Source of the DNA: Beta vulgaris subsp. vulgaris
Taxonomy: Eukaryota > Streptophyta > Magnoliopsida > Caryophyllales > Amaranthaceae
NCBI RefSeq assembly: GCF_026745355.1
Contig: NC_079205.1
Coordinates: 40,577,970 to 40,641,969 of the forward strand
Reading direction: 5' to 3'
DNA length: 64,000 nucleotides
The notes under the pieces are model-generated. The model had not been told where the DNA came from. It searched no databases and worked only from the letters and a program-made list of their open reading frames with translations. Every line of letters starts with the position of its first letter. Positions within the stretch are counted from its first letter, which is position 1. Shown piece by piece: positions 1-64,000 of the stretch. A program made the translations under genes and the position numbers.

Positions 1-738
1 GGCATGTTCCGGCCGGAATTGTCGAAGAACAAATCCTTTGAAATCTTCCCACAACCGGATCGGGTGGCGTTCGTTCTCCCACTGCCACCATCGAAGGGCG
101 GCTCCTTCCATTGCTACCACCGCGGCTTCTAACCTCTCTTCGTTCGACAACCGATAAAACGAAAAGTAACGCTCCACGCGCAAAATCCACCCGTCAGGAT
201 CAGTTCCATCAAATATTGGCATATCTAACTTCCGGTAGCGCCAGATTCCACCACCGGGCCCATTTCCTCGGTGTGGTCCACCACCCTGACTTCCTACAAA
301 CCCCGATTCCGTGGCTTGAAAAGCCCCATACCCTTCATTTCCTCCGTTCAAACCACCCATCGCTGCTATCTCCGTGAAATTCGAGTTACCCTCTGTTTGA
401 ATCTGGTTTTGGAGGTTCGTTACCACCGTACGCACCTCCTCTTGTAACTTCAATTGATTTTCCCTCAATTGATTAACCTCCACCCCTTGATTCTCTCTAG
501 TTCTACCCAACCTCTCTTCCAGACGAACCACCACCGCTTCCATATCTTCCCCCAATTTCTTGGACACCTCAGCGTGCCCCTCCATAATTTGCTCCGACAA
601 GGTGCCGCGCATAGCCGAGATTGCCGCTGCGATGGCTCTTTCCACCGCGGCATCCACCTTCGCTGCGATCGACTGGTCAAGGTTAGCCAATCTCTCTTCC
701 ACCATATCCAACCTATGCGAAGCGTTTGCCGGTGCCAT
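1..738 (-). CDS. Ty3/gypsy gag, N-terminal 246 codons (runs off window)
   Basis: An open frame starts at ATG 738-736, 10 bp downstream of a primer-binding site, and stays open to the window edge without a stop. It begins MAPANASHRLDMVEERLANL, continues with an alanine/glutamate-rich segment likely to form a coiled coil, then a glycine-rich linker (about residues 127-168). It ends in a typical plant retrotransposon gag core with the motifs KLDMPIFDGTDPDGWI, VERYFSFYRLS, ALRWWQWE and VLRQFRP. This is the nucleocapsid/capsid precursor of a Ty3/gypsy element. The same gag type, but broken, occurs at about 22100-22743, so both elements belong to one lineage. Of all the retrotransposon reading frames in the window this is the least damaged. 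The pol part lies outside, so autonomy cannot be judged. Confidence 0.85.
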   Translation of the reverse strand, partial: MAPANASHRLDMVEERLANLDQSIAAKVDAAVERAIAAAISAMRGTLSEQIMEGHAEVSKKLGEDMEAVVVRLEERLGRTRENQGVEVNQLRENQLKLQEEVRTVVTNLQNQIQTEGNSNFTEIAAMGGLNGGNEGYGAFQATESGFVGSQGGGPHRGNGPGGGIWRYRKLDMPIFDGTDPDGWILRVERYFSFYRLSNEERLEAAVVAMEGAALRWWQWENERHPIRLWEDFKGFVLRQFRPEHA

Positions 739-747
739 GATCGGTAG

Positions 748-757
748 TCTGATACCA
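748..757 (-). other. Primer-binding site (initiator Met tRNA)
   Basis: The minus strand reads TGGTATCAGA two bases inside the LTR, the standard complement of the 3' end of plant initiator methionine tRNA. It fixes the element's orientation (minus) and identifies the adjacent repeat as its 5' LTR. Confidence 0.8.
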
Positions 758-759
758 CT

Positions 760-1165
760 TGCAATGCTTCCACTGCCTCCGGTCAGTTAGTAACCTCAAT
801 CTAATGAAAAACACACAAATAGAGAGAAGAAAGGATTGATTGAGTAATTAGCAAAAAGAGGAAAACGATTACAGTGAGCTTTCGAGAGGCTCCACTCTCC
901 CAATAAACTACTACTACTCAATACTTTCAGGATAGTTTTCTCTCTCTTCTACTTCCCTTTTTATTCCCAATTCCCTGCCCCTAACAACCAGAGGACACCT
1001 CATCTTTTCTCTAACAGAATTGGCAGACAACTTTCCTCTCCACTCACCTATTTACAATCATTGCCCCTAACCAAAAATAGTAAACTCTAATCCTTCTTGT
1101 GTCCATCCCCTTTCTTGCGTCTCGCATAGGTGATCTTGATAGGAGGCCTAACTCGGTGCATTGCA
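760..1165 (-). repeat. 5' LTR of the gypsy element at the left edge
   Basis: The segment is bounded by the inverted octamer TGCAATGC (760-767) and GCATTGCA (1158-1165), begins 2 bp from the primer-binding site, and is 406 bp, similar to the ~400-bp LTRs of the related element at 18330-23163. The partner LTR is outside the window, so the outer boundary rests on the inverted terminal motif alone. Confidence 0.7.
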
Positions 1166-1189
1166 ATCTCTTACTACCTTAGCAAATTG

Positions 1190-1755
1190 GTGATGGAAGA
1201 TGTAAAGCATTGTCTTTGATGCTGTCTACCTGCACTGTTTACTTTGTGCTGTCTGTGTGTGTCTGGTTCAAATCCAATCTTTAGTGAGGCATGGACAACT
1301 ATTTTGGCAAAATCTCACTTTTTCGATTTTGCAGGCCATGATTGTTCGAGGTTTCCGAGGTGATAGCAATTGTCACAAGATACACTTTCAACCCTCGTCC
1401 ATTACGATGGCAAATGTTATTTCCTTGTTGGCTCTATGTGGTGTGATCGGTGCTACCAGGCTGTCAGGATCGATGCTGGTCTAAAAAGCAGCAAAGCCTC
1501 CATTGTTCTGGAAATGTTTTCATACAGCCACCCAACACTCACCACTCCAAGTTTGATCCTAAATAGCATGTCACTCATATCTTCAACCCCGTAAATTGCG
1601 GCTCTACCTCACGGCTCTGACTCTGGAGTTTTCCAAATGATGCTCAATCTTGTCTGGCATACACTTGGAAAGACAGTTGACTTGGTTGAGGCCTCGAAGG
1701 GGTCATCCTTAAGACTGCGACAAGCAACCCAAAAATGGATATTTGAGGATTTCTA
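1190..1755 (+). other. Unassigned exon-like stretch
   Basis: Composition is more balanced than the flanks. A TTTTGCAG acceptor-like site lies near 1327-1334. Plus-frame stretches include a segment with WCDRCYQAV (a CxxC pair, about 1435-1465) and a terminal one ending QATQKWIFEDF before a stop at 1754-1756. Frames change between stretches, so this is either several short exons or a decayed gene end. I do not recognise the product. A zinc-ribbon, replication-protein-A-like piece is possible but unsupported. Confidence 0.3.
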
Positions 1756-1960
1756 AGCCTGCTAGTATTCTTTTCAGAGTTATGTTAATTTGCTGAAGGA
1801 ATTATAGAGTATAATCGGTATATTTTACCGCAGTTTACTTCTGTACATCTTCCATCTATATATTGTATAAAAGAGTTTGACAAAAGTAATTCATGCTATG
1901 GTATATCATTGTTGTCAAATCAACTGCAGCGCTAGGTACTAACACGGTTAGTAGATGGTA

Positions 1961-1996
1961 GACTCGTGTCTACCATGAGAATGGTAGACACGAGTC
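1961..1996. repeat. Perfect 16-bp hairpin
   Basis: GACTCGTGTCTACCAT (1961-1976) is followed by GAGA and then its exact reverse complement (1981-1996). A partial third copy of the arm (GGTAGAC) overlaps the left arm. Function unknown; it could be the end of a decayed inverted-repeat element. Confidence 0.8.
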
Positions 1997-2621
1997 AAAA
2001 CGCAAGTCAACGCAACATAAAACGCACCTTCATTTAATATAAACGTGATCATTTTGAGTTAATATCTAACATACCCCTAATACCTGCTTCTTTTTCCACA
2101 CCAATTGAAGCAACAGGAAGATACTTTCGTTCAAAATTCCCACCAATTGAAGAATACAATATGCAACGAAACTCACCTTTTCCCCCTCCTTTCCCAACAA
2201 ACGAAGAAAAATAATTGAATATCCAATTCACCATTCTTTCGCCTCATACTTGGGCAATTGAAGAACACTAAATTCATTACAGAATTTGAAGCAATTTGGG
2301 GAATTTAATCTTTGGTTAGCATTTTAGTATGTTTTATTGATGAATTTGTGAAAATGATTAATTTGCTATTGTTCAAGCAAATTAGCTTAGACAATTTCCT
2401 TATTTCGTTTACTATACTGAATATAGGTCCTTTACTTGATACAAATTGAATTAAATAGCCTATTTTATTTCATGTAGATGTAATAGTTCAATCTCTATTT
2501 CTTTATTCAACTGAGTTGAAAACAGCCTCTATGATTTCATTTAGTGGGGTTGAAACGGGAGTAGCTATTTCATTGCAGTATCATGAAATAGCATTAGCTT
2601 TTTTCACCTCGTTTGTTCTAA

Positions 2622-2981
2622 GGCTCCGTTTGGTAGGGCGTAAAATGTTTTCCCGAAAAACTGTTTTCCTCTATTTTCAGTTTTACATTGTTTGGTTGGC
2701 AAAAGAGTGTAAAACCATTTTTCCTTGGGGTAAAATTACTCTCCCAATGATGGAAACCCACTTTCCTTTCAAAATGAAGGGAAAACTATTTTCCTTATCT
2801 CTCTTGTACACTCCTCTCACTACCTCCTTACTTTCCCTTTCATTTTCCTTTCATTTCATCATTTTTTTTACATCGAACCAAACAACGGAAAACTAATTTT
2901 GGAATTGTTTTTTCATTGTAAATTGTTTTCCATGAAAATAATTTTACACTGAAAATGTTTTACACCCTACCAAACAGAGCC
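2622..2981. mobile_element. Tourist-like (PIF/Harbinger-type) MITE
   Basis: Terminal inverted repeats of about 31 bp start GGCTCCGTTTGGTAGGGCG on the left and end CCCTACCAAACAGAGCC on the right, flanked by the trinucleotide TAA on both sides (2619-2621 and 2982-2984). A TAA/TTA duplication with G-rich termini is the PIF/Harbinger signature. The 360-bp interior has no transposase, so it is non-autonomous. Similar termini recur at 14909-15219 and, diverged, at 28684-29560. Confidence 0.8.
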
Positions 2982-3041
2982 TAAATGCTCCATGCTATAT
3001 TCACTAGAACATACTCGTAAGTTTATTTCAGTATTAGTTTT

Positions 3042-4354
3042 TGTTGTGAATCTAAGTCAATGTTATTTTAATGATGATAAACACATGCTATTTTGATGAT
3101 GATAAACGATTTGTGCCATAACTTGTATGAGTGTAACAGTGAACTAAGAAAGTCATGAAGACTGGACGTTCATGAAAGATTGAAGAACTTGAAGATATGG
3201 AAGCTTAGATTTTGTTATACTCTTAATTATGTAATGTAAAGTATTGGAACCTTGTGCTGAACTTTGTGCTAAAATTAGAAATGTGAAATTAGAATGGTTA
3301 ATTATTTTCTTAGAGTTAAGAAAATAGGTAAGCATATTAATTTCATATATCTATATAAAAAGGGAATCTTAGTTTCGAAATTAAGATATTAAAGAAAATG
3401 TTTTTAAAAAGGATTTTATAAAAAAAGATTTTAAAAAAAGGATTTTAGAAAAACCGAGTTTAAATATATTTTGTAAAAATCGATTTTAAGAAAAATATTT
3501 TATAAAAGAATTTCGAAAGCAAAAGGATTTTTAAGAAAAAGAAAAACTAGTTTGTGGTAAACTATTTTGATAAAAAGGATTTCGAAATAAATGAGGAATA
3601 TGAGATAGAAAGAAATCAAATTGGTTATCAAGATTATAAATAAACATTAATTGAAAGAAAACTTATCTTTTTGAAATAAGGATAAAGATGAATAGGATAA
3701 AGTTTGTTTTCTTAAGAGAAAAGGTTTTATCCCTTAATCTTAGGAGTAAAAGATAATCATAACTTAGAGAAAGATTTTCAATCATAATATATGCTATAAA
3801 AGGGATTGAAAATTAGTCTTATAATTCACGTTTTCAGAGAGAGAAAATCGGAGATATTCAGAGCTGAAAACAGTCTCCTAAGACACAGAGTATAACAATG
3901 TTCTAGTCAGATTGAGTAACTATTCAAAGTTTGTAATTGTCCTCTATTTGCTTGAATAAGAAGCACGCTTTTAAGGAATCATTCTTTCGGTAATTTCATA
4001 ATTATAAAGAGTGGCAACACTTAGAGTTAAGTGTTGGGGAGCACTACTAGGGTTAATAGTGGGGGAATCTTATTGTATCAAGGGTTTGATATTTTAGGAC
4101 TCAAAATAATAAAGAGTCTGGTTTGTGTGGGCGTAGATCTCAGAGGTGAGATTGAACCACGTTATATCTTATGTTTAAGTGTTGTTTCATATTGTTTTAA
4201 GTTTAGTTTTCGCAAAAACTCAAATCAGCGATTTACAAGCGAATCGCATAGTGCCTGGCACAGTGTCATAACCAAGGTTTTGCGAAAATCAATTAGATTT
4301 AGTCACTCAATTCAACCCCCCCCCCCCTCTTGAGTGTCACCTTGTGTTCCAACA
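3042..4354 (+). repeat. 5' LTR of a copia (Sirevirus-like) element
   Basis: Begins TGTTGTGAATC and ends TTCCAACA just before a primer-binding site. It contains a TATA box (TATAAAAG, 3795-3802) and a C-rich tract near its 3' end (about 4314-4327), as in the copia LTRs at 46160 and 54002. Positions 3809-4315 are repeated at 6481-6969. The early motif TTTTAATGATGATAAACACATG resembles the start of other Sirevirus-type LTRs. Confidence 0.75.
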
Positions 4355-4356
4355 AG

Positions 4357-4368
4357 TGGTATCAGAAC
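4357..4368 (+). other. Primer-binding site (initiator Met tRNA)
   Basis: TGGTATCAGAAC lies 2 bp after the LTR end, the usual copia-type priming site. Confidence 0.85.
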
Positions 4369-4408
4369 AGGCTATTCTCGTAAGACTAATCTCTAGAGAA
4401 TAGAAATC

Positions 4409-6465
4409 ATGAATATGCAAGATGACTCTTGAAAGAGACACTCAAAGTGTCCAATTTTCAACGGAAAGGACTACGGATGGTGGAAGGCTAGGATGAGGAT
4501 CTACATCCAAGGATTGGACTATGAATGCTGGAAAATCATACGAAAAGGACCAATCATTATCCAAGCCAAAAATGCTGAAGGAAAGATGGTCGACAAGGAT
4601 GAAGACGACTACAATTCAGTTGACTATGCAAAAGCCGAAAAAAAACTTCAAAGCTATGAGTATTCTCCAATATGGAATTGGATCTGATGAATACTCAAAC
4701 ATCTCAGTTTGTACTACAACAAAAGAAATATGGGACACACTGGAGTTGGCCCACGAAGGTACGAATGAAGTAAAACAATCTAGAATAGATTTGCTTGTCC
4801 AACAATATGAATTGTTTACTATGAACAAGGACGAATCTATTAAAGAGATGTTCACTAGATTTACATTAATCAGTAATGAATTACGTTTCTAGGCAAAACA
4901 TATACTTCTGAAGATTTAGTGAGAAAGGTGTTAAGAAGTTTAACCAATCGATGGCTCCCAAAAATAACCACTATTCAAGAAGCTAAAGATTTGACTAAAC
5001 TTTTACTAGAACAACTTATTGGATCATTAATGACTCATGAACTTGTCTTAAATTCTAAAACTAATGAACCAAAAAGTAAAGGTATAGCCTTGAGAAATGA
5101 ATTGGAAATTGAAAATAATGATAGTGATGATGATATTGATTTTCTTACAAGGTGATTTAAAAATTTTCTCAAAAAGAACAAAAACAACAATCCTGGAAAA
5201 GATGAAAATTTCAAAGGTAAGAGCGCTACCTCTAAGTTTAAGAAAGTGCTACTAATTCTGATTGTTTCAAGTGTGGTGAGTACGATCACAGGATAAAGGA
5301 ATGTCCCTTATGGCATGATGAGAAGCCTAAAGAAAGAAGGGAGCAATCCAAGAAAGAATTTAAAAAAGCTATCATAGCGCTGCCGTTTGGGGAGATTCGG
5401 ATTCTGATGAGAACAGTCAGAGGCACAATGCCATGAATCAAAATTATGTCTAAATGTTGTACGGACATCACAGAGAAGGGCCCAGTGCCAGGACGACTCA
5501 AGCTTGTCTTTAATGGCGAAAAGTTCGAACTCCCAAGATGAAACTGAAGACAATGAGTTAAGTCTCCTTTCTCTAAAACCAATACATCTTCTATCAAAAA
5601 ACCAACTTGTTACTTTGCTTGAAAATGTCATTGACGATTGTCAAGAAATGAATGATGATTTTTCAATCATGAAAAAGAAGTGAAAATTTTAACTAAGCAA
5701 AAGATTGGGTTGGAACTTTAATATGAAGATCTGTTAAAAGACATAAGATACTGATAAAAGAATGATGAACTTGAAAAATTTGTTGAAGAGAAAGATGTTG
5801 AGTTAAACGCACTAAGATACGAAAAGTCTCTCGCTAAAGAAATCGTTAACCACACAGTGCCATACACTGTGCTAGAAGCTGAAAATTTCGAGTCTTGAAA
5901 AACAAATTGAATCGCTAAATCATGAATTAATCGAGTTAAAAGAATCAAGACAAAGATCCAGAATTGTTCCACTCATGCTACCTCATGATGTTAAGTTAAG
6001 TGACGAACTTGATAACTTGAAAAGAGAATTAGAAATTTCGAGAAAAAGAAATAGTGATCTAATTAAATACTTCTGTAGAATTCTTGGAATCACAATTGAC
6101 TATTGCTCGAAAAATGTATGAAAAGTGGTCATATGGTCTAAAAGCTCTCGATAATTTTTCTAGTACAACCCACAATCGAAACAAAACTGGTTTAGGTTAT
6201 ATAGGTCAACAACACAGGGTACGGCATAATGCCAGAAATTTCGAAAGATACTTTCGCAAAAGAAAATATGTTGATCTACCTGAATATTTGATTTGCAACT
6301 TTTGTGGAAAAAATGGACACCTTATGGATAACTGTAATATCAAGAAAAGGAGTTTTGCAAAAAATGTAAAGAACGTAAATCAAATATGGGTTAGAAAAGA
6401 CTAGTTAGAAGCTTAACGAAAGACAAAGGGACCCAAGCAGATCTGGGTTCCTAAAACTAACAAGT
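4409..6465 (+). pseudogene. Copia gag pseudogene (UBN2-type gag, two zinc knuckles)
   Basis: A likely start at 4409 is followed by an in-frame stop at 4430-4432; later parts jump between frames. Recognisable pieces in order: FNGKDYGWWKARMRIYIQG (about 4457-4513), then a helical gag core with KEIWDTLELAHEGTNEVKQS, a first CCHC zinc knuckle (CFKCGEYDHRIKEC, about 5264-5305), a lysine/glutamate-rich coiled-coil-like segment, a second knuckle (CNFCGKNGHLMDNC, about 6295-6336), and the gag-end motif GPKQIWVPKTNK near 6430-6464. This order is typical of long plant Sirevirus/copia gag proteins, which package genomic RNA. No protease, integrase or RT follows. Several stops and frameshifts make the frame non-functional. 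Confidence 0.8.
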
Positions 6466-6480
6466 GATCTTTTTGCAGGC

Positions 6481-6969
6481 AAAATTAGTCTTATAATTCA
6501 CGTTTTCAGAGAGAAAAAAATCAGAGATATTCAGAGCTGAAAACAGTCTCCTAAGGCACAGAGTATAGCATTGTTCTAGTCAGATTGAGTAATTATTCGA
6601 AGTTTGTAATTGTCCTCTATTTGCTTGAATAAGAAGCACGCTTTTGAGGAATCATTCTTTCTGTAATTTCATAATTATAGAGAGTGGCAACACTTAGAGT
6701 TAAGTGTTGGGGAGCACTACTAGGGTTAGTAGTGGGGGAATCTTATTGTATCAAGGGTTTAGGATTCAAAGTAATAAAGAGTTTGGTTTGTGTGGACGTA
6801 GATATCAGAGGTGAGATTGAACCACGTTATATCTTGTGTTTAAGTGTTGATTTCATATTGTTTTAAGTTTAGTCTTCGCAAAAACTCAAATCAGCAATTT
6901 ACGAGCAAATTGCACAGTGCCATAACCAAGGTTTTGCGAAAATCAATTAGATTTAGTCACTCAATTCAA
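6481..6969 (+). repeat. Truncated second LTR of the 3042 copia cassette
   Basis: Aligns to LTR positions 3809-4315. It begins a few bases downstream of the TATA box position and stops before the C-rich tract, so it lacks both LTR ends. It directly follows the end of gag, with no pol in between and no polypurine tract. Confidence 0.8.
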
Positions 6970-7534
6970 GGTTTTTGGTTGCATTTCTTCAAATGATTTC
7001 TGGACCGCTTGCAATAGCATAAGAATTGTGTTTGGCCTTTCTTTATGCTGGAGTGTTTGATAGTCAATTAATTTGTTTTTTTTAGGGTTTATTCGAAATT
7101 ATTTTTTTCTTTATTTTCGGATTGTAATTGTTCTGTGATTTCACTATTTTTTTTTTTTGCTTCTTTTTCAGTTCATTGTGTGTAATTTTTTTTTTGGCAA
7201 TTTTTTGGTAATTGTTTGACTAGTGTAATTGTTTTTATAATTATTGGTTATTAATTAGTGTAATGTTTAGTTTCATATTTATTTGATAAAAAAAATATTT
7301 ATTTGGATGTAGATCCTTGTATGTGTGTTGGAATGATTGAGTTAGAATTGCGTTGCATTGTCAATTTATTTGGATGTCTTATTTTCTGCAAAACATCCAT
7401 AAGATTGAAGGGATACTCTAATCCTATCTCCTTTTTTTTCGTAAGAGGATGAGGTTACATTTACAAAGTAAGGATCATTTATGGCTACCTCTAAATTCTG
7501 AAATACAATGCAAAGTTTTACTCTTTCTCTCTCG

Positions 7535-7586
<52 letters not shown>

Positions 7587-8916
7587 TTGAATTTTAATAA
7601 TTTTGTTAGGTTTAGCGTACCAATAGGTCGTTTGAAATCAAATAAGAAAGATCTTATTTTATCTGTTTCAACTGAATTATAGTTTAATTTAGATCAATTA
7701 TAAAAATCAGGTTGAGGGAATCTACTAGGTCTAGTCGGGTTCTGGGTTAATATCTGGTTGGGTTACGGTTAGGTTTGGGTTTGAATGCATGTATGTATGG
7801 CAGGTCAAAATATGATCTTGTCAGGGGCTGGTTAGGGTAATCTCAGTTTAGATTCTGGTCACGTTTAGGGACTGACCTTCATCGGTCGAACCAGGTTCAA
7901 GTTGATTTGATATCAGTTGACCCATCGGTCAAGCCTGTTTCTAATACCACTAGTATCAAGTATGGCCATAAAAAATCTACCGGTCCAAAGTGAATCGAAA
8001 ATTATTAAAAGAAATTGCATCTAGAATTATTCTAAATTGGTGGGTTTTAAATGTCATATCTAACATCACTTATTATGGTAGTGTGGAAGAGTGAATTATA
8101 AGTGTTAGAAATTATTGTAGTAAGTTAACTAGTGTTGAATGATCAAATCTTCATGTTATTGGTGACATTGTTTACCTCCATCCACTCTCTTATTCAGCAT
8201 CATTATTCCTTAGCATGTGTTTAAGATCTTCTTTCAGCATCCAGTTGTGGATATGAGGATGTAAGGGCTTTTATACACATCTGATTGTTGGAGTCTTAAG
8301 GGCCTTTTCGTTAAATAATCTAGTTATACAAAGGGGGCAAGTATTTTCAATCCATACGCACTTGTACTTATTAGTGGACTATGCACTCGAGAGCATGTGG
8401 AGGACTATGCTCTCAGCCTAAAACAACAATCCTTTACAAATAAAACATAGAGAGTTAGGAAAAGATTTATACTATCCCATGATTTGCGGTCATCAAAATC
8501 ATTCTTATTTGGATTTTATTTTATCGAACTAATGTGAAATGTCTTGGTAAAACCCTTGATCTGTTTCTGGAAACTTCACTACATTATTTTCATAAAGGAT
8601 ATTTTGATAATTAGATTTTTATTCCTAAATATAGCTGATATCGGAATTTAAAGGATATATTTACCAAAAGATTAAAAAAAAAGAATCTTAAAAGGATATA
8701 GAACCGACCAAATCAACGTTGTGTCTTACGCAACACATTGCGCACGACAATGACCATGCCGTACACAAAAACGAAAAAAACACAAAGCTAGTATGTGAGA
8801 TACACATATCGTGCACCAAACACACAGGCCTTGTGTCTGGCGCACAAGCCGTGCATCTGGGAATAGTCCGTGCGTCTGGCGCACAAGCTGTGCATTAGAC
8901 ACACAATTTTCTTTTA
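6970..8916. other. AT-rich spacer, no gene seen
   Basis: No frame longer than about 60 codons and no splice-consistent exons recognised. It contains a TA microsatellite and, near 8815-8895, short repeats of a motif like GTCTGGCGCACAAGC. Confidence 0.6.
7536..7579. repeat. (TA)22 microsatellite
   Basis: Uninterrupted TA dinucleotide run of 44 bp, preceded by a CT-rich stretch. Confidence 0.97.
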
Positions 8917-9290
8917 GGGTTTTTCTACATAGTACCCTTGTGTTTTACGAAATTCTATGTTGTACCCGACTTTTTTAAAATTTCCACGTTGTACCCCTAA
9001 GATTTCTTAATGTTACCCACAATACCCTTATACACGATATCAAACAATAGATTTTGGGACTTTCTTACCTTGTGGGGATAGAGTAGGATGTTTTAGCCTT
9101 ATTGGTTGACTAAGGTTTGGGATATAATCTGATAAATTGAAAACTAAGTGAGGTTTGGAGTAGGATTTTCTATTAGTAAGGGTATTTTGTGTGACGTTTA
9201 GAAAGTTTAGGGGTACAATGTGGAGAGTCCAAAAAGGCTGGGTACAACGTAAAATTTCGAAAAACACAGGGGCACTACGTAGAAAATCCC
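8917..9290. mobile_element. Mutator-like MITE with long inverted termini
   Basis: The left end GGGTTTTTCTACATAGTACC and the right end (reverse complement GGGATTTTCTACGTAGTGCC) begin inverted repeats of roughly 90 bp carrying several 'GTACCC' blocks. A perfect 9-bp direct repeat TTTCTTTTA flanks the 374-bp unit (8908-8916 and 9291-9299). Nine-base duplications plus long termini point to the Mutator superfamily. No transposase is encoded. Confidence 0.85.
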
Positions 9291-9299
9291 TTTCTTTTA

Positions 9300-10230
9300 T
9301 CTCCTCGCATTATTTTTGGATTTCTTTACTTATAAATAGGTGGCTTTCTTCAAACGTTTCTAATACTTTTTCCCTACGCTTCAATACTTCGACATACACT
9401 TAAACATACTTGACAAAACACATTGGTCAGATACATTCAAAACTCTATTCAAATTCATTGAAGCTTCAAGATTGCTCCTCAAAAAGATTGTTACATATGA
9501 CCTAGGCAACAAAGATATAATTTCCCGAGGGTTAATTCCAGTCAATCTCTTCTTTTACTAATAAACTACTTGTCATAATGTAGATCTTGAAGGAATTCAA
9601 GCTATTCTGGTATATTCTTCCCTAATCTATGATCTTTTCATTTCTTTTCTATTCATTATTATTCATATGCATGATTATATGATTTAATACTTTCATCACC
9701 TCACATGATTATTTTTGCTAACTACAAGACCTAAATAAATGTTTCAAAATTCGATAATTTGGACAATTAAATTAGGTTCCTAGTTATTTAATTGTTTAAA
9801 TAACATGTCACCCAAAAGTTAGTCTTTTATGTGTTCAATGAACCGACATAGATTAATTTTTAGATTGCATTAACATATTACTTAGTTATTTAATTTCATA
9901 CATCTTGACATCAATCGATATTACATATGGGCCATCAATGAGCGAATTTGATTCCTGGTCATATTTTTGTACCCTCACCCTCGGACTCAATTTTTGGTTC
10001 ATTGACCATTCATGGAGTCATGATAGGAAAATCTACATTGAGCAAGTCCCTAATTTTTCCCTACGATTTCCCAATATCCACTTAGGCTTATGAGTCTTTC
10101 GATATCTAAAGACTTGTTGACGAATTCTTTTATTTCAAAAAAAATTCAATAAAAAATCTACAATGAGGTAGTCAAATACTCGCTCATTCTGCGTAGGCAA
10201 TAAAAACACGTCTACACTAATATTGTGTCT
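9300..10230. other. Non-coding spacer
   Basis: AT-rich; no convincing reading frame. A TATAAATA motif occurs near 9330, but nothing downstream supports it as a gene promoter. Confidence 0.5.
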
Positions 10231-10231
10231 T

Positions 10232-12127
10232 CATAGTCAACAACTAACAAATAGTACTCAAAGAATACCCAAATTCTTGTGTGAAATCCCTAAACATTGT
10301 AGATGTGTAAATTTGACCAGCATGTCTCAACATGCCTGCCATAGGTAAATAATACTTAGGGACAAATATATAATCGACAAACTCATCATTGGTTTCAGTT
10401 TGTCTCCATCTTAAAATAGTGCTATGGAATATACCACAAAATTCATACAAGCTCGTTATCTTGGAAGCTTGAAAGTCTATAGCATGCGTTTTAGTTTGTC
10501 TCCACCGTAAAATATGCTCTGGAATATACCACGCACAAAATTCATCTAAGCTCGTTTATCTTGGAAGCTTGAAAGCTTGAAAACCTATAGCATTAATATT
10601 ACTTTCACTATGTTGAGAAGACAAAATTCCAACTGAGAATAAGTCTTTGCTCAATGTTATGGACCACGTATCCTTCAACTCATACAAATAAGCAAATCAC
10701 TTGTCTCCTATGAGGTCATACTTCTCCATCATATACTTCCAACTTGCCTCAAACTCAATACTATCATAACAACCACGAATACATTTCTTAAAAGCATCAG
10801 AAAATGTGTCATCGCACATCAAAGTTCCAATGTGACTCGATGCATTATTGATGAAGATGTCACCGACATAGCCTCAACCTTGTGTTCGAAAACACCTACA
10901 TACCACAACTCTATTAGAAATATATTTATCATTATAGTACCTAGATAAAACCATTAAGTAACCAATTCACGTCATTTGGTGATGAACATAGTCCCTATAG
11001 ATTACAGAGTAATTTAAAGTCATTTAGTGTCTACTTTATTCATTTCGTACCCAATATACTTTTATAAATTACCAGCTTAAGTCATTTTTTGACCATTTTT
11101 ACATATAAGAAAAAAATTCAACAAAAATACCCGAGCCAAAGCAGTGGTGATGAACTAACCCTGGTTTGTAAATATTGAAATAGGACAAACTCCACTCATG
11201 CATACATTTCTTGAATACCTCAAAAAGCTACAGAAATAACTCAATGCAGCCTCATTGGACAAAAAAGCAACACCCAAACATTACATTTTTCCAGTGATTG
11301 TGTTACGCCAACAAATGCACCACATATTAAACTATATTTATTTATATAATACGTGGTATCAAAAACAATAACATGTCCATACAATTCATAATCATCCTTC
11401 ATAATATAATCACACCAAAACAAATTACACAACCTACCCAATTTCATTTAGAAAAAATCATCCTTTTTAGAACCCTTTGACTAAGCTCATCAATGACAGC
11501 ATATGCATCACCTACCTCAAGTGCCTTTCTTTTAAGCCTATTCACAAAGTTGTAATGCTCACCAAAAGTGTGCCCAAGGGCCTCTGCACCATCATCCATA
11601 CTGGTGACGTTTGTAATGATATTGTAAAAAAGGTCGCATTGATGCTTCTGTCATCACAATAATCTCATCACTTTGCCATCCCAATGGCCCTCCCGAACGG
11701 TGGTAATGCTGCTACTCAGGACGCGTAAACTCATGATTATGCACAAGCACATGAGATATCACTTTATACATTCCTCCATCATTCAACTTCCTCTCATTGG
11801 CATCGTCATCAACAACAACATTAGGAACAAAAACAAAATCACTTTGACCATCCGATTCTCCATGACAAGAACAAACAAAATACTTCTCCTTCATTAAGTA
11901 TACATTCTCTTAAACCCTCCCAACCCTAAACATATACTTCCTAATGCTAAAACCAACGCTCCGAAATGCAGCGGATACAATTCATACATTTTCTCTGTTG
12001 TTTTCCTTTGCACACCAATAAGACTACCACTAACATTAAGATCATGATTAGCAGTATTTTCTTTCACACAAACATAAACACAAAGAAACCGGAAAACCTT
12101 AACAAGTTTAGGCAATAAAGTCATCAC
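10232..12127 (-). pseudogene. FAR1/FRS-like (MULE-derived) protein pseudogene
   Basis: Minus-strand fragments match the order of FAR1-RELATED SEQUENCE proteins, which derive from Mutator transposases. First is the FAR1 DNA-binding segment (KEKYFVCSCHGESDG and YKVISHVLVHNHEFTRP, about 11712-11894), preceded by a frameshifted piece to 12127. Next is the start of the MULE transposase domain (RLCNLFWCDYIMKDDYELYG, HVIVFDTTY, LICGAFVGV, about 11241-11447). Then a domain middle with DTFSDAFKKCIRGCYDSIEFE (about 10740-10820), and a C-terminal part with LPMAGMLRHAGQIYTSTMF (about 10244-10450). Stops and frameshifts separate all pieces, about 300 bp near 10860-11150 shows no homology, and an internal tandem duplication lies at about 10396-10590. 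Either a dead FRS gene or a dead autonomous MULE; no terminal inverted repeats were found. Confidence 0.8.
10396..10590. repeat. Tandem duplication inside the FRS pseudogene
   Basis: A unit of roughly 95 bp containing CAGTTTGTCTCCA..TAAAATA..GGAATATACCAC..AATTCAT..AAGCTCGTT..ATCTTGGAAGCTTGAAA occurs twice in a row with small differences. It repeats the coding motif ILRWRQTE, so it arose after or during decay of the gene. Confidence 0.75.
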
Positions 12128-13128
12128 TATAACAAATTATATAATCTACTTCTCGAAAATAAAATTAACACAAGCCACTGCAGTTAGGACAAATGATAAA
12201 TACTAACAATCAAATATATATTATAACATAATAAGAAGCAACAATCAAAGTATAAGAAACACTACTAGAAAATCAACACATAAATAAAACAAAAAAAATA
12301 AGTTTAATAATCATTGCATTCTTCAAATTAAATCAACTAGTTGTAGTTGATTATGCATAATTGAATCAACTGATTGTGCTTCATTATGTGCTAGATCTGT
12401 CAATAAAAAATTCTTTAAAACCTTCATATATTTCGTAATAAATTCTACAAACTAGAACAAACATGTAGTCAAAGAATTGACCAAAATGTATTCAAATTTC
12501 CGAAATCTACTAAATTCTAACTCATAATTTGAGGTCTACAAAGAATACGATTTGTTGGATTTACAATTCTAACTAATAATTCAAAAGGATTACTAATTCT
12601 GTAGAGAGAGAGTTGATTGCACGATATAAATCAATTTGATTGTATTCAATAATTACAAATTGAGTAAGAACAAAATGTATACCAAATACACTAAAATCTT
12701 CTCTAAATTGAACGTAATACATTTAGGATTATGAATAAAGTACCTTGATCGAGCTAGAAATTATAGCACAAAATTTCAAAACTGAAAATTCGAGATTATA
12801 TGCAGCAGCTATTTGCGAAGAGATTTTGTGCAAAAAATGCGATATTTTCGAACACTTGATTACTCATCTTGTGGATTGAGAATTTATTGCGAAAAACAAA
12901 GATCACCATCGTTTTTCTGGTTTTTCAAATTATGTAGAGAGAGAATTTAGAGAATTGAATGTGCGAATTGTAAAACGCGACAATATAAATGAGGATATGT
13001 GTTAAATGTTAAGAAATAGGAGGTGAATATTATTGATGTGACACGTAAAATGGTATATGTTGCTGCATGATTTTGGGCTTGTCGACTCTCACTTATATGG
13101 ACTTGACCTCCACCTCATCTTAGTGTTA
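12128..13128. other. AT-rich spacer, no gene seen
   Basis: No coding signal. Could include the upstream region of the FRS-like pseudogene, but I see no defined element ends. Confidence 0.5.
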
Positions 13129-14200
13129 CTAGAATTTTTTGCACGCGATGCGTGCTTGAATTTTTTTCGAACATAAACTCAATTTTTTTCGGCATAAGAG
13201 TCAAAATTTAACATATATAATATAAATGGTTTAGTTGCAAAATTTGATTGGTTAGTTTCTGTCACTTAAGTCTCTCACCATTCTTTTTGTTTTTTTTTTT
13301 TATTTTCAAAGTCAAATTCTATGAATAAATAGAATTTTTTTGAATTTTTTATGATTTCTAATATTATAATTTTTAGTTGATTTTTGAATTAAGTACAGTA
13401 CTTCATAAATTGTAAAGAAAGTAGACACTTTGATTTCAAGTCAATTTTCATAGGTTGTAGTTTGTAAGTGAATTTTTATTTTAAACTTTCCTCATTTTAG
13501 TGATTTGCATAACGTAAATTATGCAATTTTATGATTTTAGTTGACTTGTGAGTGATTATTATAATTATATTTTTGATATTTTTTTTGAAGCCTCCTTTGA
13601 TTTGTAAGTGAATTTGTAATTTAGAATGGGAAGGGGGTAAGATAGTCTCTTCATTTGGGGACACCATAGCTCCCCCCTTCCCTTATATAATAGAGATATG
13701 TTGTACTTTAAAATTCTTGAATGATATTTATATAAACCTTTTTGATAATTTATCGCTATTATATAATAGAAAAAAACGTCAAATATATGTAAGAGTTTCA
13801 TTATATATAAAACACTATAAAAAAGTAAATAATTTTTTTTTCTAATTTCTAAATTCTGATTTCACTACAAATACACCTCTATTTTTTATCATGACCCACC
13901 ATTAATTGTGAATGGTTCTTGAGAATAGTGATTTGTTAGTAAATTTTTGTAAATGTTTTTGTATGTATTGACGTTCTAGGTTATTATATTAATTTTAAGT
14001 TTTAATAAAGTTTCCTGATTATTTGAGTGATTTGCGTGATTTCTATAACATGATTTTCTCAATTGTATGGGTGAAGTGTTGTAAATTTATTTTCGGTATT
14101 TTGATTTTGACATTCCTTTTGTAATTTAGAAAGAGAAGGGGGGCAAAATAGGCGTTTCAAAAGAGGACACCATTGCTCCCCTTCCCTTATATAATAGAGA
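13129..14200 (-). mobile_element. Helitron-like non-autonomous element(s)
   Basis: On the minus strand the 3' end shows the hairpin GCACGCATCGCGTGC, then AAAAAATT and CTAG followed by T (13128-13156). This is the Helitron 3' signature: a hairpin, a short spacer, CTRR, and insertion next to T. The 5' end would be TCTCTATTATATAAGGGAAG preceded by A at 14200. A second copy of the same 5' segment ends at 13696, with about 70 bp around each copy alike, so two related units may lie head to tail or one carries a duplicated 5' end. No Rep/helicase is encoded. It ends 229 bp upstream of the TRM11 start codon and may supply part of its promoter. Confidence 0.55.
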
Positions 14201-14429
14201 TAATTCTACAGCCTAACCTAATAATTTGTGATGAGTCAAAACATCCCGTCAACCGAGGCAGCATAAGTTGCCACTTTCAAAATAGGCGTTCTGGGGGGCC
14301 TTGGTTAGGGTCTTAGGGATACACCCAGAGTCCAGACCCAGTAATGACTAATGAGTTATGAGTATGCTCTAAAACCCTTAACGAGCTGAGTTCTACTTCT
14401 GAGTCTGTGAAATTGGAGAGAGATAAAAG

Positions 14430-17400
14430 ATGTTGTATCTCTGTGTATTTTTCCATAGATTGTTAGATTATCGTAAATCGGAAGTTGAAGCTCTTGCTGA
14501 GCTCTTTGGTGCTTTTACAGACCCCAACAATGGCGAAAACCACTATCTTCATTGGAAACTTCCAGATGATTTCCATCCTGATTGTCCCTTTCACTTCGTC
14601 AATATCCCTTCTGAAGACATTGCTCGCAACATAGCTCATCGAAGTGAGTATTACTTGAAAAGATTTACAATTTTCTTTTCGTCATGATTTCTTGTCTACT
14701 ACCTCTTTCATTATGTGGACAAAATGTCAGGATTTGTATGCTATTTAGTATTCAGGTTTTTAGTTGCTCAGTTTATTAATTGAAAGTATGGTGATGTTAG
14801 GTTGTTTGTTTGTTGGCAATTGAAAGTATGAACTCGTAGTCAAGTGCTTGTAGAATTTGTAGCTGTTCTAGTTGTCGTAAATAATTCGATTCCATAGGGT
14901 TATGCTTAGGGACCGTTTAGTTTGATGGAGAACATTTTCATGGAAAACATTTTCTGGTGGACCATGCAAATGAAAATTAGCTTTCCGTTGTTTGGTTTGG
15001 TGGGAAACTATTAAGCTAAGAAGGGAAAATGGAGATGCTAGAAATGAGAGAGTGATGGAAGATAGTTTTTTTTTTTCAAATTTTGGAGGAAAATATTTAC
15101 AAAGGGATGGAATACTCTTTTGCACCTTCGTTTTCCTTTTCAATCCCCTGTCCAACCAAACAACGAAAATGGGGAAAATTGTTTTCCTGGAGAGCGTTTT
15201 CCTCGAAACAAACGGAGCCTTAGTATAATTCTTTTGGCATGAATTCAAGTGAAGAGGATTTTTAATGGTGATAGTAGCTAGTTACTTCCAATTGTTGTTC
15301 TCCTATAGAGGATATTTTTGTGATTTGTGGGAACTACATGAAATAGCAACCATTTTGAAACAACTACCTGTAGTTTTTTCCTCCGAAAATGATCTACCTA
15401 TAATTGAGTTTTAATTTATGGTACTACCAATTGACGGCATGTGAAAAATGGTTTTAAATTTGATGCACTTGAGATTTCCTTAGAATGTAGTATGCAGCTG
15501 GTCAATTGTGGCACTTTATTCCATGTTTCTGCAACTGAAACATTTTAGGGATTGCCATTAGCAGAGAGTTGTGCTCTTTAAACTTCAAAGTACTTTAATA
15601 ATAATTTTTTTTGTCAGAGAAAGGGTGGTATATGAAATCTACGCTTGATGCAAGCTAGGGGATGTAACATTTACTTGAATCTCTTCTACCTAAGACTTCA
15701 AAAGTAGTCATTTCTGCGCAGTACATAATGTGTACGAGTTTTAATGTTGCAGGTATACTTGTGAAGGGAATGTATGAGATATGGGGGGAAGGAAGTAGTT
15801 ATGAACAGCTAGAGGAGGCTGTGAATGCCTATCCTGATGAGAGAAAGTCGCCGTATTTGACATCTGGAAGCACTTTCAAAGTAAATATTGACAGCTTTGG
15901 CAAGACTTTCAGCACCCAGGAACAAAAGAAACTCCTCGACAGGCTTGCTTTCATTCCATTCAAGGTATATTTTAGTGCATTTATCTGACTTATCATTTAT
16001 ATTCCAATACAGTCGAGCACAACAATGCATAATTTGATTCTCTGTATCCTCCAGTAATGTGGCACGGATAACAACTGTCGGGGTTAAGTATTACTATTGT
16101 TTATATGATTTACTTGATTATGGAGTTGGAGTCTTTGTACTTTCTCCATCATGTAACTGTGAACCCTCTTCTCTAGTTCTCTTTGACGAGTAAATTATTT
16201 GTATGACAATGCCATAACAATTCCCAGCACAATGTCTAAATTTGTTACCCTTTTCATGGGAGAAGTAAATGTAAATTGTAATCATGAAATTGAAATGAGA
16301 AGGCGAGATATCTGTTCATTTATGAGAAGGTGCAATATGGAGTCCTAGATATTCTGTGGATCTGAAAGAGGCATTCTAGGGAAAAGCCTCCAGCGTTAGT
16401 CCAAAAAATATGATGTAAGTTACCCTTGAAGATATTTAACCATTATGATAAGAAGCATCATCTCATAAACTTATATGGTTCCTTTTTTTTTTTTGGTAAT
16501 CAAGTAAGTATATTGATCCCAAAAAAAACACCAAACATCTTAAAGGAAGCTAGAAAAAACTAGCAAATGCCCAGCTATTTACAACCCTTTAATTTTCGAG
16601 CTTAAAATTTGTACAATCCTATTCTTCACCATATACTTAATGTCTATAACTGTTTTATGAATAGTCATGATCACTTGATTCCAATAAGCAGAATTTTGGT
16701 TTTTCCAAACCATATATACAGTTGCAGCTATGGCAACCATAGCCACCATTCTTCTGAACTTTGTCCCTCTGTAACGATCCTTGAGCCATCTACACAATTG
16801 TAGCAGCCCTCTTCTTCCCCATCTAATTCCAAGCCAGCTTAGAACTCTTGTGATATATTGTTCACTAAACACGCACTCAAACATCAGGTGCTTTGTTTTT
16901 TCAGTATGCTATTGACAAATTATGCAGGAATCATCCACACACAAGCTCATATTCTTCAGTCTCTGCCTAGCTTTCAACCTGTCTTGCATAGCAAGCCACA
17001 TTATCAACCTGTGCTAGGGTTGAGTATATCTGCTCCAAACAAACCTACTCCTTTTGAATCTGACTGTCCACACCCATCAGGTTCTTGTATTGCTTTTTAA
17101 TGCTGAAATTCCCATCATTCATCCACTGTTCACTGTGAATTTTCTCAATCATTTCATTCTTAGCTTGGCTCACATATTTCCAAGCCCAACTAGCATTATC
17201 CAGGGCTGCATTTATATGTTTTCTTTGCAACCATAGACCATTTTTCTCTTTCTACCACTTAGCACTTATACGGGGAGGGTTACAAGTACCCGAGTGGGCA
17301 TACTCATGACAGTGACGCTACCTTGAGAAGCCTGTTAACTAATAACCCGACATCTTTTATTTAGAAGAGTGAAATTCCCTCGTAACCAGAGTCTTGCAAC

Positions 17401-20400
17401 TCAGTGCCTTTGTAACCTTATAATGTCTTGATCTAAGGCGATAGAGAAGATGTAGACCCCACGGGGTGCTAGCGAAGGAGACAACAAATGGATGGAAATT
17501 CTCTACTTTTTTATGGCAGTCGCCGCTTCTATCTTGGATCATTGCGGTTGACTTTCGACTCTGTACGACCAGTCGGGAGCAACGATCCGGGATCCCACTC
17601 CTAAAGAAGCAAAAAGGAGGTGTTCATGATTCATGAATCGATGACAATCGGGTTTAGGGTTCCTAAATTTCTTTCCTTGTTCCACTTTAACATTAGAATA
17701 ATAATAATAATAACGAGGCTACTTTCCAGCCCAAATTTAATTAAAATAATAATAATGAGGCTACTTTCCAGCCTAAATTTCTTTCAAGAACGAATCTAAA
17801 CCCCTTTCTCAACCTTGCAGTTGACTGGGCAAAAGAATTGGCAAAACCTGAGCTATAAACTTCTATATGAGGGCTCTGTTTTCCAGAACTTCATAAAGAT
17901 GTAACTTATTGTTGCTTCACTAATTGCTCTTCGTATCCTTTGTTTGGCCACAATTATTAGAAAAACCACTATGTAATCTTCTTACATCTTTTCCCCCTCT
18001 TCAATGTGTTGTCTTAGCCACTTATGCCTCTTCATAAGATGTAGATAAATAATAATAGGGGTTGGCCTGATGAAAATATACGTTATTGCTCATATAGTTT
18101 TCGAACATAGAAAACTGAAACATCTGAGTGGCTAAAAGGAATGGAAATCAACTGAGAGCCCCACTAAGTCAAACATGTTCCTGGTGCAAGACATGCAGTT
18201 TTCTAAAAGTGGCTGGATTGTGGAGGAAAATAAGTCATTTGATTGGGTGATCCTGAAGTGAGAAAGAGGTTCATGGTGAAAGTAGTGAAAGTAGCAACCT
18301 GCAAAAGCTATGGCCATTATTTCCCATAATGCTATGGACTAAGGGTAAGAAAAACAATTTCAATCAACACACAAGAAAGGTTAGTCACCAAATACTCGGA
18401 TAATAATTGTATTGATCAAATCAGTGAGACCTAATCAAATAGAACCATTCGAGAGGTTTGAGACTTTGAGTACTCTCCCAAGGATCCACTTGTCTCTCTA
18501 GATTTTTGCATACCTCATACAGCTCACCTAGCTCTTTATTTATACCCCTCAAAGAGGCCTAACTAACTACCATAACAAACTACTGACAACATCTTCTTTT
18601 CCTCCTATTTTAATTAAAAGCTAATTACAATAAGTATATATTTAGCTATAATAATAAAAGACTCAAGTACCCTTCCAGTTTCTTCTAGAATACGTGTATC
18701 TGAGAGGTATGCCATGCTGATGTGTTGCATTAACCGATGGGAACAAGAGGCGCAAATCTTCATCGGGTTCCCAAGTAGCATCAAAGTCAGGGAGGTCCTG
18801 CCACTGGATCAGTACTTCAAGGACATGAGGAGAAGGTCTAGTGCCCAGGACTGCAGCAGGTTCAGCCTGTAATACCATGTCTGGGGTGAGGTGTGGTTGA
18901 ATAGTAGGAGCCACCTGTTGTGAGCCCACAGCAGCCTTCAATTGGGAAATGTGGAATACATTGTGGATCCTAGCAGTGGGGGGAAGGAGCTTGTAGGCCA
19001 CCTGCCCAATCTTCTAAAAAATCTCATAAAGCCCATAATACCGGGGGGTGGCATTAGCTCTCCTAGCCAAGGAAGTTTGTCTGTATGGTTGGAGTTTGAG
19101 GTACACCTTGTCACCTACCTGAAACTCCAACTCTCTCCTCTTGTTATCTTCCTATTGCTTCATTCTCTGCGGAGCCCTAGATAAGTGAGCCTTTAAGTCA
19201 TCGAGGATGGCATCTCTTTCTAGCAGGATTCTTCCAAAGAGGCTACTGCAGTGCTGCCTTGTGTGTATCTAAGAAGGTGAGGGGGATCTCTGCTATATAA
19301 GGCTTTGAATGGAGTGCAATTGGTGGATGTATGAGTGGAGGGGTTGTACCAAAATTCAGCCCAAGGTAACCATTGAACCCTAAGAGGTAGGTTTTCCTTT
19401 AAAGCACCTTAGGTAGGTTTCCAGGCATTATGCACCACTTCTTCCCATCAGATTGTGGATGGTAACAAGTACTTTGCTTTTGGAGCTTGAAGAGTTCTTT
19501 CCAAAATAAGCTCATGAATATTCTGTCCCTGTCTGTAACTATAGTGACTGGAAATCCATGGAGCCTAACCACCTCTTTGACAAAAATCATGGCCACTGAG
19601 TGTGCTGTAAAAGGGTGTTTGAGGCTCACAAAATGACTATACTTAGTCAGTCTATCCACAACCACAAAGATGGTGTCAAACCCTTGAGACTTGGGTAGAC
19701 CCTCTATGAAATCCTTAGAGATATCCTTCCATACTTAGAGAAGGTATGGGCAAGCCACCAGAGTAAGGTACTTCTGATGTTGACAGATTGCAGAATCTCA
19801 CATAAGAAGAGATGGTCTTGCTCATGCCCACCCAATACCACTCTTAGAGCAATCGTTGGTAGGTCTTAAATTCTCTAGAGTGACCCCCTATTGGTGAATC
19901 ATGGTATTCACTCAATAAAGTAGCAATCACAGGTGATTGTTTTGGAATGACCAATCTACCCTTGTACTTGAGTAGATCAAATTACATTGTATACCCAGGT
20001 GTGACTTGTCTAGAAATGAAAGGGTCCTGTTGTAATTCCTTGTACAAGTCATCCCATAGAATGGAACAAGAAGTGGTGAGTGCACATAGTTTCTTGGTGT
20101 GGGCAAACTCCTTGGATAGGAGATTTACCACTGTGTTGTGACTCTAGTTCTATAACATATTATCAAAATCAAACCCAATCAGCTTACTTACCCACCTTTG
20201 GTATTCAGATGCCACCTCTATTTGCTAAGTAAGAACTTCTTGCTAGTTAGTCTTCACCAAGAATCTCCTCCCTAACAAATAATGTCTCCATTTAGGCACT
20301 GCTAATACTATGGCCATCAACTCCTTTTCATAAATAGATTTCGTTCTTGCTCTACTCCGTAACACCTTACTGAAAAATGCAATGGGTTCCCTCCTTGAGT

Positions 20401-23400
20401 GAACAGTTGCGTCTGTCTCAACAATGAAAGGTAGGGAAAAATATGGCATTTTCAGTATTGGAGCTTGGGTTATGGCTGTTTTGAGAGTCTCAAAGGCTGC
20501 AGTAGCAGCACGTGTCCACCTATAATTGTCTTTTTTCAACTATTCAGTGAGGGGGAGGGCTATCTGAGCATAGCCCTTGATCAATTTTCTTTAGTAACCA
20601 CTTAGGTTGCGGGGGAATTGGAAGGGCATCACCAACCATTCAGCTGTCTTGTGGATATCTTGTTCTCTCATTCTTATCTGGTGATCACCAGATTTGAGAT
20701 CCAGCTTTGTGAAGATGGAAGCTCCATGCAATTCATCAAGTAACTCATCTATGATGGGAATAGGATATTTGTCGGGTACATCGACTTTTAAAGCCCTATA
20801 ATCGACGCAGAATCGTCATGATCCATCCTTCTTCTTCACCAAGAGCACGGGATCGGAAAAAGGACTTTGAGAGGGTTGAATGATCCCAGCTCCCATCATA
20901 TCCCCAATCAATACCTACATGGCCTAACACTCACTGCCAAAGACTTGTTTGTACCGCCAACAGCAGGTGGCACCTGGGGCCACTCCTCCTCAATGGCTTT
21001 CCCCTCCATAGCTCCTTCTAGGAGGTTACACTCTACTAGCACCCCATGTTTCTCCTTCCCTAAGGTCCTGATCATGGCCTTGGAGATATTCTTGCTCTCC
21101 CAAACCTGGGGTCCCCTTATAAGGTGAAAGTGTTCCCTCCCATTTGGAACCTCAGAGTTTGAGTTGTCCAGTTTGTGGTCATAGTCCCTATCTTCTCCAA
21201 CCATTGTATTCCCAAGATCAAATCTGAATTTCCTAAGGGTATAGATAGGAAATTCACCTTAACAGTAAGACCCTTTGTATCTTTAAAATCACTCCTTCAC
21301 ACTCCCTTATTCCTTGCACAACCTCCCTTATTGCCAAGGATACCTCAAAAGTGCTAGTTGGAGTTAGTGGGATTCCTAACTTCTATATGGCTTGGGTAGA
21401 GATGAAATTGTGAGTGGACCCTAGGTCCACCATCACCAGTACCTCCCGGCCATGTATTGTTCCTAGCATTTTCAGAGTTCTTGGGCTTGTTAAACCCATC
21501 ACAGAGTTAAATAAAATTTCTGGTTGTATTGAAGCATTAAACTAATGTGGGTACTCACCAAGGATGGTATGGTCAGCATTCAACTGTTCATCTTCATCTC
21601 CATCGTTGGTGAGTAAAACACTCGATTCCTTCTTTTTATGGTGGCCAGGCCCCATTTTTCATCACATTTGAAGCACAACCCCTTCTCCCTCTTGCTCTGT
21701 AGGTCAACCCCTTCTCCCTCTTGCTATGTAGGTCAACCCCTTCTCCCTCTTGCTTTGTAGGTCCTGTTCACTCAACCTCTTAATTTGTCCCATGGTGTCT
21801 ACTTGAAGAGATTGAGGAGATGGATTTTGGGCTGTTAATGGAAGCATTACTAATGGAAGAATTCCCAGAATATTTATTAACTCGGGTTCCTTGAAAAAGT
21901 CTAGTAAAACCCCCTTTAAAACTCGTGGGTTCGAGCCCACTTGTCCTTTCCTTGGAAATTTTCTCCCGCTAACTCCATCACCTGGTCCACATTCCTTGGG
22001 CCCAACAAACGACTTCAGCCCTAATCTCTTCCTTCAACCTTTTAATGAAATGCCCCTTTAATGAACCGCCCCTTTAATGAACTGCCGGAGCTATCTCCTC
22101 CGGTATCCTAGTCAACGAAGTGATCATTTCTATAAACCTCCGCTTATAATCCTTAACAGATCCTTTTTGGTACACCGACGATGGTGGGCCGGAACTGCCG
22201 TAATAGGAGGGTTTTCATTTCCTCCCACCTTTCCAACCGGTCGGCGAGAGCTTTCCCATTGGTACCGCAAAAACGCATCTCCCTCCACTGTGACCACCGA
22301 AGCCTCCATACACTCCTCCGACAGTCTATAGAATTTAAAGTAGCGTTCCATCCTAAGGATCCACCCATCTCGGTTTTCCCCGTAGACTTCTTATGCTTCC
22401 ATTGAGACCTTCCGCTTCCACCATCGCCAATCTCCTCATCCCCAGATCTCCCAAAGCCTCCGCCAAAACCACCGCCAACCCACCTCCGATTTGCGATCCT
22501 CTACCTATCCCATTTAGCTTCTTCCTCGTGATTTGGAATTGGACCTTGACCCCTCAAGGTTCGGACCTCATTCTCTAAATTTCTCATGATTTGCATCATT
22601 ATATCATACTGTTCCTTCGATTTCTCTATTTTCTCTTCCAAGTGGTGGGAGCTGGCCCCCAAATCTTCCTTAAACTACGCAACCATCTTTTCTAAAATCG
22701 ACGTCATGTTTTGCAATCCCTTGGTAACCTCACTCACCGCCATAGTAACGTCATTCTCGGTGGTGGAATGAACTTGCTCTGATACCAAGTTTGCTATGAA
22801 CTAAGAATAAGAAAAGTGATTTCAATCAACACACAAGAAAGGTTAGTCACCACATAGTAATTGTATTGATCAAATCACTCAGACCTAATCAAATACAATC
22901 CTCAACAAAGGTTGAGTACTATCCCAAGGATCCACTTCTCTCTCTAGATTTTTGCATACCTCATATAGCTCCCCTAGCTCTTTGTTTATACCCCTCAAAG
23001 AGGCCTAACTAACTACTGACAGCATCTTCTTTTCCTCCTATTTTAATTAAAAGCTAATTACAATAAATTGATATTTAGCTATAATAATAAAAGACTCGAA
23101 GTACCCTTCCTGTTTCTTCTAGAATACGTGTATCTGAGAGGTGTGCCATGTTGATGTGTTGCACATACATAGCTTGCACAGTTGAGAATTTGATGCTATT
23201 TTGAGATCACTCTTTGGTGGGCTTAGGTGTAGCCCGGTTCTCAATTCTCATACCACATCTAGAAAGCATGTATGCCATCATTTATGTAATTTGCTTCTTT
23301 GTAGTTTTTTTTTAAAAATAAGGTAAGGAGAAACCTTGATAAGTTGAGGGGACTAAAGGGGATCCCAACTTGCCAAGGGTGAGAATCGATCCCAAGACCT

Positions 23401-26400
23401 GGAACCGAGAGGGAAGCTCTAACTACTAGACTATCCCTCACTCTCTGTTTCTTTGTATTTTAGTAGCATAGAAATTCTTGTGTATTCTTAATAGGAAATC
23501 TTTAGAAAGATATATGAATTCTTCTGCTGCTTATTGACAGCCTTGTATAAGTCCATTTTTTGGGAACTTCTAAATAAAGTATTGCTTATCAACTCTGCAC
23601 CCTAGACTGGATTGATCATGTCGGAAACCCTCATTTTTTTGGGAACTTCTCTTTAGTGTTTTTCTCTCCTCGGGGCTCACTAGTCACTAATATGTAAATT
23701 TTTATTTTGAACACGTAGATTTAGCACCACTGTTATTATCAAATGTATATCTAATATCTGTTTTGCCTCATAAGTTCTTTATGAAATATCACGTTTGCCA
23801 TCATCATTTACTGTGTAAGATTTTGTCAAAGGATAGTTGAAGATATACTAGTAGTTGACATAAGATTTTCCTTTCAGGGCAAAGTGAATCTTCGGAATCC
23901 AGATCATGATTTTTGGTTTATAGAAATTGATAATTATGACTCTAATAATGGTCTGCCACCTATTGTGGGGAAGAGAATTTTCTTCGGACGAGAGATTGGT
24001 GCAGCAGACAGAAAGCTCTTGCCAACTTATCAGCTAAAAAGCCGTGTTTACATAGGCCCAACAGCCATGGATGCTGAATTGGCATTTCTAATGGCCAACC
24101 AAGGACTTGCTGCCCCCGGGAAGCTTGTATATGATCCATTTGTTGGCACTGGGAGTATATTGGTAGCTGCAGCGCATTTTGGCGCAATGACAATGGTTGG
24201 TCCTTCTAACACTTGTTGTGCTTTTGGTGTAGCACTTTATTGGGTTTTTGCCGATTACTATATGGCTTTCTGGAATGGGTACTGATGAAAATTTCAGGGT
24301 GCAGATATAGATATAAGGGTGGTTCGTGATGGACGAGGACCTGACCGTAATGTTTGGAGTAATTTTAAGCAGGTAACCACAAGTCCTGGTTTTAACACGG
24401 CTAAGAATTTATCTGGATATGTCAAAAGATCACAAGTAGCACCTCATTTGTTTCGCATACATCAAAAATATTTTGAGTCTGAGAACATGTAAGCTGCAAT
24501 TTTTTTTGTGGCATGTAGAATTTGAAGCTTATTCAAGCCATATTCTCTCAGCGCTTCACTTTTTCTTTCTTTTCATATCTTGAAGAAAAAAGATTGTATT
24601 TTTTGGCTTTGTCTTGGCAATTTTCCTCACGGTTGTAAATTTGTTTTATGCAATTTCTGCAGTATGGTTTGCAAGAACCGATATCCTTGTTAAGGGCAGA
24701 TAATAATCTTCCTCCATGGCGTGTTGGTCTTAAAGAGGTGCTTTCTTACTCTTTCTTATGGTGTACATAAGTCATATCACCACTGAATGTTGGGCATATA
24801 CAGTTAATTGAAAGTCCAACATGGCGTTTAGATTCTCCTAGCTCTGGGTCTGGCTGATTTTTGGGGTAATCATACTATTGGTATAAACATTGTATGCATG
24901 TTTTGTCAGTATTCATGAGGCCATTCAGTAGTCATGAGGCTATTGTTCTGATTCTGTATGGAGCTGCCATTGTGAAAATTGAATTCTTACCGATCTTGGT
25001 AAATGTTGGTACCTTTGTGAATACTCTGAAATATTCTTTAGCTGCTTCAGTAATTATGTTAAGAAATAGCTTGTAACACTTCCTGTGTTATTGCTCTCCA
25101 CATTCCACTTGGAATTTTTCATTTGGACACATGTGAGCATAGTTGGACTGTTATCTAATCCACACTGTAGTGCAAAATTTCATTACCGTTGTTAGTGTGG
25201 GTGTATGAAGTTGGTCTCTATTTCACAGGTCTTAGTATCGTGTTACGACTTCCGATCAAAGGGATCTTTGTGTCTTCTCCAGAGTGATACAGGTCTAAGT
25301 AGATCCTAATGTTACCTAATTCGCTATCTAATTCGCCTTTTGAATTCGCGAATTCACCCAAAATGAGCCAAAAATGAACCAAAACCAACCATAATTCGCT
25401 TTTCTCAATTTCGCAATTCGCGGGGGAATTAGGGAATTAGGTAACACCGGTAGATCCTATAATTGAATGTGTCATTAGCCACTCATTTCTTTGAATTGAG
25501 TAGTCCAAGGAGATTTTAAGCTTTCTACGTTAATCTTGATGCTTAAGTGATTAGTGGCAAGTCTAGTTTCTATACAACTTTTATCATATATCCAGCTTCT
25601 AGTGTATCGTGGGCATGGTATACGTAAGCATAATGGGTAGAGCTTAAAATGAGCGAATGAGCTAAAAGAGTAGTTTTGGATGTACCATGCACATGGTACA
25701 CTATGAATGCACTTTCTACTCGATTAGTGTCCAATTGCAGTTGTCAAGTGTTTGTAAATATTCTTGAAAAGCTGGAACGTGTAAATCGTTGCACTACGTG
25801 ATAATCAATTTGCTATAGTGTTGATATGTTGCCATAATTCTATGTATTATTCTTTCCATTATTTTTGTGTTAATCATTTCCATTATATTGTTTACGTACA
25901 AGTTTGTTTCTTTTGTTCACTTATTAATACACGCGTCACATGGATTCATGATGTATTACCACCTTAGTTTTAAAGGCGCGCCTAGGTGGACCTAGGCGAC
26001 GGCCGAATCGCATCCCAAGAGTGAGGCGAGGAGGCGCGCGCCTTGAACCGCCTCCCGCAGAGGCGCAAGGCGGTCGCTTTCGGTAGAGGGGCGCGGGAGA
26101 AGGGGGTAAAGAGTAGATCTGAGTTTAAAAGTTGGAAAAAACCAAAAATTCTTCAAATTTTAACTTACCTTGGCTTTGATTTTTAGTTTCGAGCAAAACC
26201 CCTTTGTGAATTGCATGATATCTCATCAAAATCGAACCCTAATTAAAAACCCTATTTTTTGGGGAAGAACCCTTATTAATAAACTAAAATCACTTGATTG
26301 TCACCAACTAGCCAGACTGATAGAGGACGCCGGCGAGCACCCTCGAAAGTCCGACATCTTATCTCTGGTGAAAATTCAGGTTAGTCTTTCTCTCTTCTTC

Positions 26401-27741
26401 GATCTTCTCTTCTCCGGTCCTCTTCTTCTATTTATATCTTCGATCTTTCTTCTTTTTTTCCTTTGAACTTTTCTGGCGAGCTTCTTTCAGTTTGTCCGAT
26501 CTTCTTCTCTTTCTTTGCTTTTCTCATTCTTCTTTGTGGAGCTTTCGAGGCTTCTGGCCTTCTGGTTCTGATCTGTAATAGGGCTGTTACATGGTCAGAT
26601 GACCAAGTCACGTGATATCTTTTACCTTTTTCTTTTCTTTTTCTGTATTTTTTTTATTCTTTTTCTCGCCTCCTTTTTTCCCTCTTTCCTTCTCCTTTCC
26701 TTAATTTGTTGCTTCTATTCTTCTTACCTATGGCTAGTTTTTAATTTTTTTAAAAGAATACCAGCCCCGCAACTACATTGGTTCATTGTAAATAAGTAAT
26801 CATAAATTTTAGTATTTTACAGCACCTTTAAAAAAAAATAACAATAGCTCATGTATATTTCAAATATTGTGTTCTTTTGAGTATAAAAATATCGTTTTAT
26901 TAATTAATTAAGTTTTTGGCACCAAAGGTGCGTCTCGCCTATGAGATGCGTGTGTCTTCGCCTTGCACTGTTCTGGAACAAGAGTGAAGGGGAGGGGAAA
27001 GGGATGAAGATATGTAGGGCATATTTGGATTATGTGTAAAAATCTCCTTATTGTATTGCCTGAAATTAATGGAGTTGTTCATAGTTGTATCTAATTTTCT
27101 CGCATATACCCCCCTTCCTTCAGTACATTTTATTCCATTGACATTGCAAAAAGAAATACTTATGTTGGTTCATTTGCAAGGTGTTTGATGCGATAATTTG
27201 CGATCCACCTTACGGTGTTCGTGCTGCGGGACGTAAATCTGGAGGTAGGAAATTGCTCAAGGGTGTTGTGGGCCCTTATACAGTTCCTGACGACAAGAGA
27301 GCTGGCCACATACCATCAACTGCAGCATATAGCTTGGTTGAATGTGTCCATGATCTGCTTGATCTAGCTGCTAGGATGCTTGTTATGAGTGGAAGGCTTG
27401 TTTACTTCTATCCTGTTCTTAGAGAAGAGAATTCACCTCATCCCACTTTTCCAGAACACCCATGTTTCAAATTAGTCGCTGTCTCCGAGCAAATAATTAG
27501 TTACCGCTATAGCCGAGTGTTATTGACAATGGTGAAGGTAGCAACATATACCGAAGAAGTTGCTGAGGCAGCTAGAATTATGCATTTAGATTTCAAAGCA
27601 AACCATTTGAAGTGGCTAGAAGAAGGCAATCTTCACTCTGTCATCTTTGCTCCTGCTACGGATAATCTCAAACAGGAAGAAAATGGGGATGAAAAGTTCT
27701 ACAAAGAATCGAAGCCCAAATATAGAGGGAAATATGTTTAG
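14430..27741 (+). CDS. TRM11: tRNA (guanosine(10)-N2)-methyltransferase, TRM11 catalytic subunit (six exons)
   Basis: Exons: 14430-14643, 15753-15964, 23878-24195, 24298-24372, 24663-24737, 27181-27741; all introns are GT/AG and exon phases agree, giving 484 codons plus stop, close to the ~460 residues known for the human homologue. The start [20 protein letters not shown] matches the TRM11 N-terminus. Motif I for S-adenosylmethionine, DPFVGTGS, is at residues 228-235, with GADIDIR following across the exon 3/4 junction; the catalytic motif DPPYG is at 306-310. The family transfers a methyl group to N2 of G10 in cytosolic tRNAs, working with the small partner TRM112. Introns are 1109, 7913, 102, 290 and 2443 bp; the two longest are swollen by transposons, including a 4.8-kb element in intron 2. 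No frame damage is seen, so the gene is probably active. Confidence 0.93.
14909..15219. mobile_element. Tourist-like MITE in TRM11 intron 1
   Basis: The left end GGGACCGTTTAGTTTGATGG and right end CGAAACAAACGGAGCC form imperfect inverted termini, each followed inward by ATTTTC/GAAAA blocks. TTA lies on both sides (14906-14908 and 15220-15222). Same family type as 2622-2981; 311 bp, no coding capacity. Confidence 0.75.
16482..17290 (-). mobile_element. LINE (L1-type) 3' remnant in TRM11 intron 2
   Basis: Minus-strand frames show the C-terminal part of a plant LINE ORF2. One carries [19 protein letters not shown], then [18 protein letters not shown] (about 17045-17230). Another has [19 protein letters not shown] and [18 protein letters not shown] (about 16579-16884), as in the zinc-binding RVT tail region. 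A T-run at about 16482-16494 is the reverse complement of the poly(A) tail and agrees with the orientation. Stops and a frame change separate the pieces; the RT core is missing, as expected of 5' truncation. Confidence 0.8.
17291..17695. other. Unassigned segment of higher GC, possibly organellar in origin
   Basis: The block from roughly 17270 to 17640 is clearly richer in G+C than the flanking intron and has no repeat ends I can see. Its texture (for example GACCAGTCGGGAGCAACG and GACCCCACGGGGTGCTAGCG) reminds me of plant mitochondrial DNA, but I cannot name a source gene. Confidence 0.3.
17697..17785. repeat. (AAT)n runs with duplicated 20-bp unit
   Basis: Two runs of AAT/ATA repeats, each followed by GAGGCTACTTTCCAGCC and AAATTT, i.e. 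a local tandem duplication of about 55 bp. Confidence 0.8.
18330..18729 (-). repeat. 3' LTR of the intronic gypsy element
   Basis: Pairs with 22792-23163; shares the GATTTCAATCAACACACAAG-like start block and the TCTTCTAGAATACGTGTATC block near the other end. The end of the pol frame (to 18663) overlaps this LTR by 67 bp. Confidence 0.85.
18663..22743 (-). pseudogene. gag-pol of the intronic gypsy element, RT core deleted
   Basis: The gag begins at ATG 22743 ([20 protein letters not shown]) but has an early in-frame TAG near 22676 and frameshifts; its core is near 22130-22368. The protease motif [11 protein letters not shown] lies at about 21400-21435. RT starts with [20 protein letters not shown], but after [10 protein letters not shown] it jumps straight to [15 protein letters not shown] (about 20560-20650), so the catalytic FxDD region is absent. 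RNase H ([24 protein letters not shown]) is at 20243-20539. Integrase has HDSPIGGH near 19885 and [20 protein letters not shown] at 19399-19665. The C-terminus, 18663-19001, has the chromodomain-like [19 protein letters not shown]. Many stops; not functional. Confidence 0.85.
22775..22787 (-). other. Primer-binding site of the intronic gypsy element
   Basis: The minus strand reads TGGTATCAGAGCA next to the LTR end, the initiator-Met tRNA complement; the same primer type as the element at 1-1165. Confidence 0.85.
22792..23163 (-). repeat. 5' LTR of the intronic gypsy element
   Basis: Partner of 18330-18729, shorter by small deletions. The two copies differ at many positions, indicating an old insertion. 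Confidence 0.85.
23304..23448 (-). mobile_element. tRNA-derived SINE in TRM11 intron 2
   Basis: The minus strand carries a Pol III A box TAGTCTAGTAG (23423-23433) and B box GATCGATTC (23383-23391) about 32 bp apart, as in tRNA-derived SINEs, and ends in an A-rich tail at about 23304-23314. The 9-bp direct repeat TTCTTTGTA flanks it exactly (23295-23303 and 23449-23457). At 145 bp it is a typical short plant SINE. Confidence 0.85.
25309..25450. mobile_element. Small MITE in TRM11 intron 5
   Basis: Inverted ends TGTTACCTAATTC / GAATTAGGTAACA enclose 142 bp rich in AATTCGC blocks. A 9-bp direct repeat TAGATCCTA (25300-25308 and 25451-25459) flanks it. Left terminus seems to lack a few bases present on the right (CCGG). 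Nine-base duplication suggests Mutator-type mobilisation; the family is otherwise unassigned. Confidence 0.7.
25971..26110. repeat. GGCGC-rich terminus of an unassigned repeat
   Basis: Abrupt GC-rich block with repeated GGCGCGCC, CCTAGGCG and GCAAGGCGG motifs inside an AT-rich intron. A weaker related block (AAGGTGCGTCTCGCC..CGCCTTGCACTG) occurs near 26926-26970, so an element of about 1 kb (25970-26970) with degenerate inverted ends is possible. No target duplication identified. Confidence 0.4.
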
Positions 27742-28683
27742 GGCATGATTTTGAGGTTGATTTTTAGATGTTGTTGCCCACTTTTGATATGTGTTTCCTC
27801 TTCAAGATGCCATCTCTAGGCCTAACCTGTTCATCCATATTTTGTTGTCTGATGTGCCGGTCTTGGGTTAGCCTTGGAAGTAAAAGAATCCAAGTATGCA
27901 ACTTTGGCGCATACTTAGTCCCCAGGGGGTTGCTAACAAGTAACACATACACAAATACTTCAATGGTGGTTTTTTCTTCAGTAGAAACGTACTTTCTCTT
28001 TTTTTTTTTCTTCGATTTTAGCATTTTGACTCATGCTGTTTGCATCCTAGTCTTGATTGGAGTCATCGCATTGTATATTTTCAGTCTGAAATTGTCAAAG
28101 CTGGACACTGAGAAATGTTAAATTCATAATGATGCATTAAAAAAAGAACAAGAGGAAGAATGATTTTATTCATACTAAAAATTTCGTTTTGCTCAATGGG
28201 AAAGACAATTGTCTTCGAACTTAGGTCAATTTTAGTTATCATATCAAGTGCAGATTTGCATTGTGGCTTAAAAAACTTCTTTCATGGTTCCTATTTGCTT
28301 TGTCATGAGTATATTTCTAAAAATACTTAGGGTTTTTTTAGTTGAAATTGAATGAATTTTTCTTAATCTTTTTGAACTTTTCTTTGTCAGCTTCTCCTAG
28401 TATATTATAGATTTAAATTTTCATTTTTTTTTTGAAAAACAAGTAAATAAAAGTTGAAAGAGAAGACCCTTAAGTTTTTTTCGTATGAAAGCACAAGAAT
28501 GGATAACGGTTGTAAAGTGGGTGGATCATGTACAAAATCCACCAAATAGTATTATAGAAGCATATTACCAAATGTTTTGGGAGGGGATATAACGTGGTAC
28601 GTTGCCAAAGAAAGAGCAAGCAAGCACAAGACTAGATAATTCTTTTAGGGTATACTCCTACAATATCTACCTCCTTGCATTTA
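27742..28683. other. TRM11 3' flank and spacer
   Basis: Presumed 3' untranslated region followed by AT-rich spacer; no canonical AATAAA that clearly marks the cleavage site and no other gene recognised. Confidence 0.5.
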
Positions 28684-29560
28684 GATAGCGTTTGATTGAA
28701 AGAGGGGAAAGGGAAAGGAATAAAGAAAGGATTAGGTAAGAAAAGAAATCTAAAACCTTCTATGTAGCCTAGATGTTGGGTTAAAATTGGGTAAGGGTTA
28801 CAAATTCCTTCCTTCCATATGTTTTTCTCCTCGCCCTGATTCTCTCTCATCCAAACCAAATTAGCGGCACTGGCACCAGCGTTCTCCTTCAGCCCAACTG
28901 GCTCTCTCACACTCTTATCGCTTCACCGAGGGTTGTCAGATCAAGGTTTCGTGGTAGTTGCACTAAACTGGGGATGAATTACAAGGCGCTGAGGTTTTTT
29001 GAGTGAGTTGGGTGGTTTTCAAGGAGCTGGGGGTGGGTAACGGGGTGGTGGGGTTTTCTTTTGGATTGGGGGTGGGTGTGCTACATGGGAAATTTCTGGT
29101 GTTTTCGGTGTGGGAGTGATTTTTCATTGAGTGTGGTGATGGTGGCTGGGGTGGCGTTTCTGATGGCTGGTATGGTAGTGCTGGTGGCTGGAGTGGCATT
29201 TTTGATGGTTGGTATGGTAGTGCTGGTGGTTGGTGTGGCAGTGTGGTGAATCTGAGGCTGAAGTGGTACGGTTGGGTGGTAGTATGGTGGCGAAGGTGGC
29301 AGTGCTATATGGTGGCGAGGATGGTGAATTCAGGTGGTGGTACGATGGTACTGTGCTGGTCAATGGTTGATGAAGGTGACCATGGAAGTAGAGGAGTGAA
29401 AGGGTAAGTGAAACCTTAAGGGGGTAGGGGAATGAATGTAGAGGATTTTGGGGGAAAGAAGGGGGTAAAGAGAATGATTAAAATGACCAACCATGAAGAA
29501 AGGGAATCAAGACCTTTGTTTCTCTTACCCTTTCTTGAAGCCCTTTAACCAAACGTCCCC
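28684..29560. mobile_element. Long Tourist-like MITE or PIF/Harbinger derivative
   Basis: Diverged inverted ends (GATAGCGTTTGATTGAAAG on the left, reverse complement GGGGACGTTTGGTTAAAGG on the right) with TTA on both sides (28681-28683 and 29561-29563). It is 877 bp, longer than the other two copies, and its centre carries a GT-rich minisatellite. No transposase frame. Confidence 0.65.
29144..29248. repeat. 42-bp minisatellite
   Basis: About two and a half copies of a unit containing GATGGCTGGTATGGTAGTGC and TGGTGGCTGGAGTGGCA; further degenerate GGTGG repeats continue to about 29345. Confidence 0.8.
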
Positions 29561-30038
29561 TTAAAGGGTTTAATTGAATGGACCAAATTGGACCTTGTTA
29601 GCTCCAAGATAATAGCACACTAATTCATGAATTGAATCAAATAGATATTTTCTTTTTTTTAATAAAAAGTTGTTGAGTCACACTCTATAAAGACCTTAAA
29701 AAAGAGGCTTAAGTATTCACTTAAAATTCGATAAAGGGGTTACACGAAACTCCTATCTCAGTCTCCATATTTTATGTTATGGATTGGACCTTAATTTAAA
29801 ACTTGAGTGTAAATTTAGTTTAAACTTTTTACAAGTCAGGTAAAATATATTTTTAAAAAAAGTTTTGAATTCAGATTTAGTCCAATATAATGTTTTATAA
29901 AACTTTTTTTTTCGCTTGTAGGTCATAATTTTTTTTAGAGAAAGGTTATAATTATATAAAAAAGAAGTTGAATTCAAATCAAATTAATTGGTTACCTTGG
30001 TTGATTTTAAATTATAGATTGAGAATAGTGATGGCCAT

Positions 30039-32545
30039 TGGTTTAACACCTCGATAATTCTCTCTTTTTAAAAAATACTTTTCAAATATAAAACTTAGAG
30101 AATCATCAAACGATTATCTCCCGTGTGATAACGTATCGACTTATTCAGAATTTTGCAGCGAAAAACATATATTTAAACTTTAGAATTGAAATATGATAAA
30201 TAGCAAAGTAACTTTAAAACCAAACAACATTGTTAACTTCAACTTCAAACCAAACTTAAATATAAATGTATCAATATGCTACACAAGCTCTCTATTCTCG
30301 AAATCCCATGACGCATCATTTGCACACCTATAGCTGTCAATGCACTAGAGAATCTGCTCACTAAGAATGGATCATCACAGGATCAATAAGGCAAAACCAT
30401 GATCAACACATACAAACAAAGCACGTAGTCAGCAAAGCTGAGTACTACATAATAATAAATAAACATTCATAACATGATACTAATAAATATAAAGTATGGA
30501 TAAATAACAACATAACAATCTGCAGATAATTTTTTACTGAACTAAACTTTAACAACTTTTTTATTAGTTTAATGGAATAGTCATCGGACCGAGTTGTCTA
30601 ACTAAAACCAGCCTTCGCCTAAGAAAATGAAATACGGGCACGACTCCATATTCTAAATGACCTACGATATTAATGAACCTTTTAAATAAAATAGGAACGG
30701 TGATCAGTCCAATTCCCAGAAAACGCCATGGCACGCTCACCATGTATCCCAACTCCGGATTGTCTAACTTCAGACGTGCATCAATCTAAAGTTTATGATT
30801 ATCCAAGTTTCACTTTACATGATTTACCAATTATTACTTGTTATGACACACAAGCAACACAGATAATATATAATCAAACATCCACAACTTTATTTATTTT
30901 ATCTTAGAATTAAATAAGTGATCATACAATACCCAAGATTAATTCCTTCTTTAATCCAATCCTTCTTATTCGTTGAACCTAGCCAACAACCAACTTATCT
31001 TTCAAAAACATAGATTATCAATTTACCAAATAAGGCCCACAATCCTCATTGAGTAGTGAAAATAATGATATAAAGGGAACACATGATTCAATCATGATCC
31101 AACTAATAAATATACTAATTCCCTCATGTGAATTAATAAATAAAGTTCCCAACCAACATGCTTGCATCAATATCCATACAAACATGATATCAATCTCATA
31201 ATTAAATCTCATACTTAACATATTCGCACACATGTATAAAACATGTAAAATCCAACATAATAGCAATCATATATGAACTCACAAAGTTCCTATACATGAT
31301 ACTACATAACGTTCCTTTCTAAAATCATGATACTACATCAAACAACACATAGGTATGTACGTACCTTGTGTAGAAAAATTGATAGGCCAGTTTTAACAAC
31401 TTTAGAAGTCGCCTACAGAGAAATCTCCGCCTAAAACAACCAACAGAATTTATAATCAATATTCCAAATAAATTCCAGCAACTTTAAAATACTTTAAATT
31501 CCCTTTAAAAATATTTAAAAGTTGTTTTATTATTAAAACTTCAATTACTTATATTCCTAGCATAGTATTACTATAATAGTCATTAAAATCCATAAAACTC
31601 CATTAATAACAATCTTTCTAAAATTTCAGCAACTTATAATTTATTTAAACTCCCTTTAAACATACTTAAACATGCTTAAATCTATAACTTAAATCATGTG
31701 CTACTATGATTTTCCAATCTTTAACACCCTATAAATTCATGCTTTGATAATTAAAATTGTAATTTAAACATAATCAAATTTGAATTTTTATTCTTTCAAT
31801 ACATAATTTATTTAATTATAGATTCATCACTAAAACAGTAAATTAAAACTTCTAATCATAATTAATACTAAAATAAAACATAAAATCATAATCTTTAATC
31901 AAAACTTGAGGAAGAAGAAAAGAAATCAAACCAACACAAGCAAGAAGTACAAAGGAAGAACGCCGGCCAAGACAGCAGTGGTACAGGCAGCTCAGTGATG
32001 GTGGTTGGTGGTGAAAATGGTGGCAGTGGTGGATTTCTTGGTGAAGAAGAAAGTATTTCTTGAAAGAGGAGAAAAGAAAGTAGGAAAAGAAAAACGTGAA
32101 GAGGGAAAAACTTAAAGATACCGTCGGTTATTGGGGTGAGGGGAGGTGAGAGAATTTTGTGTGGGTAAAATATTTGGGTTTAAAGATATTTATAGGTAAA
32201 TTTTCGTTTTGGGCTTAGGAAAAGGCAATTGGATTTGATGTAGGATTGAATCATGAATAGGATTGATGACTCCTAACATCACTAGAAGTTTCTTTTCCTA
32301 TTAGTATTTGGGTTCCTCAAGCCCATTTAAACTCCTTTTTCAAATCGAAATAGTGTTTCACATATTTTTTAAAGCATGCCTTAACAAAATATTTTAACTT
32401 TCTTAAATACTTAAAATAATTACTCTGACTTTCAAAATAGTCAACCTTTTAAATAAATAAATTATTTTAAACTAAATTATATTTAAATATAAATATATAT
32501 ACACTAAAATATATTTATAAAATCCATAAATTTCAGGAGATTACA
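30039..32545 (-). repeat. 3' LTR of the base-layer gypsy element
   Basis: The right end CAGGAGATTACA (minus TGTAATCTCCTG) is followed by a minus-strand polypurine tract (CTTTTAAGAGAGGTAGAC, about 32546-32563). The left end TGGTTTAACACCTCG aligns with the start TGTAACACCCCC of the LTR at 61533. No coding inside; 2507 bp. The left boundary is inferred from that alignment, and its target duplication cannot be tested because the other end is outside. Confidence 0.7.
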
Positions 32546-32879
32546 GTCTACCTCTCTTAAAAGAAGTTTCATCCCGAAACTTGACACAAAACTCCCATAT
32601 TTCGAAAAATTTGATCCAAATTTTCATATGAGAAATACTTGCGTTACTTCTTGAACACACTTTTCTATGCGGAGAATCTATTTATTTTGCACCAATATGT
32701 GCAAATCGCCAAAATAAGCATAAAAATGCATAAAAGATCTCATAAAAATAGGTAAAAAGGCCGAAATTCTATCACATTCTACCCCCCTTAAAGAAAACGA
32801 GTTACGCCCTCATAACTCACCTCAAGGAAGAAGTCTAGATATTTCTTCTTCATTTCATCTTCGGCTTCGTTGCCTCTTT

Positions 32880-34887
32880 AGACTCGTGGTTAATTAGACC
32901 AAAGTACTTTCATGATATGGACATCCTTATTGCGTGTGCTACGCACCTTCCTGTCAAGGATCTTCACAAGCCTTTCCTCATATGTGAGGCTACTATCCAT
33001 TTGGATCCGCTCAGGCTCCAGAACATGACGATCATCATGGATATATGCTTGAGTTGGGAAATGTGGAACACATCATGCATCTTCTCAAACTTCATTGGCA
33101 ATGCCAACCTGTAGGCTACTTTCCCAATTCGCTCCAAAATCTCATACGGGACTACATATTTGGGACTTAACTTGCCCTTTTCCCAAATCTCATGACGTCC
33201 TTAGTTGGTGATACTTTCAAAAACACTTTATCACCTACTGCAAACTCATCCCCGCATCGTTTTAATTCGGCATAACTCTTTTGCCTATCTTGAGCAGCTT
33301 GAATTCTAGCCTGAATCAGTTTGACATTTTTTACGGTTTCCTCAATAAATCATGTCCCCAAGACTATATTTTCACTAAAATCATTCTAGTAGATGGGGCT
33401 TCTACACTTTCGTCCATATAGTGCGTCAAAAGGTGTCATCTTAATGCTCGCATGATATATTGTTATAAGTTCGATCAGGTCTAATTAGTCCTCCCAACTA
33501 CCTTGGAAATCAATAACGCACGCTCTCAACATATCCTCCATGGTCTGGTTAGTCCTCTCAGTCTGACCACCAGTCGCAGGGTGAAAGGTTGTACTCATCT
33601 TTGATGTTAGCCAAGATTTATTTGGACCTTTTTCCAAATTTTCGAGAGGAACCTCGAATCACGATTAGACATAATATCCCTTGGAACCCCATGCAATCTC
33701 ACTACATGCCTAATGTAAGTCTTTGCAAGTTGCTTCTTTTTCAATGTCTCCTTAATAGGTATGAATATGGAGGACTTCGTCAATCGGTCCACAATAACCC
33801 AAATTGTATCATTGCCACTCCTCGTTCTAGGCAAAGCAGTCACAAAATCCATAGAAATAGAATCTCACTTCCATCCAGGAACCTCTAAGGATTGAACCTT
33901 CCCCATGGGTCTCTTGTGATCTATCTTCACTTTCTGACAGGTTAGCCACATAGACACATATTCGGCTACCTCACGCTTCATGTTTGGCCACCAATAGATA
34001 CCCTTAAGGTCTTTGTACAACTTGTCACCCCCAGGGTGCATAGAATATGGAGTGTTTTTCCCGTCATCCATAAGATGTCTCTTAAGGTCATTAAATTTTT
34101 GTGGTACACACCTTCCCTTAAACCTCAAACTTCCATCATCATGGATCTTAAAGTCGGCTTCCTTACCTTGCTTCATTTTCATTCTTATCTAGGTGCTCAT
34201 TCCAACTTGACCCTCTTTGATCTCGTCGAAAATTGACAACCCCAAAGATAAAGCGCTCAGTCTTGCCTCACTTTCTCCAGCATTTAAAAATTCTAGGCTC
34301 AGCCTTTCCATATCTCGACACAATTCATCAGGGACTATCTAGGCACTCACGCTATGGCTCGACTTTCTACTCAAGGCATCGACAACTATATTTGCTTTCT
34401 CCTCATGATACTGGATGTCTAGGTCATAGTCTTTAATCAATTACAACCATCTTCTCTGCCTCATATTAAGGTCTTTTTAGGTGAAAATGTACTTCAAGCT
34501 CTTATGGTCGGTAAATAATTTACAGGTTACCCCATAGAGGTAATGTCTCCAAATCTTCAATACAAACACTATGGCGGCTAACTCTAGCTCGTCGGTAGGG
34601 TAATTAGCCTCATAAGGTTTCAACTAACGCGACGCATACGCGATCACCTTCCCATTATGTTGTAATACTCATCCCAAACCATTCTTATAAGCATCACTAT
34701 ACACCTCAAATCCCTGATTCTCATCAGGCAGGGTCAAAACAGGTGCGAAGGTTAAACATTCCTTCAAAATCTGAAAGGCTTTTTCACACTTTTCATTCCA
34801 CTCAAATGTTGACTCTTTCTTCATCAAATTGGTCATGGGTTTCGCTATCTTCGAGAAATCTCTCACAAATCTTCTATAATAGCTAGC
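32880..34887 (-). pseudogene. RNase H and integrase part of the base-layer gypsy pol
   Basis: Minus-strand order: RT/RNase H junction YYRRFVRDFSKIAKPMTNLM, RNase H with the catalytic-type YSDA (34669-34887), then a degraded RNase H remainder with [20 protein letters not shown]. The integrase zinc region has KGIYWWPNMKREVAEYV but MWLTC in place of the usual CLTC. The integrase core starts MDFVTALPRTRSGNDTIWVI and carries IMSNRDSRF, where the family normally has SDRD (33607-33852). A chromodomain-like tail follows near 32900-33110. Frameshifts and stops throughout. The rest of pol continues at 57591 after the Athila insertion. Confidence 0.8.
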
Positions 34888-36322
34888 TGACAAGCTAAAG
34901 TTGTATCACCTTATCAAAAGTAATCCTAAAGTCCTCTAACAAACAATAGTCAGGGAAGTAGGGTCGAATCCACAGAGAAACAATGTTCTTTTCCTAATTG
35001 TCAGTCAAATCTAGAGTATAGGAACGAGTTTTTATGAGTAATTATACTAAACTAGACTATAACTATATAAAGAATTATCAATAATAAGAAGTCTAGGGCA
35101 TAGGTTCACCAATGATCAATATTTCGGGATGAAACACAAAAAATCAACAATTAATAATGCAGTTAAATAGGTTGATTCGCTCTCTCAAGTCTAAATCAAC
35201 CATAGAACGGTATTAACAGGCTCTCGCAATTTATTAATACCAACTCTACCTATTGAAACTAGCCCTAATATCAAGTTTATACCTCTTGGCGCATAACCTA
35301 ATATTGCAACACTATAACGATCAAATCTGGCCAAATTCGATTGAATAGACATAAAAACATTCAATAGGAATCAATATACATCAATAAAAATCAATACTTT
35401 ATAAACATCCCTTCCTAATTGATCATGGATCCCTCTAAACCCTAGAAATAGACTACTCAATCATAATTGGGGAAAACATATTCATAATTAAATAAGCAAA
35501 CATGAATTAATAATCAAGGATTGAATAGGAATAAGAAGAGAAGAGAAATAATACCAATTGTAGAACCAATCTTGCAAAATCAAAGCTTCTATTGAAAATT
35601 CAATGTAAATTGGGGAAAAAACTAAACTAGGGTTCTTGACCAATTGAGAGAAAAAGAGTTCTAATCTCCAATGAATTAATGATGGAAAACACCAAATAGA
35701 AAATAAGATAGGAAATAATAATATTCCCCCGAGTCTTTATATCTTTCTATTTCCTAAAACAACTAGAAAAATAGAGTCTAGTTCGTCAAAAGATAAGGCC
35801 CTATTCGACTAAACAACACGGAATAACCCGCGTGCGCGGGTTTTCGTCCTGCAAAACAGCGCCAACTTGTAAAGACCATATCTCGCAAACTAGAAGTCGT
35901 ATCGGGGCGTGTGATACATAGTTGGAAAGCTCTTCAAGTCTAGTTTCAAACCCCACTGGAATCACTAAATTCAGATCTCTGGATAATGAGTTATGATCAA
36001 AAGAGTGCACATGACTCAATTTCCATACTTCTTTTAATATGTTTCCGCTATGTTTGGGTTGCAATCTGACTCGAAGATGCCCTTTGGACTTCTCATTTGA
36101 CTTAGCTCCTTGCTAGATGCTTCTCATGTTTAAGCTTGTCCAATAATACTCCAATTGTGTTCTCAATACCTGAAAACTATCAAAAACACCGAAAACACAC
36201 ACAAGAGTGATATCTTCTCAACTTAAGTAACTATATGCAATTATGGACTAAAAATGCAACTAAATGATCCTAAAATGCAACCTAAATGCATCATGAAATA
36301 CCTATATTCATATGACTCATCA
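34888..36322 (-). repeat. 3' LTR of the Athila element
   Basis: 1435 bp, plus-strand start TGACAAGCTAAAG and end TATGACTCATCA; matches 56161-57590 with scattered substitutions. Contains the GC palindrome CCCGCGTGCGCGGG near 35828. Confidence 0.93.
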
Positions 36323-36325
36323 AAC

Positions 36326-37784
36326 TCCCCCAAGCTAAATTGTTGCTTGTCCTCAAGCAATCAAACAATAGACACAGGAAGAAAATGATAACCTACAGTA
36401 TGGGACTAAAACAGGGTTAAGTACACAATCCAAAACACGAGAGATATCAATACTACACGAACCAAGCATCGAGTATCTACGAAACAAAGCCACATAGCAC
36501 GTCATGTGACCAATCAACTCAACAATCTTACCACAAACCCTTTCCCCCAAGCTGGACTTAACAAAACTTGACAGACCTCACTATAGATATGTGCACTAAT
36601 ACCCTCTTGTGTTTAGGGCAGAAATCAATGACACTCAACGGTCTCAACCTATATATATCAAGTCAGAAGAAGCAATACTCTTTAACTTTGACCTTTTGAC
36701 TCACCTTCAACACGAAAACGCAACACACAAAGATCAAGAGGACTTTCAAGGGTTGTAACGAGGCTAGGGTTAAGGGTATGGATCATATTTTGGGAAATGT
36801 GGTGGAAAAGCCAAGAAGGGAAGCAAATATCAATGTAAAAATGGCCGAACAAGGCATTCACAACTTCATATAACACCATCATTACCAAAATATCGCCACA
36901 ATATCTTCCATGCATAGTAACCCATATATGACCTTTTCACTTTTCTTTCAAAATATGTTCACTTCCTTTGTTTCTTTCATTTCTTTTTCTACATTGCCAA
37001 AATCTCTTTGAACTACATTCGAATTCAATGATAAAGCTCATTAATAACACTTTCCTACAACAAAACCACGCATCAACTACATCTACGTAATACAGTATGA
37101 CCAAAACTAACACTTGCTCCCCCAAGCTAGGCTTGGGACAATAATCAAATGAGGTTAAGGGTTGTAATATGGGTGAAAGTAGCAAACAAAGGTCAGGAAA
37201 TCTCAGTGGGGCTAGAGACGGGAAATATGTAAACAAGTAGAACTCTGGAGCTAAAATCATGAAATGAACGCTTCAATCATATCAAATAGTGTACACAATC
37301 AAGTATCAAGGAGTACCAGGTCAAAATCAAGACCAATACATCCATTGAGGAACTAATCACTCATGAAAGAACATAACTGACAGTAAAGTCAGTTTATTAG
37401 GCACATAAGCTCACATGGGTCAATTTTGTCTGCACAGTAAAGTTAAAGCCAGCCAGAGAGATCAAACAGTCTTACCAAGGCCAATCAATCGTATCACAAT
37501 TATGCTATGAAGAATCATGAAACCACTGTACAACAAAGCTGAAGAGCTGTAGTAGAGATATCCACAAAGTTCTCGAAGGTGTGCCAACAATAGTCCCATA
37601 GATGAAAACTAGAATGAAATGAGCTAGCTAAAATGCAACTATGATGCAACTAAGAAAGCAGTACATTTTTTCGGTTACAAGTAAAATCCTATTCCTAATG
37701 AACAGGCAAAAGCGTGTAACAACTACAAAGCAATAAAAACTACACTAGAAAGCAATAGAGGATATAATATCCCTCCCCCAAGCT
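36326..37784 (-). other. Athila 3' non-coding region with four polypurine motifs
   Basis: The minus strand carries AGCTTGGGGG at 36327-36336 (next to the LTR, the functional polypurine tract position) and again at 36544-36553, 37119-37128 and 37775-37784. No coding frame of note between them. Confidence 0.75.
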
Positions 37785-39227
37785 AAATAAAGCACAGTGT
37801 CTCACTGTGTAAAAAGTAAGGGAAGGGAAAAAAGAAAGCTAACGCAACGGGTGCTTCGTCCATCGAGGATGGCTCAGGAGTAGTGTCGACGCTAGAAGCG
37901 ATGAGGCCAGAAGCGTCTAGCGGCCGACGTAGATCACGGACCTCGGCACGAAGGTCCTCCACATGACGCTCAACAGTCTCGAGGCGAGATAATATCGTCG
38001 TCTGAAATAATGCAAAAGAACTCATGAAGCGACTAAAGCGGGCTTCCATGGTCTCAGGAAACATAGTACTACTGGACGAGGGGTCCTCGGAAACTGGAGG
38101 TGGGGGTGCTGCGAGTGTGGGAGAGACGACAGCTTCTGGGGTTGATAATGCAACACACTGAGGGCGCGGGAATGTCCCCTGAACTATGCCGCCTACCTCT
38201 ATAGTTTCAGAGATAGCACGGGGATTCCATAACCAAATACTAGAATCCTGAGGATGAGCACTAGGGAGAATATCATAGATGATTCGCTTTTCTGTGTAAT
38301 GACAAGGCTTAACGAACCATATATACATGTTCTTAGTGTGGTAGACGAGCCATCCATAATGATCCATAGAGGTGAGGTTAAGGAGGTTGGTGGAGGCAGA
38401 AGTCACTTTAAAGGCTAAATCGATGCCTCTGTCCAGAGCAAACACGGAAACAAACCCACCCATGGAGATATCACCTTTTTTAACATCCCGCTCCCAACGA
38501 AATCCACCCATAAGGAATTTAGCAAAGTTCACTTTCCGTGCACAGTCACGGGAGATAGAGAAAGAAACCACAAAAGTTTCAAATCTTGTAGAGTTACTTG
38601 CTCTGATTCCGATTTGGGACGGAAAAGTTGAAGTATAAAGCGGTGAAGCAGGCGGAGAGCAGGACAACCAATAGATGAGGAGTTGCTAGAACCCGATGCC
38701 TAATCAGAACGCCCAGTAATCTTCTTCCAAAAGGAGATGGGATCAAAATTATCACAATTTGGGTCATCTTGTAATTGCATGAAGGTAGATGGACCGACAT
38801 GACCCCCTGTAGGCCAACCAAACAGAATATTTATCTCATCCCAAGACATGATATGCTCGGTACCCTCAAGGGTGAATACTACACCACCTTTCGACGTCCC
38901 CACTGCAAGGGAATCCAGAAATTCAACCACGAGCTCAGGACAAATCCGCTCGTTCAATCGGAATACTCGGCCCCAATGATGTGTCTGCTCAACGTACTCA
39001 AAAGCCCAATCAAAACCTATCTTAGTCACGACATTCAGAGAGAAATAGAGGGTGGGGGCGATGGTGCGCTTTTGGAGTGTAGCAAGGCGCATTTGGGAAG
39101 TGGAGGGTGAGAGTGAGGAAGAAGGTGGAGGGGGTGGAGGGGTTGAAGTGGATGTGGTGGCTTTGGAAGTGGTGGTTTCAGAAGTGGTGGCTTTAGGTGC
39201 TTTGGATTTTGAAGTTGTGGAAGTCAT
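37783..39227 (-). pseudogene. Athila post-pol ORF (ATHILA ORF-1-like), broken
   Basis: The upstream part (39227-38700) starts MTSTTSKSKAPKATTSETTT with a Ser/Thr/Pro-rich head, then LNERICPELVVEFLDSLAV and IMSWDEINILFGWPTGGH, motifs of the ATHILA ORF family of plant retroelements. A stop at 38700-38702 and a frameshift separate it from the downstream frame (38667-37783). That frame has HYGWLVYHTKNMYIWFVKP and a heptad-like C-terminal helix (SRLETVERHVEDLRAEVRDL). It sits where an env-like ORF lies in Athila elements. I see no clear signal peptide or membrane segment, so an envelope role is not supported here. Confidence 0.75.
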
Positions 39228-39824
39228 TGAAGGTGGTTTGGAGGGGTTTTTTTTATGTATTTTTCGTGAGTGCTAATTGGGATTGTAGATGGGTTTAGGC
39301 TTAGACAAGACTCTCGCGGATGATCTCATGACACTTTTGAGCACACAACTAAGAACAATCACCACGAAACAATCACAATAACTTCACAATCAATCTAATC
39401 ACCACACAACCAATGTGATACCAAGCAATTCAATCTCAACTATATGTCGCCACCAAGGGACCCAAAATACTGTCAATTGCAATTAGAAATTCAACACGAT
39501 CTAGGCACCAATCAAGATTGATCAACAATAAACAACTTGAATAGCAACCAGGTACCAATAATGAGTAGTAGGCACAAACAATAAGTGTTCAAAATTCGGA
39601 ATGAAAGTGAACAAATTGAAAACTTACTACCACGTGAAGTACAAGATGGATTGATGTAGGGGACTTGATTGTGGAAATCTAAGTATGTGTCCAAGAGTCC
39701 CAATTGAAATTTTAAAGCACATTCAAGAAGAAACCCCAATTCAATGAGAAAGTTTAGGGTTTGAAGAGTATGTGAATGGAAAAGGGGGGAGGTGGCGTTG
39801 TGGATGGGCAGTGGCCAAGGGAGA

Positions 39825-40062
39825 CGCTTCGCCGGCGGGTCGGGACTGGTCGGACGCCCGCCGGTCGTCGGTCGAGATGAGGGAGGGTGAGGGCGAGGGT
39901 GTGGGGTCGAGAGGGGTCGAGAGGGGTGCGGGGTCGAGAGGGGTTGAGAACGGTTGAAAGGGGTGCGGTCGCTTCGCCGGCAGGTCGGGGCTGGTCGGAC
40001 GCCCGCTGGTCGTCGGTCGAGATGAGGGAGGGTGAGGTCGAGGGTATGGGGTCGAGAGGGTG
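39825..40062. repeat. GC-rich tandem duplication in Athila
   Basis: A segment of about 90 bp with GCTTCGCCGGC, GGTCGGACGCCCGC and GGTCGTCGGTCGAGATGAGG occurs at 39825 and again at 39970, 145 bp apart, joined by GGGGTCGAGAGG repeats. Confidence 0.85.
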
Positions 40063-40135
40063 TGAGGGGTGGTTTTTTTTTTATTTGTTTTTTGTTTTTG
40101 GGTTGTGTTCGGATGGTATTAGGACACTCGAAAAC

Positions 40136-40354
40136 CTGCGGGCGCAGGCTCGACCCCGCGGCCCGGCAGAATATTTGTGAGATGGGAAGAGTGTTGGCCG
40201 CGGGCGCGCTCTATACCCCGCGGGCTGGCAGGAGAATTGTGAGAGTGGTTCGTTGCTGGCCGCGGGCGCGGGCTATACCCCGCGAGCTGGCAGAAGAATG
40301 GTGAGGGTGGAACCGAATTCCTGCGGGCGCGGGCTAAATCCCGCGGTTGAGCAG
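40136..40354. repeat. Four ~62-bp palindromic GC-rich repeats in Athila
   Basis: Starts near 40136, 40198, 40260 and 40321, each with a core like CGCGGGCGCGGGCTATACCC followed by CGCGG. Cores are imperfect palindromes and resemble the palindrome in the LTR. They lie between integrase and the post-pol ORF. Confidence 0.85.
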
Positions 40355-40739
40355 TAATTGTCAATGTAAAGCATGTGAAATCCCGCGGGAGCATGTTTGA
40401 GCTTGTGCTTTCACCTAGGGTCAAAATTAGCTCACCAAAACCACTAAACAACACTTGTTAGCATGGTTAGTCTAATAAAAAAAAATGAAGATTGAATTCA
40501 AGTGAATTCAAAAACTAAAAGAAACTACGAAAGAAACTAACTAAACTAAAAAATAAGAAACGAATTCAAGTGAATTCAAGTGAATTCAAGATGAAAATAT
40601 TTTTGTTCTTTGCTTTTTTTTTTTTTTTGAAAATAGGTAAAAGAAAAGGAAGAGTTAGAGATTCGGGTTGCCTCCCGAATAGCGCTGGTTTATGCAGGTC
40701 CCGCACGACCGTTTACCTCTTTTCAATGACTAGTAAGGG

Positions 40740-43500
40740 GTAGGTGTTTGGAGGTAGAGTACCTCAACTAGACCCACAGGAGCGCCTTCATAGTACAACT
40801 TCAGACGTTGACCATTCACCTTGAACCTTCACCTTTTTCGTTCATAATCTCACAGAACCGAACATGTTCACTCTGGTAACTGTGAAAGGGCCTGACCATC
40901 TAGACTTTAACTTTCCAGGAAAGATTTTTAGCCTAGATTATAGAGTAAAACCTTATCTCCAATCGTGAACTCCCGAGGGAGGATCTTTTTGTCATGCCAC
41001 TTCTTGGTTTTCTCCTTGTATACTCGTGCACTATCATAGCTACAACCGAAACTCATCAAGCTCATTGAGTTGTAGAAGACGTTTCTCCCCTGCAAGCTTT
41101 TGATCCATATTAAGCTCCTTGATCGCCCAAAAAGCTTTATATTCTAATTCAACGGGGAGGTGGCACGCTTTCCTATACACAAGCCTATACGGTGAAGTAC
41201 CAATTGGTGTCTTGAATGCAGTTCTGTAAGCCCAGAGTGTGTCATCTAATTTCGTGCTCCAATCCTTCCTAGACCTTGCAACTACCTTCTCAAGAATGGA
41301 CTTAATTTCGCGGTTTGAAACCTCTACTTGCCCACTCGTTTGAGGATGGTATGCTAATCCGTACGGTGGTAGACTCCATATTTCTTCAAAAGGGTGTCTA
41401 AATGTCGTTCATGAAAATGGGAGCCTCCATCACTAATCACAGCTCGTGGGACCCCAAACCTTGGAAATATGATCTTCTTGAACAAAGCTATGACTACCTT
41501 AGAATCATTAGTAGGAGATGCCACGGCTTCAACCCATTAGAGACATAATCCACACAACCAATATGTAGCAATTTCCATTGGAGAGGGAACGGTCCCATAA
41601 AATCAATACCCCAAACATCGAAGATTTTAACTTCTAGAATACCTGTTTGGGGCATCTCATGCCTTCTCGAAATATTGCCGGTCCTCTGGCAAGCGTCACA
41701 TGACATGATGAAAGACTGTGCATCCTTGAACATTGTCGGCCAAAAGAAACCCGACTCATGGAGCTTTCAACAGTCCTGGAAGGGCCATGATGCCCTCCAT
41801 AGGTGAGTTATGGCAACGATTCAGGACTCGATTGACCTCCCATTCACGGGCACATTTTCGAAAAAGACCATCTGAACATTCACGAAACAAGTGAGGATCA
41901 TCCCAAAAGTAGAATTTAACATCATGGAGGAACCTTTTCTTCTGTTGGTAGGACATATCAGGAGGTACTACACCGCCTACCAAGTAATATGGGTAGTCGG
42001 CAAACCAAGGAATCTGTGCTGTGACTGCATATAAATGATCGTCAGGAAAAGAATCATCTATAGGAGTTGAGTTCATACCATCTTCATGCCTGATCCTTGA
42101 CAGGTGGTCTGCAACTACGTTCTCTGCGCCCTTCTTATCACGAATTTCTATGTCGAACTCTTGGAGTAAGAGAATCCATCGAATGAGCCTAGGCTTAGCT
42201 TCCTTCTTAGAGAGAAGGTACTTCAAAGCAGCATGATCTGTGTAGATAATAACTTTAGAGCCAATCAGATAAGATCTGAACTTCTCTAAAGCATAGCAAT
42301 AGCCAAAAGCTCCTTTTCTGTAGTAGCATAGTTGACTTGAGCCTCGTCCAATGTCTTGCTAGCGTAGTAGATTGCATGCAAGACCTTATCCTTGCTTGAC
42401 CAAGTACGGCTCCAACCGCATAATCACTTGCGGCACACATTATCTCGAAAGGGAGTTCCCAATCGGGAGAGCAATAATAGGTGCAGTTATTAAAGCTTGC
42501 TTGAACCTGTCAAAAGACTCAAGACACTCATAAGTAAAAACAAATGGAGCATCCTTAAGAAGGAGTTGGGTCAGTGGTTTAGCAATTTTTAAAAATCCTT
42601 GATAAAACGGCGATAAAATCCCGCATGACCAAGGAAGCTTCGTACCCCTTTAACATTAGCTGGTGGGGGTAATTGCTCAATCACTTGGACCTTAGCTCGA
42701 TCAACTTGGATGCCCCTATCAGAAACAATATGGCCTAAGACAACTCCTTCAGTCACCATGAAATGACACTTTTCCCAGTTTAAGACCAAATACACTCTTC
42801 ACATCTTTTCAGGACTTTAGTGAGATTAACTAAGCATGTATCGAACGTAGAACCATACACACTAAAATCATCCATAAAGACTTCCATGATAGACTCGATG
42901 AACTCAGAAAAGATACTCATCATGCAGCGTTGAAAGGTGGCAGGGGCATTACACAAACCAAAGGGCATTCTACGATATGCAAAAGTGCCATAAGGGCATG
43001 TGAATGTGGTCTTTTCTTGATCATCAGGATGAATGGGAATTTGGAAGAAACCTGAATACCCATCCAAATAGCAAAATATTTATGACAAGCCAACCTTTCA
43101 AGCATTTGGTCAATAAAAGGTAGAGGGAAGTGGTCCTTTTTAGTGGCCATGTTGAGTCTCCTATAGTCTATACACATACGCCATCCAGTCACAGTTCTAG
43201 TAGGAATTAACTCATTCTTTTCATTTTTCACAACAGTCATGCCACCTTTTTTGGTACTACTTGGACAGGACTTACCCACTTAGAGTCAGCAATAGGGTAG
43301 ATAATACCTGCATCGAGTAGTTTCATCACCTCTTTCTTGACCACTTCCTGCATGTTTGGTTCAATCTCCTTTGTGGTTGAATGCACGGCTTATGTCATCC
43401 TCGAGGTGTATCCTGTGCATACAAAAATCGGGGCTAATACCCTTAAATCATCAATACTGTACCCTATAGCCTTCTTGTGATTTTTCAGAACAACTAGAAG
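40740..43500 (-). pseudogene. Athila RT, RNase H and integrase
   Basis: RT (about 43280-42590): RMCIDYRRLNMATKKDHFPL, FAYRRMPFGLCNAPATFQRC, and the catalytic FMDDFSVYGSTFDTCL, then GHAGFYRRFIKDF. RNase H: ASDYAVGAVLGQ (about 42400-42440) and [19 protein letters not shown]. Integrase: zinc-binding CDACQRTGNISRRHEMPQ, core FDVWGIDFMGPFP (41494-41733), and a C-terminal end near 40750 with a [14 protein letters not shown] stretch. Two frameshifts within RT and several more in RNase H and integrase interrupt it, but all domains are present in the normal order and the RT catalytic motif is intact. Confidence 0.85.
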
Positions 43501-44210
43501 TTTGGAAAGTTGGCTATCATCGAGTGCAGCACTGACAATACAGGATCTAACTCTTGCTCATCTAAAAAACATACTTCAAGTGAGAGGGGAGGTTTAAGTT
43601 CGGGTTTCTTTACCTCAACATTACACACAGATCGATCGAACCTCTTTACCTGTTGGCATCCATCAAGGTCAGATTCTTCACTTGCTAGCATCTTCTCAAT
43701 AGCATCTACTTCATTGCTCCATATACTGCCATCACCTGTGGAAGAATCAAGACAAAGTACCGCCTCCAAGAAGTCTCCATAGAGAGCTTGGGGCATGTTA
43801 TCATGGCAAATTACATCAACCACATCAATACTACAACACTTTTCCTCTAGCATAGGACTTTTCAAAGCAGTGCTTAGATTAAAAGTGACCTCATCATCTC
43901 CAACAGATAGTGTAAGCTTACCATTTTTCACATCAATCACGGCACCTGCAGTATGAAGGAATGGCCTACCCAAAATGATTGGAATTTGCCTATCTTCCTC
44001 CATATCAAGTACAACAAAGTCCACGGGAATAAAAAATTTACCTACTCTAACAGGACATCCTCTAAAATACCTAGGGGGTATTTAACAGAACGGTCAACCA
44101 TTTGTAGAGTAATATTGGTAACTTTCAAACTTCCCATATTCAATTTTGAGGAAACAGACAATGGCATAACACTCACACTAGCCCCCAAATCACATAAAGC
44201 TTTATCAATG
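43494..44210 (-). pseudogene. Athila protease region
   Basis: The active-site motif DLGASVSVMPLSVSSKL lies at about 44150-44197 and is followed, after a frame break near 44030-44090, by MDFVVLDMEEDRQIPIILGR and PFLHTAGAVIDVKNGKLTLS (44024-43494). The order is that of an aspartic protease joined to an Athila linker before RT. Confidence 0.8.
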
Positions 44211-44548
44211 AACAAACTACCAATGTGACAAGGTATAGAGAAACTACCAGGTCTTTTAATTTTGGTGGAGATTTATTTTGTAAAAGGCACTACATTCTTC
44301 AGTAAAAGCAACGTCTCCACCTCGTTAAAAGCCCTTTTCCTAGTCAAGATATCTTTCATAAATTTGCATAAGCAGGCACTTGAGTAATTAATTCCGTGAA
44401 AGGAACTGTTACCTGAAGATTCTTGACGACTTCCAAAAACTTACCAAATTGCTTGTCTAGCTTACTCTTGAGGTGACGATTGGGGAAAGGAAGTTTGATA
44501 GGAGGAACCTCAATAGCAGGCTTTTTGGCTTCATTGGTCTCTTCATGT

Positions 44549-46108
44549 TCAGTGCTTGCTTAGAGTTCTCCTTGTCATTTTTGCTTCAGCTGGGACCTGT
44601 TCCTCATCATTTTTCACACTCAAAGTATCATCAATAGGCATGGGTGGTCCATTATAGTGAGAACCACTTCGGAGAGTGATGGCATTTGCCGAATCTGTAG
44701 GCTGAACAGGTTGTGCTGGAAGAGCACCTTGTTGGCGAGTAGAGTTCGAAGTAGCCAATTGTGCCAACTGATTCTCCAACATCTTATTGTGAGCAAGAAT
44801 GGACTCAATTTGTGCTTTGTCAGCTTGTCTATCTTTTTGCATTTGTAGCATCATATTTCTCATCTCAACCATCATTGGATCGGCAGGAGGTCTAGAGAAA
44901 CCAGGAGGGTGTTGAGAAGGTTGTTGGTAATACCGCTGGTTCAATTGTTGTGTTTGTGGTTGTGGTGTAGGAGGATTTAGGACATTAGTGCTCTTGTAAG
45001 ACAATTAGGATGATTTCTCAACCCGGATTGTATGTGTTGGAGTATGGGTTGTTCGGCCGATATGTTTGAAAAGCATTAACTTGTTCGAGAGAACTCGACA
45101 CTCTTGTGCCCAATGTCCAACTATGACCCAATTATCACACAAAATCTCGGATGTAGTACCCAAAGCACAACACTTGCAGGAGAGGAGAGTGTGCATATTG
45201 TCAAGCTTATTGATGATTGCATTCATCTGTGCAGCTAATAGGGATATAGAATCTATCTCATGCTTTCCACCCTTGTTAGCTAGTCCTCGAGGATTGCCAT
45301 ATTGAGAGTTGTGAATAGCCATCTCCTCGATTAAATCATGTGCAGCATCAATTTCTAGTTTCATTAATCTCCCATTTGCTGCAGAGTCAAGGATAAGTCT
45401 CGAGTTGTTCCCCAAACCATTGTAGAATCCCTGAAGTAGGAACCATTTTTGTAGACCATGATGGGGACATTCTCTCTGAAGATCATTAAATCTTTCCCAT
45501 GCCTCATGTAAAGACTCATCAGTCCCTTGGGTGAAATTTGTAATCTGACTACGCAACCTAGCAGTCTTCTCTGGAGGGTAGTACTTTCTGTAGAAAGCTA
45601 GGGCCAGGGTATTCCAATTAGTGATCCCAATAGTGGCTCGATTAATCCCATTGTACCACATCTTTGCCTTGTCTCGAAGTGAAGATGGGAAGAGAATCTC
45701 CCGAATCTGATCTTGTGTCACTCCCTGCTGCTTAATGGTAGAGTAATATTGGCAGAAATCCTGATAATGAAGATTAGGGTCTTCATTAGGTCCACCACCA
45801 AATTGTTTTCTTTCGATCATGTTTAATAATGCAGGTTTGATCTCGAAATTTACAGCTTCGATTTCAGGCATTTGATTGCTCTTGGGAAGTTCAGCCAAAG
45901 AGGGTGGGGAAAAGACAGTAAGCCTCTAAGCCATCTCTGATTCTGGTGGAGTAATAGAGACAATGCTGCTAGAATCAGAGTCAGAATCCAAGGGATTATC
46001 TTCCCTTGAATTATCTCGCAACTGTCTGGAAAAGTTCTTCTGTCTATGAAAGGATCTTTCGATTTCAGGATCAAACGGTAGACAATCTGAACTCAAACTC
46101 CTGTGCAT
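44549..46108 (-). pseudogene. Athila gag
   Basis: Likely start at ATG 46108-46106 (MHRSLSSDCLPFDPEIERSF). An in-frame TAG at 45926-45928 interrupts it, after which the same frame continues to 45005 with the core motifs EAVNFEIKPALLNMIERKQF, LRDKAKMWYNGI, FYRKYYPPEKTARLRSQITN and LQRECPHHGLQKWFLLQGFY. The cysteine region near 45100-45200 is degenerate. After a frameshift the proline/glutamine-rich tail and coiled coil (MVEMRNMMLQMQKDRQADKA, NAITLRSG) follow at 45004-44549. This is the structural protein of the element. Confidence 0.85.
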
Positions 46109-46154
46109 AGAAGAACTAAAGAACAAACAATTAAGAGATTTCGTCCCAAAGAAC

Positions 46155-46159
46155 AAGTG
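46155..46159. other. Target duplication AAGTG of the Sirevirus (left)
   Basis: Same five bases directly follow the right LTR at 56068-56072; the site lies in the Athila leader between primer-binding site and gag. Confidence 0.95.
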
Positions 46160-48221
46160 TGTTGAGTCATGTAGTATTTTAATGATTGTAAACAAATGAT
46201 GATTATCTAACTAACATGTGTGTTTGAGATGTGCATATTACATTAACATTAAACAAGTCATCAAAGGTTGAATATATCACATCATGAAGGTTTCCACAAG
46301 TGAAGTTCCTAAAAGAGTTCCTATAAGGAACACAAATAGAGCGGTTCCTAGGTACATCCTATGAGGAACATTGAATATGAAGTTCTGGAGCAGTTCCTGA
46401 GTGGGAGCAGCAATATAACGTTTCAGAGTTGAAACAAGAAGTTCCTGAGCAGGAACTATGAGTGCGAAGTTTCTTAAAGGAACTAGCACACTGAAGTTCC
46501 AAAGGTGGAGCTATCAACATGCGGTTCTTGAGTTGGAGCAGCATGGAGCATGAAGGCAGAAAATATGAGTTTATTTTCTAGGATTCATGTAAGTATATGG
46601 AAACATGAAAGGTAATGGAACAAGGTCTAAAGGAACTCGTAAGGTCAAAGGAACTCGTGGAACTTAGAGTCAAAAGTATTTAAGAGTCAATAAATCTGAT
46701 GCATATTATTATCTTAATCTATAAGAATTTATTAAGAGTTTATTTCTTAATAAATCTCTACGTGGTTAAATATTTATAAATAATATGTGTTAGTTGTTTT
46801 AGGATAAGTTTTAGTTTTAAAATAAAAGATAAGTTTTTAATAAAATCGGTTTCTTTAGGAATCTGATTTTAATTAATTTAATTTTATCTTTTTAGTTTTT
46901 GGAAATAAAAAGCTAGATTTATAATACGTATAATGAGTATTGTTAAAGAAATTGTCTGTCTGTTCCTCTCTAAAGGAACAGACGTGGTAGTCTATTAATC
47001 TAAGTTAAAGGAACTAACTATTAAAAGGAACTAGACTTAGGATGGAGCATTACAACGGTACAGTTATGTCAGTTGAGTAAAATATGCCTAGATTATGGTA
47101 ACCGTTTTATTTAAGGAAAAATCTGATTTTATGGAAAATCTTTTTAAGGAAAAGATTTTATTTTTAAAAGATAATAAAAATATTATTGGTTTTTAGGAAG
47201 AAATTTAAAGATAATATTTTTATTAAAATAATTTAATTTCAGATTTAATAATTAATATGTTTTTAATTAAATCAGATTTTCAAATTAATGCTCAAAGTGG
47301 TTGCTAAAATTTAGGAAGCAGTAACTTAATTCTCTCCCAGTTTAACAGTGATCATGGAGATCATGGGATGTGTTAAGGAACGTGTTCCTTAAGGGAAGGA
47401 ACATCATGGGATAATGGTTTAACCACTAACACATGATTCATCCCACGTTCATTCTAAAAGACTGCTATAAATATACAAGTTCAATTGAGTTTCAATTGTC
47501 TGACTATGTCTTCCATAGTGTTAGTCTTCATAGTTTAGACTTATGTCATTCCATAAGTTTGGCTTAAGGAATAGCGTTACAAAAAAATATTTTTTTATTC
47601 CTTGTTTGAGTCAGTTCCTTTGAGTTTCAAGTTCCTACGAGTGCCATGTTCCTTTACAGTTATTCAGTTTCTATATACTAGAGTTAAACCAAATTATCAA
47701 GCGTCTGTATTTGAGTTTGGGGTTAAAGGGTTTGAGTGAACTCTTGTAATGGGAACTTGGTAAAGGGTTTGAGTGAATTCTTGTATCAGTTCGAGTTAGG
47801 AACTTGAGTAAGTTCGAGTTAGGAACTTGAGATTAATCTTGTTGGTATGCGTAGACTTAGGGTGAAGTCTATCTAGGGGTGAAGGGTTTGAGTAAACCTT
47901 TTGTAAAGAGTTGTGGGAACTCTTGAAAGACTTAGAGTTAAGTCTAGAGTATAGAGTGGAGATTGTGAGAGAGTTGGAGTTCCGAGTGGAACTTGAGTAT
48001 GTAATAGGTTGAATCATAGGAGATTTCCTATTATAGTGAAGAGTTTAAATCCTGAGTAGGTCGTGGTTTTTCTTCTTGTATTGAGACAAGAAGTTTCCAC
48101 GTAAAAATCTCTCTTGCACTTTCAGTTCCTTATTGCTTATGTTTTAAATTCCGCATTATTTGGGCAATAAGTTCCACACTACAATTCACCCCCCTCTTGT
48201 AGTGTTCCTAGTGAAATAACA
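46160..48221 (+). repeat. 5' LTR of the Sirevirus
   Basis: TATA box TATAAATA at 47466-47473; C-rich tract CACCCCCCTCTTGTAGTG near the 3' end. Rich in GGAACT/AGTTCC motifs in both orientations. Confidence 0.95.
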
Positions 48222-51200
48222 ATTGGTATCAGAGCCGGAACTCATTGATAAGCAGGAAACCCTGCTGAGTTAAGTTCCTGCAAGAAGAAAGAACACGTAC
48301 GAGAAAGGAACTCCACCCGATGTCATTCAAAGGAACAAGTGAAGGCTGACTTTTTATACACAATTAAAAGTCACTCAAGGATTATGAACAACCCCTTTGA
48401 TGTAAGTATCTCTTCCTTGAGATATTCTTTATACGCATATATTACATTGGAACTTGTTCCTTATAGTATTTCTAGTAAGATTGTTTTATTTGGCTTTGAT
48501 GTTTTTATAGAAATTTAGGATAACTTTAACATTGTTTTCTAAACAAAATTCAGATTTCCAATTTCTTTAAAATATCAAAGAATCATATACTAGAAATGTT
48601 GAAGGAACAAGTTATATGGAACAATGCATATTTGTGTCTTGGAACTTGGTTTCTCATCTTAAGGAAAATCCATTATTTTTGGCATGTTATATCACGCTCA
48701 TATTATTATTCATTTGCCAAATGATAGTTTTATTATGCATCATGAATATTTGAAATATTTCTTATGTCGGTACATGATGTTCCTTGTTAGTAGTGGTAGA
48801 TATGTGCGTGCATCATGAATATGGATATTTTATGTTGCTCCTACTAACAAGAAAGGACCCAACATATATTTGGGTACCAAAAACCAAGAACTTGCTTATT
48901 TTGCAGGTAATGTGAAAGGAACTGACATCTCTTGATGTAGAGGTTAGTTGTTTCTAGAAAATAGTTCTAGACATGAGTTCCTATGACTACAAAAGCTAGA
49001 AAAAGTATGTAAAAGGTGAAATATATTTCTTAGGAAATTGGGTAATAATCTTTACATACTATATATCTTGGTCATTATTATTATCAAATTTGATTTTTGA
49101 TATCTCTTATAAATACATGATTGAAGAAGGTTATGAAAGAGAAGTTGTTTTATGATCGTTACATATATATGAATTATTTCAATCTAACTTCTCTTCAAGT
49201 TTTTGTGCAAGTAAAATTATATCTTGTAGGTTTGTCTACGGATATAATTAATATTGGTAAAGGAACTTATAGATGTAATAAGAGAATGATTATCAGTTCC
49301 TCTGAAAGGAACAACTTATTGGCACAACTAAATTGATTCAAACGAACTCTAATATAATCACATGAGTATAGTAATTAAGCATGAATCAACAGATCTATTA
49401 ACTGATGTTCATTTTCAAATAATAATAGAAGCTTAATTAAGGCTATAATTTAGGAAGGTTTTAACGAAAAAGATTTTGACTAAGTTAAATCATTTTAAAG
49501 ATTTTTTTGGTTATGGAAAGATTTTAATAAAAAAAAAATTAAATTTTTTATATTTAAAGAAAAACCTTCTTGGATATTATTAAAAAGAACTAACATTAAT
49601 TTTTTATGCTTAACAATTTCCTAGAATTTAGGAAAGTGAGATACTGGATATAACACGTTCAATTAAACGTATACAAAGTGGCGCATGATGTGCTTGTTCC
49701 TCAAGGAAAGGAACAACGTGTAAATCCATGATCCTATGATCTAATCTCATGATTAATCTAAATAACTATTATATAGGATCTTAATTAATGAAGTTCTAAG
49801 TGTCTCTGACTAAGTGATTAAGTGAGTTAAGTAATTAAAGTCTCAGTGCCTTTATTCTCTTATAATAGCAAATTGTTCCTATTGCCTACTTATTCTATTT
49901 CCACCAAATTAAATGCATAAAATCAGCTTCTCAAATCAAGAAACATTGACTATTGATTTGAAGGAAGCGATGGTAAACTAATATTAGTGGAACTACTAAA
50001 TGGTATAGAAAAATACCAACATTTGGAACAAGTTTCTAATTCTTTTGAAATTAATCTTAGTTCACTTGAACAAAGCAGAAGTTCCTCTTCATATGAGACT
50101 ATATTTTTTAAGGAACTTTATTTCATTATATGCTTTAATTATATTATCTCTTTTGACTAACCTACTAATATTAAAATGCACAAAGTATTTCTTTTTGGGT
50201 TCGCTTTATGGATTATATTTCTTAGTTTATGACAACCCAAACTGAAGGAACAAAAATATTTAGTGAGGGGAACAACTCGTAAGATATAGCTCGACAACGA
50301 GTGTTCCAAGCATATGATGATAGACAAATCAACATTGCTCTCGCTATATGCTTATGATGAAGGAACTATAGCTTCAAAAACCAACGTAAAATGGTAAGAC
50401 TGTTTAATAATCAAATGTTGGTAAGTTAAGTTCTTGTTTCATTGTATACATATTTATTGTCGAGTTAATGAAGCACTTTATGTTTACAGTTTTTAAAGTT
50501 CACTAACTCTGTTGTCTTGCAATTAAATTTGTCTTCAATAAAAGCTAGAAATGTCACACTTGAAGGGAATCAAGTAGGGAACACATACTTTGTGGATCTC
50601 AATTTGGTTCCTAACAACATGACATGACTAGTCATTATTGAGGATGATCTACTTATATCTATCAAAATAATAACATTCTAACTTCATCATGGTTGACAAA
50701 CTTAGACCAAGGAACTTGATTATAGGTATATCTTATACCTGGTTCCTAAAGATAAATGTTTGTATACTGTGTCCATGAAGATAGTATGTGATCTTATCTT
50801 CTTTCAAAATTTGGTGTGCATCACAAATTCTTGGAACCTTTTCATATGAATTTGCGTGACATCTTAAGTGTTTAGATTAGAATTTTGAAGGAGATTATTC
50901 TTGTCTATAGTTATTTAAGGAACACCGTATTCTTTTCTTTAATCGCAAAGTAAGTATTCCACATAATGTGAAATCATTGCTAAGAAGATTAAAAGTATAA
51001 GTGTTCATAAATTATTATATTCAAGATCTAACCATGGAACCAAGTTCCAAACAAGTTTGATGATGTATGCAGGAACAAGGAACAAGTAAGAAAAAGCAAT
51101 CGATGTCACTTGTTAAATCATCAACAAAGGATGATTATAAGTTGATCAACAAGACATCCTATGACATCTTCAAAGTAGAAAACACTGGTATTATGTTCTT

Positions 51201-54001
51201 AAGCATTTGATTTAAATGTTTTGGAAATAATAGCAATAAGAATCATCTAAGGAACTTTAAAAATAAAAGCGATGAGGTAGTGTTAAAAGGCACCTCTAAT
51301 TGTTAAACACAAAGAGCTTATAGCAAAATGATATATAATGTGTTGTGAAGAGTTGACATATTTATTATGAGACTATCTTGTTTGTTCCCAGTAAACAGGT
51401 CAAAGATGATTATTATTTGTTATGTTGAACTCACAAGTTTCTGTGCAGCTAGAGTTCTTAATATGAAATATGTCACTCTAGAAAGTAATAATAGTCAGCT
51501 ATATGAACGTATGGAAAAGAGCTTAAAAATGAAGATCAAGTTCAGGTTCATCAAATAAAATTTTAACTCAATGAATATGTGTAAGCGAGTTCCTACATAA
51601 TTAGTAGGAACAAACAGTTCCAACAATTGAGTTTCTTGATTCTAACGGGAACATAAGAAGTATTCCTATGGCTCATTCACAAAGACATAGGCAAAGAAAC
51701 TTTATACAAGGAGTTTCAACCAAAACCTTGGAGACATCAGAAATCTCATCCAGTGAAACTCATAATAAGTGACATATCCAAAGGTATGCAAACTAGATCT
51801 CAGTTAAGGAATTTTTGTGCATTTCATGCGCTCCTATCAATGATGGAACCATGAAATCATGAAAAATCCCTAACTGACTCTGATTGGATCACTGCCATGC
51901 AAGCTAAATTAAATGAGTTCAAAAGAAACAAGAGTTTTTGCTAACCTTATACGCAAATGAGTACACGAGCATGATAAGGGAACTCAACTACTCTCTTGGA
52001 GCATAATGATATTATGACAAAAACATGTCAAGGAACTTTTGAAGAACGATGAGTATGAGTCAAGTTGGAATGGAAGTATCCATCAGATGTGAAGACATCA
52101 AAATGATGGAACTAACAGTTCGGGAATTCAAAAGTAAGTCATCAAAATCAGTCCAGTACTTGAGGTAATTTTATATTCATGGTGAAATATGACTTAAGTT
52201 ATGATGTTCCTATTCACATTAATATATTACATTGTTAAAATTTATTAATCTAAATGCATAAATTTTAAAAGTCTTGCTTTAAATTATGTGAATATATGTT
52301 CTTTATAATTTCACCTATTCATGGACTGTTTAGAGGAACAAGACTTAATGAAGTATGACTTGAGCATAAACATGTTCTTTTCCAAAAGTTTTGTCGAATT
52401 GGGTTCTTACATGTACTAAAATTGAAGTGATTATATACACACTAGAGTAAATATGTTACACTTAATTTTTGTGTCGTAAAGGCATATTCCCTTGCCTAAG
52501 AGTGTTAGAGGTCTCATAATAGAATTGTGGATGCTGGCAAACATGAAAGTCCTAAGTTGCCAAAGATACAATGAAAGAAACCTTGTTGGAACAAGATGGT
52601 AAATTCCCTTAATATATTTCATTTCATTTAACTTTTAGAGGGAAAAAACCTATTCTTAGCCAACTATCAACAGTTCACACCACATTTCTTCAAACACCCT
52701 TTGATTAATTAATTTATTTCCATTCATATCATGTCACTTCAAATATCCTAATTCCCGTGTGCTCTAAATTAAAATTCATGACTTTTTATGGTTCAATGAT
52801 ACATAAAGAGTGATAAATGGTAAATACATTTTGAGGGGAAGTTAAGGAAGAAGTGAGAAGCAAGTATTATATGTTTTAACAATTGATGCTCAGAAAGATA
52901 TATCATTAGATGGAGCTACTCATATAAGTTCCTAATGATGAAGGAATGGTAAAGAACTCAGGGGGAATAAGGAAGGAATCGATATATATGTTTACTTCTT
53001 TGTGGTAGGTAAATGTGACATTCTAGGAAAAGTACAACATCTTATAATGACACCCTTGTTAAAAAAAATTAAAATAAAAATAAAAATAAAAAAAAGAAAA
53101 AAAAAAGTAAACAAGGGTGATCCAATCTTTATTATTTTCTAGAATTCAATATGTCATATATATGGTTGTGAAAATGCTTACTCATGGATTTGATGATTTG
53201 AGAAGAGGAACATAAGCGAATGATTGAAAGAACTTGACTATAAAGATGAATTCGTTCAAGTTTCTTCACTCAATGAGTTCCTCATGGCTGATTAGTTAAG
53301 TAAAGTGAACTTGATAGATATATATCAAGGTGAATGTGTGTGGGTTTGACAGAGATTTCAAAAAGTGTGAGGTAAGTGATTAACTATAATTATTGTTGAG
53401 AACCTCTTATTATAAGTCTAAACCATAGAGCACACAATATATCTCAAGTTCCTTTACTCAAAATTTTCCACAAACTTCTTTCATATTTCTTTGAGCCGGA
53501 TATTACAATGTCCTATCTCTTTATCCATTCTTGACTTTCAAAATTGATTTTTGCTTGACTTTTATTTTCTTACCTGTCAAGTTCCTTCGATGGTTTTTGA
53601 AGTTGGGTCTTTGGATTGTGAGTTGGAAATTTGTGTAGCACATGCATCCTAAGTTTGAAAACTGAGATTTTGAGGCTTTTGGGACTTACAAGTGCTTAAC
53701 CATGATGGTGGTAAGTGTAGCATATAAAATAATGTGTATATGATTTACCTAAAATAAATGTGTGTAAATGATCCTTTTCGATAATGACAAAAGGGGGAAG
53801 AATATGTATGATGCTTAAGGTCAAATATAGTTAAGTCTATATCCTTCTATGATGAATGTTCTTTATATGATGTGTTTATTTATGTTGATATCTCCTTCAT
53901 ATACATGCATGACTTGTTCATTATGGGGAATTAAAGTACATCGTTTATTGCTTAATTTGTGATAAGCATCATTTGTTTGTCATCATCAAAAAGGGGGAAA
54001 T
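48222..54001 (+). pseudogene. Decayed Sirevirus interior
   Basis: The primer-binding site TGGTATCAGAGC is at 48224-48235. Traces in the expected order: the gag-end motif (GPNIYLGTKNQE, about 48857-48892), a pre-integrase trace (VTLEGNQVGNTYFVDLNLVP, about 50549-50615), and the start of the RT domain (DSDWITAMQAKLNEFKRNKS, about 51877-51936). Between them stops are frequent and no frame exceeds about 75 codons, so no protein can be made. The polypurine motif GACAAAAGGGGGAAG occurs at about 53786-53800, and the main tract is at 53988-54000. An A-rich low-complexity run is at about 53057-53107. Confidence 0.8.
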
Positions 54002-56067
54002 TGTTGAGTCATGTAGTATTTTGATGATTGTAAACAAATGATGATTATCTAACTAACATGTGTGTTTGAGATGTGCATATTACATTAACATGAAACAAGT
54101 CATCAAAGGTTGAATATATCACATCATGAAGGTTTCCAACAAGTGAAGTTCCTAAAAGAGTTCCTATAAGGAACACAAATAGAGCGGTTCCTAGGTACAT
54201 CCTATGAGGAACATTGAATATGAAGTTCTGGAGCAGTTCCTGAGTGGGAGCAGCAATATAACGTTTCAGAGTTGAAACAAGAAGTTCCTGAGCAGGAACT
54301 ATGAGTGCGAAGTTTCTTAAAGGAACTAGCACACTGAAGTTCCAAAGGTGGAGCTATCAACATGCGGTTCTTGAGTTGGAGCAGCATGGAGCATGAAGGC
54401 AGAAAATATGAGTTTATTTTCTAGGATTCATGTAAGTATATGGAAACATGAAAGGTAATGGAACAAGGTCTAAAGGAACTCGTAAGGTCAAAGGAACTCG
54501 TGGAACTTAGAGTCAAAAGTATTTAAGAGTCAATAAATCTGATGCATATTATTATCTTAATCTATAAGAATTTATTAAGAGTTTATTTCTTAATAAATCT
54601 CTACGTGGTTAAATATTTATAAATAATATGTGTTAGTTGTTTTAGGATAAGTTTTAGTTTTAAAATAAAAGATAAGTTTTAGTTTTAAAATAAAAGATAA
54701 GTTTTTAATAAAATCGGTTTCTTTAGGAATCTGATTTTAATTAATTTAATTTTATCTTTTTAGTTTTTGGAAATAAAAAGGCAGATTTATAATACGTATA
54801 ATAAGTATTGTTAAAGAAATTGTTCTCTAAAGGAACAGACGTGGTAGTCTATTAATCTAAGTTAAAGGAACTAACTATTAAAAGGAACTAGACTTAGGAT
54901 GGAGCATTACAACGGTACAGTTATGTCAGTTGAGTAAAATATGCCTAGATTATAGGTAACCGTTTTATTTAAGGAAAAATCTGATTTTATGGAAAATCTT
55001 TTTAAGAAAAGATTTTATTTTTAAAAGATAATAAAAATATTATTGGTTTTTAGGAAGAAATTTAAAGATAATATTTTTATTAAAATAATTTAATTTCAGA
55101 TTTAATAATTAATATGTTTTTAATTAAATCAGATTTTCAAATTAATGCTCAAAGTGGTTGCTAAAATTTAGGAAGCAGTAACTTAATTCTCTCCCACGTT
55201 TAACAGTGATCATGGAGATCATGGGATGTGTTAAGGAACGTGTTCCTTAAGGAAGGAACATCATGGGATAATGGTTTAACCACTAACACATGATTCATCC
55301 CACGTTCATTCTAAAAGACTGCTATAAATATACAAGTTCAATTGAGTTTCAAATTGTCTGACTATGTCTTTCCATAGTGTTAGACTTATGTCATTCCATA
55401 AGTTTGGCTTAAGGAATAGCGTTACAAAAAATATATTTTCTATTCCTTGTTTGAGTCAGTTCCTTTGAGTTTCAAGTTCCTACGAGTGCCATGTTCCTTT
55501 ACAGTTATTCAGTTTCTATATACTAGAGTTAAACCAAATTATCAAGCGTCTGTATTTGAGTTTGGGGTTAAAGGTTTGAGTGAACTCTTGTAATGGGAAC
55601 TTGGTAAAGGTTTGAGTGAATTCTTGTATCAAGTTCGAGTTAGGAACTTGAGTAAGTTCGATTAGGAACTTGAGTAAGTTCTTGTTGTGTATGCGTAGAC
55701 TAGGGTGAAGTCTATTAGGGGTGAAGGGTTTGAGTAAACCTTTTGTAAAGAGTTGTGGGAACTCTTGAAAGACTTAGAGTTAAGTCTAGAGTATAGAGTG
55801 GAGATTGTGAGAGAGTTGGAGTTCCGAGTGGAACTTGAGTATGTAATAGGTTGAATCATAGGAGATTTCCTATTATAGTGAAGAGTTTAAATCCTGAGTA
55901 GGTCGTGGTTTTTCTTCTTGTATTGAGACAAGAAGTTTCCAGTAAAAATCTCTCTTGCACTTTCAGTTCCTTATTGCTTATGTTTAAAATTCCGCATTAT
56001 TTGGGCAATAAGTTCCACACTACAATTCACCCCCCCCCCCTCTTGTAGTGTTCCTAGTGAAATAACA
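54002..56067 (+). repeat. 3' LTR of the Sirevirus
   Basis: Nearly identical to the 5' copy; the differences are mostly one-base indels in homopolymers plus a few short indels, including one extra ~27-bp GATAAGTTTTAGTTTTAAAAT unit near 54680. TATA box at 55323-55330. Confidence 0.95.
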
Positions 56068-56137
56068 AAGTGTTCTCTGAGACGAGAGTATATAATCTAG
56101 ACTCTAAAACAATTAAAGAAAATGGAATAAAATCGTT

Positions 56138-56155
56138 TCCCCGGCAACGGCGCCA
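56138..56155 (-). other. Athila primer-binding site (tRNA-Asp type)
   Basis: The minus strand reads TGGCGCCGTTGCCGGGGA five bases inside the 5' LTR, the conserved Athila priming sequence. Confidence 0.93.
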
Positions 56156-56160
56156 AATTT

Positions 56161-57590
56161 TGACAGGCTAAAGTCGTATCACCTTATCAAAAGTAATCCT
56201 AAAGTCCTCTAACAAACAGTAGTTAGGGAAGTAGGATCGAATCCACAGAGAAACAGTGTTCTTTTCCTAATTATCAGTCAAATCTAGAGTATAGGAACGA
56301 GTGTTTGTGAGTAATTATACTAAACAAGACTATAACTATATCAAGAATTATCAATAATAAGAAGTCTAGGGCATAGGGACACCAATGATCAATATTTCGG
56401 GGTGAAACACAAAAATCGACAATTAATAATGCAGTTAAATAGGTTAATCTTCTCTCAAGTCTAAAACAACCATAGAACGGTATTAACAGGCTCTCGCGAT
56501 TTATTAATACCAACTCTACCTATTGAAACTACCCTAATATCAAGTTTATACCTCTCGGTGCATAACCTAATATTGCAACACTATAACGATCAAATCTGGT
56601 CAAATTTGATTGAATAGACATAAAAACATTCAATAGGAATCAACATACATCAATAAAAATCAATACTTTATAAACATCCCTTCCTAATTGATCATGGATC
56701 CCCCTAAACCCTAGAAATAGACTACTCAATCATAATTGGGGAAAACATATTCATAATTAAATAAGCAAACATGAATTAATAATCAAGGATTGAATAGGAA
56801 TAAGAAGAGAAGAGAAATAATACCAATTGTAGAACCAATCTTGCAAAATCAAAGCTTCTATTGAAAATTCAATGTAAATTGGGGAAAAAACTAAAACTAG
56901 GGTTCTTGACAATTGAGAGAAAAAGAGTTCTAATATCCAATGAATTAATGATGGAAAACACCAAATAGAAAATAAGATAGGAAATAATAATATTCCCCCG
57001 AGTCTTTATCTCTTTCTATTTCCTAAAACAACTAGAAAAATAGAGTCTAGTTCGTCAAAAGATACGGCCCTATTCGACTAAACAACACGGAATAACTCGC
57101 GTTCGCGGGTTTTCGTCCTGCAAAACAGTGTCAACTTGTAAAGACCATATCTCGCAAACTAGAAGTCGTATCGAGGCATGTGATACACTGTTGGAAAGCT
57201 CTTCAAGTATAGTTTCCTACCCCACTAAAATCACTAAATTCCGACCTCTGGATAATGAGTTATGATCAAAATAGTGCACATGACTCAATTTCCATACTTC
57301 TTTTAATATGTTTCCGCTATGTTTGGGTTGCAATCTGACTCGAAGATGCCCTTTGGACTTCTCATTTGACTTAGCTCCTTCCTAGATGCTTCTCGTGCTT
57401 AAGCTTGTCCAATAATACTCCAATTGTGTTCTCAATACCTGAAAACTATCAAAAACACCGAAAACACACACAAGAGTGATATCTTCTCAACTTAAGTAAC
57501 TATATGCAATTATGGACTAAAAATGCAACTAAATGATCCTAAATGCAACCTAAATGCATCATGAAATACCTATATTAATATGACTCATCA
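56161..57590 (-). repeat. 5' LTR of the Athila element
   Basis: 1430 bp partner of 34888-36322. Terminal motifs TGACAGGC and ATGACTCATCA on the plus strand; directly followed by the target duplication CTAGC. Confidence 0.93.
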
Positions 57591-59900
57591 CTAGCTAGAC
57601 CTAGGAAACTTCTAATATCTGACACATTCTTTGGAGTTGGCCACTTGCTCACAACTTGAATCTTTACAGGATAACAGATAATTATATTGCTGCGGTTTGA
57701 CTCCTTCCTTAAACACATAGTGACCCAAAAACGCTACCTTCTCCAAACGAAACTCACACTTAGAGAACTTGGCATATAATTGATTCTTTCTAAGCATCTC
57801 CAAAATAATTCTCAAGTGCTCTTCATGCTCTACCTCGTTCCTCGAATATATCAATATATCATCAAAGAAAACCATCACAAACTTATCTAGAAACTCATGG
57901 AAAATCCTATTCATTAAGTCCATAAATATGGCAAGAGCATTGGTTAACCCAAATGGCATTACAGTGAACTCATAGTGACCATAACGCGTCATAAAAGCAG
58001 TCTTAGGTACATCCTTATCAGTTACCCACTAGTAGAATAAATGCTATTTGCTGCAGTCAAAAAGTGACCTATTGCTGCGGTTTTGGGCCGCAACAATTAA
58101 GGGCGCAGCAATAGGTAATAATTATATTGTTGCGATTTAAAACCGCAGCAATATATGTCAGATTTTGCTGCGGTTTTCTATGCCAAACCGCAGCAATATA
58201 ATTATGTGTTATCAGTTTATAAGAGAATATTGCTGCGGTTTTGGCCTAGAAACCGCAGTAATATTCCTTTTTTTTATTATTTACTTAAGTATATTGCTGC
58301 GGTTTTGACCTAAAAACCACAGCAATATGTTAGAAGACAAGTAAAAAAAAGATTTTTTCTTTTTTGCTATTAAATTTGAAAAATTAGAAGCAGACTATCC
58401 ACCAAATTCACATAACAAATGAGCATCTTATCTTTCAAGATAAGACCACATTCATTCACAATGAAACTAACAATAAATTAAAAAAATTGAAACTCCTAAC
58501 AGATTATAACAGTAAGATGATGAAAATTATAACAATATCTAAAATCAAAGAACTAAATCTAAAAAATTATAACAATACAAGAAGAAAATCAGAAAATCAA
58601 ATCTAAAAAAAAAACTAAAACCGAAGAATTAAATTTAAGAAAAAAAAGAACTAAAACACACCCAGATCTGCTTTGCTGGGCTTCTCCGTCGCCGGTTTCG
58701 TGTGTAATTCAAATCATTTCATTGTTTTTGCCTTAGCATTGTTATCATAAAACTAGCTCATGCATTAGCATTACATATGGACACATTAGCTATTATCTGA
58801 ACGCACCCTGCATCATGACATCCAGTATATCTTTTGGCTCCACTTTCTTCTTTACTTGTGTGCGTCCAACCAAATTTTAAAACCACGAGCGACGACCGAC
58901 GACCCAGAGTTGTAGACCACGAGCGACGGTCGGAAATGGCTGGACGACGAGCGACGACCGAGATGGTTGGACGACGAGCGACGACCAAGATCAGTAGGTC
59001 GCAAGTGACGAAGAACGAAGAACAATGAAGAGGAGGAGAGAGAAAAATCGGAGATGATTGTCCGTGGTTGACATACAAAATGAGGGAGAGATCTGGTAAA
59101 GTAAGAAGGAGGGAGGAAACCGGATGAGTGAGAGAGGGAAGGAAACCGGATGAGTGAGAGAGGGAAGGAAACGGCAGTGAGGGAGGAGGGAAGAGGGAAG
59201 GAGTGAGAGAGACATAGAAAACCACGCCTTAAAACCTATTCCTCAAAAAAAACCCTAATAACCCTATTGCTGCGGTTTTTTCTAGAAACCACAGCAATAG
59301 GTTTAAATAATATTTTTTAATATTATTTTAATATATTGCTGCGATTTTTGCCAGAAACCGCAGCAATATATTTGGTCAAATAGTCAAAAATTTCGAAAAA
59401 TTTCTGCTGAAACAATATTGCTGCGGTTTTCGGTTGAAACCGCAGCAATATGGTTATTTTATATTTTTCTTTTTTTTTAACGTGATATATTGCTGCGTAT
59501 GGGTAAAACCGCAGCAATATCACCGCAGCAAATAGCATTTATTCTACTAGTGACCCTCAACTGATGATACCCCCAACGCAAATCAATTGTTGAGAACACA
59601 CTCGCTTCATTTAACTGATCGAATAGGTAATCTATTCTAGGCAAAGGATACTTGTTCCTGATGCTTACATTGTTCAATTCTCTATAGTCGATACACAACC
59701 TCATACTCCCATCCTTTTTCTTCATAAACAATACAGGAGCTTCTCAAGGTGATTCACTCGGCCTAATATAATCCTTCGCCAGCAACTCCTGCAATAGCAT
59801 CTTCTACTCACTCATCTCAGGTGATGGCATTGTATAAGGTGCCTTAGATATAGGTGCAGTTTCAGGAACTAAGTCTATGGTGAACTCAGTCGCTCTCACA
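57591..59900 (-). pseudogene. RT domain of the base-layer gypsy element, split by CACTA
   Basis: The upstream half (59553-59900) includes [34 protein letters not shown] and [15 protein letters not shown]. The downstream half (57591-58026) includes [20 protein letters not shown], the catalytic [19 protein letters not shown] and [14 protein letters not shown]. Between them is a CACTA element at 58027-59552, and the frame is in register on both sides of it. In-frame stops also occur upstream of 59731 and near 57650. The 3' side ends at the Athila insertion and resumes at 34887. Confidence 0.88.
58027..59552. mobile_element. Non-autonomous CACTA (En/Spm) element
   Basis: Begins CACTAGTAGAATAAATGCTA and ends in its inverse; the 28 terminal bases are perfectly inverted. 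The 3-bp target duplication ACC is on both sides (58024-58026, 59553-59555), as expected of CACTA transposons. Both subterminal regions are packed with TATTGCTGCGGTTT motifs in both orientations, forming about nine short hairpins (58069-58330 and 59263-59530), like transposase-binding subterminal repeats of Spm. The 1526-bp interior has no transposase; its centre (about 58660-59225) is a non-TE-looking segment with GACGACGAGCGACGACC and GAGAGAGGGAAGGAAAC repeats. Confidence 0.93.
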
Positions 59901-60228
59901 TGTGGCATACTCGAAATCTCACTTGAAAATACATCTATAAACTACTTCACAATTGGGACATCCTTGATATTCACCCCAACTTCCGTACTCACATCCTGCA
60001 CACTACAAAAAATTAACTCACGCCCCTTCTTCATCAACTTTCTCACTTGCATCGCAAAGATAACCCCAAAGTTCTTAGGCTTCCCAAAACACCTATAGGA
60101 GGTCAATAATCCCAAAGGATTTCTCAACACTACCTTCTGAACCTCACAGTCTACATTAGCCTTGTAGAGACTTAGATCAGTTCATTCTAAGAATAACATT
60201 TAGGTCTCCCAAATTGAACTCTATTAAA

Positions 60229-61532
60229 TCAGATGGAAATAAACAGTCTCCTATCTTCAGAGGCAAATTTTACACAATTGGTACACCTTATGATCTTCCC
60301 AGTAGGTATAGTGATAGGTAAGTCAATTTCTTCATAGTCTACTAACTCCAGACTCTTAAGGAAAGATGACAACACAAAAGAATAAGTCTCCCCCGAATCA
60401 AACAATGTTTCAATAAGGACGAAGTTAATAGAAAATGTACCGAAAACTATGTCGACAGATCTTTCAGCTTCGTTGCGACTCATCACGTACAGTTTACATG
60501 CAGCCTTATTCTGGTTGAGATTCTCACTAGGAGGCTTACTATAGTTTCCTTGGTTGTTCTGCAACCCTACAGGCTCAGAATCTTGGTTCCTGACTGGTTG
60601 AACCCTGATCTGACCTGGTTACCACTCTCATTGCCATTCTGCTCCTTCCTTTGCTTAATAAAGCACTCATACTCCCTATGGCCCTTCTTCTGGCAGTAGC
60701 TACAAGTTACTTGGTCTCCCTTAAAGTCTCTACATGGGTGGTTGTTGTTACACTTCTTGCAGTGATACACTCTCTCAGTTCGACCCTTATTGTTGTTGTC
60801 CTAGTGATTCCTCCCTTGGAAATTTCCATTCCCATTCCTATTTCTCTTAAAGTTCCACTAGTTTCCCCGGCATTATAATTCTTCCTTTTTTCACCTACCA
60901 CAAAATTCTTTTTATCCCGTCTCAACCAAAGTCCATAAATGTCGGTGGCTCTCCCATACACAATATCTAGGGATGTCAAGGTCTCACCTTTTAACTCCAG
61001 CTGTATCTCATCAGTCAACCCCTACTCAAACCTCTGAGCCTTCAACTCCTCAGTAGCTACAACCTCGGGTGCAAAGCTTGACAGTGCTATAAACTTGTTG
61101 TAATACTCAAAGATGGTCATACTAGCTACACATCCTAAGGTTCATGAACTCCTGGGCACTCTGTTTCCTCATAAACGCAGGGTAAAACTTCCCCCTTAAG
61201 GCAATAACAAAAGCATCCCAAGTGAATCCTTCCACAGCACTCAGTCTGGCTTCATTTTCTCTCCACCACAAGTCAGCCTCATCCTTAAGGTATAGCACAG
61301 TTTGACCCACTCGCATGCCCTCGGGACAGTTCATAGCCCCAAAGATTTTCTCAAACTCTCTGATCCAGTTTTCAAGGAAGGTAGGATCAGCTTGCCCCTT
61401 ATAGTATGGTGGCTTAACCTTAGCTAAACTCTCACACATGTTCCCAACAATATCGGGACACTCAACTCCCTCTTGAGCCAGTTTTTCCACCAAGAGGCGA
61501 ATATCAGCAGCTAGGTCGTTGTTGTTGTTAGC
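60229..61532 (-). pseudogene. gag and protease of the base-layer gypsy element
   Basis: Gag runs leftward from 61532, where another LTR interrupts it, with ADIRLLVEKLAQEGVECPD, KPPYYKGQADPTFLENWIRE and DLWWRENEARLSAVEGFTWD (61122-61493), a frame break near 61120, and a CCHC knuckle CSYCQKKGHREYEC near 60640-60710. The protease (60229-60564) has LFDSGETYSFVLSSFLK, with DSGE where the family usually has DSGA. Frames shift several times and the N-terminus is beyond the inserted LTR. Confidence 0.82.
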
Positions 61533-63407
61533 TGTAACACCCCCAAATTACTCACTTTTAAATAAATAATTTAATAAATAATATTTGAGTAATTTAGGAG
61601 TATTACCGCCACGTGACTAACACGCTTTCGGCAACCAACTACTAACTAACAAAATAATTGCAGCGGAAGACTTTAACCAAAAATAATAATACTTCTTTAT
61701 TAATAAAAGTAAATATTGTCTCAAAACTCAAAATAAACAAAAACACTCTAATCTAGGTGAAGATCCCTTCCTAGTATGCTCCCATGCACATCCAAATTCA
61801 CCTGCAAATCTGCTTACCAAAAAGGTAAACAGGCAAAGCCAAATAGGAAAAAGGAAATACGCGTCAGTATAAAACTGAGTACGAAATATACTAGATAAGT
61901 AAACATTTGTTAGTTCATAACAATTTTTCTTTCGAAAACTCCATTACCAATAATTCAAGAATAACTCTTTAAGAATAAACTATTTTCAAACACTTAATAA
62001 TAATTCAAGAATAACATTTTAAGAAAAACTCTTTCCAAACACTTAATAATAATTCAAGAACAACTTTTAAGAAAAACTCTTTTCAAACACTTAATAATAA
62101 TTCAAGAATAACTTTTAAGAACAAACTCTTTCCAAACACTTGAATAATAATTCAAGAAAACCTTTTAAGAACAAACTCTTTCCAAACACTTGAATAATAA
62201 TTCAAGAATAACCTTTTAAGAATAAACTCTTTCCAAACAACTTGGATTAAAAATAATCCTGAAAACAATTCCTCTTCTTATCTCCCCTTCTATTTTGCTA
62301 AGTGTGCACACCCCCCAAGCTAGTCATCCCATCACGGAGCTATATCAAGGGGTAACTATAATTGCCAACAAGTGGACTTTGAATCTCTTGATATTAATCA
62401 AGCGGAAATAATAATAATATGACTTGTAAGTCATGAATAAACCTCCTTTCCTCATAAACAACTTTTTGAACATTCAAAGTTCATAAAAACCAATCAACCT
62501 TTCCTTGTAAAAATAATTTAATTTTCCAAAAAGGATAACAAAACTTCTATATAAAAATGATTGATAAAATCATTCCTTCTTTTCACTTTCAAGAGTGAAT
62601 AATAAAAATTGTAACCATTTTAAACCAAATTTCTAAACCAATCCAACCATAAAATCAATAAACAACTTTATCATATAAACCACATTTTAAAAGATCTAGC
62701 TACATAACGTACCTTGATCTTGCACAAAATAATACTAGTATCTTCACTTATTCTTATACTTGAGCTTTCTCATACCAACCAACAAGCAATCTACCACATG
62801 AACTTAATCATGAATTTAAACATGAATGATCTATCATGAGCATAATATTTTTGAGTAAGAAATATGAAAATATTTTTCTTAACAAAGAAAATTGAAACTT
62901 GAATAAGAAATATAAAACTAGAATAATAGGAAGAGAAAGAAGAACTTTGAAGTAAGAGAGTATGAATTCTTCAAAGTTTTTGTGTGGAAAAGATGGCTTA
63001 AGGTATGGGGTATTTATAGGAGTAGAATAGGTAGTACTTAATTTCAAAAATTAAATAGTTTGTAACCTTCACCATAAATTAGGGATTAAACCAAGATTTG
63101 TAACTCCATCATAAATTTGGAAGTTATAGGAAAACAAAACTCCCCCCATTCACCATAAATCCCGTAGGAATATATGGCCCTAAAAAAAAATTTTTTTTTT
63201 TTTTTTTTTTTTGGTTTTCTGAAATTTTTTGACTAGGATTTAATACCAAAAGCTTAACAAATCCAATTTTGGCGCCATATTCCCGCCAAAACAATTAAAA
63301 TCATTGAAAATACTAAAATACCCTTTGCTTAAAATATTTATTTTAGAAAATAAATATAAATAAATATTTTATTATTTAAATAAATACTAAAAATATGGGG
63401 TATTACA
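61533..63407 (-). repeat. 3' LTR of a second long-LTR gypsy element, inserted in gag
   Basis: Plus-strand ends TGTAACACCCCC and GGGGTATTACA form the inverted terminal motif; a minus-strand polypurine tract (CTTTTAAGGGGGTAGAC) follows at about 63408-63424 and chromodomain coding lies beyond. The left side cuts the gag frame of the base-layer element at 61532. Related to the LTR at 30039-32545 but 630 bp shorter. Confidence 0.85.
61948..62244. repeat. Six ~49-bp tandem repeats in the LTR
   Basis: Units read like AATAATTCAAGAATAAC..TTTTAAGAA.AAACTCTTTCCAAACACTT, with one- to three-base differences. The related LTR at 30039 does not show this array. Confidence 0.9.
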
Positions 63408-63424
63408 GTCTACCCCCTTAAAAG

Positions 63425-64000
63425 AAGTTTCGACCTCGAAACTTAAGACAAAAAGTCATAAACACTTTCCAAAAACGGATTAAAATTCAAAATTGTAGTT
63501 TCTGACTCAAATGCTCATGTCTAAAATGCATATATGACTCAAAAATATGCTAAAATGCATAACTATAGTAAAGCGCGAAACTCTATCGCATTCTACCCCC
63601 CTTAAAAGGAGTTACGACCCCGTAACTCGACAACTAACCTCGAAAACAACGCCGGATATTTCTTGCGCATATCCGCTTAACTTCCCATGTTGCTTCCTCA
63701 ATATGATGGTTTACCATAATACTTTGACTAATCTTACATCCAAGCTGAGTACTTCTAACTTTACTATCAAGGATTCTTACAGGTCTTTCCTCGTAAGTCA
63801 AACTATCATCTAATTCAATGGCCTCAGGTTGCAGCACATGAGACACATCCGAAATATACTTCCTTAACTAGATATATGGAAAACATCATGACTCGACTTA
63901 AAACATTTGGCAAATCAACTTATATGCCACTTTTTCGAACTTCTTTAACACCTCATATGGCCCGATATACTTTGGACTTAACTTTCGCTTCTTCCCAAAT
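63425..64000 (-). pseudogene. Integrase C-terminus/chromodomain of the right-edge gypsy element
   Basis: The minus strand carries SHVLQPEAIELDDSLTYEER, PVRILDSKVRSTQLG and NHHIEEATWEVKR (63634-63846), the well-known end of chromovirus integrase with its chromodomain-like tail; further integrase C-terminal sequence continues to the window edge in a different frame. The coding end faces the 3' LTR at 63407. Confidence 0.82.

Follow-up and report, generated by a model that had tools for sequence, protein, structure and literature searches.

A non-autonomous CACTA transposon with paired subterminal motifs in a retrotransposon reverse transcriptase gene of Beta vulgaris

Within the 64-kb stretch of Beta vulgaris DNA analysed here (the window), a segment of 1,526 bp at positions 58027–59552 begins and ends with the same terminal sequence and carries, inside each end, a series of motifs arranged in inverted pairs that can fold into hairpins. 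What kind of element is this, and what might the pairs do? A preliminary description had assigned the segment to the CACTA transposons and offered two functions for the pairs, dimer binding by a protein or a structured transcript that could feed small-RNA production. We assign a probability of roughly 0.93 to the reading that this is a non-autonomous CACTA element in the reverse transcriptase (RT) gene of a Ty3/gypsy-type retrotransposon, that a TNPA-like protein would be supplied to it in trans, and that its motif pairs are double sites for dimers of that protein.

Boundaries, insertion site and class of the element

The two ends of the element are identical over 28/28 bp (CACTAGTAGAATAAATGCTATTTGCTGC), with the left terminal inverted repeat (TIR) at 58027–58054 (+ strand) and the right at 59525–59552 (− strand). 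Past the 28-bp match there is one mismatch followed by two matches, and a second comparison gave 31 nt at 97%. An exact 3-bp target-site duplication, ACC, is found on either side (58024–58026 and 59553–59555, assigned to neither strand), in the context TTATCAGTTACC / element / ACCCTCAACTGA. The inner 10 bp of the left TIR (58045–58054), TATTTGCTGC, are a variant of the subterminal motif described below, and the right TIR has the same inner end, a feature on which the preliminary description was silent. Since the inner end of the TIR is itself a motif variant, TIR and array seem to belong together as a single system.

The part of the host RT downstream of the insertion occupies 57612–58028 (− strand) and matches the Pfam family RVT_1 with an E-value of 4.1e-21, while the upstream part starts at 59553. 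When 48 and 60 bases of the two flanks were joined through a single ACC, they gave one open RT frame, for which 35 residues were listed, that adjoins and falls within the RVT_1 match. Because leaving out the element together with one ACC yields an open Ty3/gypsy RT frame, the boundaries must be right; those of the preliminary description were exact, and its perfect 28-bp terminal repeat and exact ACC duplication stand as well. Pfam matches to a protease (60229–60618) and to gag (61122–61547, slightly under the curated cut-off) were also found, and from these and the RT frame we label the host, by its apparent coding content, as a Ty3/gypsy-type retrotransposon on the minus strand. The element is thus inserted in the RT gene of an older retrotransposon of this type. 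There is one copy of the element in the 64-kb window, and the perfect ends and exact duplication of this copy make recent movement plausible.

CACTA elements are described as having TIRs of 10–28 bp and subterminal units of 10–20 bp in direct and inverted orientation (PMC7139988), and such units have served as a search criterion for the superfamily (PMC8978399). The element has TIRs that start with CACTA and are 28 bp long, a 3-bp duplication (ACC) and subterminal repeats (9 forward and 10 reverse sites, forming 9 pairs); by its ends, duplication and repeats it is a CACTA (En/Spm) transposon, as had been proposed. A transposase of the Transposase_21/TNPD type is needed by autonomous members only, and no match to a CACTA transposase was found among the 20 stop-to-stop open reading frames (ORFs) of at least 120 aa in the window. 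Two of these lie in the interior of the element, and neither matched any Pfam family at E-values up to 0.01. As far as ORFs of at least 120 aa show, the element is therefore non-autonomous. Its interior (58328–59264) consists of an A-rich part followed by a repeat-bearing part, in which imperfect repeats of CGACGA type (58856–59010) precede 26-bp tandem repeats (59111–59162). These repeats are perhaps captured host sequence.

Paired subterminal motifs and their published counterparts

With up to three mismatches allowed, the element contains 9 sites of the 14-mer TATTGCTGCGGTTT in forward and 10 in reverse orientation. All but one of these 19 sites make up nine convergent pairs, five at the left end (58070–58327) and four at the right (59265–59519), the remaining reverse site lying in the interior at 58618. 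The earlier count of about nine hairpin pairs, five left and four right, is upheld. Dinucleotide shuffles of the element contained on average 0.07 sites in forward and 0.19 in reverse orientation, and pairs occurred in 0/300 of them. The rest of the window (1–57600 joined to 59561–64000) contained 10 sites at the same threshold and no pair. The sequence TGCTGCGGTTT, sought with at most one mismatch, occurs 16 times in the window, where 0.50 sites would be expected, and 15 of the 16 are inside the element.

The first left pair (58070–58113) consists of motifs at 58070–58083 (+) and 58100–58113 (−), separated by 16 bp, with a degenerate third motif copy between its arms. It is followed by pairs at 58125–58153 (gap 1 bp) and at 58163–58198, 58228–58263 and 58292–58327 (gap 8 bp in each). 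At the right end, the pairs at 59265–59299, 59334–59368 and 59416–59450 have gaps of 7 bp and the last, at 59488–59519, a gap of 4 bp. The spacer, previously given as 5–15 bp, thus ranges from 1 to 16 bp, with a gap of 7–8 bp in six of the nine pairs, for which the motif starts are 21–22 bp apart, or about two helical turns. By title, none of the literature matches listed for TTGCTGCGG together with CACTA concerned transposons, and none of those listed for GCTGCGGTT concerned plant transposons. Neither the paired motifs nor the 28-bp terminus had an exact match in viral contigs, and an exact scan for the paired motifs of contigs in viral and prokaryote collections also gave 0 matches; these results have no bearing on copy number in plants.

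The preliminary description had set the head-to-head pairing against the arrangement in known elements. This contrast does not hold, as stem-loop motifs have already been described in the Tgm elements of soybean. Tgmt* is reported to have 28 subterminal repeats forming 14 stem-loops, much like the paired motifs here, and Tgm1 a similar pattern (PMC2613891); in TgmR*, direct and inverted motifs likewise form stem-loops (PMC4219821). Both Tgmt* and TgmR* share the 3-bp target duplication with the present element (PMC2613891, PMC4219821). Tgmt* differs, however, in its 13-bp imperfect TIRs, its asymmetric arrays (2 stem-loops at the left and 12 at the right), its motif (TTGGCAG/AATCTTACAG) and the transposase that it encodes (PMC2613891).

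The Jozin elements of Chenopodium, as described in PMC8978399, have 28-bp TIRs and 19–23 motif copies divided between both ends; the TIRs start with CACTAGTAGAA in two of the four species listed, as well as in one C. quinoa element. As in the element here, the TIR end is related to the subterminal motif (PMC8978399): in our own comparison of the letters given in that paper, the four TIRs closed with 9 letters of their own motif exactly in two cases, with one mismatch in one and loosely in one. Jozin differs in its motif (TATTTGTAACTA, TATTTGTAACGG or TATTTGCGTCAC) and in being represented by putatively functional elements of 8–10 kb with Transposase_21 (PMC8978399). LsC1 of lettuce is non-autonomous, with 28-nt TIRs and an ACC target duplication as here, but it is 3.9 kb long and its TIRs are imperfect and start with CACTACTNGAAA (PMC8195511); the likeness rests on TIRs and duplication, not on the subterminal motif. 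Somatic excision of LsC1 has been shown (PMC8195511). Tetu1 of sunflower is likewise non-autonomous with a 3-bp duplication, and its subterminal units of 9–11 bp in both orientations are alike by description, not by sequence (PMC7139988). The En/Spm element of maize also has subterminal motif arrays, recognised by TNPA, but its motif is 12 bp long and of a different sequence (PMC2613891).

Paired, hairpin-forming subterminal repeats are thus already published for CACTA elements, and the present element is a well preserved but ordinary example. What is particular to it is the sequence of the motif, the near-strict alternation of orientations and the even division of the pairs over both ends. 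General ideas on CACTA elements are unchanged by it. Its use lies rather in being a clean non-autonomous example with regular paired subterminal sites, which may aid annotation of the family in this genome. It could also serve as a defined substrate on which to examine any preference of TNPA-like proteins for pairs spaced by about two helical turns. The observation in the preliminary description is confirmed overall, while its interpretation holds in part: the class and the dimer binding stand, and the contrast with known elements falls.

Protein sites, palindromic units and hairpins

The TNPA protein of Spm binds motif pairs as a dimer. In the present element, the pairs most likely act as double sites to which a TNPA-like protein, supplied in trans, would bind, although neither such a protein nor an autonomous copy was seen in the DNA analysed. 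The 28-bp ends would be cut by a CACTA transposase whose gene lies elsewhere, while a TNPA-like partner from an autonomous relative would bind the subterminal motifs, with TATTGCTGCGG as its putative target. A dimer would then find its double site in each convergent pair, where the spacing of the motifs is about two helical turns (21–22 bp from start to start in 6/9), and dimer-bound pairs could unite the left and right arrays in a single complex. The capacity to form hairpins would in that case be a by-product of the inverted arrangement, with no need for use as RNA. TNPA is reported to recognise the subterminal repeats of Spm/En (PMC2613891). Among the literature matches listed for head-to-head or tail-to-tail binding by TNPA, none offered data on such binding for a CACTA element, as judged by title and start of abstract.

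Evidence on the role of the pairs comes from 13 motif positions that differ from the consensus within a pair. In 0/13 cases is the change matched in the partner arm; the changes fall in one arm only, as would be expected of arms that are separate protein sites. Such unmatched changes speak mildly against selection for a stem. The argument is a mild one because 13 positions are few and because G-U pairs remain: pairing of this kind is kept at four positions in RNA of the + strand, at four others in RNA of the − strand, and at five in neither.

The bases next to the motifs lend some weight to the opposite view. Over 4 nt on the flanks, 23/36 positions are symmetric within pairs, whereas permutation gave a mean of 15.2 (p = 0.004). 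With longer flanks the effect wanes, to p = 0.02 at 6 nt, 0.20 at 8 nt and 0.22 at 10 nt, and two gapped versions gave p = 0.17 and 0.045, none of these p values being corrected for several tests. Pair-specific symmetry of the flanks is not predicted by separate protein sites alone. One possibility is that pairs are renewed as palindromic arm-loop-arm units, with the hairpin, as DNA or RNA, either selected or a product of the copying; on this reading the flanking bases are symmetric pair by pair because of that renewal. The six loops of 7–8 bp are indeed more alike than shuffled loops (the observed score was reached in 25/5000 shuffles), and since the loops resemble one another to this degree, whole arm-loop-arm units have probably been copied. 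The constant spacing may thus be partly inherited through unit copying instead of being selected. Renewal as palindromes in the full sense nevertheless seems improbable to us.

Just as improbable, in our estimate, is a role for the hairpins as RNA, in which read-through transcripts would fold and, once diced, supply small RNAs for silencing the family or for action on the host. The arrays do fold far better than their shuffles, with z-scores of −12.0 on the left and −8.75 on the right and 0/200 shuffles as good in each case, but folding of this strength is what motifs in inverted order entail. The short, pair-specific symmetry outside the motif would suit such a role, as would the 4/13 variant positions that keep G-U pairing on either RNA strand; the lack of any matched change in the partner arm would not. 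The single hairpins are also short: folded together with 4 nt of flank, each forms 12–19 base pairs. A microRNA can be carried by CACTA elements, as rice miR820 illustrates, but pre-miR820 is described as lying in a target-gene-like part of its element, outside the subterminal array (PMC3459959). A search of Rfam at E-values up to 1 listed 64 matches, of which 0 reached the gathering score, so that Rfam precursor families were rejected for the arrays and no membership in a described microRNA precursor family could be assigned at that score. The best match was to MIR6274, with 38.2 bits against a gathering score of 80, and in the six Rfam alignments that we inspected, the likeness was due to pairing more than to letters. 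Between the two functions offered earlier, dimer binding is thus the better supported, with the structured transcript as an improbable alternative.

It is considerably less probable that the arrays extrude as DNA cruciforms recognised by the transposition machinery. All nine pairs are inverted and have short symmetric flanks, and CACTA transposition is said to use a TIR–TIR hairpin together with transposase on the subterminal repeats (PMC7139988). However, that hairpin concerns the TIRs and not pairs inside one array (PMC7139988), and no experiment on cruciforms within arrays appears in the passages of the CACTA literature consulted. Furthermore, the unmatched arm changes tell against extruded stems, as do one pair with a gap of 1 bp and another with a gap of 16 bp and a third copy between its arms. 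That there is no transposon here at all, and an unrelated cluster of palindromes merely lies beside chance CACTA ends, is hardly tenable: the case is based on a single copy only, but the 28-bp perfect ends, the exact 3-bp duplication and the motif arrays inside both ends stand against such a coincidence, and the restored RT frame of the empty site contradicts it.

A probably templated copy outside the element and other features of the window

An inverted copy (29/30 identical) of bases 58184–58213 in the left array of the element lies outside the element at 57670–57699 (− strand), 327 bp away and inside the host RT/RNase H frame. It includes one more perfect motif (57685–57698), which is absent from the preliminary description. 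Past this 30-bp copy, the conserved-looking RT/RNase H frame resumes in another register. In comparisons of the element with ten further 1-kb segments of the window, allowing a single mismatch, the longest matches were 13–18 bp, and for the right flank 12 bp. The copy is probably filler, templated by the neighbouring element while a double-strand break was being repaired, although another copy of the CACTA family could have been the template instead. In rice, filler was reported for 58/94 excisions of DNA transposons, with an average length of 13 bp (PMC4423477).

Several other retrotransposon features surround the insertion. Direct repeats at 34888–36322 and 56161–57590 are 96.1% identical, have TG...CA ends and carry CTAGC on their outer sides; they are probably the long terminal repeats (LTRs) of a minus-strand retrotransposon that lies inside the gypsy element hosting the CACTA insertion; the RT/RNase H frame of this older element seems to resume at 34887 and below. 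A second pair of direct repeats, at 46160–48222 and 54002–56068, also 96.1% identical, has TGTTG...AACA ends and AAGTG on the outer sides, and a primer site that we take to be of tRNA-Met type follows the left copy. These are probably the LTRs of a retrotransposon nested within the one at 34888–57590. The segments 32413–33188 and 63288–64000 are about 63% alike across 801 columns in direct orientation, and may be the old LTRs of the outer gypsy element, into which the CACTA transposon inserted.

Elsewhere in the window, the segment 23785–24285 (+) matches the Pfam family UPF0020 (E = 6.1e-6). The segment 27142–27741 (+) has no Pfam match at 0.01, but it has homologues named as tRNA (guanine-10) methyltransferases; among the 120 of 146 that were listed, the named organisms are plants only, the best named being Striga hermonthica at 76%. 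The two segments are probably two exons of a TRMT11-like plant tRNA (guanine-10) methyltransferase gene.
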